From Haladaptatus sp. ZSTT2 (lineage in GTDB: Archaea; Halobacteriota; Halobacteria; Halobacteriales; Halococcaceae): a stretch of 64,000 nucleotides of DNA. The stretch is from contig NZ_JBAMHQ010000001.1 of NCBI RefSeq assembly GCF_037081775.1, forward strand, positions 868,001-932,000, in the 5' to 3' direction. Below are positions 1 through 64,000 of this stretch, piece by piece (position 1 is the stretch's first letter; each line of letters begins with the position of its first letter). Below the pieces are notes generated by a model. The model ran no database searches and was not told where the DNA came from. It saw nothing but the letters and a program-made list of their open reading frames with translations. The translations under genes and the position numbers were made by a program.

Positions 1-1325
1 TAGAGGCCGCGCGGCCCGGCTTCTAAGTCGTGGATAATCTCCATCGCCCGCACCTTCGGCGCACCAGACAGCGTTCCGGCGGGGAACGACGCGCGCGTCG
101 CGTCGAAGGCGTCGAACTCGGGCGCGAGCGTCCCCGTGACCGTGCTCTCGATGTGCTGGACGTGGGAGTACTTGAGGACGTTCATGAACTCTTCTACGCG
201 AACCGAGCCGGGTTCTGCGACTCGGCGAACGTCGTTGCGCGCCAAATCGACGAGCATCGTGTGTTCGGCGCGTTCCTTGTCGTCTGCGAGCATCTCACCG
301 GCGAGCCGGCGGTCTTCGCCGGGGCTGCCCCCGCGCCCGCACGTCCCCGCGATGGGGTTGCTCACGACGGTGTCGCCGCTCACCGAGACGAGGGTTTCTG
401 GGCTCGCGCCGACGATGCTCAGGTCGTCTGCGCGCAAGAGGTACATGTACGGCGACGGGTTGACCTCGCGCAACGAGGCGTAGAGCGTCTTCGGGTCGAA
501 CTCTCCTTCGAGTTCGCGCTTTCGCGAGATGACGCCCTGGTAGATGTCGCCATCGAGGACGTGCTCTTTTGCCTTGGCGACGGCGGCCTCGTACTCATCG
601 CGCGGGCCAGCGTGCTCTGCGCGGCAGACGAAGTTGCCCGTCTCGACCGGGGTTGCGTTTTGCAGGCGCGATTCTACGGCACTCGCTTCGGCGGCGAGTT
701 CGTCGTAGAGGTCTCCGGCGTCGGCGTCGGGAGTGACAACCGGCGTGAACACAAGTGACACGGAGTCGTCTGCGTGGTCGAATACGACCGTTTTCGTCGT
801 CAAGACGAATTGTGCGTCCGGAAGCGAGCTTTCGGGGCGGGAGACGCCCACCTCGTCCAGCCAGAGGTCATACACCGCATCGTACGATAGGAAACCGACG
901 AGACCGCCCTGCAGGTGTTGGCGGCCCGCTTTCGGGAACCCCTTGAGCGGGAGGTCTGGAAGCGTCTCGCGCAGCGAATCGAGCACGTCGCCTTCGCCGG
1001 GGGCTGCGAGCGTTGCGAGCGCGTTTTCGAACTGTTCGACCTCGGCTCCGTCCGGGCCAATCGACACGACGCCGTCGGGGTCGTAGCCGACGAACGAGTA
1101 GCGCGCGTGGCGGTCGGTCGTCTCCGGAGAGAACGCCCCGGCCGGGTCGCTTGAGGCGACCTTCTCTGCGCTTTCGAGCAAGAACGAATGGGAGCCGTCT
1201 GCGAGTTCTGCGTAGGCAGCAAGTGGGTCGAGCGAACAGTCGAGGGAGACCGCAAGCCGGAGCACGGCCGGGCGGTCGTCTGCGGCGAGCGATATGAACT
1301 CCTCACGGGTGAGCGAACGCATCAT
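1..1325 (-). CDS. trpE: Anthranilate synthase component I, 3' end cut by window edge
   Basis: Makes anthranilate from chorismate using ammonia supplied by TrpG, the first committed step of tryptophan synthesis. The frame is open from an ATGATG at 1325-1320 to the window edge, about 441 codons. I read the TrpE signatures GGLVGFLSYDAV in the N-terminal part and, near the edge, FPAGTLSGAPKVRAMEII, the conserved chorismate-site region. Roughly the last 80 residues, and probably trpG, lie outside. The start overlaps the trpF stop (ATGA), so the two are translationally coupled. The ATG at 1322 is an equally readable start one codon in. PabB is the main alternative, but the trpD-trpF neighbours favour TrpE. 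Confidence 0.93.
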   Translation of the reverse strand, partial: MMRSLTREEFISLAADDRPAVLRLAVSLDCSLDPLAAYAELADGSHSFLLESAEKVASSDPAGAFSPETTDRHARYSFVGYDPDGVVSIGPDGAEVEQFENALATLAAPGEGDVLDSLRETLPDLPLKGFPKAGRQHLQGGLVGFLSYDAVYDLWLDEVGVSRPESSLPDAQFVLTTKTVVFDHADDSVSLVFTPVVTPDADAGDLYDELAAEASAVESRLQNATPVETGNFVCRAEHAGPRDEYEAAVAKAKEHVLDGDIYQGVISRKRELEGEFDPKTLYASLREVNPSPYMYLLRADDLSIVGASPETLVSVSGDTVVSNPIAGTCGRGGSPGEDRRLAGEMLADDKERAEHTMLVDLARNDVRRVAEPGSVRVEEFMNVLKYSHVQHIESTVTGTLAPEFDAFDATRASFPAGTLSGAPKVRAMEIIHDLEAGPRGL

Positions 1326-1963
1326 TGGGCGGTCACCTGCCGGTGGGTCGCGCGGACGAAGGCGTCCAACATCTCGTGATCTTTCACGCCGCCTGCTTTC
1401 TCGACGCCGCTCGCTACATCGACGGCGAAGGGGCAAACCTCGTCGATTGCGCGGGCGACGTTCTCGGGCGAGAGGCCCCCCGCGAGGATGACTGGCGCGT
1501 CAATCTCTGCGACGAGGGTGCTCGTTTTGCTCCAATCCGCGGTGGTTCCGGTTCCGCCAGCACCGGCGGCATCGACCGAATCGACGAGGAGGGCGTCTGC
1601 GACGGCGGCGTGCTCGGGCACGCGCGCATCGTCTGCTTCGATGCGCTGGATGACCGTGACGTTGGTTCGCTCGCGGATTTCACTGACAGCATCGGGCGAG
1701 AGCAGCGTGTGCAGTTGCACTGCGTCGGGTTCGACGCGCGCGACGAGCGTGCAGACTCGTTCGACGGAGTCGGCCATGGTGACGAGCACGCTCGTGACGA
1801 ACGGTGGCGTGGCGGCCGCGAGGTTACCGGCCTCAGTGGTCGAAACTTCGCGCGGCGTCTCGACGGGTACGTCCGAGATGAACCCAACGGCGTCCGCACC
1901 CGCCTCGACCGCGGCGCGAAGGTCGGCTTCGGTCGTAAGCCCGCAGATTTTCACCCGCGTCAT
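1322..1963 (-). CDS. trpF: Phosphoribosylanthranilate isomerase
   Basis: Catalyses the Amadori rearrangement of N-(5-phosphoribosyl)anthranilate to CdRP, the third step of tryptophan synthesis. The 213-residue protein is the usual size for a single TIM-barrel TrpF. It opens with the signature MTRVKICGLTTEAD, whose Cys is the expected general base. The C-terminal stretch LAGGLSPENVARAI and VDVASGVE is the phosphate-binding end of the barrel. It overlaps trpD by four bases upstream and trpE by four downstream, which fits one polycistronic message read trpD-trpF-trpE. Confidence 0.96.
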   Translation of the reverse strand: MTRVKICGLTTEADLRAAVEAGADAVGFISDVPVETPREVSTTEAGNLAAATPPFVTSVLVTMADSVERVCTLVARVEPDAVQLHTLLSPDAVSEIRERTNVTVIQRIEADDARVPEHAAVADALLVDSVDAAGAGGTGTTADWSKTSTLVAEIDAPVILAGGLSPENVARAIDEVCPFAVDVASGVEKAGGVKDHEMLDAFVRATHRQVTAQ

Positions 1964-2970
1964 GCCACCACGGTCTGTCGCAGCGCGTTCAGTTTTTCCA
2001 GCGCGGCACCCGAGTCAATGGACTCGCGAGCAAGGGCCACGCCGTCTTTGAGGGTCTCTGCCGCGCCGGCGATATAGATGGCCGCGCCCGCATTTGCGAG
2101 AATGATGTCGCGTTTCGCGCCGGTGAGTTCACCGGAGACGATGGCTTCGAAGTCCGCGGCGTTTGCTTCGGGCGTGCTTCCGGCGACGGCCTCGATTGGG
2201 TATGAGTCAAGTCCAAGGTCGGCAGGTGTGAGCGTGTACTCCTCGATTTCGGTGCCCGTGACTTCGGCGACGACGGTTTCGCCGTGGATGGCGATTTCGT
2301 CGAGGCCGGAGCCGTGGACGACGAGGGCGCGTTCCACGTTCATACGCGAGAGGGCGCGCGCGATGACGGGAACGAGGTCGGGGTCGTAGACGCCGATGAC
2401 CTGTGCGTCGGCTCCGGCGGGGTTGGTGAGCGGGCCGAGCACGTTGAAGATGGTGCGCATGCCGAGTTCCCGGCGCGGGCCGATGACGGCCTTCATCGCC
2501 GGGTGGAACACCGGCGCGAGCATGAAGCCAATCCCGTTTTCTTCGATGGCCTTCTCAACATCCGCTGGTTCCGCCTCGACGTTCACGCCGAGGGTTTCGA
2601 GCACGTCCGCGCTCCCCGACGACGAGGAGACCGAGTAGTTGCCGTGCTTTGCGATAGCGACACCTGCACCCGAGGCCACGACCGCGCTCGTCGTGGAGAC
2701 GTTGATGGTGTTGTAGTCGTCGCCGCCAGTCCCACACGTATCGACGAGCGGTTTGCCGTTTCGCTCGGGGTCGATGGTCAACGCCGCGTCGCGCATCCCC
2801 TGTGCGAAGCCCGCGATTTCATCTTCGGTCTCGCCTTTGGCCCGGAGCGCCGCGAGCAGTGCGCCCATCTGCGCCTCCGTCGCGCCGTTAAAGACGGCCG
2901 TTGCCGCCTCTCTGGCCTGTTCGATGGTCAAATCCTCACCCTCCGTCACACGCTCGATAAATTCCCTCAT
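1960..2970 (-). CDS. trpD: Anthranilate phosphoribosyltransferase
   Basis: Transfers phosphoribose from PRPP to anthranilate, the second step of tryptophan synthesis. The PRPP-loop motif GTGGDDYNTINVST and the following KHGNYSVSSSSGSAD are both clear. I start it at the ATG at 2970 (MREFIERVTEG), giving 336 residues, the family's normal length. The frame stays open 31 codons further upstream, but that extension is composed of the promoter region with its GTAC motifs. First gene of the visible operon; its stop overlaps the trpF start. Confidence 0.95.
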   Translation of the reverse strand: MREFIERVTEGEDLTIEQAREAATAVFNGATEAQMGALLAALRAKGETEDEIAGFAQGMRDAALTIDPERNGKPLVDTCGTGGDDYNTINVSTTSAVVASGAGVAIAKHGNYSVSSSSGSADVLETLGVNVEAEPADVEKAIEENGIGFMLAPVFHPAMKAVIGPRRELGMRTIFNVLGPLTNPAGADAQVIGVYDPDLVPVIARALSRMNVERALVVHGSGLDEIAIHGETVVAEVTGTEIEEYTLTPADLGLDSYPIEAVAGSTPEANAADFEAIVSGELTGAKRDIILANAGAAIYIAGAAETLKDGVALARESIDSGAALEKLNALRQTVVA

Positions 2971-2981
2971 GATATCACCAA

Positions 2982-3027
2982 TGTACTTCTTTGTCTTGCA
3001 ATGTACAAATTCGTACATCCACTTAAC
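2982..3027 (-). promoter_or_regulatory. Candidate tryptophan-operon operator with three phased GTAC motifs
   Basis: Upstream of trpD, GTAC cores lie at 2983-2986, 3003-3006 and 3013-3016, that is 20 and 10 bases apart and so on one face of the helix. The middle one is a full TGTACA. A TATA-like GTTAAG (minus strand) lies at about 3021-3027, so the transcript should start near 2998, inside the array. From memory, TGTACA is the TRP-box core bound by the archaeal repressor TrpY in Methanothermobacter; use of the same motif here is inference. Confidence 0.45.
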
Positions 3028-3216
3028 AGTGTCGCCATTTCGAGCGTGCGGGAGCACAATCACGATTGGAGAAGCGCTCCGTCGAGACGCCCGAAACCCG
3101 TTGGTTCACCGTGTGGGAGAAAAACGCATCCCGGCGGCGGTGTTTTCGTTCCCGATTCGAAACCTTCAATTACCCCGGCGGGTTACGAAGGAATGCAGAC
3201 AGAAGCACACCAGCAA

Positions 3217-3291
3217 GGGTTCGTGGTCTAGGCTGGTTATGACACCTCCTTGACATGGAGGAGATCGGCAGTTCAAATCTGCCCGAACCCA
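3217..3291 (+). tRNA. tRNA-Val (anticodon GAC)
   Basis: A full cloverleaf can be drawn. The acceptor arm GGGTTCG pairs with CGAACCC, followed by discriminator A at 3291. The anticodon stem CCTCC/GGAGG encloses the loop TTGACAT, giving anticodon GAC. The T arm is GGCAG-TTCAAAT-CTGCC. No intron is seen and CCA is not encoded. A strong GC hairpin follows ten bases later. Confidence 0.95.
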
Positions 3292-3300
3292 CTACTTTCT

Positions 3301-3327
3301 GACGGCGCTCAACCTTCGAGCGCCGTC
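3301..3327 (+). terminator. Hairpin after tRNA-Val
   Basis: GACGGCGCTC (3301-3310) pairs perfectly with GAGCGCCGTC (3318-3327) across a seven-base loop, starting ten bases after the tRNA. There is no T tract immediately after it, so it may be a processing or transcript-end structure instead of a simple terminator. Confidence 0.5.
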
Positions 3328-3370
3328 TGTAATCGTAATGTGAGGGCAGCTTAAACCAGGGAGCGAGCAG

Positions 3371-3400
3371 CGACCGTGGTTCAAATCTCCTCGAGTATAG
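3371..3400 (+). other. tRNA T-arm-like fragment
   Basis: GTTCAAATCT at 3379-3388 repeats the ten bases at 3271-3280 in the T arm of the neighbouring tRNA-Val, and is followed by a different sequence. It looks like a scrap of a tRNA 3' end, the kind of sequence left at integration sites. The match is short and is the generic T-loop sequence, so a common origin with tRNA-Val is not shown. Confidence 0.25.
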
Positions 3401-3455
3401 CAGACATTTCCAGAACCAAATCAACATTTATTATCGTTGACTTGTTGTGGGGAGT

Positions 3456-4088
3456 ATGGCTGATTATCAACACGTCATGTACGCATCTAGGGGTGGTGTA
3501 GAGCAGGTATATTCGGAGTTATTTGGCGACGTGGATCAGATAACAGTAGAAGAAAGGTCCCGTAAGACTGGAACTATTAGTGGGAAATTAGGTGCATTTC
3601 TTACTCAAATTTCGAGTGGCTTTACTGGAGAGTTGACTGAAGCAGAGATTCATAGCATCAATTTTGATAAGGAGATGTTTAAAGCCAAGAAATTGGCCAA
3701 TGAGATTCTTTCTGATGACGAAATACCAGATATATCTGAAGTGAACAAAAACGAATTGGAAACTGGTCAACTGTATCGGTTTTCTTGTGAGGTTGAGACA
3801 AAACCATTTGAAAGTGAAATTGATAATCAGACATATATCGAGGTTGTCGGCGAAATCGGAGAAGTTAGATTCAAAGGCGGCACTTCTACTGAAAATTGGG
3901 GGCGGCGAAGTCACCTTGTTCAATCAGTACGGGCGACAGCACGAGGTGATACCTACCCGTATCAGGGTCTAATGTGGCCTCTTTCACTGACTACGGAAAC
4001 AGAGAATTCCATCGAGTGTGACGTGAACTTCTTACTAATTTGTGGACCAGAAAGAGTGCTGAGAGATGAGTGGTATGAAAAGCAGTGA
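3456..4088 (+). CDS. AT-rich orphan protein of unknown function
   Basis: Encodes 210 residues from an ATG at 3456. A TATA-like TTTATTA at about 3427-3433 sits at the right distance for a leaderless transcript, so I prefer this ATG to the in-frame GTG at 3447. The protein is rich in Lys, Ile, Asn and Phe, and its codons are visibly AT-rich, unlike every neighbour. No signal peptide or membrane segment is seen. The N-terminal Arg/Ser/Gly-rich segment after a VEQVYSELF helix vaguely recalls DUF6414-type proteins, but I cannot confirm that. Its position after tRNA-Val and a tRNA scrap suggests horizontal arrival. Confidence 0.75.
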   Translation: MADYQHVMYASRGGVEQVYSELFGDVDQITVEERSRKTGTISGKLGAFLTQISSGFTGELTEAEIHSINFDKEMFKAKKLANEILSDDEIPDISEVNKNELETGQLYRFSCEVETKPFESEIDNQTYIEVVGEIGEVRFKGGTSTENWGRRSHLVQSVRATARGDTYPYQGLMWPLSLTTETENSIECDVNFLLICGPERVLRDEWYEKQ

Positions 4089-4090
4089 GT

Positions 4091-4309
4091 TCACTCCCCA
4101 CCCTTCCCACCCGGCATCAACCGCCGAAACAGCGGGAGAAACACCGGAAAGAGCAGCGCGCCAACCTCGATGAACACGTAAACGGCCAAGTTAGTTGGCA
4201 CGCCAAGCTCGTGGACCACAAGCGTGATACCGAGCGCCACGGCGACGTATCCCCAGAACGCGAGGGTAATGCGAGCAAACCCGTACGGTGGGACTTTAAC
4301 GTCGAACAT
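4091..4309 (-). CDS. Small membrane protein, two predicted helices
   Basis: A 72-residue protein starting MFDVKVPPYG at the ATG at 4309. The frame extends to 4396, but the upstream residues are charged and unlike a conserved N-terminus. Two hydrophobic segments, about residues 13-30 and 39-58, are followed by a basic tail (FRRLMPGGKGG), so both ends are probably cytoplasmic. It ends two bases from the stop of the convergent AT-rich orphan gene. No function is recognised; it looks like one of the short haloarchaeal membrane proteins of unknown role. Confidence 0.6.
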   Translation of the reverse strand: MFDVKVPPYGFARITLAFWGYVAVALGITLVVHELGVPTNLAVYVFIEVGALLFPVFLPLFRRLMPGGKGGE

Positions 4310-4459
4310 CTTGGTAGCGAGATTGACACGAACCAGTAAGTGTTTTTGGGTGCGTTTGACATGCTCGAAATCACCACCCGTGAATTTCACTTTCACTCCG
4401 CGCTATGCGCACGAATAACCCCCGTTCCAGCGTACCAATTACGTGGAGGAAAACAACCC

Positions 4460-4891
4460 ATGAGCAAGACCCAAACAAGCCATATTTCAGCACTCACACA
4501 CGTCTCGTTAGTCGTCGCTGACCAGCAAGCCGCCCTCGAGTTTTACACCGAGAAACTCGGCTTCGAGAAGAAGATGGACATGCCGATGATGGACAACGAC
4601 AGCGACGACCGGTGGATTACGGTCGGCGTGCCCGGCCAAGACGTCGAAATCGCGCTGCAGGCCATTGGCTGGTTCGACGGCCGCGACGAGGAGAAACTCC
4701 GCCCGCTCGTCGGGAACAACGCGATGCTGGCGTTCTCGGTCGATGACTGTCAGGCGACCTACGAGGACCTGAAAGAACGCGGCGTCGAGTTCGTCTCGGA
4801 GCCGACGGAACAAGACTACGGCACGGAAGCCATCGCGAGCGATATGGAGGGCAACGAGCTGTTGTTCTTCCAGCCGCCCGAATCGCAGTAA
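4460..4891 (+). CDS. VOC (glyoxalase/bleomycin-resistance fold) protein
   Basis: A 143-residue single-unit vicinal-oxygen-chelate protein. The N-terminal half reads ALTHVSLVVADQQAALEFYTEKLGF, the classic first beta-alpha-beta with a metal-ligand His. The C-terminal half ends with EGNELLFFQP, holding the usual distal Glu. Substrate cannot be told: the fold covers glyoxalases, dioxygenases and antibiotic-binding proteins. I start it at the ATG at 4460 because a GGAGGA at 4445-4450 gives a ribosome-binding site nine bases upstream; the 40 extra upstream codons are not family-like. Confidence 0.88.
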   Translation: MSKTQTSHISALTHVSLVVADQQAALEFYTEKLGFEKKMDMPMMDNDSDDRWITVGVPGQDVEIALQAIGWFDGRDEEKLRPLVGNNAMLAFSVDDCQATYEDLKERGVEFVSEPTEQDYGTEAIASDMEGNELLFFQPPESQ

Positions 4892-4939
4892 GGCAAACGC
4901 CACGCACCACCCGCTACCTGAATCGATTCACAAACCACC

Positions 4940-5065
4940 ATGATTCACGAACACGTTTTTGCCGCCCTCGAAATCGAACGCGACAGACTGGCCACAGCCC
5001 CGCCCCCAGCCCAGCACACGCCTAACGATGACGCGGTGAGTGTGTCGGGTGTGCAAGCCGAATAA
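4940..5065 (+). CDS. Possible 41-residue protein
   Basis: A short open frame, MIHEHVFAALEIERDR followed by an Ala/Pro-rich and acidic tail ending VSGVQAE. Amino-acid composition is haloarchaeal, but no family, ribosome site or clear promoter is visible. It fills the gap between the VOC gene and the convergent dodecin gene. It could equally be chance coding in GC-rich sequence. Confidence 0.25.
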   Translation: MIHEHVFAALEIERDRLATAPPPAQHTPNDDAVSVSGVQAE

Positions 5066-5091
5066 AACAGTGCGGCGGTGAACTCCCGCGT

Positions 5092-5301
5092 CTACAGCTC
5101 GTGGTGGACCGGGAAGGCAATCTCGACGGTTGCCTTGTAGTTCACAATCTCTCCGTTTTCTACGTCTGCCGTCCAGTCTTCGACTTCGACGCCGTGGATG
5201 TCATCGACCGACGCGGCGGCCTGTTTGACGGCTTCTTTGACGGCGGCTTCCCACGATTCGCTCGATGTGCCAAGCACTTTGATGATTTTAACAGCGGTCA
5301 T
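5092..5301 (-). CDS. Dodecin-family protein
   Basis: A 69-residue dodecin, a small protein that forms hollow dodecamers. The family pattern is clear: KIIKVLGTSSESWEAAVKEAV, then VDDIHGVEV and the closing strand YKATVEIAFPV. In Halobacterium salinarum dodecin the segment VVWAEV carries the Trp that stacks on flavin; here the aligned segment is IHGVEV, with Gly at that place. It therefore resembles the dodecin-like branch without the flavin-stacking Trp, so flavin binding should not be assumed. A TATA-like TTTTATC at about 5328-5334 suggests a leaderless transcript. Confidence 0.9.
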   Translation of the reverse strand: MTAVKIIKVLGTSSESWEAAVKEAVKQAAASVDDIHGVEVEDWTADVENGEIVNYKATVEIAFPVHHEL

Positions 5302-5398
5302 CGCCCGTTCTAGTTCGACCGAAACGGAGATAAAATGTGTTAACAGAAATTGATAAATCGGGCGGTATTACGGACGTCGTGGTCTCAGAATGTGAGAT

Positions 5399-5426
5399 TC
5401 ACCAAAGAGTGCTCATTCGTTGGTGA
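5399..5426. promoter_or_regulatory. Inverted repeat before the halocyanin gene
   Basis: TCACCAA (5399-5405) and TTGGTGA (5420-5426) are perfect inverted arms 14 bases apart, ending 13 bases before the ATG at 5440. The layout suits a dimeric regulator overlapping the promoter. Copper or redox control would be a guess. Confidence 0.35.
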
Positions 5427-5439
5427 CCTTAGTACTAGT

Positions 5440-6126
5440 ATGGACGCACGACAATCGACCTCGACACGCCGACGCTACCTCAAAGCGGCCGGTGCGGTCG
5501 TCACTGTTGGTCTCGCAGGTTGTGTTTCGACTCCGGGCGAACCCGGAGGAACCACGACCACGGATGCAACCGGCGACGACCTCGACGATGAGCACATGGA
5601 TGACGAGCACATGGATGACGAGCATATGGACGACGGCCACATGGATGGCGAGGGCGACGAGGATACATACGCCCACGGCGACATCCAGATTGGCGAGCCA
5701 ATGGCGAGTGTGACCGTTGAAATGGTCGGAGAAAACGGCTTCCACTTCCTGCCCCACGTCGTCCACATCGTCCCCGGCGGAACGGTGACGTGGGAACTGG
5801 TCAACAGCGTCCACGACACGGTGGCATACCACCCGGACAACGGCAAGCCAGCGCGAATCCCGGCAGGCACAGCCCCGTGGCGAAGCCCACTCATCAGCGA
5901 CCCCGGTGAGACGTTCGCGGTGACCTTCGAGCAAGAGGGCGTCTACGACTACTTCTGCACGCCACACGAGACGTTTGGGATGGTCGGACGCGTCATCGTT
6001 GGTACGCCCGACCTCGACGCTGAGCCAGCGATGGCCCCACCACAAGACGACCTCCCGGCGGGCGCCCGCGAGGAGTTCGAACGGTACAACGAACTGACCC
6101 GTGAGGCGTTCGACCAGCACGAATAG
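5440..6126 (+). CDS. Halocyanin-like blue copper lipoprotein
   Basis: An exported electron carrier of 228 residues. It opens with a Tat signal (RRRYLKAAG) and a lipobox LAGC with Cys28, so it should be lipid-anchored outside the membrane. A low-complexity linker follows, with four DD(E/G)HM repeats at residues 49-68. The cupredoxin domain shows the type-1 copper ligands: His in NSVHDTVAYH, then Cys, His and Met in YFCTPHETFGM. I start at the ATG at 5440 because the 30 upstream codons precede the Tat signal. A second cupredoxin of similar design lies at 14792-15604. Its redox partner is not evident here. Confidence 0.92.
   Translation: MDARQSTSTRRRYLKAAGAVVTVGLAGCVSTPGEPGGTTTTDATGDDLDDEHMDDEHMDDEHMDDGHMDGEGDEDTYAHGDIQIGEPMASVTVEMVGENGFHFLPHVVHIVPGGTVTWELVNSVHDTVAYHPDNGKPARIPAGTAPWRSPLISDPGETFAVTFEQEGVYDYFCTPHETFGMVGRVIVGTPDLDAEPAMAPPQDDLPAGAREEFERYNELTREAFDQHE
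5584..5643 (+). repeat. Four tandem 15-base coding repeats (DDEHM)
   Basis: Four in-frame 15-base units within the halocyanin gene encode DDEHM, DDEHM, DDEHM and DDGHM. The units differ at synonymous positions, so they are not a very recent slippage product. The regular His-Met pairs could bind copper before it reaches the blue-copper site. Confidence 0.85.
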
Positions 6127-6138
6127 CGGTGGCCAACC

Positions 6139-6324
6139 TTACGTGATGGTGTAGCGGTCGAAACGGCGAATTGCACTTTTGTACCCGAAGGCGGCGAGCA
6201 GCGAGATGACGAGAAGAGCGCCAGCGTAACTGCTCCACTGTACCGCGGTGAGCGAGATGGCTTCGATACCCGGCCCGAGCGATACGAACCACGATGCCAG
6301 CCCATCAGCTGGGAGCACCTGCAT
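6139..6324 (-). CDS. Small membrane protein, possible permease remnant
   Basis: Sixty-one residues from an ATG at 6324, preceded by a GGAGG ribosome site eight bases upstream; an in-frame GTG at 6333 overlaps that site. One hydrophobic segment (about residues 30-48) is followed by GYKSAIRRFDRYTIT. A hydrophobic helix followed by a basic end recalls the last helix of ABC-2 type permeases, so this may be a leftover C-terminus; it may also be a genuine short protein. No family is recognised. It lies 12 bases from the convergent halocyanin stop. Confidence 0.45.
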   Translation of the reverse strand: MQVLPADGLASWFVSLGPGIEAISLTAVQWSSYAGALLVISLLAAFGYKSAIRRFDRYTIT

Positions 6325-6466
6325 AGCGGGCACCTCCAGAAGGGCAGCCGGGAGGAGGGCATTTGCGATATGGTAGCGTTGTCTGTTTATCCACTTGACA
6401 GTATTGGATGAGCTATCAACTTCACTACATCCTTATACTCGACTCGCACAAGTCACGGGTAGGTGT

Positions 6467-6871
6467 ATGAGTCGAGACCACCCGCTCGCCACGGTTGAGG
6501 CCCTGGCGCTCATCGCGCTCGGTGGCTTCGCCGGGGCGAACCTGCGCTATGCGACGAGTACGGTGCTGCCGGGGCTTCCGGGCACCCTCGTCGTGAACGT
6601 GGTGGGGAGTCTGTTGCTCGGCTTTTTCGTCTACGAACAGCGGTTTCTTGGCGTCTTCTCCGGACCGATGCGCCTCGCCATCACGACTGGGTTTCTCTCC
6701 TCGCTCACGACGTACTCGACGTTCGCGGTGCAGACGGCGCTGTCGCCCGAACTCGCGCTCGTGAACGTGGTGGCGAACTACGCGCTCGGCTTCGCGGCGG
6801 TATTCGTGGGACGGCTGGTCGCAAAATCACTGCCCGGCGCGCGCATCGGAACGAAGGAGGTGGAAATGTGA
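6467..6871 (+). CDS. crcB: Fluoride channel subunit CrcB/Fluc (first of pair)
   Basis: A 134-residue four-helix Fluc protein that lets fluoride leave the cell. The signatures GGFAGANLRYATS, VVNVVGSLLLGFF and TGFLSSLTTYSTFAVQT are present, including the conserved Asn and the Thr-Tyr-Ser-Thr-Phe break region. The ATG at 6467 is chosen over the longer frame because a TTATAC lies about 34 bases upstream and the preceding residues are not family-like. Its stop overlaps the start of a second crcB (GTGA), so the two subunits are probably made together as a heterodimer. Confidence 0.93.
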   Translation: MSRDHPLATVEALALIALGGFAGANLRYATSTVLPGLPGTLVVNVVGSLLLGFFVYEQRFLGVFSGPMRLAITTGFLSSLTTYSTFAVQTALSPELALVNVVANYALGFAAVFVGRLVAKSLPGARIGTKEVEM

Positions 6872-7218
6872 ATCCCGCGTATCTCGTCGGGATTGGCGGC
6901 GCATTCGGGGCGATGGCGCGCTTTCTCGTCGCCGGGCGCGTGCCCGAAGGTCGACTCCCATACGGCACGCTCACCGTGAACGTCATCGGGAGTTTCGTCC
7001 TCGGGACGCTCACGTTCGTCGGCGTGTCTGACGACGCGATGCTCCTCGTCGGAACCGGCGCGTGTGGGGCATTCACGACGTTTTCGTCGTTCTCGGTCGA
7101 AACAAGCTTATTGTGGGAGCGCGGCCACCGGCTGCGGGCAGCGATGAACGCCGGAGGGAGCCTTCTCGCCTGTCTCGCGGCGATTGGCCTCGGCTGGCTC
7201 GTCGCCTCACTCCTCTGA
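6868..7218 (+). CDS. crcB: Fluoride channel subunit CrcB/Fluc (second of pair)
   Basis: A 116-residue Fluc subunit starting at GTG 6868 behind a strong AAGGAGG at 6854-6860. The motifs GIGGAFGAMARF, TVNVIGSFVLG and ACGAFTTFSSFSVET are complete. Paired crcB genes are known to make heterodimeric Fluc channels, each subunit keeping part of the pore, and the four-base overlap fits that. The 3' end overlaps the convergent lycopene-cyclase-like gene by 12 bases. Confidence 0.93.
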   Translation: MNPAYLVGIGGAFGAMARFLVAGRVPEGRLPYGTLTVNVIGSFVLGTLTFVGVSDDAMLLVGTGACGAFTTFSSFSVETSLLWERGHRLRAAMNAGGSLLACLAAIGLGWLVASLL

Positions 7219-7524
7219 GCTGCCGAAGCGTTTTTTGAGCGTTTCGTGTGCCCCGACGACCATCGCGGGGACAATGAGCATGAAGATGTGTTCTTCGACG
7301 GGAATGCCAAGTAGGTCGATGCCGGTTCTGAGCGGAATCGAAAACACACCCACAGTGAGCGTATACCAGTCCCAGACGTACGCAAACGGATAGAGAACCG
7401 CGATGGTTCGCGCGGCGTCGCGCCACGCATTTGAGTACCAGAGAAGCGCGAGCGCGACCACTCCCCAGAGCAGTTCTGTGAAAAGATATGTATACGGCCC
7501 GAACACACCAATGTTCGGCATCAT
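7207..7524 (-). CDS. Lycopene-cyclase-domain membrane protein, half size
   Basis: A 105-residue membrane protein from the ATGATG at 7524, with a TATA-like TTTATCA about 25 bases upstream. Three hydrophobic segments are visible. Motifs YPFAYVWDWYTLTVGVF and IPVEEHIFM match the domain of heterodimeric CrtYc/CrtYd-type lycopene beta-cyclases, where PxEE is conserved. Ordinary haloarchaeal CrtY carries two such units in one chain of roughly twice this length; here only one is present and no carotenoid genes adjoin it. It may act as a homodimer, pair with another subunit, or do something else. Confidence 0.75.
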   Translation of the reverse strand: MMPNIGVFGPYTYLFTELLWGVVALALLWYSNAWRDAARTIAVLYPFAYVWDWYTLTVGVFSIPLRTGIDLLGIPVEEHIFMLIVPAMVVGAHETLKKRFGSSEE

Positions 7525-7570
7525 CCGGTGTGATAGGTACTCGCATGATAAAGGTCTTGTCGCCGGATTA

Positions 7571-7590
7571 GCCCTAGTTTTCATTAGGGC
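7571..7590. promoter_or_regulatory. Inverted repeat between divergent genes
   Basis: GCCCTA (7571-7576) and TAGGGC (7585-7590) are perfect arms around an eight-base AT-rich centre. The repeat lies in the 96-base space between the divergent lycopene-cyclase-like gene and the CBS-domain gene, where an operator acting on either would be expected. Confidence 0.35.
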
Positions 7591-7620
7591 TGCGCCCCTC
7601 TACCATATTGGGGACAATTG

Positions 7621-8763
7621 ATGGATATTGCTGACATTGCCACTAACGATTTTGTCGAGGTCGACGTCGACCAGCGACTGAGTAAAGTGCGGTCAATTTT
7701 CGAACGGGAGAACCCAAAGGGTATCATCGTCACGAACGGCGACGAATACGCCGGTCTTGTGACCCAGCGCGAGTTGCTCCAGTCACACGTCGAAGACTCG
7801 ACGAAAGTGGCCGCGCTGATGAAATCTGCCCCGAAAGTCGAACGAACGACCAACATCCGCGATGTCGCGCGGATGCTCGTCGAAGGCGGGACGAAAGTCG
7901 CCCCCGTCTTCGAAGACGACGCTCTCTGGGGCATCGTCACCGCGGATGCTATCTTAGAAGCCGTCCTCGAAAATCTGGACGTGCTTACTGTTGACCAGAT
8001 TTACACCGACGACACCGTCACCGTCCACGAGTCAGACCGTGTCGGGCAGGCCATCAACCTCCTGCGCGAACACGGCGTCTCGCGTCTCCCCGTGGTCGAT
8101 GACGACGGTCATCTCACTGGGATGGTGACGACCCACGACATCGTCGATTTCGTCGTCCGCGACATGAACAAAGCCACCCTTGGCGAGCGCTCTGGCGACA
8201 TAGAGCGCATGCTCGACCTCCCCGTCTACGACATCATGAACAGCCCCGTGCGGACGATTACGCTCGGCGCGTCGGTTCGTGACGCCGTCTCTGGAATGCT
8301 CGAAAACAACTACGCAGGCCTCGTGGTCACGCCAGAAGAGAACGACCGCCTCATCGCTGGCGTCCTAACCAAAACCGACGTGCTCCGCGCACTATCCTAC
8401 ACGGAGGAAGAACACTTAGACGTCCAAATCACCAACATCAACCTGCTCGAAACGCTGAGCCGCGACGAAATTCGCGAAAGCATCGAAGCCGTCATCCAGA
8501 AGTACCAGCGGATGACCGTCCATCACGCCCACGTTCGCTTCCACGAGCACAAGGAGAAACTCCGCGGCACGCCGCTCATCCAGTGCCAGATTCGGATTCG
8601 GTCAGATCGTGGGCAGGTCGCTGGCTCCGGCGAAGGCTACGGTGCAGAGAACGCCTTCTACGTCGCCCTCGACAAGCTCGAACGCAACGTCATCGAGATG
8701 AAAGACATGCGTTCTGACGAAATCTACAAAGGGCAGTTGCTGCGGAAGCTCGGCGAATTATAG
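7621..8763 (+). CDS. CBS-domain protein with hibernation-factor-like C-terminus
   Basis: A 380-residue soluble protein. Residues about 1-260 hold four CBS motifs in two pairs (for example GIIVTNGDEYAGLVTQREL and HGVSRLPVVDDDGHLTGMVTTHDIV), folds that usually sense adenine nucleotides. The last 110 residues differ: an HEHKEKLRGTPLIQCQIRIRS strand region and an alpha region AENAFYVALDKLERNVIEMK, close in pattern to the ribosome hibernation factor (HPF/RaiA) domain. Archaeal CBS proteins that bind idle ribosomes have been reported, as I recall, so an energy-sensing ribosome factor is a reasonable hypothesis. I use the ATG at 7621, not the in-frame TTG at 7618. Confidence 0.85.
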   Translation: MDIADIATNDFVEVDVDQRLSKVRSIFERENPKGIIVTNGDEYAGLVTQRELLQSHVEDSTKVAALMKSAPKVERTTNIRDVARMLVEGGTKVAPVFEDDALWGIVTADAILEAVLENLDVLTVDQIYTDDTVTVHESDRVGQAINLLREHGVSRLPVVDDDGHLTGMVTTHDIVDFVVRDMNKATLGERSGDIERMLDLPVYDIMNSPVRTITLGASVRDAVSGMLENNYAGLVVTPEENDRLIAGVLTKTDVLRALSYTEEEHLDVQITNINLLETLSRDEIRESIEAVIQKYQRMTVHHAHVRFHEHKEKLRGTPLIQCQIRIRSDRGQVAGSGEGYGAENAFYVALDKLERNVIEMKDMRSDEIYKGQLLRKLGEL

Positions 8764-8766
8764 CAA

Positions 8767-8845
8767 CTTTTTCTTCGTCGGGTGCGCTTCGCGCACCGCT
8801 CCTTGAAAAACTTGCATGAAAAAGGCCGAACGCGACTCAGTCGCT
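8767..8845 (+). repeat. 3' region with hairpin and shared 15-base repeat, copy 1
   Basis: Follows the CBS gene. A T tract is followed by the hairpin GGTGCGC-TTC-GCGCACC (8781-8797), AAAAACTT, the 15-base CATGAAAAAGGCCGA (8815-8829) and a second triloop hairpin GCGAC-TCA-GTCGC (8832-8844). The same order and the same 15-mer occur after cdc48 at 14117-14213. The first hairpin may also end transcription. Confidence 0.7.
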
Positions 8846-8866
8846 TTCGGGTGCGATACTTCCGTT

Positions 8867-9562
8867 TTACAACTCGTCTACGCCGACAAGCCCGTCTTGG
8901 GTAATCTGGAAGCGCGCCGTTTCACCGGTCGGTTTCGCGCGGTGTTTCTCGATGGTGACTCGACGGTTGCCGCCACGGAATCGGTCAAGGCGGAGCACCG
9001 TGCCCGTCCAGTGGGCGAGCGTGTGGCCGCCGAGCGGGCGCGCCGAGTCGCCGTCCGGGTCAGTGAACACCTGATTCGTGATGACGACGGCGAGGTCGTG
9101 TTTGCGGGCGAGCGAGAGTAGGTGCGTCATCTGGCGCGCGACTTTTCTCAGCGACTCACCTTCTTCTTCGGTCGTCCGTTCTAAGCGGTAGAAGCCGGTC
9201 GCGCTGTCGAGGACAATGAGGTCTGCACGCGAGGCGAGGTCGGTCGCGTCTCTGACGGCGGCTTCCTGTTCTGCGAAATCGTGGGCTTCTGAGATGATGA
9301 TGCGCGAGGCGAGGTCAGAAACGTCTTCGCCCTTGGCTTTCGCCAGTTGTTGGAATCGGTCGATGGAGAGGCCTTCCGTATCGATGTAGAGCACCGTCCG
9401 TCCGGCGGCGGCTGTTTCGACGGCCGCGGCGAGCGCGAGATTGGTCTTCCCGGCGGCCGGCGGGCCGTACAGTTGCGTGACGGTGCCGCGCTCAAAGCCG
9501 CCGCCGAGGAGAGTATCGACGGGGCCACAGCCGGTCGGAACGGGCGCGTTTGACACACCCAT
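8867..9562 (-). CDS. radB: RadB recombinase paralogue
   Basis: A 231-residue RecA-fold ATPase that assists RadA in archaeal homologous recombination. The Walker A motif GPPAAGKT is at residues 33-40, and a Walker B strand LIVLDSAT is near residue 115. The L2-like region IVITNQVFTDPDG and the closing GGHTLAHWTGTVLRLDR are typical. The helix-hairpin-helix N-terminal domain of RadA is absent, as expected for RadB. A CTTTTTGC about 26 bases upstream suits a leaderless start. It is divergent from a RuvC-fold gene 74 bases away. Confidence 0.96.
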   Translation of the reverse strand: MGVSNAPVPTGCGPVDTLLGGGFERGTVTQLYGPPAAGKTNLALAAAVETAAAGRTVLYIDTEGLSIDRFQQLAKAKGEDVSDLASRIIISEAHDFAEQEAAVRDATDLASRADLIVLDSATGFYRLERTTEEEGESLRKVARQMTHLLSLARKHDLAVVITNQVFTDPDGDSARPLGGHTLAHWTGTVLRLDRFRGGNRRVTIEKHRAKPTGETARFQITQDGLVGVDEL

Positions 9563-9636
9563 CCTTTCGCCGTCTTCAGCAAAAAGGGTCCGGTCTGCCG
9601 AAGGATTTAGTCACCTGCGGCGCGGAGAAGGAGGGA

Positions 9637-10377
9637 GTGATAGTCGTCGCCACAACTGACTTCGAAGTGTATCACGAGGCAGTCGCAGAACTGCGCGAGC
9701 GCGGGGTGCAGTTTACCACCATCGAACCCGGCGACGAGTTCCCCGAGAACACGAACGTCGTCATCACGGGCGCAGACGACGAAATCGAGACGCCCGTGAC
9801 CGTCGTCCGCGCGAAACCAGACGAGTGCCGGCACGCCGTCGAAGAAGCCCTCGCCCTCATGCGAAGCGGCGGCGGACGCACGATTGTTGGGATTGACCCC
9901 GGTGAACGCCCCGGTATCGCGGTGTTGAACGGCGATATAGTCATCGCCACGTTCCACGTCCCGCTCGCCCAAGCGGCGGCGATTATTTTGGCGGAGCTCG
10001 AGGGAGCTGTAGACCCGCTCGTCAGAATCGGTGACGGCGCTCGACTGCAGGGTACACGACTCATTGACGACCTCGATGGCATTCCCATCGAACTCGTTGA
10101 CGAAACCGGCACGACGCCGTATCTCGGGACGGGCGCGCGCGGGATGGGCGACGTCATCGCCGCCATCAACATCGCCCACCTCTCGGGCGAACGCATCACC
10201 GAGCGAACCATCGAGCCGACGGCTGGCGAGTTACAGGTCATCAAAACGCGGTCGCGCGAACAGTCACCCGAGAATCGCGCGATAGGCGAGGAACTCGCCC
10301 GACGGGTTGCGGCGGGCGAACTGACCATCGAAGAAGCCCTCGAAGAACACCGCCAGCAGCTGAACGACCGGGATTAA
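9637..10377 (+). CDS. RuvC/RNase H-fold protein of unknown function
   Basis: A 246-residue protein. Residues 1-75 form a small mixed domain (ATTDFEVYHEAVAELRERG). From residue about 83, TIVGIDPGERPGIAVLNGD matches the first strand of RuvC-like nucleases, with the Asp of DPG where a catalytic metal ligand would sit. LARRVAAGELTIEEALEEHR closes the chain. I start at GTG 9637 because the GGAGGGA just before it and the TTTAG about 30 bases upstream support it; the 29 upstream codons overlap the radB promoter. Divergence from radB hints at DNA repair; the substrate is unknown. Confidence 0.7.
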   Translation: MIVVATTDFEVYHEAVAELRERGVQFTTIEPGDEFPENTNVVITGADDEIETPVTVVRAKPDECRHAVEEALALMRSGGGRTIVGIDPGERPGIAVLNGDIVIATFHVPLAQAAAIILAELEGAVDPLVRIGDGARLQGTRLIDDLDGIPIELVDETGTTPYLGTGARGMGDVIAAINIAHLSGERITERTIEPTAGELQVIKTRSREQSPENRAIGEELARRVAAGELTIEEALEEHRQQLNDRD

Positions 10378-11705
10378 GCGTCCCTGACCGCAGCCTCTGC
10401 CCGGCGCATGATTTCACGGATTGGGAGACCCGTTTTCTCCGCAACGAGGGCCGCGTCATCGTACTCCGCGCTCACGTCGTAGAGCGTGTCGTCTGCGTCG
10501 CTTGCGAGTTTGACCGAGACTTCGTAGGAATGGCCCTCGATGTCGAGTGTGGCGGTTTCGAAGCGGCGTTTTGCCGTCCAGCGGTGGCGAGCGACCATCT
10601 CTCGGATACCGAGCGTTCCCGTCTCTTCTGCGAGTTTCTGGGCGACTCGGGCGGCTTCCTCGGCGCGAACGATGACCTTCACGAGGTGGCCGGGCCGAGC
10701 CTTCTTCATCGTGACGGGAACGATACTCACATCGCGTGCGCCGACGGCGGTGAGCGTCTCTTGGAGGCCGCCGAGCACCTCGGGCGGGGCGTCGTCGAGG
10801 TTCGTTTCGAGGACGGTGATGGCTTCGGGGACGAGGCCACCACGAGCCTCACCGACGAGCGCGCGCAGGACGTTCGGCCGCTCTGGGAACGTCCAACCGC
10901 CCGCCCCGTAACCCGACTGTTCGAGATTCATCGCAGGCAGGGAATCGATTCCGCGGGCGAAGTGGGCGAGAATCGCCGCGCCGGTCGGCGTGAGCAGTTC
11001 GGCTTCGACGGGGCCGCCCTGCAGTTCCCAGTCGGCTTGCGCGGCGATTTCGACCACAGCGGGCGTTGGAATGGGGTAGGTGCCGTGGGCCATGTCGGCT
11101 TCACCGCCGCCCACAGCGAGCGGCGTCGTCAGCACTTGGTCAGGGGCGAGGTCGGCAATGAGAAGACACGCGCCGACCACGTCCGCGATGGCGTCATCCG
11201 CGCCGACTTCGTGGAAATGGGTGTCTTCGAGCGGGGCGTCGTGGACGGTTGCCTCTGCCTCACCGAGGATGCGGAAGACGGCTTTCGCGTCCGCCTCGAC
11301 GAACGCGGAGAGGTTCATGCTCTCGACAATGTCGATGACCTCGGCGTAGGTTCGGTTCGGGCCTGCGCCTTCTGCGTGCGTGTGGTCGTCGCTGTGGTCG
11401 TGAGGGTGGCTGTGTTCATGCGTGTGCCCGTGGTCGTGCGCGTGCGTGTGATCGTGGCTGTGCCCCTCGCCGTGGTCGTAGCCCTCTGCGTCCTCGTGGG
11501 CGCGGCGTGCGTCCTCGTCTGTGAGCAACACGTCCACCTTCGTCGCCGCGATACCGTTTTTATCGACGATGTGGCAGTCATAGCGGATGTCGAGTGTCTC
11601 GGTGACGGGGGCGAGGGCAGCCTCGTTTGCGCCCGCGGCGAGCAACGCTCCGAGGAGCATATCGCCGCTCGCGCCCATTCGTCCGTCGAACGCAACTGTT
11701 CGCAT
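10374..11705 (-). CDS. larC: Nickel-pincer cofactor synthesis protein LarC
   Basis: LarC inserts nickel into the pyridinium-dithiodicarboxylate pincer cofactor used by lactate racemase and relatives. The 443-residue chain begins MRTVAFDGRMGASGDM, the family signature, and contains LAVGGGEADMAHGTYPIPTPAV and ETNLDDAPPEVLGGL. Residues 78-110 are a His-rich loop (15 His in 33 residues), a probable nickel store. It is one uninterrupted frame; in some bacteria larC is read through a frameshift. LarB, LarE and LarA are not in the window. The start is the ATG at 11705; the longer frame is not family-like. Its stop overlaps the convergent RuvC-fold gene in TTAA. Confidence 0.93.
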   Translation of the reverse strand: MRTVAFDGRMGASGDMLLGALLAAGANEAALAPVTETLDIRYDCHIVDKNGIAATKVDVLLTDEDARRAHEDAEGYDHGEGHSHDHTHAHDHGHTHEHSHPHDHSDDHTHAEGAGPNRTYAEVIDIVESMNLSAFVEADAKAVFRILGEAEATVHDAPLEDTHFHEVGADDAIADVVGACLLIADLAPDQVLTTPLAVGGGEADMAHGTYPIPTPAVVEIAAQADWELQGGPVEAELLTPTGAAILAHFARGIDSLPAMNLEQSGYGAGGWTFPERPNVLRALVGEARGGLVPEAITVLETNLDDAPPEVLGGLQETLTAVGARDVSIVPVTMKKARPGHLVKVIVRAEEAARVAQKLAEETGTLGIREMVARHRWTAKRRFETATLDIEGHSYEVSVKLASDADDTLYDVSAEYDDAALVAEKTGLPIREIMRRAEAAVRDA

Positions 11706-11888
11706 ATGCGAGAGGACGAAGGGCACGGAGAAAAACACCCGGTCTCGGCCCGATGTCAGACGCATGTCAGACCCGTCGCGCATCCTTTCGCCATCAGGCG
11801 AAAACGTGATACGCCGTGAGTGCTGGGAGCAAAAAGCATATCGCCATCCACGACAGAGTATACGCATCTCCCTGAACGTGAAAATAAT

Positions 11889-14111
11889 ATGAATGAAGTT
11901 CAACTTGAGGTCGCGAAAGCGTACCCAAATGACTCCGGTCGGGGCATCGCCCGCCTCGACCCGGACACGCTGTTGCATCTAAAGCTCAGCCCGGGCGACA
12001 TCATCCAGATTGAGGGTGGCGACGTGACGGCGGCGAAGGTGTGGCGGGCGGACCGACAGGACTGGAACACCGATACGGTTCGCATCGACGGGTTCACTCG
12101 GCAGAACGCAGACGTGGGGATTGGCGAACGGGTCACCATCCGCAAAGCCGAGGCGAAAAAAGCAGAGAAACTGGTGCTCGCCCCGCCAGAAGACGCGAGC
12201 GTGCAGTTCGGCTCTGACGCCGCTGGCATGGTCAAACGCCAGATTCTGAAGCGTCCGGTCGTCGAACGCGACATCGTGCCCGTCATGTCGAGCACGAACC
12301 ACCCGTTCATGCGCTCGCCCGGTCAGGCAATCCCGCTCATCGCCGTCGAGACAGAGCCTGAGGGCGTCGTCCTCATCACCGAGGACACGGAGGTCGAACT
12401 CCGCGAGGAACCGATCAGCGGCTTCGAGAAGACGGGCGGCGGCATCACCTACGAGGACATCGGTGGCCTCCAACAGGAGATTCAACGCGTCCGCGAGATG
12501 GTCGAGCTGCCGATGAAACACCCCCAGATTTTCAAGAAACTGGGCATCGAGCCGCCCCAGGGTGTCCTCCTCCACGGCCCACCCGGCACGGGGAAAACGC
12601 TGCTCGCAAAGGCCGTCGCAAACGAGACCAGCGCCAGCTTCTTCTCTATCGCTGGTCCCGAGATTATCTCGAAGTACTACGGTGAATCCGAGCAGCAACT
12701 GCGCGAAATCTTCGAAGACGCCGCAGAGGAGTCGCCCTCTATCATCTTCATCGACGAACTCGACTCCATCGCGCCAAAGCGCGAGGACGTGACCGGCGAA
12801 GTTGAACGCCGCGTCGTCGCCCAGTTGCTCACCATGATGGACGGGCTAGAGGCGCGGGGCAACGTCATCGTCATCGCCGCGACCAACCGCGTTGACTCGG
12901 TTGACCCAGCACTCCGCCGTCCCGGTCGCTTCGACCGCGAAATCGAGATCGGCGTCCCCGACGAGGAAGGCCGCAAGGAGATTCTGCAGGTCCACACGCG
13001 CGGCATGCCGCTCGCAGACGACGTGAGTCTCGATGACCTCGCAGAGGAGACCCACGGCTTCGTCGGCGCGGACATCGAATCGCTCACGAAGGAATCCGCG
13101 ATGAAAGCCCTCCGGCGTTACCTGCCGGAGATTGACTTAGACGAAGAGGATATTCCCCCGTCGCTCATCGACCGCATGATTATCAAGTGGTCTGACTTCC
13201 GCGGTGCGCTCGCAGAGGTCGACCCCTCCGCGATGCGCGAAGTCCTTGTCGAGCTACCGAAGGTCAACTGGAAGGACGTCGGCGGCTTAGAGGACGCAAA
13301 GCAGAACGTGCAGGAGTCGGTCGAGTGGCCGATGAACTCCCCTGAGAAGTTCACCCGCATGGGTATCGACCCACCGGCGGGCGTGCTCCTCTACGGGCCG
13401 CCCGGCACGGGCAAGACGCTCATCGCCAAGGCCGTCGCAAACGAGACGAACGCGAACTTCATCTCGGTGCGCGGCCCGCAACTGCTCTCGAAGTGGGTCG
13501 GTGAGTCGGAGAAGGCCATCCGGCAAACCTTCCGCAAGGCGCGGCAGGTGGCCCCGACGGTCATCTTCTTCGACGAACTCGACAGCCTCGCGCCAAGCCG
13601 TGGCCGCGACACGGGCTCGAACGTCTCAGAGCGCGTCGTGAACCAACTGCTCACGGAACTCGACGGACTTGAAGACCGCGGCAACGTCATGGTCATCGCC
13701 GCGACCAACCGCCCGGACATGATCGACCCCGCGCTCATTCGCTCTGGTCGGTTCGACCGCCTCGTGCTCATCGGCGAGCCAAGCGAGGACGGCCGCGAGG
13801 AAATCTTAGAGATTCACACGAAGAACATGCCACTCGCCGCCGACGTGAGCCTAAAAGAGATTGCAGAAATCACCGAGGGCTACGTCGGCTCCGACCTCGA
13901 ATCCATCGCGCGCGAAGCCGCCATCCAAGCACTGCGCGAGGATTCGGACGCAGACGTCGTGGAGATGCGCCACTTCCGCAAGGCGATGGAGAACGTCCGC
14001 CCGACTATCACCGACGACATGATGGAGTACTTCGAGCGCATCAAAGACGAGTTCAAGGGCGGCGCAGCAGAGCCAACGGCGGGTCGTCACAGCCGTATTG
14101 GCTTCCAGTAG
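11889..14111 (+). CDS. cdc48: CDC48/VAT-type AAA+ ATPase
   Basis: A 740-residue hexameric unfoldase that feeds proteins to the archaeal proteasome. The N-domain (about 1-185) has the double-psi barrel and opens with [19 protein letters not shown]. Two AAA modules follow, about 200-440 and 475-735, each with Walker A GPPGTGKT and Walker B ([20 protein letters not shown]). Both ring Arg clusters are in place ([19 protein letters not shown]). The ATG at 11889 gives the usual length; the upstream open frame is promoter sequence. The 3' region carries a large hairpin and the repeat described at 14117. Confidence 0.96.
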
Positions 14112-14116
14112 CATCT

Positions 14117-14213
14117 TTTTCCGGCAGGGGTCGCGTCGCGACCCTCGCTGGCAAAAACTTTCACCGAAGCAGATCACGAAGACATGAAAAAGGCCGATCT
14201 GACGCTTCGCGTC
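14117..14213 (+). repeat. 3' region with hairpin and shared 15-base repeat, copy 2
   Basis: Follows cdc48. TTTTT precedes a 14-base-arm hairpin (14121-14134 with 14138-14151, one mismatch plus G-T pairs, loop GTC), then AAAAACTT. The 15-mer CATGAAAAAGGCCGA (14183-14197) is identical to 8815-8829 and is again followed by a triloop hairpin, GACGC-TTC-GCGTC (14201-14213). About 140 further bases before the next gene show no coding. Confidence 0.7.
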
Positions 14214-14351
14214 TCCGCTGTACAAATGCTTGCTGTTGATTTTGGTTCGATTTTTCAAAGCCGACCGGAGGCTCACTGCGAGAGGATAGACGATTATTGC
14301 CGTTGCCGTCCTACGTTCACCTAGCGTTCGACAAAACGCGAGGAGATAGAG

Positions 14352-14744
14352 ATGGCAGACCCAATTGTATTCAGAAGCACGCACCGAATCAAGGCCGGCA
14401 AAGCCACCGAGTACAAGGAACTCGTCCAATCGGTGACGAAGCAGTTAGAACAGGAAAAGCCCGGAACCGTCGTGCACCTCTCGTACTTCAACGAAGACGA
14501 GACCGAAGTGACCACGATTCACGTGTTCCCGGATGCGGCCGCGATGGACGCCCACATGGGAGGAGTCGATAACCGCGTGAAGAAGGCCGCTGAACTCCTC
14601 GAATTCAAAACATTCGAAGTGTTCGGTGAACCAACCGAGGAGGCACTCGCCGTCCTGGAACGGACGCCCGGGGCTACGATTAGCCACGTTCCGAACTTCA
14701 TTGGTGGGTATCTCAGACCCGGAGCGACTCGACCCGCAGCGTAG
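14352..14744 (+). CDS. ABM/Dabb-like alpha-beta barrel protein
   Basis: A 130-residue protein with the pattern of a dimeric ferredoxin-like barrel: strand FRSTHRIKAG, helix KATEYKELVQSVTKQLE, strand TVVHLSYFNEDETEVTTIHVF and a helix containing AAAMDAHM. This is the layout of antibiotic-biosynthesis-monooxygenase-like and stress-responsive domains. The tail ISHVPNFIGGYLRP is not part of that core. The substrate is unknown. A GAGGAGATAGAG run ahead of the ATG gives a weak ribosome site. Confidence 0.6.
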   Translation: MADPIVFRSTHRIKAGKATEYKELVQSVTKQLEQEKPGTVVHLSYFNEDETEVTTIHVFPDAAAMDAHMGGVDNRVKKAAELLEFKTFEVFGEPTEEALAVLERTPGATISHVPNFIGGYLRPGATRPAA

Positions 14745-14791
14745 TCACCACCGGTGACGCGCAGGATTTCTCGAAAAGTAGTGTGACCGGA

Positions 14792-15604
14792 TTACTCGTA
14801 TCCGAGTTCCGCAGCCACGTCGCTGAACGGAACTGAACCCTCCGTCTGGATAACGTCCGGGTCGAGGGCGTCAGTAGAAAGAACGTCAGTGGACGTGAGA
14901 AACGGCCACACGCATTCTTGTTGGCCGAAGGCGTTGAGAAAGAACTCGATTTCTTCTTTGCTGATCGGTGGGCGGAACATCTCCGGATCGTCGCCGACGA
15001 AGTCGTCTTCGTAGGCTGGCACGTCGCCTTCCGCGAGGTCTCCCACCACGATACGCATTGCCATCCCGAAAAGTTCGTGTGGCGCACAGACGATGTCGTA
15101 CAGTCCTTCCACGTCGAACTGGTAGAGCCAGAATCCGCCGATGTTAATAATCGGCGAGGAGAACGGTGGTACACCTTCTGGAACGCGCTGTTGGCGGCCG
15201 TGTCCATTGTGGAGCGCTGTTATCGTGTGGTCAGGCGTGGTAAAGTTGAACCGAACGATGTCTCCAGGCTCGACGTGTAGTCCGGTCGGCTCAAAGTGGA
15301 AGAACGGTGGATTCGTATCCTCCATCCCCTCTGGGAAGTCGATGTGCAAGTCTACCTCGTGGTTCGGTTGAAGCTTTCTAGGGAGACGGACGTCACACGG
15401 TGAAGAGTAGCCGTAATACGAATCGATGTACGGTGGGTCTGGTTGTTCGTGACCAGCACTTACCGTCCCACTCGCGACTGTGAGCGCAGCTCCGCCACCC
15501 AACAGTTTGAGTATCAACCGCCGGCTCACGCCGTACGTTTGCAAGACCTCTACAAGGTCTGTTTCTGAATGACTTACCTCCGAGATATTCTTTTTCTCTG
15601 TCAT
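14792..15604 (-). CDS. Tat-exported cupredoxin (plastocyanin/azurin-like)
   Basis: A 270-residue exported copper protein. A charged N-terminus precedes the Tat signal SRRLILKLLGGGAALTVASGTVSAG, with a likely cleavage after SAG and no lipobox. The cupredoxin domain (about 95-190) has the copper ligands in PDHTITALHN and IVCAPHELFGM. A C-terminal stretch of 75 residues rich in Asp and Glu has no recognised role. The loops VPEGVPPFSSPII and CAPHELFGMAMRIVVGD mirror the halocyanin at 5440-6126, so the two share a subfamily. It probably carries electrons at the outer face of the membrane. Confidence 0.85.
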   Translation of the reverse strand: MTEKKNISEVSHSETDLVEVLQTYGVSRRLILKLLGGGAALTVASGTVSAGHEQPDPPYIDSYYGYSSPCDVRLPRKLQPNHEVDLHIDFPEGMEDTNPPFFHFEPTGLHVEPGDIVRFNFTTPDHTITALHNGHGRQQRVPEGVPPFSSPIINIGGFWLYQFDVEGLYDIVCAPHELFGMAMRIVVGDLAEGDVPAYEDDFVGDDPEMFRPPISKEEIEFFLNAFGQQECVWPFLTSTDVLSTDALDPDVIQTEGSVPFSDVAAELGYE

Positions 15605-15975
15605 TTTTCAGACACCCCATAGCGATGACAGTCACTTGTGACATGCCAAGGCTACGTGTGGGTACGCCCTGTAGAGCCGTCAGTATGCTGCAGATAGACA
15701 CGAATAAGCGGATATTATCCGAGAAAGACGCATGAACTGGTCTGAACCGACGCTGTGGCCGAACTGCACGGTGAATACCTCGATGTGAAGGCTCTACGAG
15801 AGAATTAATCGAACTTCACAGACACCCACTATTTGAGCGGAGACTCGAGCTCAAGCCCGATTGGGCTGCAGTCACCGAATGAATCGATCGCTATCCAGTT
15901 ATCTACCGCGAGTGAGTGAAACGAACGAGTGGGGGCGCGGTCTGACCAACGGAAAGACTGCTGTTTTGATGCATC
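15605..15975. other. Intergenic region with a possible gene scrap
   Basis: About 370 bases lie between the cupredoxin start and the phoU terminator. No frame looks like a real gene. From about 15757 to 15808 one forward frame reads TDAVAELHGEYLDVKALREN and then a stop, which looks like the C-terminus of a lost protein; the frame is closed just upstream by TGA. The left end must hold the cupredoxin promoter (minus strand). Nothing else is seen. Confidence 0.3.
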
Positions 15976-16010
15976 TTTTACCCGGGAGGCGAAGCCGACC
16001 GGCAGTAAAA
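15976..16010 (-). terminator. Terminator of the pst-phoU operon
   Basis: Read on the minus strand after the phoU stop: CCTTTTACTG, then CCGGTCGGC-TTC-GCCTCCCGG (two mismatched pairs, loop TTC), then GTAAAAGATG. A GC hairpin with a TTC loop and flanking T/A tracts follows several other genes in this window. Confidence 0.55.
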
Positions 16011-16019
16011 GGTGCGCGT

Positions 16020-16700
16020 TCAGTAGATGAGCGTATCGTCGTTCTCGACCATGTAGAGCGTCCGGGCCGAGATGTTGACGGCGTGGTCGCCAACGCGCTC
16101 TAAGTCGCGGATGGTGAGCAGGAGACGCGAGACGTCCTGCATGAGCGTCTCGACTTCTTTCTCGCTCGTCGTGTCGTCGATTTCGGTCTCGATGAGGTCG
16201 CGCACCACGAGACTGGAGGCGCGCTCGCAGAGGGCGTCTAGGTCGTCGTCACGCTCTGAGATTTCGTAGGTCGCTTCCGCGTCATTCTCCGCGTAGGCGT
16301 CCATGGCGTCTTCGACCATGTCGAGGGTAAGCGAGCCAATCTCTTGGATGTCCACTTCGGGGAACATGTCTCGCGAGGCGGTGAGCGTGTAGTTCCCGAG
16401 GTTGGTTGCGAGGTCTGCGATGCGTTCTAAGTCGGTGATAATCTTGAACGAAGAGGCGATAAAGCGCAGGTCTGAGGCGACCGGTTGCTGGAGGGCAATC
16501 AGGTCGATACAGTCCTGTTCTAAGTCGAGATAGAGCTGGTTGACCTCGTCGTCGCCGTCGATGACTTCGTGGGCGAGGTCGTGGTCTTTCTGTTCGAGCG
16601 CGTCGAGCCCCATGCGGAGGCGTTCGAGGACGACTTCGCTCATGTAGAGGACGTCTTCGCGCAGTTCGCCTAGTTGTTCTTGAAACGTTTCCCGTGCCAT
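16020..16700 (-). CDS. phoU: Phosphate signalling protein PhoU
   Basis: A 226-residue all-helical protein that links the Pst transporter to phosphate control. Both three-helix repeats show the metal-binding acidic pattern: DGDDEVNQLYLDLEQDCIDLIALQQP with ITDLERIADLATNLG, and ERDDDLDALCERAS with IRDLERVGDHAVNIS. It is the last gene of the pst operon, five bases after pstB. A second, longer PhoU-type protein with a DNA-binding N-terminus is encoded upstream of the operon at 21558. Confidence 0.96.
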   Translation of the reverse strand: MARETFQEQLGELREDVLYMSEVVLERLRMGLDALEQKDHDLAHEVIDGDDEVNQLYLDLEQDCIDLIALQQPVASDLRFIASSFKIITDLERIADLATNLGNYTLTASRDMFPEVDIQEIGSLTLDMVEDAMDAYAENDAEATYEISERDDDLDALCERASSLVVRDLIETEIDDTTSEKEVETLMQDVSRLLLTIRDLERVGDHAVNISARTLYMVENDDTLIY

Positions 16701-16705
16701 GTGTA

Positions 16706-17575
16706 TTATCCGAACTTGCCCGTGATGTAATCTTCGACCCGCTGACTCTCTGGGTTTTCGAAGATTTTGTTCGTGTCATCGAATTCGACGAGTTCGCCAC
16801 CGGTCAGGAACACCGCGGTTTTGTCCGAAATCCGGGCGGCCTGCTGCATGTTGTGGGTGACGATGATGACGGTGTACTTCTCTGAGAGCTCTTCGATGAG
16901 GTCTTCGATTTGCGAGGTTGCGACGGGGTCGAGCGCGCTTGCGGGCTCGTCCATCAGGATGACCTCGGGGTCAACCGCGATGGCGCGAGCGATACACAGG
17001 CGCTGTTGTTGCCCGCCCGAGAGTTCGAGGCCGGACTCATCGAGTCGGTCTTTGACCTCCTCCCAGAGCGCGGCGGCCTTGAGGGCGTTCTCGACTTTCT
17101 CGTCCATGTTGTCGGTTTTGCCCTGAATCTTTAGGCCGTAGGCGACGTTGTCGTAGATGCTCTTTGGAAACGGGTTTGGGTGCTGGAACACCATGCCGAC
17201 GCGCCGACGGAGCGCGACGGGGTCGACATCGTCGTCGTAGACGTTCTTGCCGTCGAGCAACAGCTCGCCTTCAACGCGAGCGGCGTCGATGAGGTCGTTC
17301 ATCCGGTTGATACAGCGCAGGAAGGTTGACTTCCCACAGCCGGAGGGGCCAATGAGCGCTGTGACCTGCTTTTCGGGGATGGCGAGGTCGATGTTCTGGA
17401 GCGCTTGGTCGTCGTTGTAGAACACGTTCACGTCGCGTGCTTCGACGACGGCGCGGGCGTCTCCAGCCGTGGAGCCTGAGAGCCCGGCGGTGACGTCGGT
17501 CTCCAACAACATCTCGTCGTTGGTTGGGTCGTCTGTCTCTACCTCTTCGTTCGAAGTCATATTCTCTTGTGACAT
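16706..17575 (-). CDS. pstB: Phosphate ABC transporter ATP-binding protein
   Basis: The ATPase that powers phosphate import through PstCA. Of 289 residues, the first 45 are an acidic haloarchaeal extension. Then come Walker [11 protein letters not shown], the signature [14 protein letters not shown], Walker [14 protein letters not shown] and the switch His in VTHNMQQA. I start at the ATG at 17575, two bases from the pstA stop; 45 more codons are open upstream inside pstA but are not family-like. Membrane-peripheral, cytoplasmic face. Confidence 0.97.
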
Positions 17576-17577
17576 GG

Positions 17578-19209
17578 TTAGTTCTCGCTCTGATACCTGT
17601 TGCGGAGGACAATCGCGATGGAGTTCATCGTCAAGAGGACGATGAGCACCGTCACGACACCCGCCGCGAGCACACCGTGTTGGAAGTCTTGTTGTGGGTA
17701 AGACGCCCACGTGAAGATTTGCAGCGGCATCGCACTGGCCCCGTCCGACAGCGAGGTTGGAACCGAGAACGACGACGTCGGCGCGGCGATGATGATGAGC
17801 GGTGCCGTTTCACCGATAGCACGACCGATCGCGAGAATCGTCCCAGTCAGGATGCCTGGAATCGACCGCGGAAGGACGACTTCGCGGATTGTCTGCCACT
17901 TCGTCGCGCCCATCCCGTAGGATGCCTGCCGAAGCGAACTCGGCACGGCGCGAATCGCCTCTTGTGAGGAGATGATGACGATGGGGAGGATGAGCAGCGA
18001 GAGCGTCATTCCACCCACGAGGACAGACCCGATACCGAGATTCAAGAGGTTGATGAACAAACCCAGTCCGAGCAGTCCGTAGACGACTGACGGAACGCCT
18101 GCGAGGTTGGAGATGTTAATCTGGATAAACCGCGTCGTGCGGTTGTCAGGTGCGTACTCCTCTAAGTAGACCGCGGCCCCGACACCAATCGGGAAGGAGA
18201 ACAGCACGATGACCACCATCAGCATCACAGAACCGACGAGTGCCGAGTAAATGCCTGCCTGCTGTGGGTCTGGGTTCGGGAGGCTAGAGAGGAACTGGAA
18301 GTCAATCCAGGCCATCGGGCCGGTGAATCCAGCCGTCCGCGCGATGAGTTCTGCGGCGAACAAGCCACCAAAGACGACGATTGGAATCACCAAGCCATCG
18401 CGTGCGCCGATGGTGTGCTCCTTGGAGAAGATGTCCTCAACGAAGAGCGCGAGAGGGACGACGACGGTCAAAAAGAGGATGACACCGATGCTCTGTTCGA
18501 CGCCGGCGAAGAGCGCGACGAATGCGCTCGCGGCCGCGCCAGCGAAAACAAGGCCACCAGTGACGAGGCCGGTTCGTTGATTCTCGAATTTCCGAGCGAA
18601 ATGACGGCCCGTGAGAAGTGCGCCTGCCAGCCCGAACGTGGTGAGCATAGAAAACCACTTGACGGGTTCGAACGGCGAGAACAGGAGGAAAATCTCCGGG
18701 ATGCTGTGGTAGTAGCCCGGAAGGCCGACCATCACGTACCCGCCCACGAACAGCACGAACAGGAGTTTTTCGTAGATGTTTGCGGTAGGTCTGAGTTTGC
18801 GGTGCCCCCAGATGAGCGCGGCCGTGAGCGCGACCCCGACCATGTGGTAGAACCACACGTCGTCGTCGAGTACGTCGATGAAGATGACGAGGATGGCCGT
18901 CCCAAGGAGCAACCCGGCGACTGGAAGCCCGGTCGTAGCAAAGCCAAGTTTGAGGCCGCGTGGATTTTTTATCGAGAAATACCCGAATACGAGCAACGAG
19001 GGGACTACGAACACACCCGCGTACGCGAGCAACCATGAGGTGCTCGCCGAGGTTGGCTCCACGGCGTCGATGGTGACGTAGATGAGGAGCACGGTGAGAG
19101 CGACGATTCCCACGAGTGCGGATGCGAGAAGGGCGTATCTAAAGAAGATGCCCTTGGTACGGCTTACCTGCCCGAATCCGTCTTTCTGAGTGGAGGTTTG
19201 CGTTGCCAT
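17578..19209 (-). CDS. pstA: Phosphate ABC transporter permease, long form
   Basis: One of the two membrane permeases for phosphate uptake. At 543 residues it is far longer than the usual PstA of about 280-300. The C-terminal half (about 280-543) is the normal permease, with [13 protein letters not shown] and the cytoplasmic loop [26 protein letters not shown] that docks on PstB. The N-terminal half adds about seven more hydrophobic segments of unknown use. The start overlaps the pstC stop by one base (TAATG). Haloarchaeal PstA proteins of this form exist, as I recall, but the extra domain has no known role. Confidence 0.94.
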
Positions 19210-20180
19210 TATTCGTAGCTCTCCCGGTAGTGTTCAGCGATGAGATCGCTGATGATGTTCATCACGAGGGTGATGACGAACAGGGTGAGCCCGATTGCGA
19301 ACAGACTCCGGTAGGCCCGACCCTGCGATGCAATGTCGCCCGTCCCGAGGGCAATCATAGCGGATGTCATCGTCTGGAGCGATTGCGTGTAGGTGGCTGG
19401 GAGGAAGGGGTTGACGAGGTTTGGTTTCAACCCTGCGGCGACCACCACAATCATCGTCTCACCGATTGCGCGAGACAGCGCGAGGATGAACGACGAGGCA
19501 ATACCGGAGATTGCGGCAGGAACGACGATACCAGTCGAGACGTTGAATTTCGTCGCTCCAAGGCCGTATCCCGCCTGTCGAAGTGAGTCCGGGACTGCGC
19601 TCATCGCGTCTTCGCTGATGGACGAAACCATCGGGATAATCATGATTCCCACCATCAACGACGCAGAGAGGGCGTTGAACGTCCCGAGGACAGGGATGAA
19701 CTGTTTGAGGAACGGGGTGATGTACACGAGCGCGAAGATACCGTAAACGACGGTTGGGATGCCTGCGAGCACTTCGAGCGCAGGTTTGAGCACGGAGCGC
19801 ACGCGCGGACTCGCGTACTCACTCAGGTAGATGGCGGTTCCAAGCCCGAGAGGGAGGGCAACGAGGGCCGAACCGACCATAATCGTGAGCGTCCCCGTGA
19901 TGAGAGGGAGCACGCCGAACTGTTTTGGATTAATCGTTGGCGACCACGTCGTTCCGAGGAGGAAGTCGAGCACGGGAACGGTCTGTTCTGCGGGAATGCC
20001 CAGAGTCGACCCCGTCACTCGGAAGAAACGTGCAGCATCACCGACCAGCGCGAAGATGATACCAATCGTCGTTACAATCGACACGGCCGCGCATGCGAAA
20101 AAGAACCACCGAATAAGCCGCTCTCTCGGCGAGTTCGCGACACGCACGGTCATGTCGAGTGGTTGAGAATCAGTGCTCAT
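19209..20180 (-). CDS. pstC: Phosphate ABC transporter permease
   Basis: The partner permease of PstA, 323 residues with six predicted membrane helices. The coupling loop YGLGATKFNVSTGIVVPAAISGI and the ALPLGLGTAIYLSEYA segment are typical. A basic, hydrophilic N-terminus of about 25 residues precedes helix one. It follows pstS by 58 bases and overlaps pstA by one base, so the order pstS-pstC-pstA-pstB-phoU is one transcription unit. Confidence 0.96.
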   Translation of the reverse strand: MSTDSQPLDMTVRVANSPRERLIRWFFFACAAVSIVTTIGIIFALVGDAARFFRVTGSTLGIPAEQTVPVLDFLLGTTWSPTINPKQFGVLPLITGTLTIMVGSALVALPLGLGTAIYLSEYASPRVRSVLKPALEVLAGIPTVVYGIFALVYITPFLKQFIPVLGTFNALSASLMVGIMIIPMVSSISEDAMSAVPDSLRQAGYGLGATKFNVSTGIVVPAAISGIASSFILALSRAIGETMIVVVAAGLKPNLVNPFLPATYTQSLQTMTSAMIALGTGDIASQGRAYRSLFAIGLTLFVITLVMNIISDLIAEHYRESYE

Positions 20181-20238
20181 TTACTTGGAAGTAATTTTTT
20201 TGGTTTCGGAAAAAGCGCTTCGTTTTGCTGGGGAGACG

Positions 20239-21252
20239 TTATCCCTGCGCTTCTTCGATTGCGGTTTCGAGATCGGAGAGTTGTTTTTGCATGTCCTCTT
20301 CGGTGTTTGGGACGTAGCCAACCTGTTCTGCGACGAGTTCCTTGTTCGCGCTCTGTTCGACGAAAAATTTCGCGAATTCGGCGACTTCAGGCCGTGCGAG
20401 GGCGCTTTTCTTTGGGTAGGTGAACAGCGGACGGGAAAGTGGCTTGTACTCACCAGATTTCGCCGTCTCGATGGATGGTTCGACACAGCCACTGCCGTTG
20501 TCGATTTTGAGTGCTTTCACCGAGTCTGGGTTGTTGGAGTAGTACGAGAAGCCGAAGTAGCCCATCGCGTACTCGCTTCCCTGCACACCGCTCACGATGT
20601 TGCGGTCGTCTTCAGTTGGGGAATAGTTCTGTGTGTGGTTTCCCTCTTCTTCGATAATGGCCTCGGTGAAGTAGTCAAACGTCCCTGACGTGGATGCCGC
20701 ACCGAAGAGTTCGAACGGTTCGTCGGGCCATTCAGAGCGAATGTCGCTCCACTTTTTGGCACCATTTGGTTCCCAGATTTTCTTGAGCTCCTCTACGGTA
20801 ATGCAGTCGACCCAGTCTGCCTCGTTGTTGACGACGACGGTAAGGGCGTCCGTCGCCACGTTGAGTTCGAGCCATTCGACGCCAGCGTCCTTACAAAGCT
20901 GTTCTTCGCTCTCTTTAATTGGGCGAGAAGCGTTGTTGAACGCGGTTTTGTCCTGGCAGAAGAACTTCGAAAAGCCACCACCAGAGCCAGTCGAACTGAT
21001 GTTGATGTTGACCTCTGGGTGCTCCTCGCGGAATTTCACGGCGACTGCCTCTGCGAGTGGGAAGACGGTGGATGATCCCGCAATTTCGATTGTTCCCGAG
21101 AGGTTATCTTCGCCGTCCGAGTTCGTTCCGTCGTCACCGGTGCTACTCTCTGAAACGCACCCTGCAATGCTCAGTGCGCCGACGCCTGCCGCAGCGGTGA
21201 TGAATTTGCGACGCGAAACGAAGCTGGGTTTGTCTGCCATCATCTGAGCCAT
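20239..21252 (-). CDS. pstS: Phosphate-binding lipoprotein PstS
   Basis: Captures phosphate outside the cell for PstCAB. The signal has the Tat motif SRRKFI and a lipobox SIAGC, so it is exported folded and lipid-anchored. The mature protein begins with an acidic linker and then GTIEIAGSSTVFPLAEAVA, the phosphate-loop signature; TGSGGGF and FGAASTSGTFDYF complete the site. There are two candidate starts, ATG 21252 and the MM pair near 21240. A TATATAG at about 21286-21292 fits a promoter. Length, 337 residues, is normal. Confidence 0.96.
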   Translation of the reverse strand: MAQMMADKPSFVSRRKFITAAAGVGALSIAGCVSESSTGDDGTNSDGEDNLSGTIEIAGSSTVFPLAEAVAVKFREEHPEVNINISSTGSGGGFSKFFCQDKTAFNNASRPIKESEEQLCKDAGVEWLELNVATDALTVVVNNEADWVDCITVEELKKIWEPNGAKKWSDIRSEWPDEPFELFGAASTSGTFDYFTEAIIEEEGNHTQNYSPTEDDRNIVSGVQGSEYAMGYFGFSYYSNNPDSVKALKIDNGSGCVEPSIETAKSGEYKPLSRPLFTYPKKSALARPEVAEFAKFFVEQSANKELVAEQVGYVPNTEEDMQKQLSDLETAIEEAQG

Positions 21253-21557
21253 TCGGATTTGGGAATAAATACCCTCCTATGATTTCTATATAGTAATAAT
21301 TATGGGACAAATGAACAAAGAAGAAGGTCAGGCAAATTGAACAAGGTTAGCGGAAAATACCCCCTGAAAGAGACGAATTTTGCAGTGTGTTACACAAACC
21401 CAATACAAGCCCAATAGTATACAGAGGGTGAAATTTCGCCCCCATGACGATTGAAAATATTAAATGAGTGTGGACTGTCGCCGCAATGAAAGGAGAAATT
21501 CGAGAAAATATGTAGAGAGGGATCGATTTATTTATCATAGAGGTGAAGAGGATGCAT
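21253..21557. promoter_or_regulatory. Shared control region of pst operon and AbrB-PhoU gene
   Basis: 305 bases between divergent genes, with no convincing coding. Leftward: TATATAG near 21289 for pstS. Rightward: TTTATTTATC (about 21527-21536), 28 bases before the ATG at 21558. Between them lie two CCCAATA repeats (21399-21405 and 21410-21416, 11 bases apart, one helical turn) and a near-palindrome GGGTGAAATTTCGCCC (21426-21441). The stretch is clearly AT-richer than its surroundings. These are candidate binding sites for a phosphate regulator. Confidence 0.5.
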
Positions 21558-22553
21558 ATGGAAACGCGGAAGGTTCAAATCACGGGTGGCTCAACGTTCA
21601 CCGTTTCCCTCCCGAAAACCTGGGCGACGGACAACGGAATCAAAGCCGGAAGCGAGATTGCGTTTTTCAAAGAAGACGACTCGCTGGTTCTCACGCCAAA
21701 CGACGAATCGACGCACGTAGAGGGCACCCTCGACATCGTCGGGCTCAAAGGTGATGAGTTGATGCGCGCCATCGTCACAATGTACGTAAGCGGCTTCGAC
21801 ATCATCACGCTCGAAACCTCACGCGTCACCTCAGAACAGCGCCGAGCGATTCGCAAAGCCACCCAAGGGCTCGTCGGCCTCGAAGTCATCGAAGAGACCT
21901 CAGACCGCGTTGTCTTACAGGACCTCCTCGACTCGGCTGAACTCTCCGTGTTGAACGCCATCACGCGCATGCGCCTCGTCGCGCTCTCGATGCTCAAAGA
22001 CGCGGTCACCGCCCTCGCGGACAACGACGACGACCTCGCGCGCGACGTGATGGAGCGCGACGACGACGTAGACCGCCTCTGGTTTATGATCTCACGCGTG
22101 TTCCGCTCTGCGCTGCGCAACCCAACGGCCGCAACTGAAGTCGGCCTCCCGCGCGAGACGACGTTCGACTACCACTCCAGTGCGCGCCAGTTAGAACGCA
22201 TCGCAGACCACGCGACGAAAATCGCGAGCATCACGCTCGAACTCGGGGCCATCCCCGACGAAGCCACAACGGCCATCGAGGAGCTCTACACCGACGCCGC
22301 GACCATCGTCGAGATGGCGATGGACGCGCTGTTAGAAGACGACCCCGAGCGCGCAACCCGGCTCGCAAACGACGCGAGCGAGAAGATTGCAGGCATCGAC
22401 AAACAGACGCGGAACGTGGACAACCTCATCCGCGACCTGAACCCACACCGCGCCCAACTGCTCGGCCTCATCGTGGACTCGCTCTCACGGAGTGCTGACT
22501 ACGGCGGGAACATCGCAGAGACGGCGCTCCAGAAGGCAGCCCCCCGCCCGTAG
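21558..22553 (+). CDS. AbrB-type/PhoU fusion, likely phosphate regulator
   Basis: A 331-residue protein. Residues 1-45 (METRKVQITGGSTFTVSLPKTWA) are a swapped-hairpin AbrB/SpoVT DNA-binding domain. The remainder has two PhoU repeats with acidic metal sites (ERDDDVDRLWFMISR; ARQLERIADHATKIAS; RSADYGGNIAETAL). This domain order suggests that the protein binds the adjacent control region and senses phosphate through the Pst/PhoU route. I use the ATG at 21558, 28 bases after a TATA-like TTTATTTATC; an ATG at 21552 and a GTG at 21543 are in frame. Confidence 0.9.
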   Translation: METRKVQITGGSTFTVSLPKTWATDNGIKAGSEIAFFKEDDSLVLTPNDESTHVEGTLDIVGLKGDELMRAIVTMYVSGFDIITLETSRVTSEQRRAIRKATQGLVGLEVIEETSDRVVLQDLLDSAELSVLNAITRMRLVALSMLKDAVTALADNDDDLARDVMERDDDVDRLWFMISRVFRSALRNPTAATEVGLPRETTFDYHSSARQLERIADHATKIASITLELGAIPDEATTAIEELYTDAATIVEMAMDALLEDDPERATRLANDASEKIAGIDKQTRNVDNLIRDLNPHRAQLLGLIVDSLSRSADYGGNIAETALQKAAPRP

Positions 22554-22631
22554 CGCCGGTTCGCCCACTCCTCCCGTGAGTTCGGCGGCGGACGAGCGGA
22601 GTTCTTAGTCGTCGTTCGCGTAGGACATGCT

Positions 22632-23765
22632 ATGGTCGACACCGAACTCAATCGCGGCTTAGAAGGAATCGCCGTCGCGGAGACACGACTGAGTTACATC
22701 GACGGGGAGGCGGGGACGCTCATCATCGGCGGGTTTCCCGTCTCCGAACTGGCGGCCAACGCAACGTTCGAGGAGAGTGTCTTCCTCCTGTTGAACGACC
22801 GGCTGCCAACCGCAGACGAACTCGTGGCGTTTCGCACGTCACTCGCGAGCAGCCGGGAACTCACAGACGAGACGCGATCCGGGCTCAAACGCGCCGCAGC
22901 GGAGGGCGTCGACCCGATGGACGCCCTCAGGATGGGTGTCGCGGCCGCAAATCTCGGGGCGGAAACGGCGACAGCCCAACAGGCAGTCGAGCGAACCATC
23001 GCCGTGTTTCCGACAGTTGTGGCCGCTTACTGGCGCTACCGACAGGGCGACGACCCGGTCGCACCGCGAGACGACCTGCGACACGCCGCGAACTACCTCT
23101 ACATGCTAACGGGGACAGAACCGAGCGACGCGGCGACCGCGGGGCTCGAAACCTACCTGAATACAGTCATCGACCACGGGTTGAACGCGTCTACGTTCAC
23201 CGCCCGCGTCGTCGTCTCCACCGAGTCGGACGTCGTGTCGGCGGCGACGGCCGCGGTAGGGTCGCTCAAAGGGCCACTCCACGGCGGCGCGCCCGGTCCC
23301 GTCCTCGAAATGCTCATGGAGGTACACGAGTCGGGCGATGCGGAGGGGTACGTTCGCCGGAAACTCGCCGCGGGTGAGCGGCTGATGGGATTCGGTCACC
23401 GGGTGTATCGGGTTCGAGACCCCCGCGCTGCGGTGTTGTCTGCGGCCGCCGAACGTTTCTACGAAGCCGGTGGCGACGCCGACTTTTTCGAGACCGTGAG
23501 CGCGTTCGAAGCGACGGCGGTGGAGCTGCTCGCAGCACACAAGCCAGACCGGCGGCTCGATACGAACGTCGAGTACTACACCGCGGCCCTGCTGTTCGGC
23601 GTCGGCATTCCTCGCGATCTCTTCACGACGACGTTCGCCGTGGCGCGTGTCGGTGGATGGATGGCACACTGCCTCGAACAGGCCGCCGATAACCGAATCA
23701 TCCGCCCGCGCAGTCGCTACGTCGGCGCAACCGACAGGACGTGGACCCCCATCGACGACCGATAG
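22632..23765 (+). CDS. Citrate synthase family protein (citrate or 2-methylcitrate synthase)
   Basis: 377 residues of the citrate synthase fold. The pattern GLEGIAVAETRLSYIDGEAGTLIIGGF opens the chain. The first catalytic His is in GPLHGGAPGPV and the second in MGFGHRVYRVRDPRA. At the third catalytic position, normally Asp in NVD, the sequence reads NVEYYTA, with Glu. Related Glu versions exist among bacterial CitA-like enzymes, as I recall, so it need not be inactive. The ending CLEQAADNRIIRPRSRYVG is standard. It is probably a paralogue of the main citrate synthase; substrate is uncertain. No operon partner: it stands between the phosphate regulator and convergent S8e. Confidence 0.88.
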   Translation: MVDTELNRGLEGIAVAETRLSYIDGEAGTLIIGGFPVSELAANATFEESVFLLLNDRLPTADELVAFRTSLASSRELTDETRSGLKRAAAEGVDPMDALRMGVAAANLGAETATAQQAVERTIAVFPTVVAAYWRYRQGDDPVAPRDDLRHAANYLYMLTGTEPSDAATAGLETYLNTVIDHGLNASTFTARVVVSTESDVVSAATAAVGSLKGPLHGGAPGPVLEMLMEVHESGDAEGYVRRKLAAGERLMGFGHRVYRVRDPRAAVLSAAAERFYEAGGDADFFETVSAFEATAVELLAAHKPDRRLDTNVEYYTAALLFGVGIPRDLFTTTFAVARVGGWMAHCLEQAADNRIIRPRSRYVGATDRTWTPIDDR

Positions 23766-23824
23766 GTGTCCCGTTCACTCAGTCGAGAAAAAAGCGGTGG
23801 ACGGCCACCGCGCGGTGAGACAGC

Positions 23825-24199
23825 TTATTCGACGAGAACGCCGTTGACCTGTCCGTCCTGACCGGGACGGGAGGTGACGCGGACGACGCCCTCGTTCGTG
23901 GTGAGGAGTGCGCCCTTCGTGATGATGTTCCGGCGGGCGTAGTTCGGGTTCGAGTTGTTCTCTTTTACGCCCTCAATCGTCGCCGTGACGGACGTGCCGT
24001 CGCCCTTGGCGATGGTCACGGAGTCCGTGGAGATGGCGCGGAGCTTTTTCGTGTTGCCGCGGCCTTCGACGACGCGGAACTTCGCGTCACCGACGTGCGT
24101 TTCGGTTGGTTGACGGCCGAGTTCGTGCTTCTTTTTGTTGCGAAGCGAACGGCGTCGCCCACCCGTGCGTTTGCGCATGGAGCGTCCCTGGTCTTTCAT
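23825..24199 (-). CDS. rps8e: 30S ribosomal protein eS8
   Basis: A 124-residue archaeal S8e. The N-terminus KDQGRSMRKRTGGRRRSLRNKKKHELG is the basic rRNA-binding tail. The core VVEGRGNTKKLRAI and NNSNPNYARRNIITKGALL are family signatures. It is transcribed alone on the minus strand, head-to-head with the DUF2240 gene, from the ATG at 24199. Confidence 0.97.
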   Translation of the reverse strand: MKDQGRSMRKRTGGRRRSLRNKKKHELGRQPTETHVGDAKFRVVEGRGNTKKLRAISTDSVTIAKGDGTSVTATIEGVKENNSNPNYARRNIITKGALLTTNEGVVRVTSRPGQDGQVNGVLVE

Positions 24200-24320
24200 A
24201 CCCCATCAAAGGCAAACGGACTACTTGAATCGCACGACTCGTACCGCTCTCCTCCCGCTCCACTCGCCACAAGCCCCAAACACGGAGACACCGGCACACT
24301 TACACCGGCACAGAAAATCA

Positions 24321-24770
24321 ATGGAGACGATGAGTATTCGGGTCGCCGCCGCCGCACCGTTTCGCACGAAAGGCAAGCGAAAACTCGCAGAAAGCGAGTT
24401 CGTCGTTGCCCTCTCGCTCGACCGCGACTGGTTTTCTCCAGACCAAGCGAAACGACTCGTCGATATCGCCGTGAGCCAAGGTCTGCTCCGACGCGAAGAC
24501 GACGCGCTGCACTGCGCGTTCGACCCCGACGACGTGACCATCCCCGACGATTTTTCGCCCGACGCAAGCCTGCTCAACGAGCGCTCGACGTTCGAGAAAA
24601 TCTTAGACCGCCTCATCGCCGATGGCCACAGCAAACAGGAGGCCGTCGCGGGCGTAAACGAACTCCAACGCGGCCTCGGAGTGACCATCGAGGCGGCGGC
24701 GGTCCTCTACGCCCACCGTCGGGGGGTCGCCGTGGGCGACGAAGCCGCGGCGGCGCTGGCCGAACTCTGA
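24321..24770 (+). CDS. DUF2240-family protein
   Basis: A 149-residue acidic protein, unknown function. The pattern PFRTKGKRKLAESEFVVALSLDRDWFSPDQAKRLVDIAVSQGLL looks like a winged-helix segment, and GHSKQEAVAGVNELQRGLGVTIEAAAVLYAHRRGV is a conserved helical C-terminus; together they match the archaeal DUF2240 family in my memory. Start at ATG 24321, with a CACTTACA about 27 bases upstream for a leaderless message; ATG 24330 is a second option. A long upstream extension of the frame overlaps eS8 on the other strand and is not credible. Confidence 0.75.
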   Translation: METMSIRVAAAAPFRTKGKRKLAESEFVVALSLDRDWFSPDQAKRLVDIAVSQGLLRREDDALHCAFDPDDVTIPDDFSPDASLLNERSTFEKILDRLIADGHSKQEAVAGVNELQRGLGVTIEAAAVLYAHRRGVAVGDEAAAALAEL

Positions 24771-24802
24771 AGCCATAAACCACCGCGCGCCAAAGCAGGG
24801 GT

Positions 24803-25183
24803 ATGGTCACAAAACGCGAGACAGATGGCGTCCGCCTCGCGCAGCTGCTCGCTTCTGAACTCGATGGTTTCAAAGACGGGCCGCTTGGCCCGCTTTCCGT
24901 GACGAACGCAGTCGATGCAGACGGGTTGCGGCCGGTCGAAGCCGTCGCCCGCGCCTACGATGTTGCACACGATGGTGAGCGAATCGCTCGTGTGTTTGTT
25001 CACGCCGACCGCGCCCATGTCGAGTTCGACGTGAGCCTCGACGACGTCGCAGAAACAGCCGAGAAAACGGGCCTCCGAACCCGACCGAAGGCGAGCGACC
25101 CGCCGAAGACACTCGTGTTCATCGAGGACGGCGCGCAAGTGAAGTGGATTCTCGACGTGTTCGTCGCCGCAACGTCGAATTAG
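24803..25183 (+). CDS. Conserved haloarchaeal protein, unknown function
   Basis: 126 residues, soluble, acidic, with no membrane segment or cofactor motif. It reads as alternating helix and strand: LAQLLASELDGF, then RIARVFVHADRAHVEFDVSLDDVAETAEKTGL and KTLVFIEDGAQVKWILDVFV. I do not recognise the family. It ends convergently with the HAD gene, sharing the tetramer TTAG as both stop codons. Confidence 0.65.
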   Translation: MVTKRETDGVRLAQLLASELDGFKDGPLGPLSVTNAVDADGLRPVEAVARAYDVAHDGERIARVFVHADRAHVEFDVSLDDVAETAEKTGLRTRPKASDPPKTLVFIEDGAQVKWILDVFVAATSN

Positions 25184-25833
25184 AGCGTTTTCAGCACGTC
25201 TGGGAGCCGAGCGACCAGTTCATCTCGTGTGAGCACCGCGTCTGCGAGGGGAGAGGGGTCGTCGTCGGGGCCGATGACGTGGATCGCGTGCATGTTCATG
25301 TCCGTTGCCCCCCGGATGTCGAGGTCTGCGTGGTCACCGATGTAGACCGACTCTTCTGGTACCGTATCGAGTTCTGCGAGCAGCGACCTGAAGGCGCGGT
25401 GGTCGGGTTTCCCCGCCGGGAGCGAGCCGCTGATGAGGACGGTGTCGAAGAGGTCTTGCCAGCCGAGGCGTTCGAGTTTCGCCTGCTGGGCTTCGATGGG
25501 GCCGTCGGTGAGCAAACCGACGCGATACTCGTTGCGGAGGTCGGTGACGAGTTGTGCTGCCCCCTCTAAGGCGATGAGCGAATTGTTGATGGCGTGTTGA
25601 TACGCGTCAGAGAGTTCTGCAGGTGAGACGGGCGTTTCGTGGTCTTCGAGGAGGTCTTTGAAGATGGGTTCGCGCGTCTCGTTCGAGAGGTTGCGGCGGT
25701 GGGCGTCGAGGTAGGCCTGCCGGTCAAACAGTGGGGCATCGACGGCCTTTGAGGCCTCATGCAACAGCGTTTGACGGTCGCGTTCTGGGACGACGAGTGT
25801 ATAGTCGAGGTCAAACCCGACCGCTCGTATCAT
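25180..25833 (-). CDS. HAD-superfamily hydrolase
   Basis: 217 residues. Motif I is GFDLDYTLV (nucleophile Asp, general-acid Asp). Motif II is in LLTDG. Motif III Lys is in AGKPDHRAF and motif IV is the acidic pair in YIGDHADLDIRGA. The cap is the helical C1 type between motifs I and II. Such proteins are mostly small-molecule phosphatases; the substrate is not evident. The start is the ATG at 25833, with no upstream partner; pyrF runs the other way. Confidence 0.88.
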   Translation of the reverse strand: MIRAVGFDLDYTLVVPERDRQTLLHEASKAVDAPLFDRQAYLDAHRRNLSNETREPIFKDLLEDHETPVSPAELSDAYQHAINNSLIALEGAAQLVTDLRNEYRVGLLTDGPIEAQQAKLERLGWQDLFDTVLISGSLPAGKPDHRAFRSLLAELDTVPEESVYIGDHADLDIRGATDMNMHAIHVIGPDDDPSPLADAVLTRDELVARLPDVLKTL

Positions 25834-25971
25834 GGTAGCTACAATGGGAGCCAGCTAATTGAATCTGCCGTGCACAGGCGCGAAATACCGACAGACGTGA
25901 CGGTCTGGCGACCTGATTTTGGAGCGACCACATCCGACAGAATAGTTAGGATACCCCAGAGAGTGACAGGT

Positions 25972-26772
25972 ATGCCAGCAGCGTTCTTCGACTGGGTTGC
26001 CCGCAATATCGAACGGAAAGAGAGCGTCGTCTGTGTCGGCCTCGACGCCGACGAAGACCGCATTCCCGCACACTTACAGGAGTACGACCTGCCGCGCTGG
26101 GCGTTCAACCGCCGCATCATCGACGCCACCCACGAACACGCCGTCGCGTACAAACCAAACGCCGCCTTCTACGAAGACCGCGACGGGTGGCTCGCGCTCA
26201 GAGAAACCATCGCGTACGCACACGGGAAAGACGTGCCCGTCATCTTAGACGCCAAACGCGGCGACATCGGCAACACGGCGCGCAAGTACGCGAAGCTCCT
26301 CGACGACGCAGACGCCATCACGGTGAATCCGTACATGGGCCGCGACACGCTCGAACCGTTCCTCTCACAGGAAGAAAAAGGCGTGTTCGTCCTCTGTCGC
26401 ACATCGAATCCGGGCGGTGCAGACCTCCAAGACCTCACGCTCGAATCCGGCGAGAAGCTGTACGAACGGGTGGCCGCGCTCGCGGACCTCTGGAACGGTA
26501 ACGGCAACGTCGGTCTCGTAGTGGGCGCGACGACGACCGAAGAACTCGAAACCGTCCGCGAACAGGTGCCAGACGTTCCGTTTTTGGTTCCGGGCGTCGG
26601 CGCACAGGGCGGCGACGCGGAGGCTGCAGTCGAGTTCGGCCTCGCAAACGGTGTTGGGCTCGTCAACTCCTCGCGGGGCATCATCTTCGCGGGCGAAGGC
26701 GAGCAGTTCGACAAGGCCGCAGGTGAGGCGGCAAAGCGGCTGAAAAAGCGGCTGAACCAGTACCGCGACTAG
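25972..26772 (+). CDS. pyrF: Orotidine 5'-phosphate decarboxylase (type 2)
   Basis: Converts OMP to UMP, the last step of pyrimidine synthesis. 266 residues from ATG 25972. The catalytic Lys-Asp tetrad is seen in VILDAKRGDIGNTARKYA. VCVGLDAD and VPGVGAQGGD form the substrate and phosphate ends of the barrel. The length and motif place it in the longer group-2 PyrF class. The 71 codons open upstream overlap the HAD promoter and are rejected. It shares a CTAG stop overlap with the convergent zinc-finger gene. Confidence 0.95.
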   Translation: MPAAFFDWVARNIERKESVVCVGLDADEDRIPAHLQEYDLPRWAFNRRIIDATHEHAVAYKPNAAFYEDRDGWLALRETIAYAHGKDVPVILDAKRGDIGNTARKYAKLLDDADAITVNPYMGRDTLEPFLSQEEKGVFVLCRTSNPGGADLQDLTLESGEKLYERVAALADLWNGNGNVGLVVGATTTEELETVREQVPDVPFLVPGVGAQGGDAEAAVEFGLANGVGLVNSSRGIIFAGEGEQFDKAAGEAAKRLKKRLNQYRD

Positions 26773-26978
26773 CTGCGGAAGGTATCGACGCCATCGGGGA
26801 ACTCGTCGCGGTCTGGGGTCGGTGGTTTCTCTGTTGTCCCGCGAACTTCGGTGGCGCACTCCGTACAGTATCCTAACTCCTTGTCGTAGTGTGTGGCACA
26901 GACAAGCTTCCCACAGCGGTCACAGTCGTCTGTAATCTCGCGGGTCCCACAGATTTGGCAGGTGCCGGAGACGGACAT
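26769..26978 (-). CDS. Small double zinc-finger protein
   Basis: A 69-residue protein with paired metal sites: CQICG, CDRC, CATH, and CTEC, a cross-brace of Cys and His seen in HIT-type or B-box-like fingers. The last third is disordered and Pro/Asp-rich. It could bind nucleic acid or protein; nothing more can be said. The stop codons of this gene and pyrF overlap in CTAG. Confidence 0.75.
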   Translation of the reverse strand: MSVSGTCQICGTREITDDCDRCGKLVCATHYDKELGYCTECATEVRGTTEKPPTPDRDEFPDGVDTFRS

Positions 26979-27054
26979 GTGTCACCGTAGCACAGGAACC
27001 CACTTGAGGGTGCTGGGCGAGAAGTTTAGGGTCGTGTGGGTCAAAGCCACACGC

Positions 27055-27537
27055 GTGAACCAGTCGCGGCTCCTCCTCTCGCTGACCGCCGTGTTCGCGG
27101 GCATGACAGTGCTGTTTCTCGTCTTGAGTTTCGTCTTCACGCCCGCGATGCTCGTGGCGACGGCGCTGTTCGGCGCGACGACGTACGCTCTCTGGTTTCA
27201 TGCGACGGGAAAGCTCCAACAGCAAGTGTATCGACAGGCACGCACCGCGCGCAGCCCACCACGGCAAGAACGCGGTGGGTTCGGCGCGGGACCGCGCCAG
27301 CAGTGGCGGGGGCCGCGCCAAGAACGACGCCAACGGCAGGTTCGGCAGCCGTCTCGGCCCAATCAGTCGGTGACGGAGGCCTACCAGATACTCGGTCTCA
27401 ACCCCGGTGCGGACGCAGACGCGGTCAGGAAAGCGTATCGGAAACGTGTCAAAGAGACACATCCTGACACCGAACGCGGAAGTGAAGAAGCGTTCAAACG
27501 CGTGACGGAAGCTTATGAACGTCTCTCTAACCGGTGA
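27055..27537 (+). CDS. Membrane-anchored J-domain protein
   Basis: 160 residues from GTG 27055, 27 bases after the TATA-like TTTAGG, so probably leaderless. Two hydrophobic helices (about residues 5-25 and 27-45) lead into a basic Arg/Gln/Pro-rich linker, then a C-terminal J domain: AYQILGLNPGADADAVRKAYRKRVKETHPDTERG, with the HPD motif that stimulates Hsp70. No DnaK or GrpE is near. It may recruit Hsp70 to the membrane. The longer frame upstream is not convincing. Confidence 0.8.
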   Translation: MNQSRLLLSLTAVFAGMTVLFLVLSFVFTPAMLVATALFGATTYALWFHATGKLQQQVYRQARTARSPPRQERGGFGAGPRQQWRGPRQERRQRQVRQPSRPNQSVTEAYQILGLNPGADADAVRKAYRKRVKETHPDTERGSEEAFKRVTEAYERLSNR

Positions 27538-27624
27538 AATTAAAAACAATCCGTCATTACCAATTAATATGTATAAGTTTTGGAGAATGAGTAGTTATTT
27601 AGTAACTGCAGTTGAGTGACAATT

Positions 27625-28995
27625 ATGGCATCTCGACGAAATTTTCTGAAAGCGAGCGGGGCGACATTCGCACTTGCGTCTCTCGGTTCTCTTGCTGGTT
27701 GTACGCAACTTGAAACCATCACTGGCCCGAGCGCACCGGCGTATTCGAGCTGGCTGTACGACCCGGAAACGGTGCTCAACGTGGACAACCACCTCTTTGC
27801 ATCGGTTAACATCCAGAGCTACTACGAGCACGAAGACCAACTGCCAGAAGAGCTGTTCGACTCGCTCGACCAACTCGACGAAGAGATTGATTCCGTCGAG
27901 TTAGACGAACTCCAACACATGACGATGCTCGCCTACGGTGAGACCGACTTCAGCCGTGCTGGGATGTCGTGGGTCGTCTCAGGGTCGTTCGACAGCAAGG
28001 AGATTAGCGAAGAAATCGAGAACGAACTCGAAAAGAGCCAGAGCGGCGAGGACGTGGAGAAAGGCGAGTACGAGGGGTACACGCTCTACAGCATCGAACA
28101 ACCCTACGGCTACAGCATGTCGGGTGAATCTGACTCCACGATGTCCATGACCTTCGCCATCGGGGACGAAAACGCGCTACTTGGCATGGTCGTGGACGCA
28201 GACGCGAGAGCGAAAGCGGCCGTCGAACAGATGATTGAGTCTGATGCGGGCACCGTCGAACGCTACTACGACACCAACGAAAATGCGAAGACGATGATGC
28301 AGGAACTCGGGGACGCCACGGTGGCGATGGGCCTGAACCTCGAAGTCAGCATTCTGAAAGACTGGGTGCCAGACGAGGAGACCGAGATAAAAGCCGTCCT
28401 CGACGACTTGGAGGCGATGGGCATGGGCGCGACCATTAACGGAGAGACGACGGAGAACAAAATCATCCTCGTCTACGAGGACGAAGACGCCGCGAGCGCG
28501 GAGAACGTCGAAGCGCTCATCGAGCGCCTCAAAGAGGAATCCGAGGAGTTCGAAGAGAACACCACAGAGATTACCGTGAGCGCGGACGGGCGCGCCGTCG
28601 TCGTCACCTCTGAAGTCGATACCGACGAACTCTGGAATGGCTATCAAGAGAGCAACGGTGGCTTGATGGGAACCGGAAGCTCGAGCACCAGTTTCTCCAG
28701 TGACGCAAGCGCCGAAGCACCGCAGGTGTCGCTCACCTTCGAGCAGAACACCGACGGCACGGCCACCATCACTCACTCAGGCGGCGACCACGTCACCGAC
28801 ACGCTCTACATCGAGTACGTAGACGACGAGGGCTACGACCAGTTCGAATTCTGGGTGCCAGAAGGCGGCGCAATCACCGCGGGCGACTCCTACACGACGA
28901 CGTACGCCCTGAGTGCGGACACCCGACTCTCCGTGCTCTGGACCGGGCCAAACGGCAGCAGCTTCGAGACGCTCGGCGCCTTCAGCGCGTACTAA
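27625..28995 (+). CDS. Tat-exported lipoprotein, unknown function
   Basis: 456 residues. The signal ASRRNFLKASGATFALASLGSLAGC joins a Tat twin-Arg and a lipobox. The mature protein is very acidic, with repeated short helices (KSQSGEDVEKGEY; IERLKEESEEFEEN) and a C-terminal beta-rich domain (about 360-456) resembling a secreted immunoglobulin-like module: ITHSGGDHVTDTLYIEYVD. A TTATTTAGT about 28 bases before the ATG suits a leaderless start. Conserved haloarchaeal surface protein is the most I can say. Confidence 0.75.
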   Translation: MASRRNFLKASGATFALASLGSLAGCTQLETITGPSAPAYSSWLYDPETVLNVDNHLFASVNIQSYYEHEDQLPEELFDSLDQLDEEIDSVELDELQHMTMLAYGETDFSRAGMSWVVSGSFDSKEISEEIENELEKSQSGEDVEKGEYEGYTLYSIEQPYGYSMSGESDSTMSMTFAIGDENALLGMVVDADARAKAAVEQMIESDAGTVERYYDTNENAKTMMQELGDATVAMGLNLEVSILKDWVPDEETEIKAVLDDLEAMGMGATINGETTENKIILVYEDEDAASAENVEALIERLKEESEEFEENTTEITVSADGRAVVVTSEVDTDELWNGYQESNGGLMGTGSSSTSFSSDASAEAPQVSLTFEQNTDGTATITHSGGDHVTDTLYIEYVDDEGYDQFEFWVPEGGAITAGDSYTTTYALSADTRLSVLWTGPNGSSFETLGAFSAY

Positions 28996-29052
28996 CCCGG
29001 TCACAGTTTTTCAAAGCGGAACGCAATAAGTCCCGGAGCACGGATACGACGT

Positions 29053-29721
29053 ATGGTTCCGCCGCTCGTCCTCGACATCGACGGCACGTTGAGTCGCGCA
29101 GACCGTTCTCTCGATGAACGGGTGTTTCCCGTCATTCGCAACTGGGACGCTCCCGTCGTTATCGCCACCGGAAAGGCCCTTCCCTACCCGGTTGGTCTCT
29201 GTGATTTCATCGGCATCCCGATTCGCGTCATCGCAGAAAACGGCGGCGTCGTTACCGTAGACGACCATGTAGACTACCTCGGTGACCGTGCAGGCGCACA
29301 GGCGGTGGCGGACGAGTACGTCGAAGCGGGTTACGACCTTGGCTGGGGTGAGGCTGACTTCGTGAACCGCTGGCGCGAGACGGAAGTCGCGGTGTCGCTC
29401 GACTCTCCGAAAGAACCGCTCTACGAAATTGCCGAACGCCACGGCCTCGAAGTGGTTGACACGGGCTTTGCCTACCACGTCAAAGACACGGCCATGAGCA
29501 AGGGCAAGGCGCTCACAGTCGCCGCGAATCACCTCGATATCTCACCCGAATCGTTCGTCGCCCTCGGTGACTCAGAGAACGACGTGTCCACGTTTTCGGT
29601 CGTCGGGCGGTCGTTTGCAATGGCGAACGCGGACGAAAAAGCGAAGCAGGCGGCCGATTCCGTGACTGAGAGGTCGTACGGCGACGGCTTCTTAGAGGCG
29701 ATAGACCAGATTACTGGGTAG
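29053..29721 (+). CDS. Phosphoglycolate phosphatase (archaeal type)
   Basis: 222 residues, HAD superfamily with a C2-type cap. Motif I PLVLDIDGTLSR, motif II VVIATGKALPY, motif III KDTAMSKGKAL and motif IV ALGDSENDVSTF are in order, matching archaeal phosphoglycolate phosphatase, which clears 2-phosphoglycolate. Sugar-phosphate phosphatases of the same subgroup are the alternative. The start, MVPPLVLDIDG, follows a purine-rich GGAGCACGG. Transcribed alone. Confidence 0.85.
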   Translation: MVPPLVLDIDGTLSRADRSLDERVFPVIRNWDAPVVIATGKALPYPVGLCDFIGIPIRVIAENGGVVTVDDHVDYLGDRAGAQAVADEYVEAGYDLGWGEADFVNRWRETEVAVSLDSPKEPLYEIAERHGLEVVDTGFAYHVKDTAMSKGKALTVAANHLDISPESFVALGDSENDVSTFSVVGRSFAMANADEKAKQAADSVTERSYGDGFLEAIDQITG

Positions 29722-29787
29722 CGGTTTGCGTGTCAATTGATAACACACCTGACAACACTTTTCTTCGGTGGTGAACTATGAAGAACC

Positions 29788-31383
29788 ATGAGCCCCGACC
29801 GGGCTATCCTCGAGAAAGCGCTCCAACGCGGCGAACAAGAGGATGGCAACGTCGAGTTCAAAGAACGGCTCAGCAAGGACCTGCATCTGGCAGGTGGCCG
29901 GCTCGAAAGCCTCGCGGCGCAACTGCGCCACCGCGTTCTCTCCGGAGACGGCGAGGCACTGTACGTCGTTGGTGTCACCGACGACGGCGGGCTGGCGGGC
30001 CTCGAACCCGACGCATTTGCGGAATCGATGGACGTCCTCTCATTTCTCGCAGACGAAGCCAATGCCCACATCGACGCGGTACAGACGTGGGGCATAAACG
30101 ACGGCATCGTCGGCGTCGCCACCATCAGAGAAGGCGGCGTCCTCGAAACCGACGACGAACACATCGTGGTTGGCACCGCGGGCCACGTAGACCACGGCAA
30201 GAGCACGCTCGTTGGCTCGCTCGTCACCGGGCAGGCAGACAACGGCGAAGGCGGGACGCGCACCTATCTCGACGTGCAACCCCACGAGGTCGAACGCGGC
30301 CTCTCGGCTGACCTTTCGTATGGGGTGTACGGCTTCACCGAGGAGGGGCCACTGCGCATGCACAACCCCTTCCGGAAAGAAGAGCGTGCCCACATCGTCG
30401 AGCAGGCAGACCGCCTCGTTTCGTTCGTCGATACCGTTGGTCACGAGCCGTGGCTACGGACGACGATTCGTGGGCTGGTTGGCCAGAAACTCGACTACGG
30501 CCTGCTCGTCGTCGCCGCAGACGACGGCCCGACCAAGACGACGAAAGAGCACCTCGGCGTGTTGCTCGCGATGGACCTGCCGACCATCGTCGCCATCACA
30601 AAAATCGATGCCGTCACCGAAGACCGCGTCGTGGCGGTCGAACACGAAATAGAGCGCATGCTTCGACTGGCCGGAAAGACGCCGCTCTCGATTGCCCGCC
30701 ACGGCGTCGATGCGGCAATCGACGAGATTAGCCCGCGGGTCATCCCCATCCTCCGGACGAGTTCGGTCACGATGGAGGGCCTCGACGTGCTCGACACCTT
30801 CTTCGAACGCCTTCCGAAAACCGCCTACGGTGAAGGCGACTTCTCGATGTACGTAGACCGCTCGTACAACGTCGTCGGGGTCGGCCCCGTCGCCTCGGGC
30901 ACCATCCGGTCTGGAACGGTCGATGCGGGCGACGAACTCCTACTCGGGCCGATGCAAGACGGCACCTTCCGCGAAGTCGAGGTGCGCTCTATCGAGATGC
31001 ACTACCATCGCGTCGACCACGCGAAGGCGGGGCGCATCGTCGGCATCGCACTCAAAGGCGTCAAAGAAGGTGACATCCAGCGCGGGATGGTGCTCGTGCG
31101 CCGCGACGCAGAACCCACCGCCGTCCGCGAGTTCGAAGCCGACGTGATGGTTCTCAATCACCCGACTCGCATCGGTAACGGCTACGAACCGGTCATTCAC
31201 TTAGAGACCATCAGTGAAACGGTGCGATTCACCCCGAACGAGGGGCAACTGCTCCCCGGCGACACCGGGCGCACCCGCGTCCGCTTCAAGTTCCGCCCCT
31301 ACCACGTCGAAGTCGGCCAGCGATTCGTCTTCCGTGAGGGGCGAAGCAAGGGCGTTGGCACGGTCACCGACGTTGTCGAATAG
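29788..31383 (+). CDS. GTPBP1-family translational GTPase
   Basis: 531 residues. An N-terminal acidic domain of about 125 residues precedes a translation-factor-type GTPase: P-loop GTAGHVDHGKSTL, G3 DTVGHE, G4 TKID. Beta-barrel domains 2 and 3 follow (GVGPVASGTIRSGTVDAGDEL; LPGDTGRTRVRFKFRP). This is the arrangement of GTPBP1/GTPBP2, EF1A-like proteins in eukaryotes and many archaea with roles linked to stalled ribosomes or RNA decay. No partner gene is adjacent. The stop is immediately followed by that of the convergent DUF488 gene. Confidence 0.9.
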   Translation: MSPDRAILEKALQRGEQEDGNVEFKERLSKDLHLAGGRLESLAAQLRHRVLSGDGEALYVVGVTDDGGLAGLEPDAFAESMDVLSFLADEANAHIDAVQTWGINDGIVGVATIREGGVLETDDEHIVVGTAGHVDHGKSTLVGSLVTGQADNGEGGTRTYLDVQPHEVERGLSADLSYGVYGFTEEGPLRMHNPFRKEERAHIVEQADRLVSFVDTVGHEPWLRTTIRGLVGQKLDYGLLVVAADDGPTKTTKEHLGVLLAMDLPTIVAITKIDAVTEDRVVAVEHEIERMLRLAGKTPLSIARHGVDAAIDEISPRVIPILRTSSVTMEGLDVLDTFFERLPKTAYGEGDFSMYVDRSYNVVGVGPVASGTIRSGTVDAGDELLLGPMQDGTFREVEVRSIEMHYHRVDHAKAGRIVGIALKGVKEGDIQRGMVLVRRDAEPTAVREFEADVMVLNHPTRIGNGYEPVIHLETISETVRFTPNEGQLLPGDTGRTRVRFKFRPYHVEVGQRFVFREGRSKGVGTVTDVVE

Positions 31384-31815
31384 TCACTGACTGGCGTCGA
31401 GTTCCTCTCGAAGAAGTGTCCGGTGACACCGCTTTTTTGCCGTGTTCTCGAAGCAGACGAGCGCGATGTTCTCACCCGATTCGAGCCGGGAGCGCAGCTC
31501 CTGCATCGCAGCAGATGGCTCGTCGGTCGTCAAGTACTCCCGGTAGCTTGACTCAAACCCACACGCCTCCCACGCGGCGTTGTGCGCTTCCTCGTCACAA
31601 AACCCCTGTAACTTCAACTCCTCCTGTCGTGTTTTGGTTTCAGAGAGGAGGTCTGTGGGTGGGCCGAGGGCAGCGACATTCTCATCGACTGCACCCGAGA
31701 ACCACCGAGTTGGCTTGCGGACGACGCCGACGAGCGTGGTTGACGCCGGTAACTCGACGAGGTCGTGTTGGATGGCGGCGAGGTACGTATCGGAAAGCGT
31801 TCCCTCGGTAGTCAT
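31384..31815 (-). CDS. DUF488-family protein
   Basis: 143 residues from ATG 31815 (an in-frame GTG lies five codons earlier). The pattern LVGVVRKPTRWFSGAV near the start and ALVCFENTAKKRCHRTLLRE near the end match DUF488, whose hallmark is the Cys and a CHR motif. Function is unknown; a rhodanese-like or nucleic-acid role has been guessed for the family. Adjacent to the end of the GTPase gene with no gap. Confidence 0.8.
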   Translation of the reverse strand: MTTEGTLSDTYLAAIQHDLVELPASTTLVGVVRKPTRWFSGAVDENVAALGPPTDLLSETKTRQEELKLQGFCDEEAHNAAWEACGFESSYREYLTTDEPSAAMQELRSRLESGENIALVCFENTAKKRCHRTLLREELDASQ

Positions 31816-31854
31816 GGGGTGACTTTTCACGGTGTGAAGCGAAAGGTTTGGTGC

Positions 31855-32268
31855 TTATTCCGTCCGCAGATACATCCCCTTCGACGCCGGGGCCGTGTGC
31901 TCAAAGCCCCACCGCTCGTAAAAGCCGTCTACGTCGGCCATGAGATTCACATAGGCGAGCGGCGGGGCCGTCTCCTCGATGTAGTCCATGAGCGCGTCCA
32001 TGATGCGCGTACCAAGGCCCTGTCCTTGAAACTCGGGGCGGACGGCCATGTCGCAGATGTGGTAGACCGAGCCATCATCACCGACGATGCGACCCATGCC
32101 AACGACTTCGTCTGTCTGGTCGTGAACCGCAAGGACGCCAAACACCGAATTCGGCAGACCCTGTTCGACGGCCTCCCGCGAGCGCGGAGCCATTCCGGCA
32201 GCCTCACGAAGGGAGAGAAACTGGGCTGCGGTCGGCACCTGGTTTTCAATAGATGTCGTCGCGGTCAT
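31855..32268 (-). CDS. GNAT N-acetyltransferase
   Basis: 137 residues. The acetyl-CoA loop is VRPEFQGQGLGTRIMDALM, with the R/Q-x-x-G-x-G/A pattern; VVGMGRIVGDDGSVYHICDMAV is the preceding beta sheet, and YERWGFEHTAP the usual end. Substrate unknown. The gene starts one base after the HAD gene stop, so the pair is co-transcribed with the HAD gene first. Confidence 0.9.
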   Translation of the reverse strand: MTATTSIENQVPTAAQFLSLREAAGMAPRSREAVEQGLPNSVFGVLAVHDQTDEVVGMGRIVGDDGSVYHICDMAVRPEFQGQGLGTRIMDALMDYIEETAPPLAYVNLMADVDGFYERWGFEHTAPASKGMYLRTE

Positions 32269-32269
32269 C

Positions 32270-32944
32270 TCAGGCCGACCACGGCTTGTCGAGGAGGTCG
32301 TGGAGCGTCTCGACGGTGTAGTCTGGCTGGTGTTTATCCGGAGTTGCGCCGGTGTGGTCTGGTACCCACACCGCGCCGATACCGGCGGCTTGTGCCCCCG
32401 GTACGTCTGCTTCGAGGGAATTGCCGACGTGCACCGCTTGGTCTGGCGCAGAATCGAGTGCGTCGAGTGCGATGTGGAAGGGGTCCGGTGCGGGTTTCGC
32501 CGGGCCGTCGTAGCCGGCGTGGACGACCACGTCGAAGTGGTCGCGGATGCCGAGACTGTCGAGTTTCGGCGTTTGCATCTCGGGGCTTCCGTTGGTCACG
32601 ATGCCGAGGTGATGGTCCGAAAGTGCCGCCAAGGCCTCTTTCGCACCGGGGAGGAATTTTACGTCGCCGTGGTCGCGCTCTGCAGCGAACGCTTCGGCGA
32701 CTGTTCTGCCCACGGACGCGTCGTAGCCGCCGTCGGTTGCAAGCGCGGCGAAACAGTTCGCGCGCAGTTCGTCGATGGTGTCCGCATCGGTGAACTCGTG
32801 AAAGCGCGCGAAGTAGTCGCGCACGGTGAAAAACGGCTCCACGCCGGTGACTTCGAACGAGTAGTCGAGGATGTCTGTGGCGGGGCGACGGTAGGTACAG
32901 AGGGTGTCGTCAATGTCGAAAAGAATCGTATCGACAGCGGTCAT
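32270..32944 (-). CDS. HAD-superfamily hydrolase
   Basis: 224 residues from ATG 32944 (seven extra codons upstream are not needed). Motif I ILFDIDDTLCTY, motif II GIVTNG, motif III Lys in GPAKPAPDPF, motif IV VGNSLEADVPGAQ. Helical C1 cap. It resembles haloacid-dehalogenase-like phosphatases; no substrate evident. It belongs to a run of minus-strand genes leading into the GNAT gene one base away. Confidence 0.87.
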   Translation of the reverse strand: MTAVDTILFDIDDTLCTYRRPATDILDYSFEVTGVEPFFTVRDYFARFHEFTDADTIDELRANCFAALATDGGYDASVGRTVAEAFAAERDHGDVKFLPGAKEALAALSDHHLGIVTNGSPEMQTPKLDSLGIRDHFDVVVHAGYDGPAKPAPDPFHIALDALDSAPDQAVHVGNSLEADVPGAQAAGIGAVWVPDHTGATPDKHQPDYTVETLHDLLDKPWSA

Positions 32945-32977
32945 TATCCGGGCAAACGCGCCCAACGGACAAAAGGC

Positions 32978-33463
32978 TCAGGCTCGGTAGCCGTCGTCAG
33001 TTCGGTCTGCGAGGTTCAACAGCACCGCCCACTCGAGCAGCCGATGGACGCGCTCTGTCCAGATGTCCTCCCACGTCTCGGGGTTGCGGTGGCGCTCCCA
33101 GTTCGGGACGTGGTCCTCGAAGCGCTCGAAAACCTCGGCTGACGTGAGCGGTTCGTCTGCGGCCTCGAGGAGGGTGAGGAGGTCGTCCGCGCCGAAGACG
33201 CGTTCGCGGAACGCGGCGGCGAGGTCTGCGGTATCGTACTCCTTTCGAATGCGCGAAAAGCCGGAGTCGCCCTCGGTTGCGAGGCCGAGCGCCTGCAGAA
33301 AGGTGAGCCACTCGCGGGCTTGGTCGCGGGCAGGCACGTTCGCCTTCGCCATCATCCGCGCACAGCAGTCGTCCACAGAGCCGGCGACGAGCGGGACGGC
33401 GCGGTGGGCTGTCTCGATGTACTCAAGCGACTCGGGCGGGGTGGGGACGACTTTGAACTTCAC
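32978..33463 (-). CDS. Conserved haloarchaeal protein, unknown function
   Basis: 161 residues, soluble, mostly helical, rich in Glu, Asp and Trp. Phrases such as VDDCCARMMAKANVPARDQAREWLTFLQALGLA and FERFEDHVPNWERHRNPETWEDIW suggest a helix-turn-helix-like N-terminal part and a conserved Trp-rich tail, but I recognise no family. It overlaps the mch stop by four bases, so it is probably translated with mch. Confidence 0.7.
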   Translation of the reverse strand: MKFKVVPTPPESLEYIETAHRAVPLVAGSVDDCCARMMAKANVPARDQAREWLTFLQALGLATEGDSGFSRIRKEYDTADLAAAFRERVFGADDLLTLLEAADEPLTSAEVFERFEDHVPNWERHRNPETWEDIWTERVHRLLEWAVLLNLADRTDDGYRA

Positions 33464-34392
33464 AGTTCGAAACTCTCCGCGAGCAGGTCTTCGTGGGTGT
33501 CACCGAACACGTGGGTTGGCCCGCCGACCACGTCGATGGTGACCTGTGCTGGGGCGAACAGCGTTTCTGGAATATCGTAGAACTCCCAGTCAACCGACTC
33601 GAAAATCTCGGCGAACGGCGTGCCGAAGTCGTCGGTCGCCGTCGAGACGACTTCGTCGAAGCGGTCGAACTCATCTTCGACCACGAGGTGTACCCGGCCG
33701 CCGTAGGCGAGCGCGTCGTTGGTGCGGGCGATGGCGGCTTCCTCGCTTCCCGCGACTGGCGCGACGGGCGCGCTTGCGCTCACCGAGAGCACCGAGAGTG
33801 GGTCGTAGCCGAGTTCCGAGAGTCGGAAGACGGCGAGTTCTGCGGCGCGGGCGGCGATGGTGACGCTGCCCGTGATGCTCGCCGTCGAGAAGGCGGGGAG
33901 GAAGACAGCGTTTGGCGACACGTCGGTCAGCTCTGCGACGTGTTCTGCGACGGCTTCGGTGGGAAGACTCTCCGATTCGACGGCGAGGGTGGCGAAGTCG
34001 AAGTCGTCTTTGTAGCCAACGCGGTCGAACTCAGACTCCTCTGCGACGAGCGCGCGTGCCGGGCCGCTGCCGAGGCCTTCGAAGTCATCGACAGTGAGTT
34101 CCCAGCCAGCTTTTTGCGAGCACAGCAGGGCGAATGCGGGGTGGTCGGTGGACAGTTCGACGTGGGGCATCGGCGCGCCAGCGACCTCATCTATGCGCGT
34201 CTGGATGGTGGCAAGCCCGGCTGTCTGGATTTCTGCGAGCAACAGTCCGGCCTCGATGCCGCCGAGCGCTTCGACGCCGAAGTCGAGGACGGTCGCTTCG
34301 TTGTCGAGGGCGAACGCCTCGATTGCGAGTTCGTCGGCGAAGTCGAGCGCTTCATCGACGAGTTCGAGCGTCATCCGGTTGAGACTCTCCAT
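33460..34392 (-). CDS. mch: Methenyltetrahydromethanopterin cyclohydrolase
   Basis: 310 residues. Interconverts formyl- and methenyl-tetrahydromethanopterin. The sequence matches Mch: LIKE motifs VEALGGIEAGLLLAEI, MPHVELSTDHPAFALLCSQKAGW, SGPARAL and NDALAYGGRVHLVV. Methanogens use it in methanogenesis; haloarchaea, which do not make methane, use it in one-carbon metabolism. ATG 34392 is preferred to the GTG two codons upstream. It overlaps the downstream hypothetical gene by four bases. Confidence 0.93.
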   Translation of the reverse strand: MESLNRMTLELVDEALDFADELAIEAFALDNEATVLDFGVEALGGIEAGLLLAEIQTAGLATIQTRIDEVAGAPMPHVELSTDHPAFALLCSQKAGWELTVDDFEGLGSGPARALVAEESEFDRVGYKDDFDFATLAVESESLPTEAVAEHVAELTDVSPNAVFLPAFSTASITGSVTIAARAAELAVFRLSELGYDPLSVLSVSASAPVAPVAGSEEAAIARTNDALAYGGRVHLVVEDEFDRFDEVVSTATDDFGTPFAEIFESVDWEFYDIPETLFAPAQVTIDVVGGPTHVFGDTHEDLLAESFEL

Positions 34393-34438
34393 GCCCACGA
34401 GTTACGGGCCGCCGGATAAACCGTTTTTCAGTTCGAGA

Positions 34439-34750
34439 CTACCGGTTGCTTCGCGCTTCGTGGCCGAGGACGCGTTCGACTGCCTCGACCTTCTCGCGGG
34501 CGGTCTGCGTTTTCGTCCGCTTGTCGTCGATTTTGAGGAACGTGCTCACGCGGTCGCCGTCTACGGCTTCGTGGGCGGCTTGCACCGCGGCGAACAGTTC
34601 GTTGATGTCGTCGGTTTCGATGACGGTTCCCATCGGGTTCGTTTCGTATTCGACGGCGAAGTCATCGAGCGCGGCGACGGCCTTTGCCACTTCACCTGCC
34701 ATGCTGCCTTCGCGGACGGGTGCGACGCTGAGGAGTGCGACGACGGTCAT
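34439..34750 (-). CDS. MTH1187-family thiamine-binding protein
   Basis: 103 residues from ATG 34750. MTVVALLSVAPVREGSMAGEVAKAV, the ETNPMGTVIE strand and a helix with DDINELFAAVQAAHEAV give the ferredoxin-like MTH1187/YkoF fold, which binds thiamine or a related ligand. Its role is probably thiamine homeostasis. The 82 codons open upstream overlap the BrkB promoter and are rejected. Divergent from the BrkB gene. Confidence 0.88.
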   Translation of the reverse strand: MTVVALLSVAPVREGSMAGEVAKAVAALDDFAVEYETNPMGTVIETDDINELFAAVQAAHEAVDGDRVSTFLKIDDKRTKTQTAREKVEAVERVLGHEARSNR

Positions 34751-34828
34751 GGCAGAGAGCGCACCCGCCAGCCGCAAAACCGTTGTCCTCGCCATCGTGT
34801 TTTTCCGGGATGGTGACGTGATAGGTGT

Positions 34829-35872
34829 ATGAACGCGCGCCTCGACCGGCCGGTCACCGTGGCCCGCGCCGTCGTCCACGAGATTCGGACGGAGAACATC
34901 ACGTTCATGGCAGGCTCGATTGCCTACCACGCCTTCGTGTCGTTGTTGCCGCTCCTCTTGCTCGTCACCGCCGTCATCTCGACGGTCGGCAACCAAACCT
35001 TACAGGAAGGATTCAGCCGCCTGATGCAGGCAGTCCTGACCGAAGATGCGGGTGACATTCTCATCACCGAACTCCAGACCGGTGGGAGTTCGACGGGCCT
35101 GTCCATCATCGGGATTGTCGTGCTCATCTGGGGGACGCTCCGCATCTTCCGCGGGCTCGACACCGCCTTTTCGGACATCTACGAAACCGAAGCCGAGAAC
35201 ACGTTCTTCGACTCGCTCGGCGACGGCCTCATCGTGCTCGTCGCCGTGGCCGTCGCGCTGCTCGTGGGTGGCTGGGTCGAGACGAGCCTCCCTGCGTTCG
35301 GGTCGCCCGCGGTTCGCTGGCTTGTCCAGCGTGCCATCCTCGTGGTCGGCCTCTCACTCGCTTTCTTCCCCATGTACTACATCTTCCCCGACACGGACGT
35401 GTCGGTGCGCGAAGTGCTCCCCGGCGTCGGGTTCGCCGCCGTGGGTCTCGTCATTTTTGAGTCGCTGTTTCGCCTCTACACCAGCGGCAACGAGAGCAGC
35501 GTCATCGGCGGCATCATCATCCTCCTGACGTGGCTCTACTTCAGCGGCCTCGTCATTCTCGTGGGCGCAGCTATCAACGCCGTCCTCTCGAATCGGAGCA
35601 AAGATGTGAACATCGAACCCGTCATCGGCGGCGTGCGCCCCGTCGAGAAGCAGACTGACATCGACCGCACACACCTCACCGAACGGCTCACCGAACTGGA
35701 AACCCTCCTCAAACGCGAGGACATAGACGAGTTAATCGTCACCGCAGACGGGACGAAAATCACCCTCCCACGCCCGCTCAACGTGAACGCAGACACGACG
35801 GCCTCGCCACTGCATCTCGGCGACGGCACCGTTGGCTTCGAGATTCGCTGGTCGCCGCGAGAAGACGAGTGA
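34829..35872 (+). CDS. YihY/BrkB-family membrane protein
   Basis: 347 residues with six predicted membrane helices over residues about 30-275. NITFMAGSIAYHAFVSLLPLLLLV and the ILIWGTLRIFRGLDTAFSDIY loop are diagnostic of YihY/BrkB, a family of unknown transport role. A polar cytoplasmic tail of about 75 residues follows the last helix. The start is the ATG at 34829. Confidence 0.9.
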   Translation: MNARLDRPVTVARAVVHEIRTENITFMAGSIAYHAFVSLLPLLLLVTAVISTVGNQTLQEGFSRLMQAVLTEDAGDILITELQTGGSSTGLSIIGIVVLIWGTLRIFRGLDTAFSDIYETEAENTFFDSLGDGLIVLVAVAVALLVGGWVETSLPAFGSPAVRWLVQRAILVVGLSLAFFPMYYIFPDTDVSVREVLPGVGFAAVGLVIFESLFRLYTSGNESSVIGGIIILLTWLYFSGLVILVGAAINAVLSNRSKDVNIEPVIGGVRPVEKQTDIDRTHLTERLTELETLLKREDIDELIVTADGTKITLPRPLNVNADTTASPLHLGDGTVGFEIRWSPREDE

Positions 35873-35932
35873 TTCGTGACAGATAGCCAGTAGTATTTTA
35901 TCTGCCTAGTCCTTGCCGACGGATATACAGAA

Positions 35933-36820
35933 ATGATACTACAGGTAGGGGTTCCAACGACCGTAGATGGAATTATCGCCCAGTATGCAGGCCTGCTTGG
36001 CAAGATTGCAGCCTTCATCCTTGCCTTCGTCGTCGTTTACCTCATCGGGCGCGTCATCCTCGCGCCGCTCGCCAGCCGCGCCATGGACAGACGCGGGTTC
36101 GACGAAACGATTGCAAACCTCGCAGAGAAGGTGGTCGGCGTACTCACCTTCTTTTTCGCGCTCGCGGTTGCGTTCACCGTCGCGGGGTTCGGTGCGTTCC
36201 TTGCCGCCTTTGCAACCCTCGGCGGCGCACTGGCCCTCGCATTTGGCTTCGCCGCCCAAGACCTGCTCAGCAACTTCGTCGCCGGGCTGTTCATCCTCAA
36301 AGACAAGCCGTTCGAAATCGGCGACTGGATCGAGTGGGACGGCTATGCCGGGCGCGTCCAAGACATCGACCTCCGGGTCACCCGCGTCAAGACGTTCGAC
36401 AACCAGCTCATCACCGTCCCGAACGCAGACCTCGCGAACAACCCGCTCATCAACCCCGTCGCCTTCGACACGCTCCGCCAGAAGTTCGTCTTCGGTATCG
36501 GCTACGACGACGACATCAATCAGGCGACGGACATCATCATCGAAGAAGCCGAGAAGAACGACGACATTCTGGACGACCCACCTACGTCGGTGCGCGTCAC
36601 CGAACTCGGCGACAGCGCCGTTGGCCTCCAGTCGCGGTTCTGGATAAAGGACCCCAACCGCGCCGACTTCGTACGCACGCGGTCTGAATATGTCCAAGCC
36701 GTCAAAGAGCGCTTCGACGCAGAAGGCATCGACATGCCGTACCCGTACCGCCAACTCACCGGCGGAGTCACCGTCGATGGCGTTCCACAGGAAGTCGCGC
36801 TCGAAGCGGACGACGACTGA
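35933..36820 (+). CDS. mscS: Small-conductance mechanosensitive channel (MscS family)
   Basis: 295 residues. Three membrane helices; the third, pore-lining helix reads AAFATLGGALALAFGFAAQDLLSNFVAGLFIL with the expected Gly/Ala knobs. The beta domain has PFEIGDWIEWDGYAGRVQDIDLRVTRVKTFDNQLITVPN. It opens under membrane tension and releases solutes on dilution, which fits a halophile. A TATTTTATC stands about 35 bases before the ATG. Confidence 0.93.
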   Translation: MILQVGVPTTVDGIIAQYAGLLGKIAAFILAFVVVYLIGRVILAPLASRAMDRRGFDETIANLAEKVVGVLTFFFALAVAFTVAGFGAFLAAFATLGGALALAFGFAAQDLLSNFVAGLFILKDKPFEIGDWIEWDGYAGRVQDIDLRVTRVKTFDNQLITVPNADLANNPLINPVAFDTLRQKFVFGIGYDDDINQATDIIIEEAEKNDDILDDPPTSVRVTELGDSAVGLQSRFWIKDPNRADFVRTRSEYVQAVKERFDAEGIDMPYPYRQLTGGVTVDGVPQEVALEADDD

Positions 36821-36876
36821 GGACCGGCGGTTTCACGTTATAAATATTAGTTTCGCACGCGAACAGCCACGCACGC

Positions 36877-37122
36877 GTGCGAGTGAATAGTGTCACACGT
36901 CCAACGAGGAGTGTGGACTGGCTCACTGCTGGGAATGGCGCGATAATCCGCATTGGCCTGTATCTGCTCATCTTCTGGCCAACCGTGGGTTACTACGTCT
37001 ATACCGAGTCGACGCGTCGTGAACTGTCGAACCCGAAAGTTAGAGGAGTTGTATACGGCTTTTTCGGAATTCTCGGCGTCATCGTGTTTCTGGTGCAGTA
37101 TGGGACGAAAGAGCGGGAGTGA
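36877..37122 (+). CDS. Small two-helix membrane protein
   Basis: 81 residues from GTG 36877, with a second in-frame GTG at 36883. Two hydrophobic helices (about 22-42 and 57-75) lie between a basic N-terminus and a short KERE end. A good TATAAATA at 36839-36847 supports a real, nearly leaderless gene. No family recognised. Its stop lies immediately before the hairpin array. Confidence 0.65.
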   Translation: MRVNSVTRPTRSVDWLTAGNGAIIRIGLYLLIFWPTVGYYVYTESTRRELSNPKVRGVVYGFFGILGVIVFLVQYGTKERE

Positions 37123-37382
37123 GTGAAAGCACAGCTTTCACGAACGTCGGAGCAACTGCGTTGCTCCGGAAGTGAGCAAACACGGAGTGTTTGCGAGCCT
37201 CGATGCGACGAAGTCGCATCAGTGGTCAACAATTCCGAAGGAATTGCGAACGTCGAAGCGGTCTGCGACCGCTTCGGGATTTGAACGCCAGTCGCAAATC
37301 AGAGATTTGCTCCTTAGTTCAAAATCCCAGTGTACCGCATACACCCTCGAACCGAAGTGTGAGCGACGCAAGCGTCGCTCAC
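37123..37382. repeat. Array of eight consecutive hairpins plus one nested pair
   Basis: Stems and loops in order: 37123-37141 (8 bp, loop ACA), 37148-37168 (9 bp, TGC), 37176-37194 (8 bp, GGA), 37202-37220 (8 bp, GAA), 37230-37246 (7 bp, GAA), 37254-37276 (10 bp, TGC), 37294-37310 (7 bp, AGA) and 37359-37382 (10 bp, CAAG). The seventh sits inside a longer pair, 37276-37286 with 37317-37328, resembling antisense tRNA T-arm sequence. Arms are perfect but unlike one another; gaps are mostly 6-10 bases. Reads as non-coding. It is bounded by a small membrane gene and tRNA-Gly. Confidence 0.9.
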
Positions 37383-37402
37383 GGATTTGTTCTCGGTAGA
37401 AG

Positions 37403-37473
37403 TGCGCTGACTGGGATTTGAACCCAGGTTGTGACCATGGCAAGGTCACGTGATACCACTACACTATCAGCGC
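37403..37473 (-). tRNA. tRNA-Gly (anticodon GCC)
   Basis: On the minus strand the acceptor GCGCTGA pairs with TCAGCGC and is followed by discriminator A. The anticodon stem TGACC/GGTCA encloses TTGCCAT, anticodon GCC. The T arm is CTGGG-TTCAAAT-CCCAG. No intron, no encoded CCA. The 3' end faces the hairpin array, so the array may be in or beside its trailer. Confidence 0.96.
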
Positions 37474-37586
37474 GTGCCTGTTTCGGCGTTCGACTGCATT
37501 CGAATAGAGGTAGAGGATGGAATAAAAGAGTTGCGAATCAGGGGCGAAAATCGTGTGAGGGCGGGGCGAACCAAACTGTGCCAAAA

Positions 37587-37602
37587 CTCACGGAAACGTG
37601 AG
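37587..37602. promoter_or_regulatory. GAAA-tetraloop hairpin in the divergent promoter region
   Basis: CTCACG-GAAA-CGTGAG forms a perfect six-pair stem closed by a GNRA loop. It sits between divergent tRNA-Gly and the ribosomal operon, about 40 bases before the operon's TATA-like box, so it may be a palindromic binding site. Confidence 0.35.
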
Positions 37603-37640
37603 TGTCAGGCCCTCACACGCCCACAGACGAAGCGAGGGCT

Positions 37641-37647
37641 TTTTAAC
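37641..37647 (+). promoter_or_regulatory. TATA-like box of the SPOUT-ribosomal operon
   Basis: TTTTAAC preceded by a purine-rich AGCGAGGG. Transcription should begin near 37668-37673, leaving a leader of about 30 bases before the ATG at 37702. Confidence 0.5.
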
Positions 37648-37701
37648 ACCGGATACGGTACAATCGCCACAGTCTAGTGTCGAGGCGCGAATGCGGACAG
37701 T

Positions 37702-38586
37702 ATGACTGTCAGCATCCTCGTCCCCTCGTCTCTCGTCAGAGAGGCCGAGGACAAACGCGAGGCAACTCGAAAAATCGGCTACGTCGCCCGCGCGGCTACC
37801 GTGTTCAACGTGGACCGCGTGACCATCTTCCCCGACGAAGCAGGGGAGAATCGATGGGGAGGCGACTTCGTCGAGACCGTACTTCGGTACGCTGCGACGC
37901 CCCCCTATCTCCGCAAGGAGGCGTGGGGCAAGCGCGACGAGTTGCAGTATGCGGGCATTCTCCCCCCGCTTCGCACCGCGACACAGACCGGCTCCGAATC
38001 AGACGATTCGGAGTCGATAAGACAGGGAATCGTGACCGAGGTCGGACCTGACGGGCGCGTTCGGGTCAATTGCGGCTTGCAACACCCGATCTCCCTCATC
38101 GTGCCTCCATCGATGGAGGCACCTGATGTGGGGGAGCGCGTGACCATCAGGATCTCTTCGCGACGTCCGGTCCGTGCGAAAATCGTGGACGAAACCCCTC
38201 CCGGGTTTGCCGTCTCTCGCATGGACCTCCCAGAAGCACTCGGCCGTGAGGACGCCGGACTCTGCATTGCAACCTCGCGCCACGGGGAAGAACTCTCCGT
38301 GGGGCGACTCGGAGTCCTGGCCGGACGCCTCCAAACCGATGGAGCGACCATCGTGTTCGGAGCGCCCGATAGAGGGCTTGTGGAAATCTTCGGCGTTGAG
38401 GAAGCTGAGATCGCCGCTCACCGGAGCGGGATCTGGGACACAGACGCGGACTCTCCGCGTGTCGAATCAGGCGCACCCAGCCGGTTCGACCTTTGGCTCA
38501 ATGCGATCCCGAATCAAGGCAGTAAGACCGTGCGAACGGAAGAAGCTCTGTTCGCCGTGCTTGCCTGCCTGACACTCAAAGAGTGA
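37702..38586 (+). CDS. SPOUT-superfamily RNA methyltransferase (COG2106-type)
   Basis: 294 residues. SILVPSSLVREAEDKREATRKIGYVARAATVFNVDRVTIF opens a knotted SPOUT fold, split by an OB-like insertion (RQGIVTEVGPDGRVRVNCG ... GERVTIRI). The knot end includes VFGAPDRGLVEIFG and the tail QGSKTVRTEEALFAVLACL. Likely uses SAM to methylate rRNA. It is first in the ribosomal operon, four bases before rpl3, a usual archaeal position. Confidence 0.9.
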   Translation: MTVSILVPSSLVREAEDKREATRKIGYVARAATVFNVDRVTIFPDEAGENRWGGDFVETVLRYAATPPYLRKEAWGKRDELQYAGILPPLRTATQTGSESDDSESIRQGIVTEVGPDGRVRVNCGLQHPISLIVPPSMEAPDVGERVTIRISSRRPVRAKIVDETPPGFAVSRMDLPEALGREDAGLCIATSRHGEELSVGRLGVLAGRLQTDGATIVFGAPDRGLVEIFGVEEAEIAAHRSGIWDTDADSPRVESGAPSRFDLWLNAIPNQGSKTVRTEEALFAVLACLTLKE

Positions 38587-38590
38587 TACG

Positions 38591-39604
38591 ATGCCACAAC
38601 CAAGCAGACCACGCAAAGGTTCGCTGGGCTACGGGCCGCGAAAACGCGCGGCAAGTGAAGTCCCGCGGTTCGGCTCCTGGCCAGCAGACGACGGTCAGCC
38701 CGCACTGCAAGGCTTCGCAGGCTACAAGGCCGGCATGACCCACGTGGTGATGATTAACGACGAGGCAGAGTCGCCTCGAAATGGGATGGAAGAAACCGTC
38801 CCCGTCACCATCGTGGAAACGCCGCCAATGCGCGCCGTCGCGCTCCGTGCCTACGAACAAACGCCGTATGGAAAGCGTCCGCTGACGGAGGTCTGGACCG
38901 ATGAGTTCCACCCGGAACTCTCCCGTGTCCTGGACGTCCCAGGCGAGCAAGATGAAAGCGCCAAAGAAGAGCTGCAGGAAGCCCTCGATGCCGGAAACGT
39001 CGCGGACCTGCGTGTCATCACGCACACCGTTCCGTCCGACATCAACGGCGTCCCCAAAAAGCGCCCTGACGTGATGGAATCCCGCATCGGCGGCGGTTCC
39101 ATCGAAGAGCGCGCCGAGTACGGACTCGAACTCATCGCAGAAGGCGGCGTCCACGAGATGTCCGACGTCTTCCGCGCCGGTGAGTACCTCGACGTTGGCG
39201 GGATCACCAAGGGTAAAGGTACCCAAGGGCCCGTCAAGCGCTGGGGCGTCCAGAAACGCAAGGGCAAGCACGCCCGCCAGGGATGGCGGCGTCGCATTGG
39301 TAACCTCGGCCCATGGAACCCGAGCCGCGTTCGCTCGACCGTTCCACAGCAAGGCCAGATGGGCTACCACCAGCGCACCGAGCTGAACAAGCGTCTCATC
39401 GCCCTCGGCGATGGCGACGATGCCAGCGTCGATGGCGGCTTCGTCGGCTACGGCGAAGTCAACGGCCAGTACGCGCTCGTCAAAGGCTCGCTTCCGGGCC
39501 CAGACAAGCGCCTCCTGCGCTTTAGACCAGCCGTCCGACCGAACGACCAACCGCGCCTCGACCCTGAGGTGCGCTACGTCTCCACCGCATCGAACCAAGG
39601 ATAA
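38591..39604 (+). CDS. rpl3: 50S ribosomal protein uL3
   Basis: 337 residues, archaeal long form. PRKGSLGYGPRKRA begins the N-terminal tail; GKGTQGPVKRWGVQKRKGKHARQGWRR is the loop that reaches the peptidyl-transferase centre; GQMGYHQRTELNKR follows. One of the earliest assembling large-subunit proteins. The stop overlaps the next start (TAATG). Confidence 0.98.
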   Translation: MPQPSRPRKGSLGYGPRKRAASEVPRFGSWPADDGQPALQGFAGYKAGMTHVVMINDEAESPRNGMEETVPVTIVETPPMRAVALRAYEQTPYGKRPLTEVWTDEFHPELSRVLDVPGEQDESAKEELQEALDAGNVADLRVITHTVPSDINGVPKKRPDVMESRIGGGSIEERAEYGLELIAEGGVHEMSDVFRAGEYLDVGGITKGKGTQGPVKRWGVQKRKGKHARQGWRRRIGNLGPWNPSRVRSTVPQQGQMGYHQRTELNKRLIALGDGDDASVDGGFVGYGEVNGQYALVKGSLPGPDKRLLRFRPAVRPNDQPRLDPEVRYVSTASNQG

Positions 39605-40347
39605 TGAAGGCAACAATTCGCAGTCTGGACGGCTCTGAGGCCGGTTCGCTTGACCTTCCTGAGGTGTTCGAGACGGAGTTCCGTCCCGACCTCATCAAGC
39701 GCGCTGTCCTCGCCGCTCAGGCAAACCGGAAACAGGACTACGGTTCCGACCGATACGCCGGGCTCCGAACGCCCGCGGAATCGATGGGTAGTGGCCGTGG
39801 TATGGCTCACGTCCCACGCCAGAACGGCGTCGGGCGTCGCGTTCCACAGGCCGTCGGTGGTCGCCCAGCGCACCCACCGAAACCCGAAAAGGACCGCTCG
39901 CTCAACATCAACGACAAAGAGCGCCAACTCGCCGTCCGCAGCGCAATCGCTGCGACGGTTGACGCAGAACTCGTGGCCGAGCGCGGTCACCAGTTCGACG
40001 AGGATGTCGCGCTCCCACTCGTCGTCTCTGACGAGTTCGAAGACCTGCTCAAGACGAAGGAAGTCGTCTCACTGCTCGAGGCACTCGGCGTCGACGCCGA
40101 CATCGAGCGCGCAGAGAACCGTAAGGTTCGCGCAGGCAAAGGGAAGATGCGCGGTCGCAAATACCGCCGTCCAACGTCCATCCTCTTCGTCACCGCAGGC
40201 GAGCCGTCGAAGGCCGCCCGCAACCTCGCAGGCGCAGACGTCGCAACCGCGGCGAACGTGTCCGCAGAGGACTTAGCGCCCGGCACGCAGGCCGGTCGCC
40301 TCACCATCTGGACGGAAAGCGCCATCGAGGAGGTCGCAAACCGATGA
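39604..40347 (+). CDS. rpl4: 50S ribosomal protein uL4
   Basis: 247 residues, archaeal L4/eL1 type. The long tunnel-lining loop is RTPAESMGSGRGMAHVPRQNGVGRRVPQAVGGRPAHPP. AGKGKMRGRKYRRPTSILFV is conserved. It binds 23S rRNA and lines the exit tunnel. Overlaps rpl23 by four bases. Confidence 0.98.
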   Translation: MKATIRSLDGSEAGSLDLPEVFETEFRPDLIKRAVLAAQANRKQDYGSDRYAGLRTPAESMGSGRGMAHVPRQNGVGRRVPQAVGGRPAHPPKPEKDRSLNINDKERQLAVRSAIAATVDAELVAERGHQFDEDVALPLVVSDEFEDLLKTKEVVSLLEALGVDADIERAENRKVRAGKGKMRGRKYRRPTSILFVTAGEPSKAARNLAGADVATAANVSAEDLAPGTQAGRLTIWTESAIEEVANR

Positions 40348-40595
40348 GCCTCATCAAGTACCCGTACGTGACCGAGAAGGCGATGAACGCCATGGACTTC
40401 GACAACAAGCTCCAGTTCATCGTGGACTTAGACGCGAACAAGGACGAGATCAAAGCAGAGATTTCAGAGCGCTTCGACGTGTCCGTCACCTCCGTCAACA
40501 CGCAGGTGACCCCGAAGGGCACGAAGAAAGCGACGGTGTCGCTGTCTGACGACGACGACGCCCAAGAAGTCGCCTCACGAATTGGGGTGTTCTAA
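40344..40595 (+). CDS. rpl23: 50S ribosomal protein uL23
   Basis: 83 residues. LIKYPYVTEKAMNAMDFDNKLQFIVDLDANKDEIKAEI is the family signature and the fold is complete. It sits at the tunnel exit and forms the dock for SRP. Overlaps rpl4 by four bases and lies two bases before rpl2. Confidence 0.98.
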   Translation: MSLIKYPYVTEKAMNAMDFDNKLQFIVDLDANKDEIKAEISERFDVSVTSVNTQVTPKGTKKATVSLSDDDDAQEVASRIGVF

Positions 40596-40597
40596 CC

Positions 40598-41323
40598 ATG
40601 GGACGCAGAATTCTTGGCCAACGTCGCGGTCGCGGGACGCCCACGTTCCGGGCACCATCGCACCGATACAAAGCAGAGCTCTCTCACCGTAAAACCGAGG
40701 ACAAAGACGTCATCTCCGGCACGGTCGTCGACATCGAGCACGACCCAGCACGGAGCGCACCGGTCGCCGCCGTCGAATTCGAAGACGGTGACCAGCGTCT
40801 CATCCTCGTCGCAGAAGGCGTCGGTGTGGGCGACACCGTCCAAGTCGGCATCACCGCCGAAATCAAGCCCGGCAACACGCTCCCGCTCGCCGAAGTCCCT
40901 GAGGGGATTCCGGTGTGCAACGTAGAGCGCCAGCCCGGCGACGGTGGCAAGTTCGCTCGCGCCTCTGGTGTGAGCGCGCTGCTCATCACCCACAACCGCC
41001 AGAACGCAGTCGTGAAACTGCCAAGTGGCGAAATCAAGCGGCTTGACCCACAGTGTCGCGCCACGATTGGCGTGGTCGCTGGTGGTGGCCGCACCGAGAA
41101 ACCGGTCGTCAAAGCCGGGAAGAAGTACCACAAGATGAAGGCACGCGGGTCGAAGTGGCCACGCGTCCGTGGTGTTGCGATGAACGCCGTCGACCACCCA
41201 TTCGGTGGCGGTGGCCGCCAGCACCCAGGACGGCCAAAGTCCGTCTCGCGTAACGCACCACCGGGCCGCAAGGTCGGTGACATCGCGTCCAAACGCACTG
41301 GCAGAAAGCGAGGTTCCAAATGA
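40598..41323 (+). CDS. rpl2: 50S ribosomal protein uL2
   Basis: 241 residues. [25 protein letters not shown] begins the archaeal form; [25 protein letters not shown] contains the His region needed near the peptidyl-transferase centre. An acidic surface insertion is normal for halophiles. Overlaps rps19 by four bases. Confidence 0.98.
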
Positions 41324-41742
41324 GTTCTGACTACCGTACCGGCCGTGAGGGTGAGTTCACCTACCGCGGTCACACGCTCGAAGAGCTGCAGGACATGGAG
41401 CTCGACGAAGTTGCGGAACTGCTCCCCGCACGGATGCGGCGAAGTATCAAACGCGGCCTGTCCATCGAGCAGGAGAAGCTCATGGAAAAGGCAGCTAACC
41501 GAGACGCGCAAGAGTCGGCCAACAACCCGATTCGCACGCACCTGCGCAACATGCCTGTCCTCCCCGAGTTCGTCAACAAGACGTTCTCGGTCTACACGGG
41601 ACAGTCGTTCGAGCGCGTGCGCATTGAGCCGGAAATGATCGGCCACTATCTGGGCGAGTTCCAGCTCACGCGCAAGTCGGTTACCCACGGACAGGCTGGT
41701 ATCGGGGCAACCCGTTCCTCGAAGTTCGTGCCCCTCAAGTAA
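41320..41742 (+). CDS. rps19: 30S ribosomal protein uS19
   Basis: 140 residues, with an archaeal N-terminal extension of about 45. [39 protein letters not shown] and [19 protein letters not shown] are diagnostic. Located in the small-subunit head with uS13. Four-base gap-free junction with rpl2 and three bases to rpl22. Confidence 0.98.
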
Positions 41743-41745
41743 ACC

Positions 41746-42207
41746 ATGGGAATCAGCTACAGCGTGGACGCAGACCCGGACACCACGGCGAAAGCGATGC
41801 TTCGGGAGCGTCACATGAGTCACAAGCACAGCAAGGAGATTGCCCGCGAAATCAAGGGCATGACCGTCGGCGCAGCCATCGAGTACCTCGAAGAGGTCGT
41901 CGAAGGCAAGCGCTCGGTGCCGTTTAAGTCCCACAACTCGGGCGTCGGTCACCGGTCGGACATCGACGGTTGGGACGCAGGTCGCTACCCAGAGAAGGCC
42001 TCGAAGGCCTTCCTCGACCTGCTCGAAAACGTCTCCGCGAACGCAGGCAACCAGGGCTTCGACGGCGAGACGATGGAGATCATCCACATCGCCGCCCACA
42101 AGGTTGGCGAAGTGCCCGGCCGCAAACCGCGTGCCATGGGCCGCGCCACCGCGTGGAACACCCCACAGGTTGACGTCGAAATCATCGTCGAGGAGGTTGA
42201 AAACTGA
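41746..42207 (+). CDS. rpl22: 50S ribosomal protein uL22
   Basis: 153 residues. [23 protein letters not shown] begins the archaeal form, and the exit-tunnel hairpin is [26 protein letters not shown]. Its last base is shared with the first base of the rps3 start (TGATG). Confidence 0.98.
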
Positions 42208-43118
42208 TGGCAGACGAACACCAATTCATCGAAGACGGTCTCCAGCGTACCGCCATCGACGAGTTCTTCGGCGAAGAGCTCGCTCGCGCAGGCTACGGCG
42301 GCATGGAAGTCGCCAAGACGCCGATGGGCACCCAGATCATCCTCAAGGCTGAGAAGCCCGGGATGGTCATCGGGAAAGGCGGGAAGAACATCCGTAAGGT
42401 CACCCGCCAGCTCGAAGACCGCTTCAACTTAGACGACCCACAGATCGACGTTCAGGAAGTCGAAGAACCAGACCTGAACGCCCAGATCGTCGCAGACCGC
42501 CTCGCCAACGCGCTCGAACGTGGTTGGTACTTCCGGAAAGCCGGTCACACGACCATCGACCGCATCATGGACGCAGGCGCACTCGGCGCAGAAATCGTCC
42601 TCTCCGGGAAGGTCACCGGCGCACGCTCGCGCGTGGAGAAGTTCAACCGTGGCTACATCAAGCACAACGGTGAACCCGCAGAAGCCATCGTCGACGAGGG
42701 TCAGGGCGTCGCCGTCATGAAACTCGGCACGATTGGCGTCACGGTGAAGATCATCCCACCAGAGGCCCGACTGCCAGACGACTTCAAAATCTACGACGAC
42801 GTGGATGTCGAAGACGCACCTGAAGTCGAGTCTGACGACGACGGCGTCGAAGACCTGCTCGCAGAGTCCGAGGAGGACGAGCAAGCAGAACTCGAAGACG
42901 AAGCAGAGACGCCTGCGGAGGCCGCCGAGGTCGCCGAGGAAGAAATCGTCGAAGAGAATGTCGAAGCCGAAGAAGGCGCTGCCCCGACCTCGCCAGACGG
43001 TGAGGAGGCGGACGCCGAAGAAGAAGAGCTCGACGAACTCGACGAAGCCGTCGAAGAGGAAGCAGAAGAACTGCTCTCTGAGATGGAAGACGATGACGAA
43101 GAGGAGGACGAGGAATAA
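42207..43118 (+). CDS. rps3: 30S ribosomal protein uS3 with long acidic tail
   Basis: 303 residues. The KH domain has [22 protein letters not shown] with the GxxG loop; [22 protein letters not shown] follows. From about residue 200 the chain turns into a tail of mostly Glu and Asp, a known haloarchaeal feature. Forms part of the mRNA entry channel. Overlaps rpl29 by one base. Confidence 0.97.
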
Positions 43119-43330
43119 TGGCGATTCTCTACACGGACGAGATTCGCGACATGACGCCCGCAGAGCGCGAGGCGGAACTCGAAGAACTCGAAACCGAACT
43201 ACTGAACGACCGCGCAATCCAGGCCGCCGGTGGCGCGCCTGAGAACCCTGGTCGAACTTCAGAACTTCGCCGAACCATCGCCCGAATCAAGACGATTCAG
43301 GCGGAGGAAGGCGACGCAGACGAGGAATAA
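43118..43330 (+). CDS. rpl29: 50S ribosomal protein uL29
   Basis: 70 residues, two helices: [31 protein letters not shown] and the [22 protein letters not shown] motif. Lies at the tunnel exit beside uL23. Three bases separate it from the RNase P gene. Confidence 0.96.
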
Positions 43331-43333
43331 GGA

Positions 43334-43675
43334 ATGCTGACCCCCGAGACACTCCCACGACACGAACTCATCGGCCTGCACGTGCGGGTCGCTGCTGCCC
43401 CAAACCCCGACGTAGTCGGGATAGCGGGGCGTGTGGTGGGCGAAACCACCCAGATGCTCAGCATCGACGTGGGGTCTCGGACGAAGCACGTGCCAAAGCA
43501 GGCCTCGACACTCGAGTTTGGACCCATAGATGAAGCTGCGGCCGACCGCAAGGAGGCCGGGACTGCATTCAAACCAGCAGGCGAGAATGTGGCCTACGTT
43601 ACGGTGGATGGGGACCGACTGCTCTCACACCCTGCTCTTCGCACAGAAACTACAGGAGATTCCAAATGGCGTTAG
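43334..43675 (+). CDS. rnp1: RNase P protein component 1 (Rpp29/Pop4)
   Basis: 113 residues. LPRHELIGLHVRVAAAPNPDVVGIAGRVVGETTQMLSI is the Sm-like barrel of archaeal Rpp29; VPKQASTLEF and HPALRTE end it. It helps the RNase P RNA trim tRNA 5' ends. Found in this operon in many archaea. Overlaps rps17 by ten bases. Confidence 0.95.
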   Translation: MLTPETLPRHELIGLHVRVAAAPNPDVVGIAGRVVGETTQMLSIDVGSRTKHVPKQASTLEFGPIDEAAADRKEAGTAFKPAGENVAYVTVDGDRLLSHPALRTETTGDSKWR

Positions 43676-43992
43676 GACTGAACGTACCAGAACCGGAGGC
43701 CACTTGCGCCGACGAGAACTGCCCGTTCCACGGCTCGCTTGCCGTACGCGGACAGCTGCTCGAAGGCAAAGTCGCCTCGACGGATATGGAGAAAACCGTG
43801 ATCGTCGAACGAGAGTACGACGTGAAAGTACCAAAGTACGACCGGTACATGAAACGACGCTCTCGCATCCCGGCCCACGCACCAGAGTGCCTGGGTCTGG
43901 AAGTCGGTGACACGGTTCGTATAGCAGAGACACGACCGCTTTCGAAGACGAAAGCACACGTCGTGGTCGAAACAACAGGAGGCGATGCCTGA
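43666..43992 (+). CDS. rps17: 30S ribosomal protein uS17
   Basis: 108 residues, archaeal form with a Cys pair near the N-terminus ([12 protein letters not shown]). The OB core has [20 protein letters not shown] and [33 protein letters not shown]. Binds helix 11 of 16S rRNA. Overlaps rpl14 by one base. Confidence 0.98.
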
Positions 43993-44390
43993 TGAAAGCT
44001 CTCAAGGCAGACATCACGCAAGGACTCGAGAAGGGTTCGATTATCACGTGTGCCGACAACACCGGCGCACGCGAACTCAAAGTCATCAGCGTGTCCGGCT
44101 ACTCGGGCACCATCAACCGCCACCCCAAAGCGGGGCTCGCGGACAAGGTGACCGTCTCCGTGACGAAGGGGACCCCGGAAATGCGCCGGCAGGTCCTCGA
44201 GGCCGTCATTATCCGCCAGCGGAAACCGATTCGCCGCCCAGACGGGCAGCGCGTCAAGTTCCAGGATAATGCCGCCGTCATCGTTGATGAGAACGAAGAC
44301 CCACGCGGGACCGAGATTAAAGGTCCAATCGGGCGTGAGGTCGCAGAACGCTTCGGAAGCATCGCTTCCACAGCTACGATGATAGTATGA
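43992..44390 (+). CDS. rpl14: 50S ribosomal protein uL14
   Basis: 132 residues. [20 protein letters not shown] is the universal signature and [36 protein letters not shown] follows. Forms a subunit bridge and the landing site for anti-association factors. Overlaps rpl24 by four bases. Confidence 0.98.
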
Positions 44391-44743
44391 CTCGACAACC
44401 AACCAAACAGCGTAACCAGACCGAGCGCGCACCGCTGCACAAGCGTCAGCGCCAGGTTCGTGCCACGCTCTCGGACGACCTCCGCGAGCAGTACGGCAAG
44501 CGAAACGTCCGCGTGAACGTGGGCGACACCGTCGAGGTTATGCGCGGCGACTTCGCAGGCGTTGAAGGCGAAGTCATGGAAGTTGACCTCAAAAAGACCG
44601 TCATCTACGTCGAGGGCGTGACCCTCGAAAAGGCAGACGGCGAAGAGGTCCCCCGTGCACTCGACACCAGCAACGTCCGCGTGACCGAGCTGAACCTGGA
44701 AGACGACGTCCGCGAGGCGCGCCTGGAGGAAGACAATGAGTAA
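44387..44743 (+). CDS. rpl24: 50S ribosomal protein uL24
   Basis: 118 residues. The KOW motif region is [36 protein letters not shown], after [23 protein letters not shown], the archaeal N-terminus. Assembly initiator. Overlaps rps4e by eight bases. Confidence 0.98.
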
Positions 44744-45437
44744 TCACCAGAAGCGACTCTCAGTGCCAAAATCCTGGCCGGTCGAGCGTAAGACCGCCAC
44801 CTTCACCGTGAAAGCGGGCGCAGGCCCCCACGGCGAAGAGGGTGTGCCGCTGCTCATCATCCTTCGCGACGTGCTCGGCTACGTCGATTCGAAGAAAGAA
44901 GCACGCTACGCGCTCAACCAGGGAACGGTACTGGTCAATGGCAAGCAAGTAACCGACGAGCGTCGCCCAATCGGTATGTTCGACATCCTGTCGTTCACCG
45001 AGCGCGACGAATACTACCGCGTCTTCCCCGACCAGGGAGGTCGCCTCGCACTCTCCGCGATTCCCGAGGAGTCTGCCGGCTCGAAGCTCGGCAAAATCAC
45101 GGGCAAGCGCAACGTGCAGGGTGGCAAGACGCAGCTGTCACTTCACAACGGCCAGACGCTCCTCTTCGACGAGGACCCCGGCTACACCCGCGGCGACTCG
45201 CTCGTCGTGGACAGTGACGCAGCAGTCGTCGCCCACTTCGTCTACGAAGAGGGTGCACTCGTGACGGCAATCAAGGGCCAGCACGCTGGCGAAATCGGAA
45301 CCATCGAGGAGATCCATATTTCCCCATCGTCTGCGCCGAACCGTATCGTCGTCGACCAAGAAGACGGCTCCTTCGAAACAATCGAAGACTACGTCGTCGT
45401 TATCGACGAGAACTTCACCGGAGGTGACGACGAATGA
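44736..45437 (+). CDS. rps4e: 30S ribosomal protein eS4
   Basis: 233 residues. [29 protein letters not shown] begins the archaeal/eukaryotic S4e; the S4-like RNA-binding strip is [28 protein letters not shown]; a KOW-like end closes it. No bacterial counterpart. Overlaps rpl5 by four bases. Confidence 0.98.
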
Positions 45438-45952
45438 GCGAGGCTGATTTCCACGCAATGCGACAGCCACGCGTCGAAAAGGTCGTCGTCCACATGGGTG
45501 TCGGCCGCGGTGGGCGCGAGCTCGCCAACGCAGAGGACATCCTAGAAAGCGTGACCGGCCAGCAGAGCGTTCGGACGCTCGCAAAGCGCACGGTTCCGGA
45601 CTTCGGCATCCGCGAGGGTGACCCAATCGGTGCCAAAGTGACGCTCCGCCACGAGGACGCCGCAGAGTTCCTCGAGACGGCACTCACGCTCGTCGATCTC
45701 AAACCGAAGCAGTTCGACGACAACGGCAACTTCAGCTTCGGCGTTCCGGAACACACGGAATTCCCGAGCCAGGAGTACGACCCGAACATCGGGATTTACG
45801 GGCTTGACGTGACCGTCAACCTCGTTCGTCCCGGCTACCGTGTCGCAAAGCGCGACAAGGTCAACCGACAGATTCCGTCGGCCCACAAGCTGACGGTCGA
45901 GGACGCAATCGCGTACCTTGAATCGACGTATGACGTGGAGGTGAACAAATGA
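45434..45952 (+). CDS. rpl5: 50S ribosomal protein uL5
   Basis: 172 residues. [36 protein letters not shown] and [15 protein letters not shown] are family motifs; [26 protein letters not shown] ends the fold. Binds 5S rRNA in the central protuberance. Overlaps rps14 by four bases. Confidence 0.98.
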
Positions 45953-46113
45953 GCGAGGAACTCGGCGAGCACGCCACGAAGCGAACGGGCCAGCTCCAAC
46001 AGTGCCAGCGATGCGGTCGCAAACAAGGCCTTGTTGGCAAGTACGACATCTGGCTCTGCCGGCAGTGCTTCCGTGAGATTGCCCGAAGCATGGGCTTCAA
46101 GAAATATAAGTAA
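45949..46113 (+). CDS. rps14: 30S ribosomal protein uS14, zinc form
   Basis: 54 residues, below common length cut-offs but unambiguous. [22 protein letters not shown] gives the zinc site with four Cys, followed by [14 protein letters not shown]. Part of the small-subunit head. Starts inside the rpl5 stop (ATGA) and ends one base before rps8. Confidence 0.97.
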
Positions 46114-46114
46114 C

Positions 46115-46507
46115 ATGGCAGATAACGACCCACTCAGCAGCGCACTCTCCGGCATCGACAACGCCGAGAGCGTCGGTCATCTGACCCAGACAGTTGAGCC
46201 CGCCTCGAATATCATCGGCAGCGTGCTTGAGGTCTTCTACGACCGCGGGTACATCAACGGCTTCGAGTTCGTCGAAGACGGCAAAGCCGGTCGATTCGAG
46301 GTTGAACTAAAAGGCGCGATCAACGAATGTGGTTCGGTCAAGCCCCGCTACTCGGCGGGTGCAGACGACTTCGAGCGATGGGAGAAACGGTTCCTCCCAG
46401 CCCGTGACTACGGGACGCTTGTCGTGACTACCAGCCACGGGATCATGAGCCACTACGAGGCCCGCGAAGCGGGCATCGGTGGCCAAATAATCGCGTACGT
46501 GTACTGA
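46115..46507 (+). CDS. rps8: 30S ribosomal protein uS8
   Basis: 130 residues from ATG 46115; a frame open further upstream belongs to rps14. [14 protein letters not shown], then [22 protein letters not shown] and [26 protein letters not shown]. Central-domain assembly protein. Confidence 0.98.
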
Positions 46508-46510
46508 ACC

Positions 46511-47047
46511 ATGGCACGAGTAGAACTCGAAATTCCAGACGATGTGACGGCCGAAGTCGACCGCTTCGACCTCACAGTAAGCGGCCCAGAAGGATCGGTA
46601 ACGCGCCGACTCTGGTACCCGAACGTCACCGTCTCCGTTGACGACAACGTTGTCGTCGTCGAGAGTGACGTTGAGAAAGCCAAGATGAACGCCACCATCG
46701 GGACGTTCTCGAGTCACATCGAGAACATGTTCCACGGCGTGACCGCAGGATGGGAGTACAAGATGGAAGTCTTCTACTCTCACTTCCCAATGCAGGTTCG
46801 CGTCGAAGGTGACGACGTTGTCATCCAGAACTTCCTCGGTGAGAAGTCCCCGCGACGGACCACCGTTCACGGCGACACGGAAGTTCAGATCGACGGCGAG
46901 GAGCTGACGCTTTCCGGTCCCGACAAAGAACACGTCGGCCAGACCGCAGCGGACATCGAACAGCTCACGCGCGTCAAAGGCAAAGACACTCGGGTGTTCC
47001 AGGACGGCGTCTACATCATCGAAAAACCACAGCGAGGTGACGCCTGA
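46511..47047 (+). CDS. rpl6: 50S ribosomal protein uL6
   Basis: 178 residues, two copies of the L6 fold. [36 protein letters not shown] starts it; [14 protein letters not shown] and [22 protein letters not shown] are typical of archaea. Near the factor-binding site. Overlaps rpl32e by one base. Confidence 0.98.
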
Positions 47048-47760
47048 TGGCAGACGAAGACCAACCACAAGAACTGACCGACATCAGCGGTGTCGGCGAG
47101 GCAAAGGCAGAGGCACTCCGCGAAGCAGGCTTCGATACGGTCGAAGCCGTCGCGCGCGCCTCCCAGTCTGAGCTCGCCGAGGTTGATGGCATCGGTAACG
47201 CCCTCGCCGCCCGTATCAAAGCGGACGTCGGCGGGCTCGAAGTCTCAGAGGAGACGGAAGCCGAAGTCGAAGACGAAGACGCGGAAGCCGAGGAGGCAGC
47301 CGCAGAAGACGTCGAAACCGAACTGCAACCACGCGGCCTGGTCGATAAGACCCCCGACCTCGACGACGAGGAAGCACGCCTGCTTCAGGCGCGTTCCCGC
47401 GCGGGCAAACCGCAGTTCAACCGCCAGGACTACCACAAGAAAAAGCGCACGCCGACCTCGTGGCGCAAGCCACGCGGTGGGCTCTCGAAGCAGCGCCGCG
47501 GCATCAAGGGCAAGGGCCCGATGGTCGAGGCAGGCTACCGCACCCCGAAATCGATTCGTGGGCGGCACCCAAGCGGCTTCGAAGAAGTGCGCGTCTTCAA
47601 CGTCGATGACCTCGATGGTCTCGACGGTGACACGCAGGCAGCCCGTATCGCTGGCTCCGTCGGTGCTCGCAAACGCGAACGCATCGAAGAGGAGGCAGAG
47701 GAGATGGGCGTCCGCGTGCTCAACCCAACCTACGTCGAAGTTGAGGTGACAGAAGAATGA
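47047..47760 (+). CDS. rpl32e: 50S ribosomal protein eL32 with helix-hairpin-helix extension
   Basis: 237 residues, about twice the eukaryotic length. Residues 1-60 hold two helix-hairpin-helix motifs ([34 protein letters not shown]), then an acidic linker, then the ribosomal domain [22 protein letters not shown] and [15 protein letters not shown]. The extension is known in Haloarcula eL32. Overlaps rpl19e by four bases. Confidence 0.97.
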
Positions 47761-48206
47761 GCGACCTGAAAGCCCAGCGCCGTCTCGCAGCCGACGTCTT
47801 AGACGTCGGGAAGAACAAAGTTTGGATGGACCCAGAGGCCTCAGCCGAGATTGCAGAAGCAATCACGCGCGAGGACATCCGCGAACTCGTCGCGGACGGC
47901 TCCATCACGGCAAAGGACAAGCGCGGGAACTCCCGCGGTCGTGCCCGTGAGCGCAACAAGAAGCGCGCCTACGGACACCGCAAAGGCCCCGGTTCCCGCA
48001 AAGGGAAGGCTGGCGCACGGCAGAACAAGAAAGCAGACTGGACGAGCCGCATTCGCGCACAGCGAAAGAAGCTCAAAGAACTCCGCGACGAGGGTGAACT
48101 CAACCGCACCCAGTACCGCTCGCTTTACAACAAGGCAAGCGGTGGCGAGTTCCGCAGTGTCCAGTACCTGCTCAACTACATCGAACAACAGTACGGTGAC
48201 GAATAA
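47757..48206 (+). CDS. rpl19e: 50S ribosomal protein eL19
   Basis: 149 residues. [38 protein letters not shown] begins it; the basic [32 protein letters not shown] arm contacts rRNA. Forms an intersubunit bridge. Shares one base with rpl18. Confidence 0.98.
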
Positions 48207-48760
48207 TGGCTAACGGACCACGATACAAGGTTCCGATGCGGCGCCGCCGCGAGGTCAGAACGGACTACCATCAGAGGTTGCGCCTGTTGAAATCCGGCAA
48301 GCCTCGTCTGGTCGCTCGAAAGAGCAACCAGCACATCAGGGCGCAGCTGATCACGGCTGGAGACGAAGGCGACGTGACACTTGCGAGTGCAACGTCTGCC
48401 GACCTCGCCGATTTCGGCTGGGAGGCCCCGACTGGTAACCTGCCTGCAGCGTACCTGACCGGCTATCTCGCCGGCAAGCGTGCGCTCGCAGCAGGCCTCG
48501 AAGAGGCAGTGCTTGACATCGGCCTTAACACGGCAACCCCCGGCAACAAAGTGTTCGCAGTTCAGGAAGGCGCAATCGATGCAGGACTCGACATCCCGCA
48601 CAACGAGAGCGTCCTCGCTGACTGGTCTCGCACCCGCGGCGAACACATTGCCGAGTACGCAGAATCGCTCGACGAACCACTCTACAGCGGAGAGTTCGAC
48701 GCGACCGAACTCCCCGAGCACTTCGACGAAGTGCGTGAACGACTGGAGAACGAACTATGA
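48206..48760 (+). CDS. rpl18: 50S ribosomal protein uL18
   Basis: 184 residues, archaeal long form. [38 protein letters not shown] and [15 protein letters not shown] are diagnostic. Binds 5S rRNA with uL5. Overlaps rps5 by four bases. Confidence 0.98.
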
Positions 48761-49398
48761 GCAGAAACAACAACGGCTGGGAGCCACGAACCCGTCTCGG
48801 TCGGAAAGTCGCAGAGGGCGACATCACCACGATGGAAGATGCCCTCCGCTCGGGTCTCCCGCTTAAGGAGCCCCAGATCGTCGACCAGCTCCTCCCGGGG
48901 CTCGAAGACGACGTGCTGGACATCAACATGGTCCAGCGCATGACTGACTCCGGCCGCCGTGTCAAGTTCCGCTCGGTCGTCGCCATTGGTAACCGCGATG
49001 GTTACGTTGGCTACGCCCAGGGCCGGGACGACCAGGTCGGTGGCTCCATCCAGAAGGCAATCGAGCGCGCAAAACTGAACATCATCGACGTCTCGCGTGG
49101 CTGCGGGTCGTGGGAATGTGGCTGTGGGCGACCCCACACCGTCGCACTCCGCACGTCCGGTAAGGCAGGCAGCGTTGAGGTCGAACTCCAGCCCGCACCA
49201 CGTGGGCTTGGACTCGCGGGCGGGGAGACCGTCCGTTCGGTGCTCGAACTCGCCGGTATCGAAGACATCTGGACGCGCTCGTCGGGGAACACCCGCACGA
49301 CCGTCAACTTCGCAAAAGCAACCTTCAACGCGCTTCGCAACACGGCTGAGGCCCGCGTGCCCCAGCACGCCCGCGAGCAGCGTGAGGTGATTGAATAA
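48757..49398 (+). CDS. rps5: 30S ribosomal protein uS5
   Basis: 213 residues. [48 protein letters not shown] is the S5 signature; [14 protein letters not shown] is the archaeal Cys-containing insert. Acts in decoding accuracy and mRNA entry. Shares one base with rpl30. Confidence 0.98.
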
Positions 49399-49862
49399 TG
49401 CGAGCACTCGTCCAGATTCGCGGTGAAGTGAACATGAAACAGGGCATCCGCGACACGCTCTCCATGCTCAACATCCACAAAGTCAACCACGCGACCTTCG
49501 TCCCCGAGACGGAGGCCTACCGTGGCATGATCACCAAGGTCAACGACTACGTTGCCCACGGTGAGCCAAGCAAGGACGTCGTCGTCACGCTCCTTCGGAC
49601 GCGCGCAGAGCCGCTCGAAGGCGACGCGACGGTCGACGACGAGTGGGTGGCAGCAAACACCGACTACGACGACATCGAGAGCCTCGCAGACGCGCTCTTT
49701 GCAGAAGAGACGAACCTCCGCGAGCAAGGCCTCTCTCCCGTGCTTCGCCTGCACCCCCCACGCAAGGGACACAAAGGCATCAAGCACGTCACTAAAGAGG
49801 GTGGCGAACTCGGTAAGCACACGACAGAGGAGATCGACCAGCTCCTCGAGGCGATGCGATAA
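49398..49862 (+). CDS. rpl30: 50S ribosomal protein uL30
   Basis: 154 residues, archaeal long form. ALVQIRGEVNMKQGIRDTLSMLNIHKVNHATFVPETEAY is the L30 core, extended by RLHPPRKGHKGIKHVTKEGGELG. Two bases precede rpl15. Confidence 0.98.
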   Translation: MRALVQIRGEVNMKQGIRDTLSMLNIHKVNHATFVPETEAYRGMITKVNDYVAHGEPSKDVVVTLLRTRAEPLEGDATVDDEWVAANTDYDDIESLADALFAEETNLREQGLSPVLRLHPPRKGHKGIKHVTKEGGELGKHTTEEIDQLLEAMR

Positions 49863-49864
49863 CC

Positions 49865-50365
49865 ATGACCAGTAAGAAACGACGCCAGCGTGGCTCGCGC
49901 ACCCACAGCGGCGGTACCCACAAGAACCGGCGTGGTGCCGGAAACCGTGGTGGCCGCGGTCGCGCCGGTCGCGCAAAACACGAGTTCCACAACTACGAAC
50001 CGCTTGGTAAACACGGGTTCACCCGGCCGCCGTCACTCCGCGAAGACGTCCGCACCGTGGACGTCCAGACGTTAGACGAGAACGCGGTGCTCTACGCCGC
50101 AGACGGTCTCGCAGAAGAGACCGACCACGGCTTCAAGCTGGACGCCCGCGACATCGTCGAAGACGGTCACGACGTCGATGTCGTGAAGGTGCTCGGTGGA
50201 AGCCAGATTCGTAACCAGCTCGTCGTAACGGCTGACGACTTCAGCGAGAGCGCACGCGAGCTCATCGAGGGCGAAGGCGGCGACGCCATCCTCAGTGAGC
50301 GCGGCCAAGAGCGCCAGGCTGAACTCGAAGCAGACGACGAAGACGAAGACGAGGACGCGGAGTAG
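49865..50365 (+). CDS. rpl15: 50S ribosomal protein uL15
   Basis: 166 residues. The basic tail KKRRQRGSRTHSGGTHKNRRGAGNRGGRGRAGRAKHE embeds in 23S rRNA; VLGGSQIRNQLVVTADDFSESARELI is the globular end, then an acidic tail. Last ribosomal gene, four bases before secY. Confidence 0.98.
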   Translation: MTSKKRRQRGSRTHSGGTHKNRRGAGNRGGRGRAGRAKHEFHNYEPLGKHGFTRPPSLREDVRTVDVQTLDENAVLYAADGLAEETDHGFKLDARDIVEDGHDVDVVKVLGGSQIRNQLVVTADDFSESARELIEGEGGDAILSERGQERQAELEADDEDEDEDAE

Positions 50366-50369
50366 ACCC

Positions 50370-51842
50370 ATGGGCTGGAAGGAGGCTGCTGAACCGGTGC
50401 TCACCCGAATGCCGTCGGTACGCAGACCGGAAGGTCACGTGCCGTTCCGGCGCAAGCTTGGCTGGACAGCGGGCATTCTGGTGCTGTATTTCTTCCTGAC
50501 GAACGTGTTCCTGTACGGACTCGGCTCCGGACAGTCGGACGTGTTCGGGCAGTTCCGCTCCATCCTCGCGGGTGGTCAGGGAACCATCCTGCAGCTCGGT
50601 ATCGGTCCGATCGTCACCGCAAGCATTGTGCTGCAGCTACTCGGCGGCGCCGACCTCTTGGGCCTCGATACGAGCAACCCACGAGACCAGATTCTGTATC
50701 AGGGCCTCCAGAAGTTCCTGGTGGTCGTGATGATTTGTCTCACCGGCCTCCCGATGGTGTTCGCAGGAAGCTTCCTGCCCGCAGACCCACAGGTCGCCCA
50801 GAGCCTCGGCATTGGACTCACGGGCGTCAAGTGGCTCATCTTCGCGCAAATCTTCGTCGGCGCAATCCTCATCCTGTTCATGGACGAGGTCGTCTCGAAA
50901 TGGGGCGTCGGCTCGGGGATTGGCCTGTTCATCATCGCCGGTGTCAGCCAGAGTCTCGTGGGTGGCTTCTTCGCCATTCCCGGACTCGGCTCGAACGAAG
51001 CCGGGCTGTTTGCGACGTGGTTTGGCATGCTCACCGGCAGCGTGGACATGCCAAGCATTCTGTCGCTTTCGGGCCTCCAGGTGCTGTTCGTCGGTGAAGG
51101 GCAGATTCTCGCGCTCATCACGACCCTCCTCATCTTCGGTGTGGTTGTGTACGCAGAGAGCGTCCGCGTCGAGATTCCCCTCTCGCACTCGCGCGTGAAG
51201 GGTGCTCGCGGGCGCTTCCCGGTCAAGCTCATCTACGCGAGCGTCCTGCCGATGATCCTCGTTCGTGCGCTCCAAGCGAACATCCAGTTCCTCGGGCGCA
51301 TCTTAGAGGCCCAGTGGGCCGGCATGCCCGGCTGGGTCGGCACGTACGCCCAAGGCCAGCCCGTGAGCGGGCTGTTCTACTACCTCGCACCCATCCAGTC
51401 ACCCGGACAGTGGATGTGGTGGCTTGGACAGACAACGGCCGAGCCGTGGATGATCATGATCCGCGTGCTCATCGACCTGACCTTCATGGTCATCGGTGGC
51501 GCAATCTTCGCCATCTTCTGGGTGGAGACCACCGACATGGGGCCGGAAGCAACCGCGCGTCAGATTCAGCGCTCGGGGATGCAGATTCCCGGCTTCCGCC
51601 AGAGCCCCGGTGTCATGGAGAAGGTCTTAGAACGCTACATCCCACAGGTCACCATCATCGGCGGTGCCCTCGTGGGCCTGCTCGCCGTCATGGCGAACAT
51701 GCTCGGCACCATCGGTGCCGTCTCCGGTACGGGCTTGCTGCTCACCGTCTCCATCACGTACAAACTGTACGAGGAGATCGCAGAGGAGCAACTCATGGAG
51801 ATGCACCCGATGATGCGCCAGATGTTCGGCGGCGGCGACTAA
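50370..51842 (+). CDS. secY: Protein translocase subunit SecY
   Basis: 490 residues from ATG 50370, with ten predicted helices. The plug and lateral-gate region matches archaeal SecY: GIGPIVTASIVLQLLGGADLLGLD. The cytoplasmic loop SVRVEIPLSHSRVKGARGRFPVKLIYASVLPMILVRALQ is typical, and the end is MGTEATARQ-like (DMGPEATARQIQRSGMQIPGFR). Carries unfolded proteins across or into the membrane. Codons upstream to 50295 overlap rpl15 and are not used. End of the ribosomal operon. Confidence 0.98.
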   Translation: MGWKEAAEPVLTRMPSVRRPEGHVPFRRKLGWTAGILVLYFFLTNVFLYGLGSGQSDVFGQFRSILAGGQGTILQLGIGPIVTASIVLQLLGGADLLGLDTSNPRDQILYQGLQKFLVVVMICLTGLPMVFAGSFLPADPQVAQSLGIGLTGVKWLIFAQIFVGAILILFMDEVVSKWGVGSGIGLFIIAGVSQSLVGGFFAIPGLGSNEAGLFATWFGMLTGSVDMPSILSLSGLQVLFVGEGQILALITTLLIFGVVVYAESVRVEIPLSHSRVKGARGRFPVKLIYASVLPMILVRALQANIQFLGRILEAQWAGMPGWVGTYAQGQPVSGLFYYLAPIQSPGQWMWWLGQTTAEPWMIMIRVLIDLTFMVIGGAIFAIFWVETTDMGPEATARQIQRSGMQIPGFRQSPGVMEKVLERYIPQVTIIGGALVGLLAVMANMLGTIGAVSGTGLLLTVSITYKLYEEIAEEQLMEMHPMMRQMFGGGD

Positions 51843-51943
51843 CTCCGGTTCGCAGTTTTCATTTTTTGTGCGCTGACCGGTGAGCCACAGGGTCACCGAC
51901 GCCGCACACGGACGTTTATCCACTCGCACACGAATCCGAGAGC

Positions 51944-53008
51944 ATGCGCGCTGCAGTGTTGCGAGAGTACGGAGAACCGCTCGAAATCGAAGAGCGCGAG
52001 CCACCGACACCGGAGCCACACGGCGCGGTCGTCGCCGTAGAGGCGTGTGGCATCTGTCGCAGCGACTGGCACGCGTGGATGGGCCACGGCGAGTGGGCCG
52101 ACGACCAAGTGCCCCGCGGGCAGGTGTTGGGACACGAACCCGCAGGCGAAGTCGTGGCGGTTGGCGAGCAGGTCACAGCCCTCTCAGTCGGAGACCGTAT
52201 CGCGGTGCCGTTCAATCTCGGTGACGGGACGTGCCACTACTGTCGAAATGGGTACGGAAACGTCTGTGTGAACGACCGGGCACTCGGGTTTCAGCCGGAG
52301 GCTCCCGGTGCGTTCGCAGAGCAGGTACACCTTCCGTGGGCGGAGTACAACGCGATGCGGTTGCCAGAGGGCGTCAGCGTCCGCGACGTGGCCGCACTTG
52401 GGTGTCGGTTCATGACGGCGTTTCACGGCCTCGCACACCGCGCCGCCCTCGGCCCCGGCGACTGGCTCGCGGTGCACGGCTGTGGCGGGGTTGGCCTCTC
52501 TGCGGTGCACATCGGACACGCACTCGGGGCGCGTGTCGTCGCGGTGGACGTAAACGAGAGTGCACTCGGTCGGGCGAGTGACCTTGGTGCGACGGAAGTC
52601 GTGAACGCAACCGAGTGCGAAGTTCCCGCGACAGTACAGGCACTCACGGACGGTGGGGCACACGTTTCGATGGACGCACTCGGTATCGCGGAGACGTGTC
52701 GGAACTCCATCCGGTCGCTACGGCGGCGCGGCGAACACGTTCAAGTGGGACTTTCGACCGACACAGAACGCGGCGAGGTATCGGTGCCGACCGATTACAT
52801 GGCGAGACACGAACTCTCCTTTCACGGTTCTCGTGGGATGCCGCCGACGCGCTACGACGAGCTGTTCGGTCTCATGCAGGCAGGTTCGGTCACGCCCGGA
52901 AAGCTGGTCAGTCGCGAGGTCGCCCTCTCAGACGTTTCAGACCGCCTCGACGCGATGACTCGCTACGAGGTCGAAGGCGTAGAGGTCGTGACCGACTTTG
53001 CGAACTGA
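51944..53008 (+). CDS. Zinc-dependent alcohol dehydrogenase (MDR family)
   Basis: 354 residues. Catalytic-zinc site GICRSDWHAW and LGHEPAGEVVAVG; structural zinc lobe with four Cys in TCHYCRNGYGNVC; Rossmann loop VHGCGGVGLSAVHIG. The protein is an NAD(P)-dependent alcohol, polyol or aldehyde reductase; substrate is not indicated. A TTTATCC lies about 30 bases upstream of ATG 51944. It opens the block between secY and adk and meets SRPBCC head-on at 53008. Confidence 0.92.
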   Translation: MRAAVLREYGEPLEIEEREPPTPEPHGAVVAVEACGICRSDWHAWMGHGEWADDQVPRGQVLGHEPAGEVVAVGEQVTALSVGDRIAVPFNLGDGTCHYCRNGYGNVCVNDRALGFQPEAPGAFAEQVHLPWAEYNAMRLPEGVSVRDVAALGCRFMTAFHGLAHRAALGPGDWLAVHGCGGVGLSAVHIGHALGARVVAVDVNESALGRASDLGATEVVNATECEVPATVQALTDGGAHVSMDALGIAETCRNSIRSLRRRGEHVQVGLSTDTERGEVSVPTDYMARHELSFHGSRGMPPTRYDELFGLMQAGSVTPGKLVSREVALSDVSDRLDAMTRYEVEGVEVVTDFAN

Positions 53009-53010
53009 GC

Positions 53011-53502
53011 TCAGTCGAGGGCGTCCCAATCAATCGGTCCGCTCACGAAGCGCTCTCTGAGCCGCGGCAATACCGTTTCCGCCCACGCCTCGACGAAGTA
53101 GTCGTAGGCCTTCGTCCACTCGGGGCCTTCACCCCACCCGCTGTGGGTGAGGCTGACCTGCGTGCGGTCGTTCGGGAGGTCACGGAAGCGGACGACGACG
53201 CTCGTCCGTTGGTCGCGGACAGTGGGCAGTGAGGGCGGGGCGTTCCAGGTAAAACTCAGCATCCGCTCCGGTTCGATGGCGAGGATGACGTTGCCTTCGC
53301 CCCCACGGAGGCCGTCCGCGCCCTCGGGATTGAAAAACATCTCGTAGGCACCCATCTCGATGAGGTCAATGGTACAGTCGGGCGCGAAGAAGCTTCGCGC
53401 GCCCGCGTCGGTGGTCCAGGCGTCCCAGACGGCGGCTCTGCTGGCCGGGACGGTAACGGTTGCGTGGATGACGCGCTCTCTGCCGACAGAACGAAGCTGC
53501 AT
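53011..53502 (-). CDS. SRPBCC (AHSA1-like) protein
   Basis: 163 residues from ATG 53502, 27 bases downstream of an ACTTTACG box, so probably leaderless. ERVIHATVTVPASRAAVWDAWTTDAGARSFFAP and IEPERMLSFTWNAPPS, then SLTHSGWGEGPEWTKAYDYFVEAW, are the START-like hydrophobic-pocket fold. Could bind a lipid-like ligand or assist Hsp90-type systems; unproven. Two bases from the stop of the ADH gene. Confidence 0.85.
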   Translation of the reverse strand: MQLRSVGRERVIHATVTVPASRAAVWDAWTTDAGARSFFAPDCTIDLIEMGAYEMFFNPEGADGLRGGEGNVILAIEPERMLSFTWNAPPSLPTVRDQRTSVVVRFRDLPNDRTQVSLTHSGWGEGPEWTKAYDYFVEAWAETVLPRLRERFVSGPIDWDALD

Positions 53503-53638
53503 GTAGAGCATAGGCTGGCAGAGAGCGTAAAGTCGTGCTCTCGCCACCCTGTTGAGGCAGCCGTATCCACAGACAAAGACGCCGCGAGTAGAGGCCCCCG
53601 CATCGAGCGACGACCGTTGGCCGGTCGCTCACACCCCC
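53503..53638. other. Intergenic region, left part
   Basis: Holds the promoter of the SRPBCC gene (ACTTTACG box at about 53526-53533, minus strand). No frame of family quality was found. The palindrome at 53639 follows. Confidence 0.4.
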
Positions 53639-53660
53639 ATTGGATATTGCAATACCCAAT
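53639..53660. promoter_or_regulatory. 22-base palindrome, candidate operator
   Basis: ATTGGATATTG (53639-53649) is matched by CAATACCCAAT (53650-53660) with one mismatch. Its centre, TATTGCAATA, is perfectly palindromic. It directly precedes ATG 53663, which opens a frame of 14 codons (METRAEIMSATQGD). Either a regulator's site remains after its gene was lost, or it acts on neighbours more than 100 bases away. Confidence 0.5.
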
Positions 53661-53767
53661 AATGGAGACGCGTGCTGAGATAATGAGCGCTACTCAGGGC
53701 GATTGACCGGTCAACTGCCGATAGTTCGGCGTGAGATTGAAATCCATGGTACGCTAACTCACACCAC

Positions 53768-53941
53768 ATGTGGGTGTTAGAAATCGGCCTCGAAGCCGCC
53801 GGTGTCGAGACGGGAATGGGAGACCTCGTCGCCGCGGCAGTCGTCTGGGTGAGCGTACTCGCGCTGCCGCTCTTGCTGGGAAAAGCCTACGACTTCTGCT
53901 ATGACTTTTTCAATCCTGTTGTCGAAGACGACTGGGAATAA
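53768..53941 (+). CDS. Small single-helix membrane protein
   Basis: 57 residues from ATG 53768. An acidic N-terminus precedes one hydrophobic helix (GDLVAAAVVWVSVLALPLLLG), then AYDFCYDFFNPVVEDDWE, an aromatic and acidic tail. No family recognised. The charge layout fits a bitopic protein; function unknown. It lies 108 bases after the palindrome. Confidence 0.5.
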   Translation: MWVLEIGLEAAGVETGMGDLVAAAVVWVSVLALPLLLGKAYDFCYDFFNPVVEDDWE

Positions 53942-53963
53942 CAAGGGGCGAAACCGGTGGGCG

Positions 53964-54488
53964 TTAGTCGAAGCTGAAGAGACCGCCGTCAGAGTCGTCT
54001 GATTCGGTCGTCGTGGTCGTTGAGGTGGTCTCCTCGGTGGTCGTGGTGGTTGTCGTCGAATCGGTGGTGGTCGTTTCGGTGGTGGTCGTCTCGGTAGTGG
54101 TCGTTGATTCCGTCGTCGTTTCTGTAGTCTCGGTCGTCGTGGTGGACTCCGTCGTCGTCGTGTCCGTAATCGTCACCGTTGGTTCGGCCGTTGTAGTCGT
54201 CGTACTCGTGGTCGTCGTTGACGTCTCCGTCGACTCGGCTGGCTCGTCGGTCGTCGCCGTCGTGGACGTGGTCGTGTCTTGGGCGGTCGTGGCTTGCGTC
54301 GTGGTCGCCGCAGACGTGGTTTGCGTCGGGGTTGCCGTGTTGGCCGTGTCAGATTGGTTGCCCTCGGCGAGGTTGCTGACGGACGACCCCATCTCGGGGG
54401 CAAAGGGGGCGATACCCGTCGAGACGGCGATGCCAGAGATGAACAGCAAGAGCCCAACCGCGAAGAGAGATTTTTGTGTCACACCCAT
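53964..54488 (-). CDS. Threonine-rich, mucin-like surface protein
   Basis: 174 residues. A hydrophobic segment at residues 8-28 serves as signal or anchor. After EGNQSDTANTATPTQ, residues about 45-165 are mostly Thr, with Ser, Glu and Asp in TTES, TTET and TTDS steps, then an acidic end SDDSDGGLFSFD. Haloarchaeal surface proteins carry such regions as O-glycosylated stalks, but here no folded domain remains. The repetitive DNA could be prone to slippage. Confidence 0.75.
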   Translation of the reverse strand: MGVTQKSLFAVGLLLFISGIAVSTGIAPFAPEMGSSVSNLAEGNQSDTANTATPTQTTSAATTTQATTAQDTTTSTTATTDEPAESTETSTTTTSTTTTTAEPTVTITDTTTTESTTTTETTETTTESTTTTETTTTETTTTDSTTTTTTTEETTSTTTTTESDDSDGGLFSFD

Positions 54489-54575
54489 CGTTGATTACTC
54501 CTTACCTGTCACCCCTCGTTATTATCGGGAGGCTAAACGCGTGAAACGGAAGAAAAAGCGCGCCAGTGTGGTCGA

Positions 54576-56813
54576 TTACCGACCGAATAACCGCTCGCGG
54601 AGGGTGCGACTGCGGCCCTTCTCTGCGAGCAACACCGAACACGAGATGTCGTCGACCACGTCAAGGACGAGCGACCCGCGAACGAGGCGAGTGAGCAGGC
54701 CCTTTTCGGTCGCACCGATGATGACGAGCGAGGAGTCTTTCGCCGCCGTCTCGATGGCTCCCTCGACGTCGCCCGTGGTGTCGATGCGGAGGTTCACGTC
54801 CGCGAGGTCGTGTTCTCTGGCCCACTGTTCTAAGAACACGCGGCCATCTGCCTCCTCGTCGGGTGAGTCGACGGCGTGGAGCAGGGTAATCTCGGAATCG
54901 TACTCTGCGCGCAGCATCGTCGCCACGGCCGCAGAGAGGTCTGAATCCGGGCCACCGGCGGTCGGGACGAGCAGCTTCGAGGGGTCGAACCCACGGTCTT
55001 TGAGCACGAGGAAGTCACACGGGATGTTCTCGGTGAGTTCGTCTAACGCGCTCTCTGCGCGACCGGGTGCGCCGTGGGAGTCTGCCCCCCAACCCATCAC
55101 GACGAGGTCTGCCTCGTGGGTTTTTGCCGCGTCGAAAATCTCCTCGAACGACCGGTGTGAGAGGATGGTGTGAGTGTCCACGTCCACGCCGAACGTCGTC
55201 GCGTCTTTGCGGGCGCGTTCAAGCAACGTCGAGGACTCCGCGTCGAGTTGGTCTTTGTACGCCGCCGCCCCCGCAAGCGCCGTCTGGTCGGGTACGGTGA
55301 TGATGTGGATGGCGTCTACGGTGCCACCTTTCTGTTTTGCCACTGCGCTCGCAAGCGAGATGAGGTCTTTCTCGCTCGCGGGGTTTGCAAGCGGCACCAT
55401 CACGCGATACTGGCCGCCGTCTGGCTGGACGGCCCCCGCCGCAGAGACAGCAGGTTCTGGCATCACGTCAGAGCGATTCAGGATGTACTGGCTCAGGATG
55501 CCCTGTTTCTCCGTGCGCGAACGGGCGTAGAAGACGTACCAGAGGGCGGCGAAGGCGACGAAGGCGAGACTGAGGGCGACGATTTCCGGATTGATGAACG
55601 CGATGAGCGCGAACGAGATGACCGCCCCGAGAATCGGCACGACGGGGTAGAACGGCACCTCGTAGTCGGGTTTGTAGCCCGCCGGATTCGCCTCGCGCAT
55701 CACGATGAGCGCGATGTTGAGCAGGCCGTAGATGATGAGGTGGAGCGTACTCCCGGCCGTCGAGAGCGTCGCCAAGTCACCGAACAGGATGAACAGCAAG
55801 ATGAACCCGCCGGTGAGCGCGATTGCGCGATACGGCGTCCCGAAGCGGGGGTGAATCGTGTTCAGGTCTTCGGTGACGATTTTGTCCCGCCCCATGGCGA
55901 AATTGATGCGTGAGGAGGCGAGAATCGAGGCGTTCGCACTCGACGCCGTTGCGAGCAGGCCGCCAAAGAGGAGGGCAACTGCGCCAATCGGCCCGAGGAG
56001 GATGCGCGCCACGTCCACGACGGCGGTGTCGTTACCCGCGACCACGCTGTTTGGCACGGCGGCGAGGACGACGAGCAAGACAAGCGCGTAGATGGCGGTG
56101 ACGAGCAGGACGCTCCCGATGACGGCGCGCGGCAGGTTGCGGCCGGGGTCTTTGATTTCCTCTGCAACCGACGTAATCTGGACGAAACCCAGATACGAGA
56201 CGAAGATGATGCCCGTCACGGGGAGCAGCGGTCCGTAGCCATCCGGCGCGAATGGCCGGAGAGAGGAGATGTCTGCTTGCAGCGCCCCGACTAGCGTGAA
56301 CACCGTGAGGATGCCCACGAGCGTGACGACGATGATGTTCTGCAGGCGGCCCGTCTCTTTTGCGCCCACGTAGTTGATGAACGTGAACAGCGCTGCGCCC
56401 ACGAGCGCGATGATTTTCGCACCCGTCAGGGTGAGCGGCCCAAGCGCGAGGGTGGGCACGTCTACGAACACGGAGACGTACTGGCCAAAGCCGAACATGT
56501 AGAACGCAGAGGCAAAGGCAAGGCCCATCCAGTTGGCCCAACCTGCAATGCTGCCGAACAGCGGCCCGAGGGCGTGATTGACGTAGTAGTACGCGCCCCC
56601 GGCTTTCGGCATGGCCGTGCCGAGTTCACTCGCGGAGAGTGCGGTGAGCAGGGCAATCCCGCCACCGAGGACGAACGCCGCGGCGGCGAGTGGGCCGGCG
56701 GTTTCGACGGCCACGCCAGGCAGGACGAAGATGCCCGCCCCAATCATGGTGCCCACGCCGATGGTCAGCGCGGCGAGCGGCCCGAGGTCTTTTGCGAGTT
56801 CTTCGTCACTCAT
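54576..56813 (-). CDS. APC permease fused to universal-stress-protein domains
   Basis: 745 residues. Residues 1-430 form an amino acid/polyamine/cation permease with about twelve helices; GVGTMIGAGIFVLPG and AFVLGGGIALLTALSASELG are the first-helix signatures. Two universal-stress domains follow (about 470-605 and 610-745), beginning YRVMVPLANPASEKDLI and KLLVPTAGGPDSDLS. Nucleotide-binding glycine motifs are partly kept (VMGWGADSHGAPGR; IIGATEKGLL). Likely imports amino acids or related cations under stress control. Overlaps the upstream usp gene by four bases. Confidence 0.93.
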   Translation of the reverse strand: MSDEELAKDLGPLAALTIGVGTMIGAGIFVLPGVAVETAGPLAAAAFVLGGGIALLTALSASELGTAMPKAGGAYYYVNHALGPLFGSIAGWANWMGLAFASAFYMFGFGQYVSVFVDVPTLALGPLTLTGAKIIALVGAALFTFINYVGAKETGRLQNIIVVTLVGILTVFTLVGALQADISSLRPFAPDGYGPLLPVTGIIFVSYLGFVQITSVAEEIKDPGRNLPRAVIGSVLLVTAIYALVLLVVLAAVPNSVVAGNDTAVVDVARILLGPIGAVALLFGGLLATASSANASILASSRINFAMGRDKIVTEDLNTIHPRFGTPYRAIALTGGFILLFILFGDLATLSTAGSTLHLIIYGLLNIALIVMREANPAGYKPDYEVPFYPVVPILGAVISFALIAFINPEIVALSLAFVAFAALWYVFYARSRTEKQGILSQYILNRSDVMPEPAVSAAGAVQPDGGQYRVMVPLANPASEKDLISLASAVAKQKGGTVDAIHIITVPDQTALAGAAAYKDQLDAESSTLLERARKDATTFGVDVDTHTILSHRSFEEIFDAAKTHEADLVVMGWGADSHGAPGRAESALDELTENIPCDFLVLKDRGFDPSKLLVPTAGGPDSDLSAAVATMLRAEYDSEITLLHAVDSPDEEADGRVFLEQWAREHDLADVNLRIDTTGDVEGAIETAAKDSSLVIIGATEKGLLTRLVRGSLVLDVVDDISCSVLLAEKGRSRTLRERLFGR

Positions 56814-57238
56814 TTGTCAGTGACGTCCGGCAAGACGACCACCGGCCGGTCGGTGTCGGTCACGAGAGACAGTGCAACGTCCCCAGAGAGCAGGCGAACC
56901 CACCGGCTCCCTCCACGCGGCGAGAAGGCGATTGCCGTCGCGTCTACGTCCGAAGCAGTGTCGAAAATCGTCTCTGCAACGTCCGTCCCGTAGCGCAGTT
57001 CGGTCTCGACGGTGACCGTGGTGAGCGTGTCTTTGACCACGGCGAAGATGTCTGCTGCGCCCTCCTGCCGTTGTTCGACGGAGGCTTTGTCGGGTGCGCC
57101 ACCCGCTTTTTCGATGACGTGAAGCGCCACGACGCGGCTGTCGGCGTCGAGATACGGCGCGAGCGCGAGACACGTCGTTCGCGCGTCGGTCTCGTCAGCG
57201 ACCGGGACGACGACGCAGTCGACGAGGGAGTTACCCAT
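56810..57238 (-). CDS. Universal stress protein
   Basis: 142 residues from ATG 57238. VDCVVVPVADETDARTTCLALAPYLDADSRVVALHVIEK is the first half of a Usp domain. The final ATP loop normally G-x2-G-x9-G-S/T is altered to SPRGGSRWVRLLSGDVALSLV. Encoded just before the APC-Usp fusion, four-base overlap, so it probably acts with that transporter. The in-frame upstream GTG codons are less likely starts. Confidence 0.85.
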   Translation of the reverse strand: MGNSLVDCVVVPVADETDARTTCLALAPYLDADSRVVALHVIEKAGGAPDKASVEQRQEGAADIFAVVKDTLTTVTVETELRYGTDVAETIFDTASDVDATAIAFSPRGGSRWVRLLSGDVALSLVTDTDRPVVVLPDVTDK

Positions 57239-57441
57239 CGACACCACCGCCCGGTGGCTCGTGTTCGATAGCGAGGCCGTGACAGTTCCCGTTGCTGGCG
57301 AGTGAATGGTTCATGATAGGTGCAGACAGACTACTCGAACTTAACTGGTCGGTGTCGTCGGTCGATACGTGAGCAAGTTGCACACTGAGACGGTCTGAGG
57401 AATAGAAATGAACTTACCTCCCCCGGCAAAACACGACAACC

Positions 57442-57480
57442 ATGAAGAGTCTCGCTCGTGAGGGGTCTGGATGCGAGTAA
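57442..57480 (+). CDS. Possible 12-residue leader peptide overlapping trkA start
   Basis: ATG 57442 lies 27 bases after the TATA-like ACTTACC (57412-57418), the spacing of a leaderless start. The frame reads MKSLAREGSGCE and stops at 57478-57480, just after the trkA ATG at 57471 in another frame. Inside it GAGGGG gives a ribosome-binding site for trkA. Short enough to be chance. Confidence 0.3.
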   Translation: MKSLAREGSGCE

Positions 57481-58805
57481 TCGTTGTGGGAGCCGGTGAA
57501 GTCGGCTCCAGTATCGCAGCGAGCCTCGCAGACAGCCACGAAGTGGTCGTGATTGATATTGACCGCGACCGCGTCGAGGCGCTCACCTACTCCCTCGACG
57601 TGCTCGCTATCGAAGGCGACGGCGCAGACCTCGACACGCTGAGAGAAGCCGGTATCGAACAGACCGACATGGTCATCGCTAGCACGGACGACGACGAGAC
57701 GAACATCGTGACCTGTGGCACGGTCAAAACCACGAGTGACGCCTTCACCATCGCCCGGGTGAAGAACACGAAGTATCTCACGACGTGGCAGAGCAAAGAA
57801 GGCGCATTCGGCGTCGATTTCCTCGTGTGTACGGACTTGCTGACCGCAGAGAGCATCGTCCGCGTCGTTGGCCTCCCCGCGACCCAAGACGTAGACGCCT
57901 TCGCGGGCGGAAGCGTCCTCATGGCCCAGTTTGGCATCTCGGCTGAAAGCCCCATCACCGGTCAGACGATTCGAGACGCAGACCGCTTCGACTCGCTCAC
58001 CTTCGCCGCCATCTTGCGGGGAGATGCGGTCGTCATCCCGCGCGGGGAGACGACGATCGAAACCGACGACCAAGTCATCGTCATCGGCAGCCCCGAGAGT
58101 GTCCGCGGCTTTGCGATGGAACTCGCCCCCGGACAGGGCGGCAACGGCCAAGACGTAGTCATCATCGGCGGCAGCGAAATCGCCTTCCAGACCGCCCGCC
58201 TGCTCGAAGCCCGCGGCTTTCATCCCCGTCTCATCGAAGACCGAGAGGCGCGCGCGCTCGAACTCGCAGAGCGTCTGCCGAACACCACGGTCATGGAGTC
58301 AGACCCGACTGACATCGAGTTTCTCACCCGTGAGATGGTTGGACAGGCAGACATCGTCATCGCGGGCCTCGAATCCGACGAGCGCAACCTGCTCGCCTCG
58401 CTGCTCGCAAAGCGCCTCGGGGCAAAACGCACCGTCGCCATCGTCGATGCCGGCGAGTACGTCGACCTGTTCGAGGCCGTTGGCGTGGACGTGGCCGTAA
58501 ATCCCCGTGAGGCAACTGCAGAGGAGATTACGCGCTTTACCCGCGACGAACAAGCAGAGAACGTCGCACTCATCGAATCAGACCGCGCCGAGGTGCTCGA
58601 ATTCGAAATCGACGCAGACAGCATCCTCGCGGGCCGCCCGATTCAACAGTCGGTCGCAGACCTCCCCGAGGGCGTCGTCATCGGCGCGGTGACGCGCGAC
58701 AACCGCATGATTACCCCCCGTGGTGACACCGTCATCGAGGTGAACGACCACGTTGTCCTGTTCGTTGACCACGACGCAATCGACGCGGTGACCGCGAGCG
58801 TATGA
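57471..58805 (+). CDS. trkA: Potassium uptake regulatory protein TrkA
   Basis: 444 residues, two tandem RCK units. The first opens RVIVVGAGEVGSSIAASLADSHEVVVIDID with an NAD-binding Rossmann loop, the second DVVIIGGSEIAFQTARLLEARGF. Each is followed by a TrkA-C domain ending RGDAVVIPRGETTIETDDQVIVIG and MITPRGDTVIEVNDHVVLFV. Gates the TrkH channel in response to nucleotides. Overlaps trkH by four bases. Confidence 0.96.
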   Translation: MRVIVVGAGEVGSSIAASLADSHEVVVIDIDRDRVEALTYSLDVLAIEGDGADLDTLREAGIEQTDMVIASTDDDETNIVTCGTVKTTSDAFTIARVKNTKYLTTWQSKEGAFGVDFLVCTDLLTAESIVRVVGLPATQDVDAFAGGSVLMAQFGISAESPITGQTIRDADRFDSLTFAAILRGDAVVIPRGETTIETDDQVIVIGSPESVRGFAMELAPGQGGNGQDVVIIGGSEIAFQTARLLEARGFHPRLIEDREARALELAERLPNTTVMESDPTDIEFLTREMVGQADIVIAGLESDERNLLASLLAKRLGAKRTVAIVDAGEYVDLFEAVGVDVAVNPREATAEEITRFTRDEQAENVALIESDRAEVLEFEIDADSILAGRPIQQSVADLPEGVVIGAVTRDNRMITPRGDTVIEVNDHVVLFVDHDAIDAVTASV

Positions 58806-60337
58806 AACGGCGCGTAAACTGGTGGACGAGTGTCAGTCTGACCGGCACCGTCATCAAATATCTCTCCGTTGCGCTGTTGCTACCGCTGTTCGTCGCGCTC
58901 GTAGACGGAGAGGGCGTCATGACGTTCGTGGCAACCATCGCCATCACGCTCACCGTTGGCGTGGCCCTAGAACGCTTCGAACGCGACGACGAACTGGGCT
59001 TTCGTGAAGGCTTCCTGATGGTCGCACTGACGTGGTTCGGCGTCGCCGTCATCGGGACGATTCCGTACCTCATCGCGGGCTACGGCACCGAATCCATGCT
59101 CGCAAATCCCGTGAACGCGCTGTTCGAGTCGATGAGCGGGTTTACCACCACAGGCGCGACGGTGATGGGCGACTTCACCATCCACTCGCGCGCCATCCTC
59201 ATCTGGCGACAGTTGACCCAGTGGCTCGGCGGCATGGGCATCGTCGTCCTCGCCGTGGCAATCTTGCCCGAGCTGTCTGTGGGGGGCGCACAGCTTATGG
59301 ACGCAGAAGCGCCCGGCCCCGGCCTCGAAAAGCTCACCCCGCGTATCGCAGAGACGGCGCGGGCGCTCTGGGGGGCGTATCTCGGCTTCACCATCCTCCA
59401 AATCGTGTTGCTCTACGGGCTGCATCTCGGCGGGATGGCCCCGAACATGGACGTTTACAACGCCGTTGCCCACGCGCTCACGACGATGCCGACGGGCGGG
59501 TTCTCCCCGGAAGCCCGGAGCATCGAAGCGTTCTCTGCGGCCGTCCAGTGGGTCATCATCCCGTTCATGGTCGTCGCCGGGACGAACTTTGCGCTGTTCT
59601 GGCACGTCCTCACCGGCGAGTCAGAGCAGTTATTCGAAGACAGCGAGTTTCGCGCCTATCTCGGCGCGATGGCCGTTCTCTCTGCGGTGATTGCTGGCTT
59701 GCTGTTTACGGGCGCAGGCCTCGGCGCCATCGCTGGGCAGGTGCCGCCAATCATCGGTGAGAGCGAAGACGCGCTGCGCCACGCCACCTTTCAAGTCACC
59801 TCGATTATGACGACGACGGGCTACGCCTCGATGGACTTCAACACGTGGAGTGCGCCCACCCAGTACCTCCTCCTGTTCGCCATGTTCATCGGCGGCAGTG
59901 CGGGGTCTACGGGTGGGGCAGTCAAGGTCGTCCGCTGGCTCGTCATCCTCAAATCGCTCCGTCGGGAGCTGTTTACGACGGTGCACCCCGAAGCCATCTC
60001 GCCGGTGCGCCTCGGTGGGCGGACGGTCGATGAGCGCGCGATTCGCGGCATCTACGCCTTCACGCTGCTGTACGTGCTCATCTTCTTCTTCGGCGTGCTG
60101 TTCGTGCTCGTGGACATGACGCGCATCCAAGACTCGCTGTCGGTGCTCGAAGTGATGAGTGCCGTCGCCGCGACGCTCGGAAACGTCGGCCCGGGCTTTG
60201 GCGCGGCCGGACCGATGAACAACTACCTCGTGTTCACCCAAGAGAGCAAGCTCCTGATGGTGTTTTTGATGTGGGTTGGGCGACTGGAAATCTTCCCGGT
60301 GTTCGTCCTGCTCACGTCGGCCTACTGGCGGAGCTAG
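58802..60337 (+). CDS. trkH: Potassium transporter TrkH (first)
   Basis: 511 residues with four pore repeats. Selectivity regions include FESMSGFTTTGATV, ALTTMPTGGFSPEAR, SIMTTTGYASMDFN and ATLGNVGPGFG, each with the key Gly. GSAGSTGGAVKVVR is the gating-loop region. Passively or proton-coupled takes up potassium, the main osmolyte of salt-in haloarchaea. Pairs with trkA just upstream. Shares a CTAG stop overlap with a second trkH. Confidence 0.96.
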   Translation: MKRRVNWWTSVSLTGTVIKYLSVALLLPLFVALVDGEGVMTFVATIAITLTVGVALERFERDDELGFREGFLMVALTWFGVAVIGTIPYLIAGYGTESMLANPVNALFESMSGFTTTGATVMGDFTIHSRAILIWRQLTQWLGGMGIVVLAVAILPELSVGGAQLMDAEAPGPGLEKLTPRIAETARALWGAYLGFTILQIVLLYGLHLGGMAPNMDVYNAVAHALTTMPTGGFSPEARSIEAFSAAVQWVIIPFMVVAGTNFALFWHVLTGESEQLFEDSEFRAYLGAMAVLSAVIAGLLFTGAGLGAIAGQVPPIIGESEDALRHATFQVTSIMTTTGYASMDFNTWSAPTQYLLLFAMFIGGSAGSTGGAVKVVRWLVILKSLRRELFTTVHPEAISPVRLGGRTVDERAIRGIYAFTLLYVLIFFFGVLFVLVDMTRIQDSLSVLEVMSAVAATLGNVGPGFGAAGPMNNYLVFTQESKLLMVFLMWVGRLEIFPVFVLLTSAYWRS

Positions 60338-61920
60338 GGGTTGAGTCCGTAAACGGCCGCCCGGATGAACACGAGGATGGGGATGATTTCTAAGCGGCCG
60401 ACCCACATGTTGAGAATCAACATCCCTTCTGCGAGGCGCGGCATCGTCGGCCCGGTGATGCCGGTCGAAAGCCCGACGTTCCCTTGAGCGCTCGCCACTT
60501 CGAACAGTGCGTCTGCGAAGGAGAAATCGGGGCCAGCGAGGTTCGTGAGGACGACGCTTGCGACGAGAAGCAAGATGAGCCAGAGGATGGTGACGATGGC
60601 CGCCTCTGCGAACTCGCGTTCCATCTCGTTGCGGTGGAGCGTTCGGCCGTCCATCTTGAGCGTGATGACGGCGTTTGCGGGCAGAAACACCCGTCTGAAC
60701 TGCCAGCGAATCCCGCGGCCAATCGTGTAGCCACGGATGATTTTGATGCCGCCAACCGTACTTCCGGCGGCCCCGCCCATCGTCATCGCGCCAGCGAGGA
60801 TTACCTTCCCGCCTGAAGACCACGTGCCGATGGGTGCAGACTGAAAGCCCGTACAGGTGAGCGCGCTGATGAACTGGAAGGTCGAATCGCGCAACGAGAG
60901 CGCGGGCGCGAGCGTAGCGAGGTTCTGAATTGTGAGCACGGCGACACCGAGGCCGAAAAGGATGAACAGCCAGCGCGTCTGAAGGTCCGAAAAGAAGTGA
61001 CGCGGGTCGCGCTCTGAGAGGACGAGGTAGTGGATGGGGAACGCAATCGCGCCAATCGCCATCACCGGCAGCAAGACGACCTCGATGAGCGGCGAGTTAT
61101 AGGTACCAATCGAGTTGTCGGTGACGGAAAACCCGCCGGTCGAAAGCCCCGTCATCGCGTGGTTTATCGCCTGCCACGCGACTTCGGTCGTCGGGAGTGT
61201 GCTGCCGTATTCAGAGAGACGAATCGCCACGAACAAGAGCGCAATCGACAGGAGAGTGTAGCCGAGGAACATCTTCCAGACGGTTCTGACTGTTGAGACG
61301 ATGCTCGGGTGGATTTTCTCCTCGCGTGTTTCACTCTGGTAGAGTGCGTAGCTCCCACTGCCGGGGCGGGCGAGAATCGAGACGGTGAGGACGATGACAC
61401 CCACGCCACCGACCCACTGGATGAGCGAGCGCCACCAGAGCAGCGCCTTTGGCAGGGTTGGCTCGTGAACCGCCATCGTCAGTCCACTGCCCGTCCACCC
61501 GCTCATCGACTCGAAAAAGGCATGCAGCGGCGAGCGAAAGTAGGCGAGACTCGAGCCGTAATCGACGCCCGCGGGGACGTAGCTTGCCGCGACGGACTGG
61601 GGGACGAGGTAGGCGGCGAACAAAAAGGGTAACGCACCGAAAATAGCGGTCGCAAACCAGCCTGCGGCGGCGATGACCATCCCGTGTTTCATCAGCGGGG
61701 CTGGCGCGTCGTCGAACAGTTTTCTGGCGAGGCCGCCGACACCGGCGGTAACCGTGGCGGCGAGGACGAACGCCCCGGCGACGTAGAGTTCTCCGAACGC
61801 GAGCGCCACGCCCGCAGAAAGCGCGAGCAGGGCGGCTTCCATCAACACGAGCGCGCCGACGTCGCGGAAGATGGTGGCGAGGTCGGTCGGCACGATACCG
61901 TCGTGGGCTGGGTTCGCCAT
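60334..61920 (-). CDS. trkH: Potassium transporter TrkH (second)
   Basis: 528 residues, transcribed towards the first trkH. Filter regions FESMSGWTGSGLTM, AMTGLSTGGFSVTDN, SALTCTGFQSAPI and ASAQGNVGLSTGI; gating-loop region GGAAGSTVGGIKIIRG. In the first filter T-T-T-G is replaced by T-G-S-G, so ion selectivity may differ from the first copy. It starts one base after the trkA-like gene stop, so the two form a unit. Confidence 0.95.
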   Translation of the reverse strand: MANPAHDGIVPTDLATIFRDVGALVLMEAALLALSAGVALAFGELYVAGAFVLAATVTAGVGGLARKLFDDAPAPLMKHGMVIAAAGWFATAIFGALPFLFAAYLVPQSVAASYVPAGVDYGSSLAYFRSPLHAFFESMSGWTGSGLTMAVHEPTLPKALLWWRSLIQWVGGVGVIVLTVSILARPGSGSYALYQSETREEKIHPSIVSTVRTVWKMFLGYTLLSIALLFVAIRLSEYGSTLPTTEVAWQAINHAMTGLSTGGFSVTDNSIGTYNSPLIEVVLLPVMAIGAIAFPIHYLVLSERDPRHFFSDLQTRWLFILFGLGVAVLTIQNLATLAPALSLRDSTFQFISALTCTGFQSAPIGTWSSGGKVILAGAMTMGGAAGSTVGGIKIIRGYTIGRGIRWQFRRVFLPANAVITLKMDGRTLHRNEMEREFAEAAIVTILWLILLLVASVVLTNLAGPDFSFADALFEVASAQGNVGLSTGITGPTMPRLAEGMLILNMWVGRLEIIPILVFIRAAVYGLNP

Positions 61921-61921
61921 C

Positions 61922-62605
61922 TCAGTCGTGGTCCTCGTAGTGACCGAAGATATCGGTAATCTCCGGTGTTGCGCCCTTGCCCGAATACACGGTCAACAGG
62001 TCGCCCGCTTCGAGTCGCGTGTTCCCGCGGGGTGTAATCGGATGGCCCCCACCGTTTCGCTCGATGGCCACGATGAGCATTTCCGCCGAGAGAAGCCCAG
62101 CCGTGTCGGCTTCCTGCAGCGTCTTGCCATCGATTGGCGAGTCCTCTTTGACGGTGATTTCAAACACCTCGGCCTCGTCACCGATGCGCATGTAATCGAC
62201 GATTGCCGGGCGTTTGACCGAGCGATAGAGATACTCTGCGATGAGGCGCTGTGGGTTCTCCATCGTGTTCACGCCAATCTGGCGGAAGATGTCCATGTGG
62301 TCTGGGTTGTGCACGACGGAGACGATTTTCGGGATGGACAGTTCCTTCGAGAGCAGACAGACCATGATGTTCGTCGCATCCTGGTCGGTCGTGCTGATGA
62401 GCGCGTCTGCGCGGTCTGCGCCCGCATCGAGGAGCGTGTCTTTGACCGTGGCATCGTCGTGGATGACGAGACAGTCGAACGACGAGGCGACGAGTTCGGC
62501 CTTAGCCTCGTCGCGTTCGATGACGACGACCTCATTTCCCCCCGCGGTCGCAATTTCGATGAGCGGAGTGCCAATGTCACCAGCACCAACGATGACGATA
62601 TACAT
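61922..62605 (-). CDS. TrkA-family potassium regulator, single unit
   Basis: 227 residues from ATG 62605. One RCK unit: MYIVIVGAGDIGTPLIEIATAGGNEVVVIERDE, then a TrkA-C end (SAEMLIVAIERNGGGHPITPRGNTRLEAGDLLTVYSG). Half the size of the TrkA at 57471, so it probably works as a dimer or octamer. It controls the second trkH, one base downstream. The 21 upstream codons are not family-like. Confidence 0.93.
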   Translation of the reverse strand: MYIVIVGAGDIGTPLIEIATAGGNEVVVIERDEAKAELVASSFDCLVIHDDATVKDTLLDAGADRADALISTTDQDATNIMVCLLSKELSIPKIVSVVHNPDHMDIFRQIGVNTMENPQRLIAEYLYRSVKRPAIVDYMRIGDEAEVFEITVKEDSPIDGKTLQEADTAGLLSAEMLIVAIERNGGGHPITPRGNTRLEAGDLLTVYSGKGATPEITDIFGHYEDHD

Positions 62606-62649
62606 CTGGAATCGGGGTTCTCCGCCGGTTATTGAAAGTGTGTCGCTTC

Positions 62650-63033
62650 TCAGATTTGCGTGACCCACGCGACGTAGTCGTCCGACCGCTCATAGACAGT
62701 ACAGAACGCCACATCGACGAACGCCGCGACGCGTTCTGGGTCGGTGCGCGCGGCGATGCGGACGTTCGCACCCTCTGCTTCCTCAGGGCGGGTGAGCTCG
62801 TCGATTTTGAACGCCGGATAGTCTGCGAGCAGGGCTTTGAGGCGGTCGAGTTCGGCCGCGGTGCAATCGAGGTTGAGCGTGCCCGAGGCAAACTGTATCC
62901 ACGGAGCGAGGGACTCGCCCTCGACTTCGGCTTCGATGGTGAGAAACTGGCTGTCTCGACTGTCGTGTGCGGCAATCGCATCGACGAAAAGTGCCCGACG
63001 CGTGTCGGCGGTATCGGCGGCAAATCGCGTCAT
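62650..63033 (-). CDS. Conserved haloarchaeal protein, unknown function
   Basis: 127 residues, soluble, acidic, mixed alpha-beta: [44 protein letters not shown], then [18 protein letters not shown] and [18 protein letters not shown]. It does not match Pcc1 of KEOPS. It lies 44 bases upstream of the trkA-like gene and diverges from adk. No family recognised. Confidence 0.65.
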
Positions 63034-63137
63034 GCGGACGGCTTTGTCGCGGAGGAGTAAAAGCGAGGGGGCCGCAGGTTGGCAGGACCTTCGCCCGTTT
63101 CCATACGCCTTTTAGGGCTGGCCTCAAATTCTCGGCT

Positions 63138-63770
63138 ATGAGTCAGCCGCACATCCTGTTGCTCGGCGCACCGGGCGCTGGTAAAGGCACCCAGAGCAGT
63201 CGAATCGTGGAGGCGTTCGATGTCGAACACGTCACGACAGGTGACGCACTGCGCGCCAACAAGGACATGGAGACGGAGTACGGCACGCCTCGGTCGTTCA
63301 TGGAAGCAGGCGAACTTGTCCCCGACCCGGTCGTAAACGCCATCGTCGAAGAGGCGCTCACGAGCGCGGACGGCTTCGTCTTAGACGGCTACCCGCGCAA
63401 CTTAGAGCAGGCAGAAGAACTCGACGACATGACGAGCCTCGATCTCGTTGCCTACCTCAACGTTGCAGAAGAGGAACTCGTAGAACGTCTGACCGGCCGC
63501 CGCGTTTGCAGTGAGTGTGGCACCAATTTCCACATCAAATTCAACCAGCCCGCAGTACAGGGCGTCTGCGACGAGTGTGGCGGCGACCTCATCCAGCGTG
63601 ACGACGACACCGAAGAGACCGTCCGCGAGCGCCTGCGCGTCTTTCGGGAGAACACGGAACCGGTCATCGAGTTCTACCGCGAGCGCGGCCAGCTCGTCGA
63701 AATCGACGGCGAAGGCACGCCCGACGAGGTCTGGGGGAAGCTGAAAGCCGCCATCGAAGCCGCACAGTAA
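63138..63770 (+). CDS. adk: Adenylate kinase
   Basis: 210 residues from ATG 63138. P-loop [16 protein letters not shown] site [10 protein letters not shown] and [13 protein letters not shown]; a zinc lid CSECGTNFH...CDECGG. Balances AMP, ADP and ATP. The bacterial-type enzyme is usual in haloarchaea. Open codons to 62967 overlap the divergent gene and are rejected. Confidence 0.97.
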
Positions 63771-63782
63771 GCGACTTTTCTT

Positions 63783-63800
63783 CCGGCGCGAAGCCGGTTT
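63783..63800 (+). terminator. Terminator after adk
   Basis: CCGGC-GCGAA-GCCGG followed by TTTT, 13 bases after the adk stop. Confidence 0.5.
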
Positions 63801-63853
63801 TCCGGCGCGCGCAGAGTAAAAGGTTGATTAACAGCTAGTGCCAAGAGAGGGCA

Positions 63854-64000
63854 ATGGCACGGACAGCGGAAAAAGTGACCGCACTCGTCAACCAAGACGG
63901 GTCGATGGCCGACGCCCTCAACGTCGTCCTCGAACACGCCCAAAACGGAGATGGCTCCGTGACGTGGGGCGATGTGAAAGGCGAGATTACGAGCGGCGAG
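63854..64000 (+). CDS. Start of a membrane protein gene, probably DUF106 (EMC3/TMCO1-like); cut
   Basis: The first 49 codons, MARTAEKVTALVNQDGSMADALNVV and EHAQNGDGSVTWGDVKGEITSGE, resemble the small winged-helix-like N-terminus that haloarchaeal DUF106 membrane insertases carry, in the usual place after adk. The membrane part lies outside the window. A TTGATTAAC at about 63823-63831 is a likely promoter. Confidence 0.6.
   Translation, partial: MARTAEKVTALVNQDGSMADALNVVLEHAQNGDGSVTWGDVKGEITSGE

Follow-up and report, generated by a model that had tools for sequence, protein, structure and literature searches.

Hairpin-forming DNA repeats in the 3' tails of haloarchaeal tRNA genes: a candidate repeat family

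A 64-kb stretch of the Haladaptatus sp. ZSTT2 genome (hereafter, the window) carries, at the 3' end of a tRNA-Gly(gcc) gene, an array of perfect palindromes that we interpret, with about even confidence, as a member locus of a DNA-hairpin repeat family of haloarchaea that is situated at tRNA 3' tails and integration sites and whose palindromes would be kept by template-switch copying and probably also by selection. The structure of these tails and their genomic context were observed directly; what may bind or move the hairpin units we infer. Three congeneric genomes were compared, namely the 3.23-Mb genome of Haladaptatus sp. ZSTT2 (G000) and those of two congeners (G001 and G002).

Anatomy of the array

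An exact search of positions 37123–37382 identified seven perfect triloop hairpins with stems of 7–10 bp and one tetraloop hairpin, in agreement with the original prediction of eight perfect hairpins in 260 bases, seven of them with three-base loops (Table 1). The spacers between the hairpins are 6, 7, 7, 9, 7, 17, and 48 bases long. The whole window contains 19 perfect triloop hairpins with stems of 7 bp or more, and seven of these 19 are found within 188 bp. When the 260-bp region was dinucleotide-shuffled 5000 times, 4883 of the shuffled sequences contained no perfect triloop hairpin of at least 7 bp, 116 contained one, and a single sequence contained two; shuffling of the whole window (n = 100) yielded a maximum of two such hairpins per 260 bp. 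The seven triloop hairpins are thus beyond chance, as had been proposed, and folding of both strands also bore out the prediction, with the array far more stable than its shuffled counterparts (z = -6.5 for the plus strand and -8.7 for the minus strand).

Two parts of the earlier description did not hold. The arms had been called unrelated, and the array had been treated as free-standing, the adjacent tRNA and the copies of its end having gone unnoticed. The first six hairpins are instead an alternating alpha/beta pair that occurs three times (alpha usually 8 bp, with a range of 7–8 bp; beta 8–10 bp), forming three tandem two-hairpin units of about 53 bp each at the tail of tRNA-Gly(gcc). The flanks around the alpha and beta hairpins are conserved (GTGAGY..GCGARCNTCG..CGGGA), and on the tRNA strand the recurring flanks are GAGGCTC or GACGTTC ahead of alpha and TCACTYCC behind it. 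The seventh hairpin is part of an inverted T-loop repeat and the eighth is part of the tRNA trailer. Read on the tRNA strand, the order is therefore tRNA-Gly; trailer with a 10-bp hairpin; GGGATTTTGAAC ... hairpin ... GTTCAAATCCC; and the three units, each with beta before alpha. The tRNA-Gly 3' end is present as a degenerate second copy, and the three units lie inside the T-loop of that copy. At its far end, the G002 tRNA-Gly tail repeats the 3' end of the tRNA (CCTAGTCAGCGCACTTCT / CCTAGTCAGCGCAC), of which the window retains T-loop pieces only, and the trailer hairpin is kept in place in both G001 (L002 1158–1181) and G002. As the array fills the gap between an 81-aa open reading frame (ORF; 36877–37122) and tRNA-Gly(gcc), it is the 3' tail of the tRNA gene. 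In keeping with the original prediction that the array is not a CRISPR, positions 36000–38500 contain no family of identical repeats.

Table 1. Features of the tRNA-Gly(gcc) tail in the window (R1, covariance model described in the text)
Feature	Position	Strand	Details
tRNA-Gly(gcc)	37402–37473	-	ARAGORN; Rfam RF00005, 66.6 bits; array immediately 3' of the tRNA
Eighth (trailer) hairpin GTGAGCGACG-CAAG-CGTCGCTCAC	37359–37382		Stem of 10 bp around a 4-base loop; alternatively 11 bp around AA
Inverted T-loop repeat GGGATTTGAAC ... hairpin ... GTTCAAAATCCC	37276–37328		From sequence
Seventh hairpin GCAAATC-AGA-GATTTGC	37294–37310		7 bp; center of the inverted T-loop repeat; identical in G001
Two-hairpin unit 1	37116–37169	+	R1 match 37115–37171, 59 bits
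Alpha hairpin, unit 1	37123–37141		8 bp, loop ACA
Beta hairpin, unit 1	37148–37168		9 bp, loop TGC
Two-hairpin unit 2	37170–37223	+	Whole-genome model match, 35 bits (G000:C1:905168-905219)
Alpha hairpin, unit 2	37176–37194		8 bp, loop GGA
Beta hairpin, unit 2	37202–37220		8 bp, loop GAA
Two-hairpin unit 3	37224–37276	+	R1 match 37221–37279, 74 bits; unit itself among the sequences used to build R1; ends in the inverted T-loop repeat
Alpha hairpin, unit 3	37230–37246		7 bp, loop GAA
Beta hairpin, unit 3	37254–37276		10 bp, loop TGC; GCA in G001 and G002

The 81-aa ORF is on the plus strand, lacks a Pfam match, and terminates just inside the array, within its first bases; G001 has similar sequence, and G002 has other sequence and a tRNA-Gly 3'-end copy instead. 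Downstream of the array lie a methyltransferase-like gene (PF02598) and genes that were read from the sequence as ribosomal proteins. A strong Rfam match to the L4-Archaeoglobi ribosomal-protein leader (74.4 bits, window 38048–38150, plus strand) falls inside the ORF of the upstream Methyltrn_RNA_3 gene (37702–38586) and not in an intergenic leader.

Distribution among tRNA genes and haloarchaea

Similar triloop-hairpin tails were found elsewhere in the genome and in its congeners, and in G000 related arrays stand behind tRNA-Ser, tRNA-Lys, tRNA-Leu, and other tRNA genes. The density of triloop hairpins of at least 7 bp is 1.45 per kb in the 400 nt following 44 tRNA genes of G000, compared with 0.125 per kb in six 20-kb stretches (120 kb) of chromosome sampled as background. 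Tails are present at only part of the tRNA genes, and most have no triloop hairpins behind them. A covariance model built from six two-hairpin units (R1) gave matches at E ≤ 0.1 in 36 of 41 genomes belonging to the order, the weaker of these matches being uncertain. At E ≤ 1e-6, 10 of 148 genomes of the phylum matched, all of them haloarchaea of the same order, and no match of this strength was found in the sampled members of the phylum outside the haloarchaea. Most strong R1 matches within the genus are located directly behind tRNA genes.

Two sequence patterns gave a similar distribution. The strict inverted T-loop pattern (GATTTGAA-N22-52-TTCAAATC) is present in 32 of 41 haloarchaeal genomes, and its reversed control gave no match in any genome. 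A pattern based on the alpha flanks returned 35 haloarchaeal sites, 27 of which have a palindromic middle, compared with 8 of 48 sites in other organisms; most of the haloarchaeal sites follow tRNA-Arg or tRNA-Gly at a distance of up to about 400 nt. The outer flanks, TCGC..GCTCAC, recur across haloarchaeal genera, and the alpha hairpin is preceded by a GTAG foot in many genera and by GAGGCTC, GACGTTC, or similar on the tRNA strand of the window. A viral origin was considered and set aside, as none of 41 pattern matches in viral contigs has a palindromic middle. A common trailer motif (CGAACAAC..GWGAGC) was likewise dropped for being too weak, its count in G000 equaling that of the control. 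In other haloarchaeal genera, identical inverted T-loop repeats follow one another directly at intervals of 93 and 125 bp (G028:C1:844460-844599 and G006:C1:166769-166960), and in several genera (L136, L138, L141, L144–L147) a perfect triloop hairpin, for example GCAAATCC-NNN-GGATTTGC, lies about 20–100 nt upstream of tRNA-Gly(ccc) or tRNA-Gly(tcc) and not downstream. A search of the open-access literature returned no description of such hairpin tails, a result that does not in itself prove their absence from it.

Covariation, loops, and turnover of the units

In 13 hand-cut units, the alpha helix was 97% paired and contained 29 double changes, compared with 10.6 ± 2.9 after shuffling and at most 4 with slid partners, and in 37 model-aligned units (alignment A3, whose fitting to the model tilts it towards the modeled structure) 16 of 18 pairs covaried, with 120 double changes compared with 30.9 ± 4.3 after shuffling; as the copies are related, the comparisons made by shuffling and by counting do not amount to independent tests. 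The homologous arms therefore covary, and pairing is kept despite sequence change, as the original prediction implied. Only 4 of 585 cells in the 37 units were G-U. When orthologous hairpins were located by their flanks alone, with no requirement for pairing, 28 changed pairs were compensated versus 20 broken, some genome pairs being counted both ways. At tRNA-Gly, for example, the alpha hairpin of unit 2 is GCAAACAC in G000 versus GCAATTCC-TTC-GGAATTGC in G002, with nearly identical flanks, and at tRNA-Arg(ccg) GATTTTGC-TGC-GCAAAATC corresponds to GACTTCGC-TTC-GCGAAGTC. Mismatches on the tRNA strand were A.C in 15 and G.T in 6 of 888 cells. The loops are also biased: 40 of 65 tail hairpins have a loop of the form C-(GNA or TNC)-G, compared with 1 of 27 background hairpins, and 63 of 65 have a C-closed loop, compared with 13 of 27. 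The promoter hairpins of phage N4 cannot extrude without C-closed G-N-A loops (PMC4496689). Because G-U is almost absent, A.C mismatches outnumber G.T, and the loops are of the C-GNA-G type, these sequence comparisons favor hairpin-forming DNA, rather than RNA, as the conserved property. Of the mechanisms originally offered, a string of RNA hairpins thus fits less well than template-switch copying or DNA cruciforms.

Template switching can create and maintain hairpins (PMC8794818), and in short inverted repeats of yeast, with arms of about 10 bp and spacers such as TCC/GGA and TTC/GAA, it homogenizes the arms and inverts the spacers (PMC8604942). The stem data are consistent with such arm homogenization. 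Inversion of the loop would be the clearest mark of template switching; it plays a part in a few cases, but most loop differences between orthologues are of other kinds. The loop of the unit 3 beta hairpin is TGC or GCA and that of the CAATTCC hairpin is GAA or TTC, and inversion as the main process was rejected given that the reverse complement was seen in only 1 of 10 same-stem loop changes, in addition to the TGC/GCA case. The units themselves turn over among the congeners. The tRNA-Arg(cct) tail has the composition [B] in G000, [A][B] in G001, and [A] in G002, and the distal tail of tRNA-Gly has one unit in G001, joined at the repeated GAACGTC, versus three in G000; the G001 tRNA-Gly tail also has extra tandem copies closer to the tRNA.

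These observations bear on a possible, if rather unlikely, reading in which the tails are a neutral by-product, that is, scars of past integrations and tandem duplications whose stems were made and kept by template-switch copying only, with neither selection nor a binding protein. The mutational mechanism is known (PMC8604942), compensated changes appear without G-U intermediates, hairpin cores are replaced as blocks within conserved flanks, and copy number varies freely between congeners, all of which speak for it. The C-GNA-G loop bias, the near-constant 8-bp alpha stem, and the persistence of the outer flanks across genera, however, are not predicted by copying alone.

Origin of the tails at tRNA ends

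Copies of the last 11 bases of the cognate tRNA occur within 300 nt downstream of 12 of 43 and 17 of 44 tRNAs in two congeners, compared with 8 of 1756 (0.5%) and 4 of 1852 (0.2%) for non-cognate tRNA ends in the same test. This cognate excess indicates that the copies arise locally or through tRNA-specific attachment sites. In other tails, such as those of tRNA-Asp, tRNA-Ser, and tRNA-Leu, the two-hairpin unit lies between GTTCAAA and the TCCC-acceptor of a copied cognate tRNA end. The tRNA-Arg(ccg) tail of G002 is located about 9 kb from its tRNA, and a gene for a tyrosine recombinase (integrase) stands between the two, beside the tail. The displaced copy starts exactly at GTTCAAATCCC, which puts the breakpoint at the T-loop, and over 88 nt its match to the G000 tail is 92%. 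The intervening 9 kb or so probably represent a single inserted element. A tRNA T-loop motif lies no more than 300 nt upstream of the gene in 13 of 30 relatives of this integrase (L402–L431), compared with 72 of 3000 random positions (2.4%). The upstream motif in this family of haloarchaeal tyrosine recombinases is nearly always in one orientation. Words resembling a T-loop next to integrases in G000 (L390) and in G001 (L395) were discounted, as they lie inside coding sequence and are not tRNA sites.

Archaeal integrases and tyrosine recombinases prefer tRNA 3' ends (PMC8371274), and 11 partial tRNAs, several directly adjoining the full tRNA, were noted in Hfx. gibbonsii (PMC7921747). Given these reports, the G002 integrase, and the T-loop motifs upstream of its relatives, we take the tails to have been produced by events that recurred at tRNA attachment sites. 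They resemble haloarchaeal tRNA-integrated elements and partial tRNAs in that duplicated tRNA 3' ends are described there as attachment-site products; the cognate tRNA 3' end is likewise directly repeated behind part of the tRNA genes here, and an integrase gene is absent from the element at the tRNA-Gly locus but present beside the displaced G002 tRNA-Arg(ccg) tail. Covarying hairpin units and inverted T-loop repeats, in contrast, are not described for such elements in the accessible portions of these two sources (PMC7921747, PMC8371274). The G002 integrase family has no member in the G000 genome, and no integrase was found near the G000 arrays, including the tRNA-Gly locus; nothing in the present cell is therefore shown to act on the arrays.

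In the model that we favor, in which DNA-hairpin repeats occupy tRNA integration sites, tyrosine recombinases that cut at the T-loop would insert mobile DNA, or local tandem duplication would occur, so that the tRNA 3' end is repeatedly duplicated and tails are left behind. The conserved property of the units would be hairpin-forming DNA, with C-GNA-G loops letting short hairpins extrude under negative supercoiling or from single-stranded DNA. Template switching from arm to arm would then rewrite one arm from the other, allowing stems to drift yet stay perfect, and recombination between repeated flanks would add, remove, and reshuffle units. The hairpins resemble the early-promoter hairpins of phage N4, which have a short stem, a three-base loop with C-G closure and a 5'G..3'A loop, and are extruded by supercoiling in N4 (PMC4496689); the parallel is structural only, with no sequence relation or demonstrated functional one, and the extrusion motif C-GNA-G is known here from sequence alone.

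Integron attC sites are structure-recognized single-stranded hairpins in modular tandem arrays. By analogy, the units may be structure-recognized recombination cassettes, with a haloarchaeal recombinase that binds triloop DNA hairpins, extruded or single-stranded, at the T-loops of tRNAs in the way an integron integrase binds attC, and that inserts, excises, and shuffles gene-less cassettes, in which case the tails may offer substitute or decoy attachment sites and so protect the tRNA gene. We consider this extension unlikely. The arrays differ from integrons, as first predicted: the core is GTTCAAA rather than the attC GTTRRRY, the units have no ORF or cassette gene, and no integrase gene is nearby.

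Decidedly unlikely is a relationship to REP or IS605/PATE-like mobile palindromes, in which each unit would be non-autonomous and would be mobilized in single-stranded form by an HUH (Y1) transposase. The units have two short hairpins, triloops, and one insertion context (TTCAAA/TCCC), and the GTAG foot before alpha in many genera is as in bacterial GTAG REPs; in the window, GAGGCTC, GACGTTC, or similar occupies this place on the tRNA strand. REP, BIME, and GTAG repeats are, similarly, short intergenic hairpins with 6–13-bp stems and often 2–3-base loops that cluster and form subfamilies with complementary stem changes (PMC3733652). PATEs are known in Haloquadratum and are also short, non-coding, and without terminal inverted repeats, with palindromes near their ends (PMC3119063). 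However, a search for the Y1 transposase (PF01797) gave no match in G000, which removes it as the mover within this genome, and many R1-matching genomes also lack Y1; IS200 is the only Y1 subclass reported in archaea (PMC6006769). REP families share stem sequences, are reported in bacterial phyla with RAYT transposases, and often show G-T stem pairs, whereas the stems here are free to vary (at 16 of 18 pairs in 37 units), rarely contain G-U, and are tied to tRNA 3' tails. PATEs, for which the consulted text describes no tie to tRNA tails, are IS605-related with family-specific ends (PMC3119063), whereas the present units are about 53 bp long and lie in cognate tRNA-end copies. Least probable is a functional RNA, in which the tail would be co-transcribed with the tRNA and its hairpins would act as trailer, terminator, or small RNA, a reading that suits the position directly downstream of tRNA genes and the strong folding on both strands but conflicts with the near absence of G-U, the excess of A.C over G.T mismatches, the gain and loss of tails among congeners, the lack of triloop hairpins behind most tRNA genes, and an Rfam search of positions 35000–39000 (E ≤ 1) in which only the tRNA and the L4 leader, outside the array, scored above the cut-off.

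Mobile DNA of archaea docks mainly at the 3' ends of tRNA genes. If a repeat family located there conserves hairpin-forming DNA and not sequence, this would suggest that recombination or replication at these archaeal sites is structure-guided. The tails provide a natural many-copy record of the evolution of perfect palindromes, with compensated changes and almost no G-U steps, and such ordered tails may explain a class of haloarchaeal 'partial tRNAs'.
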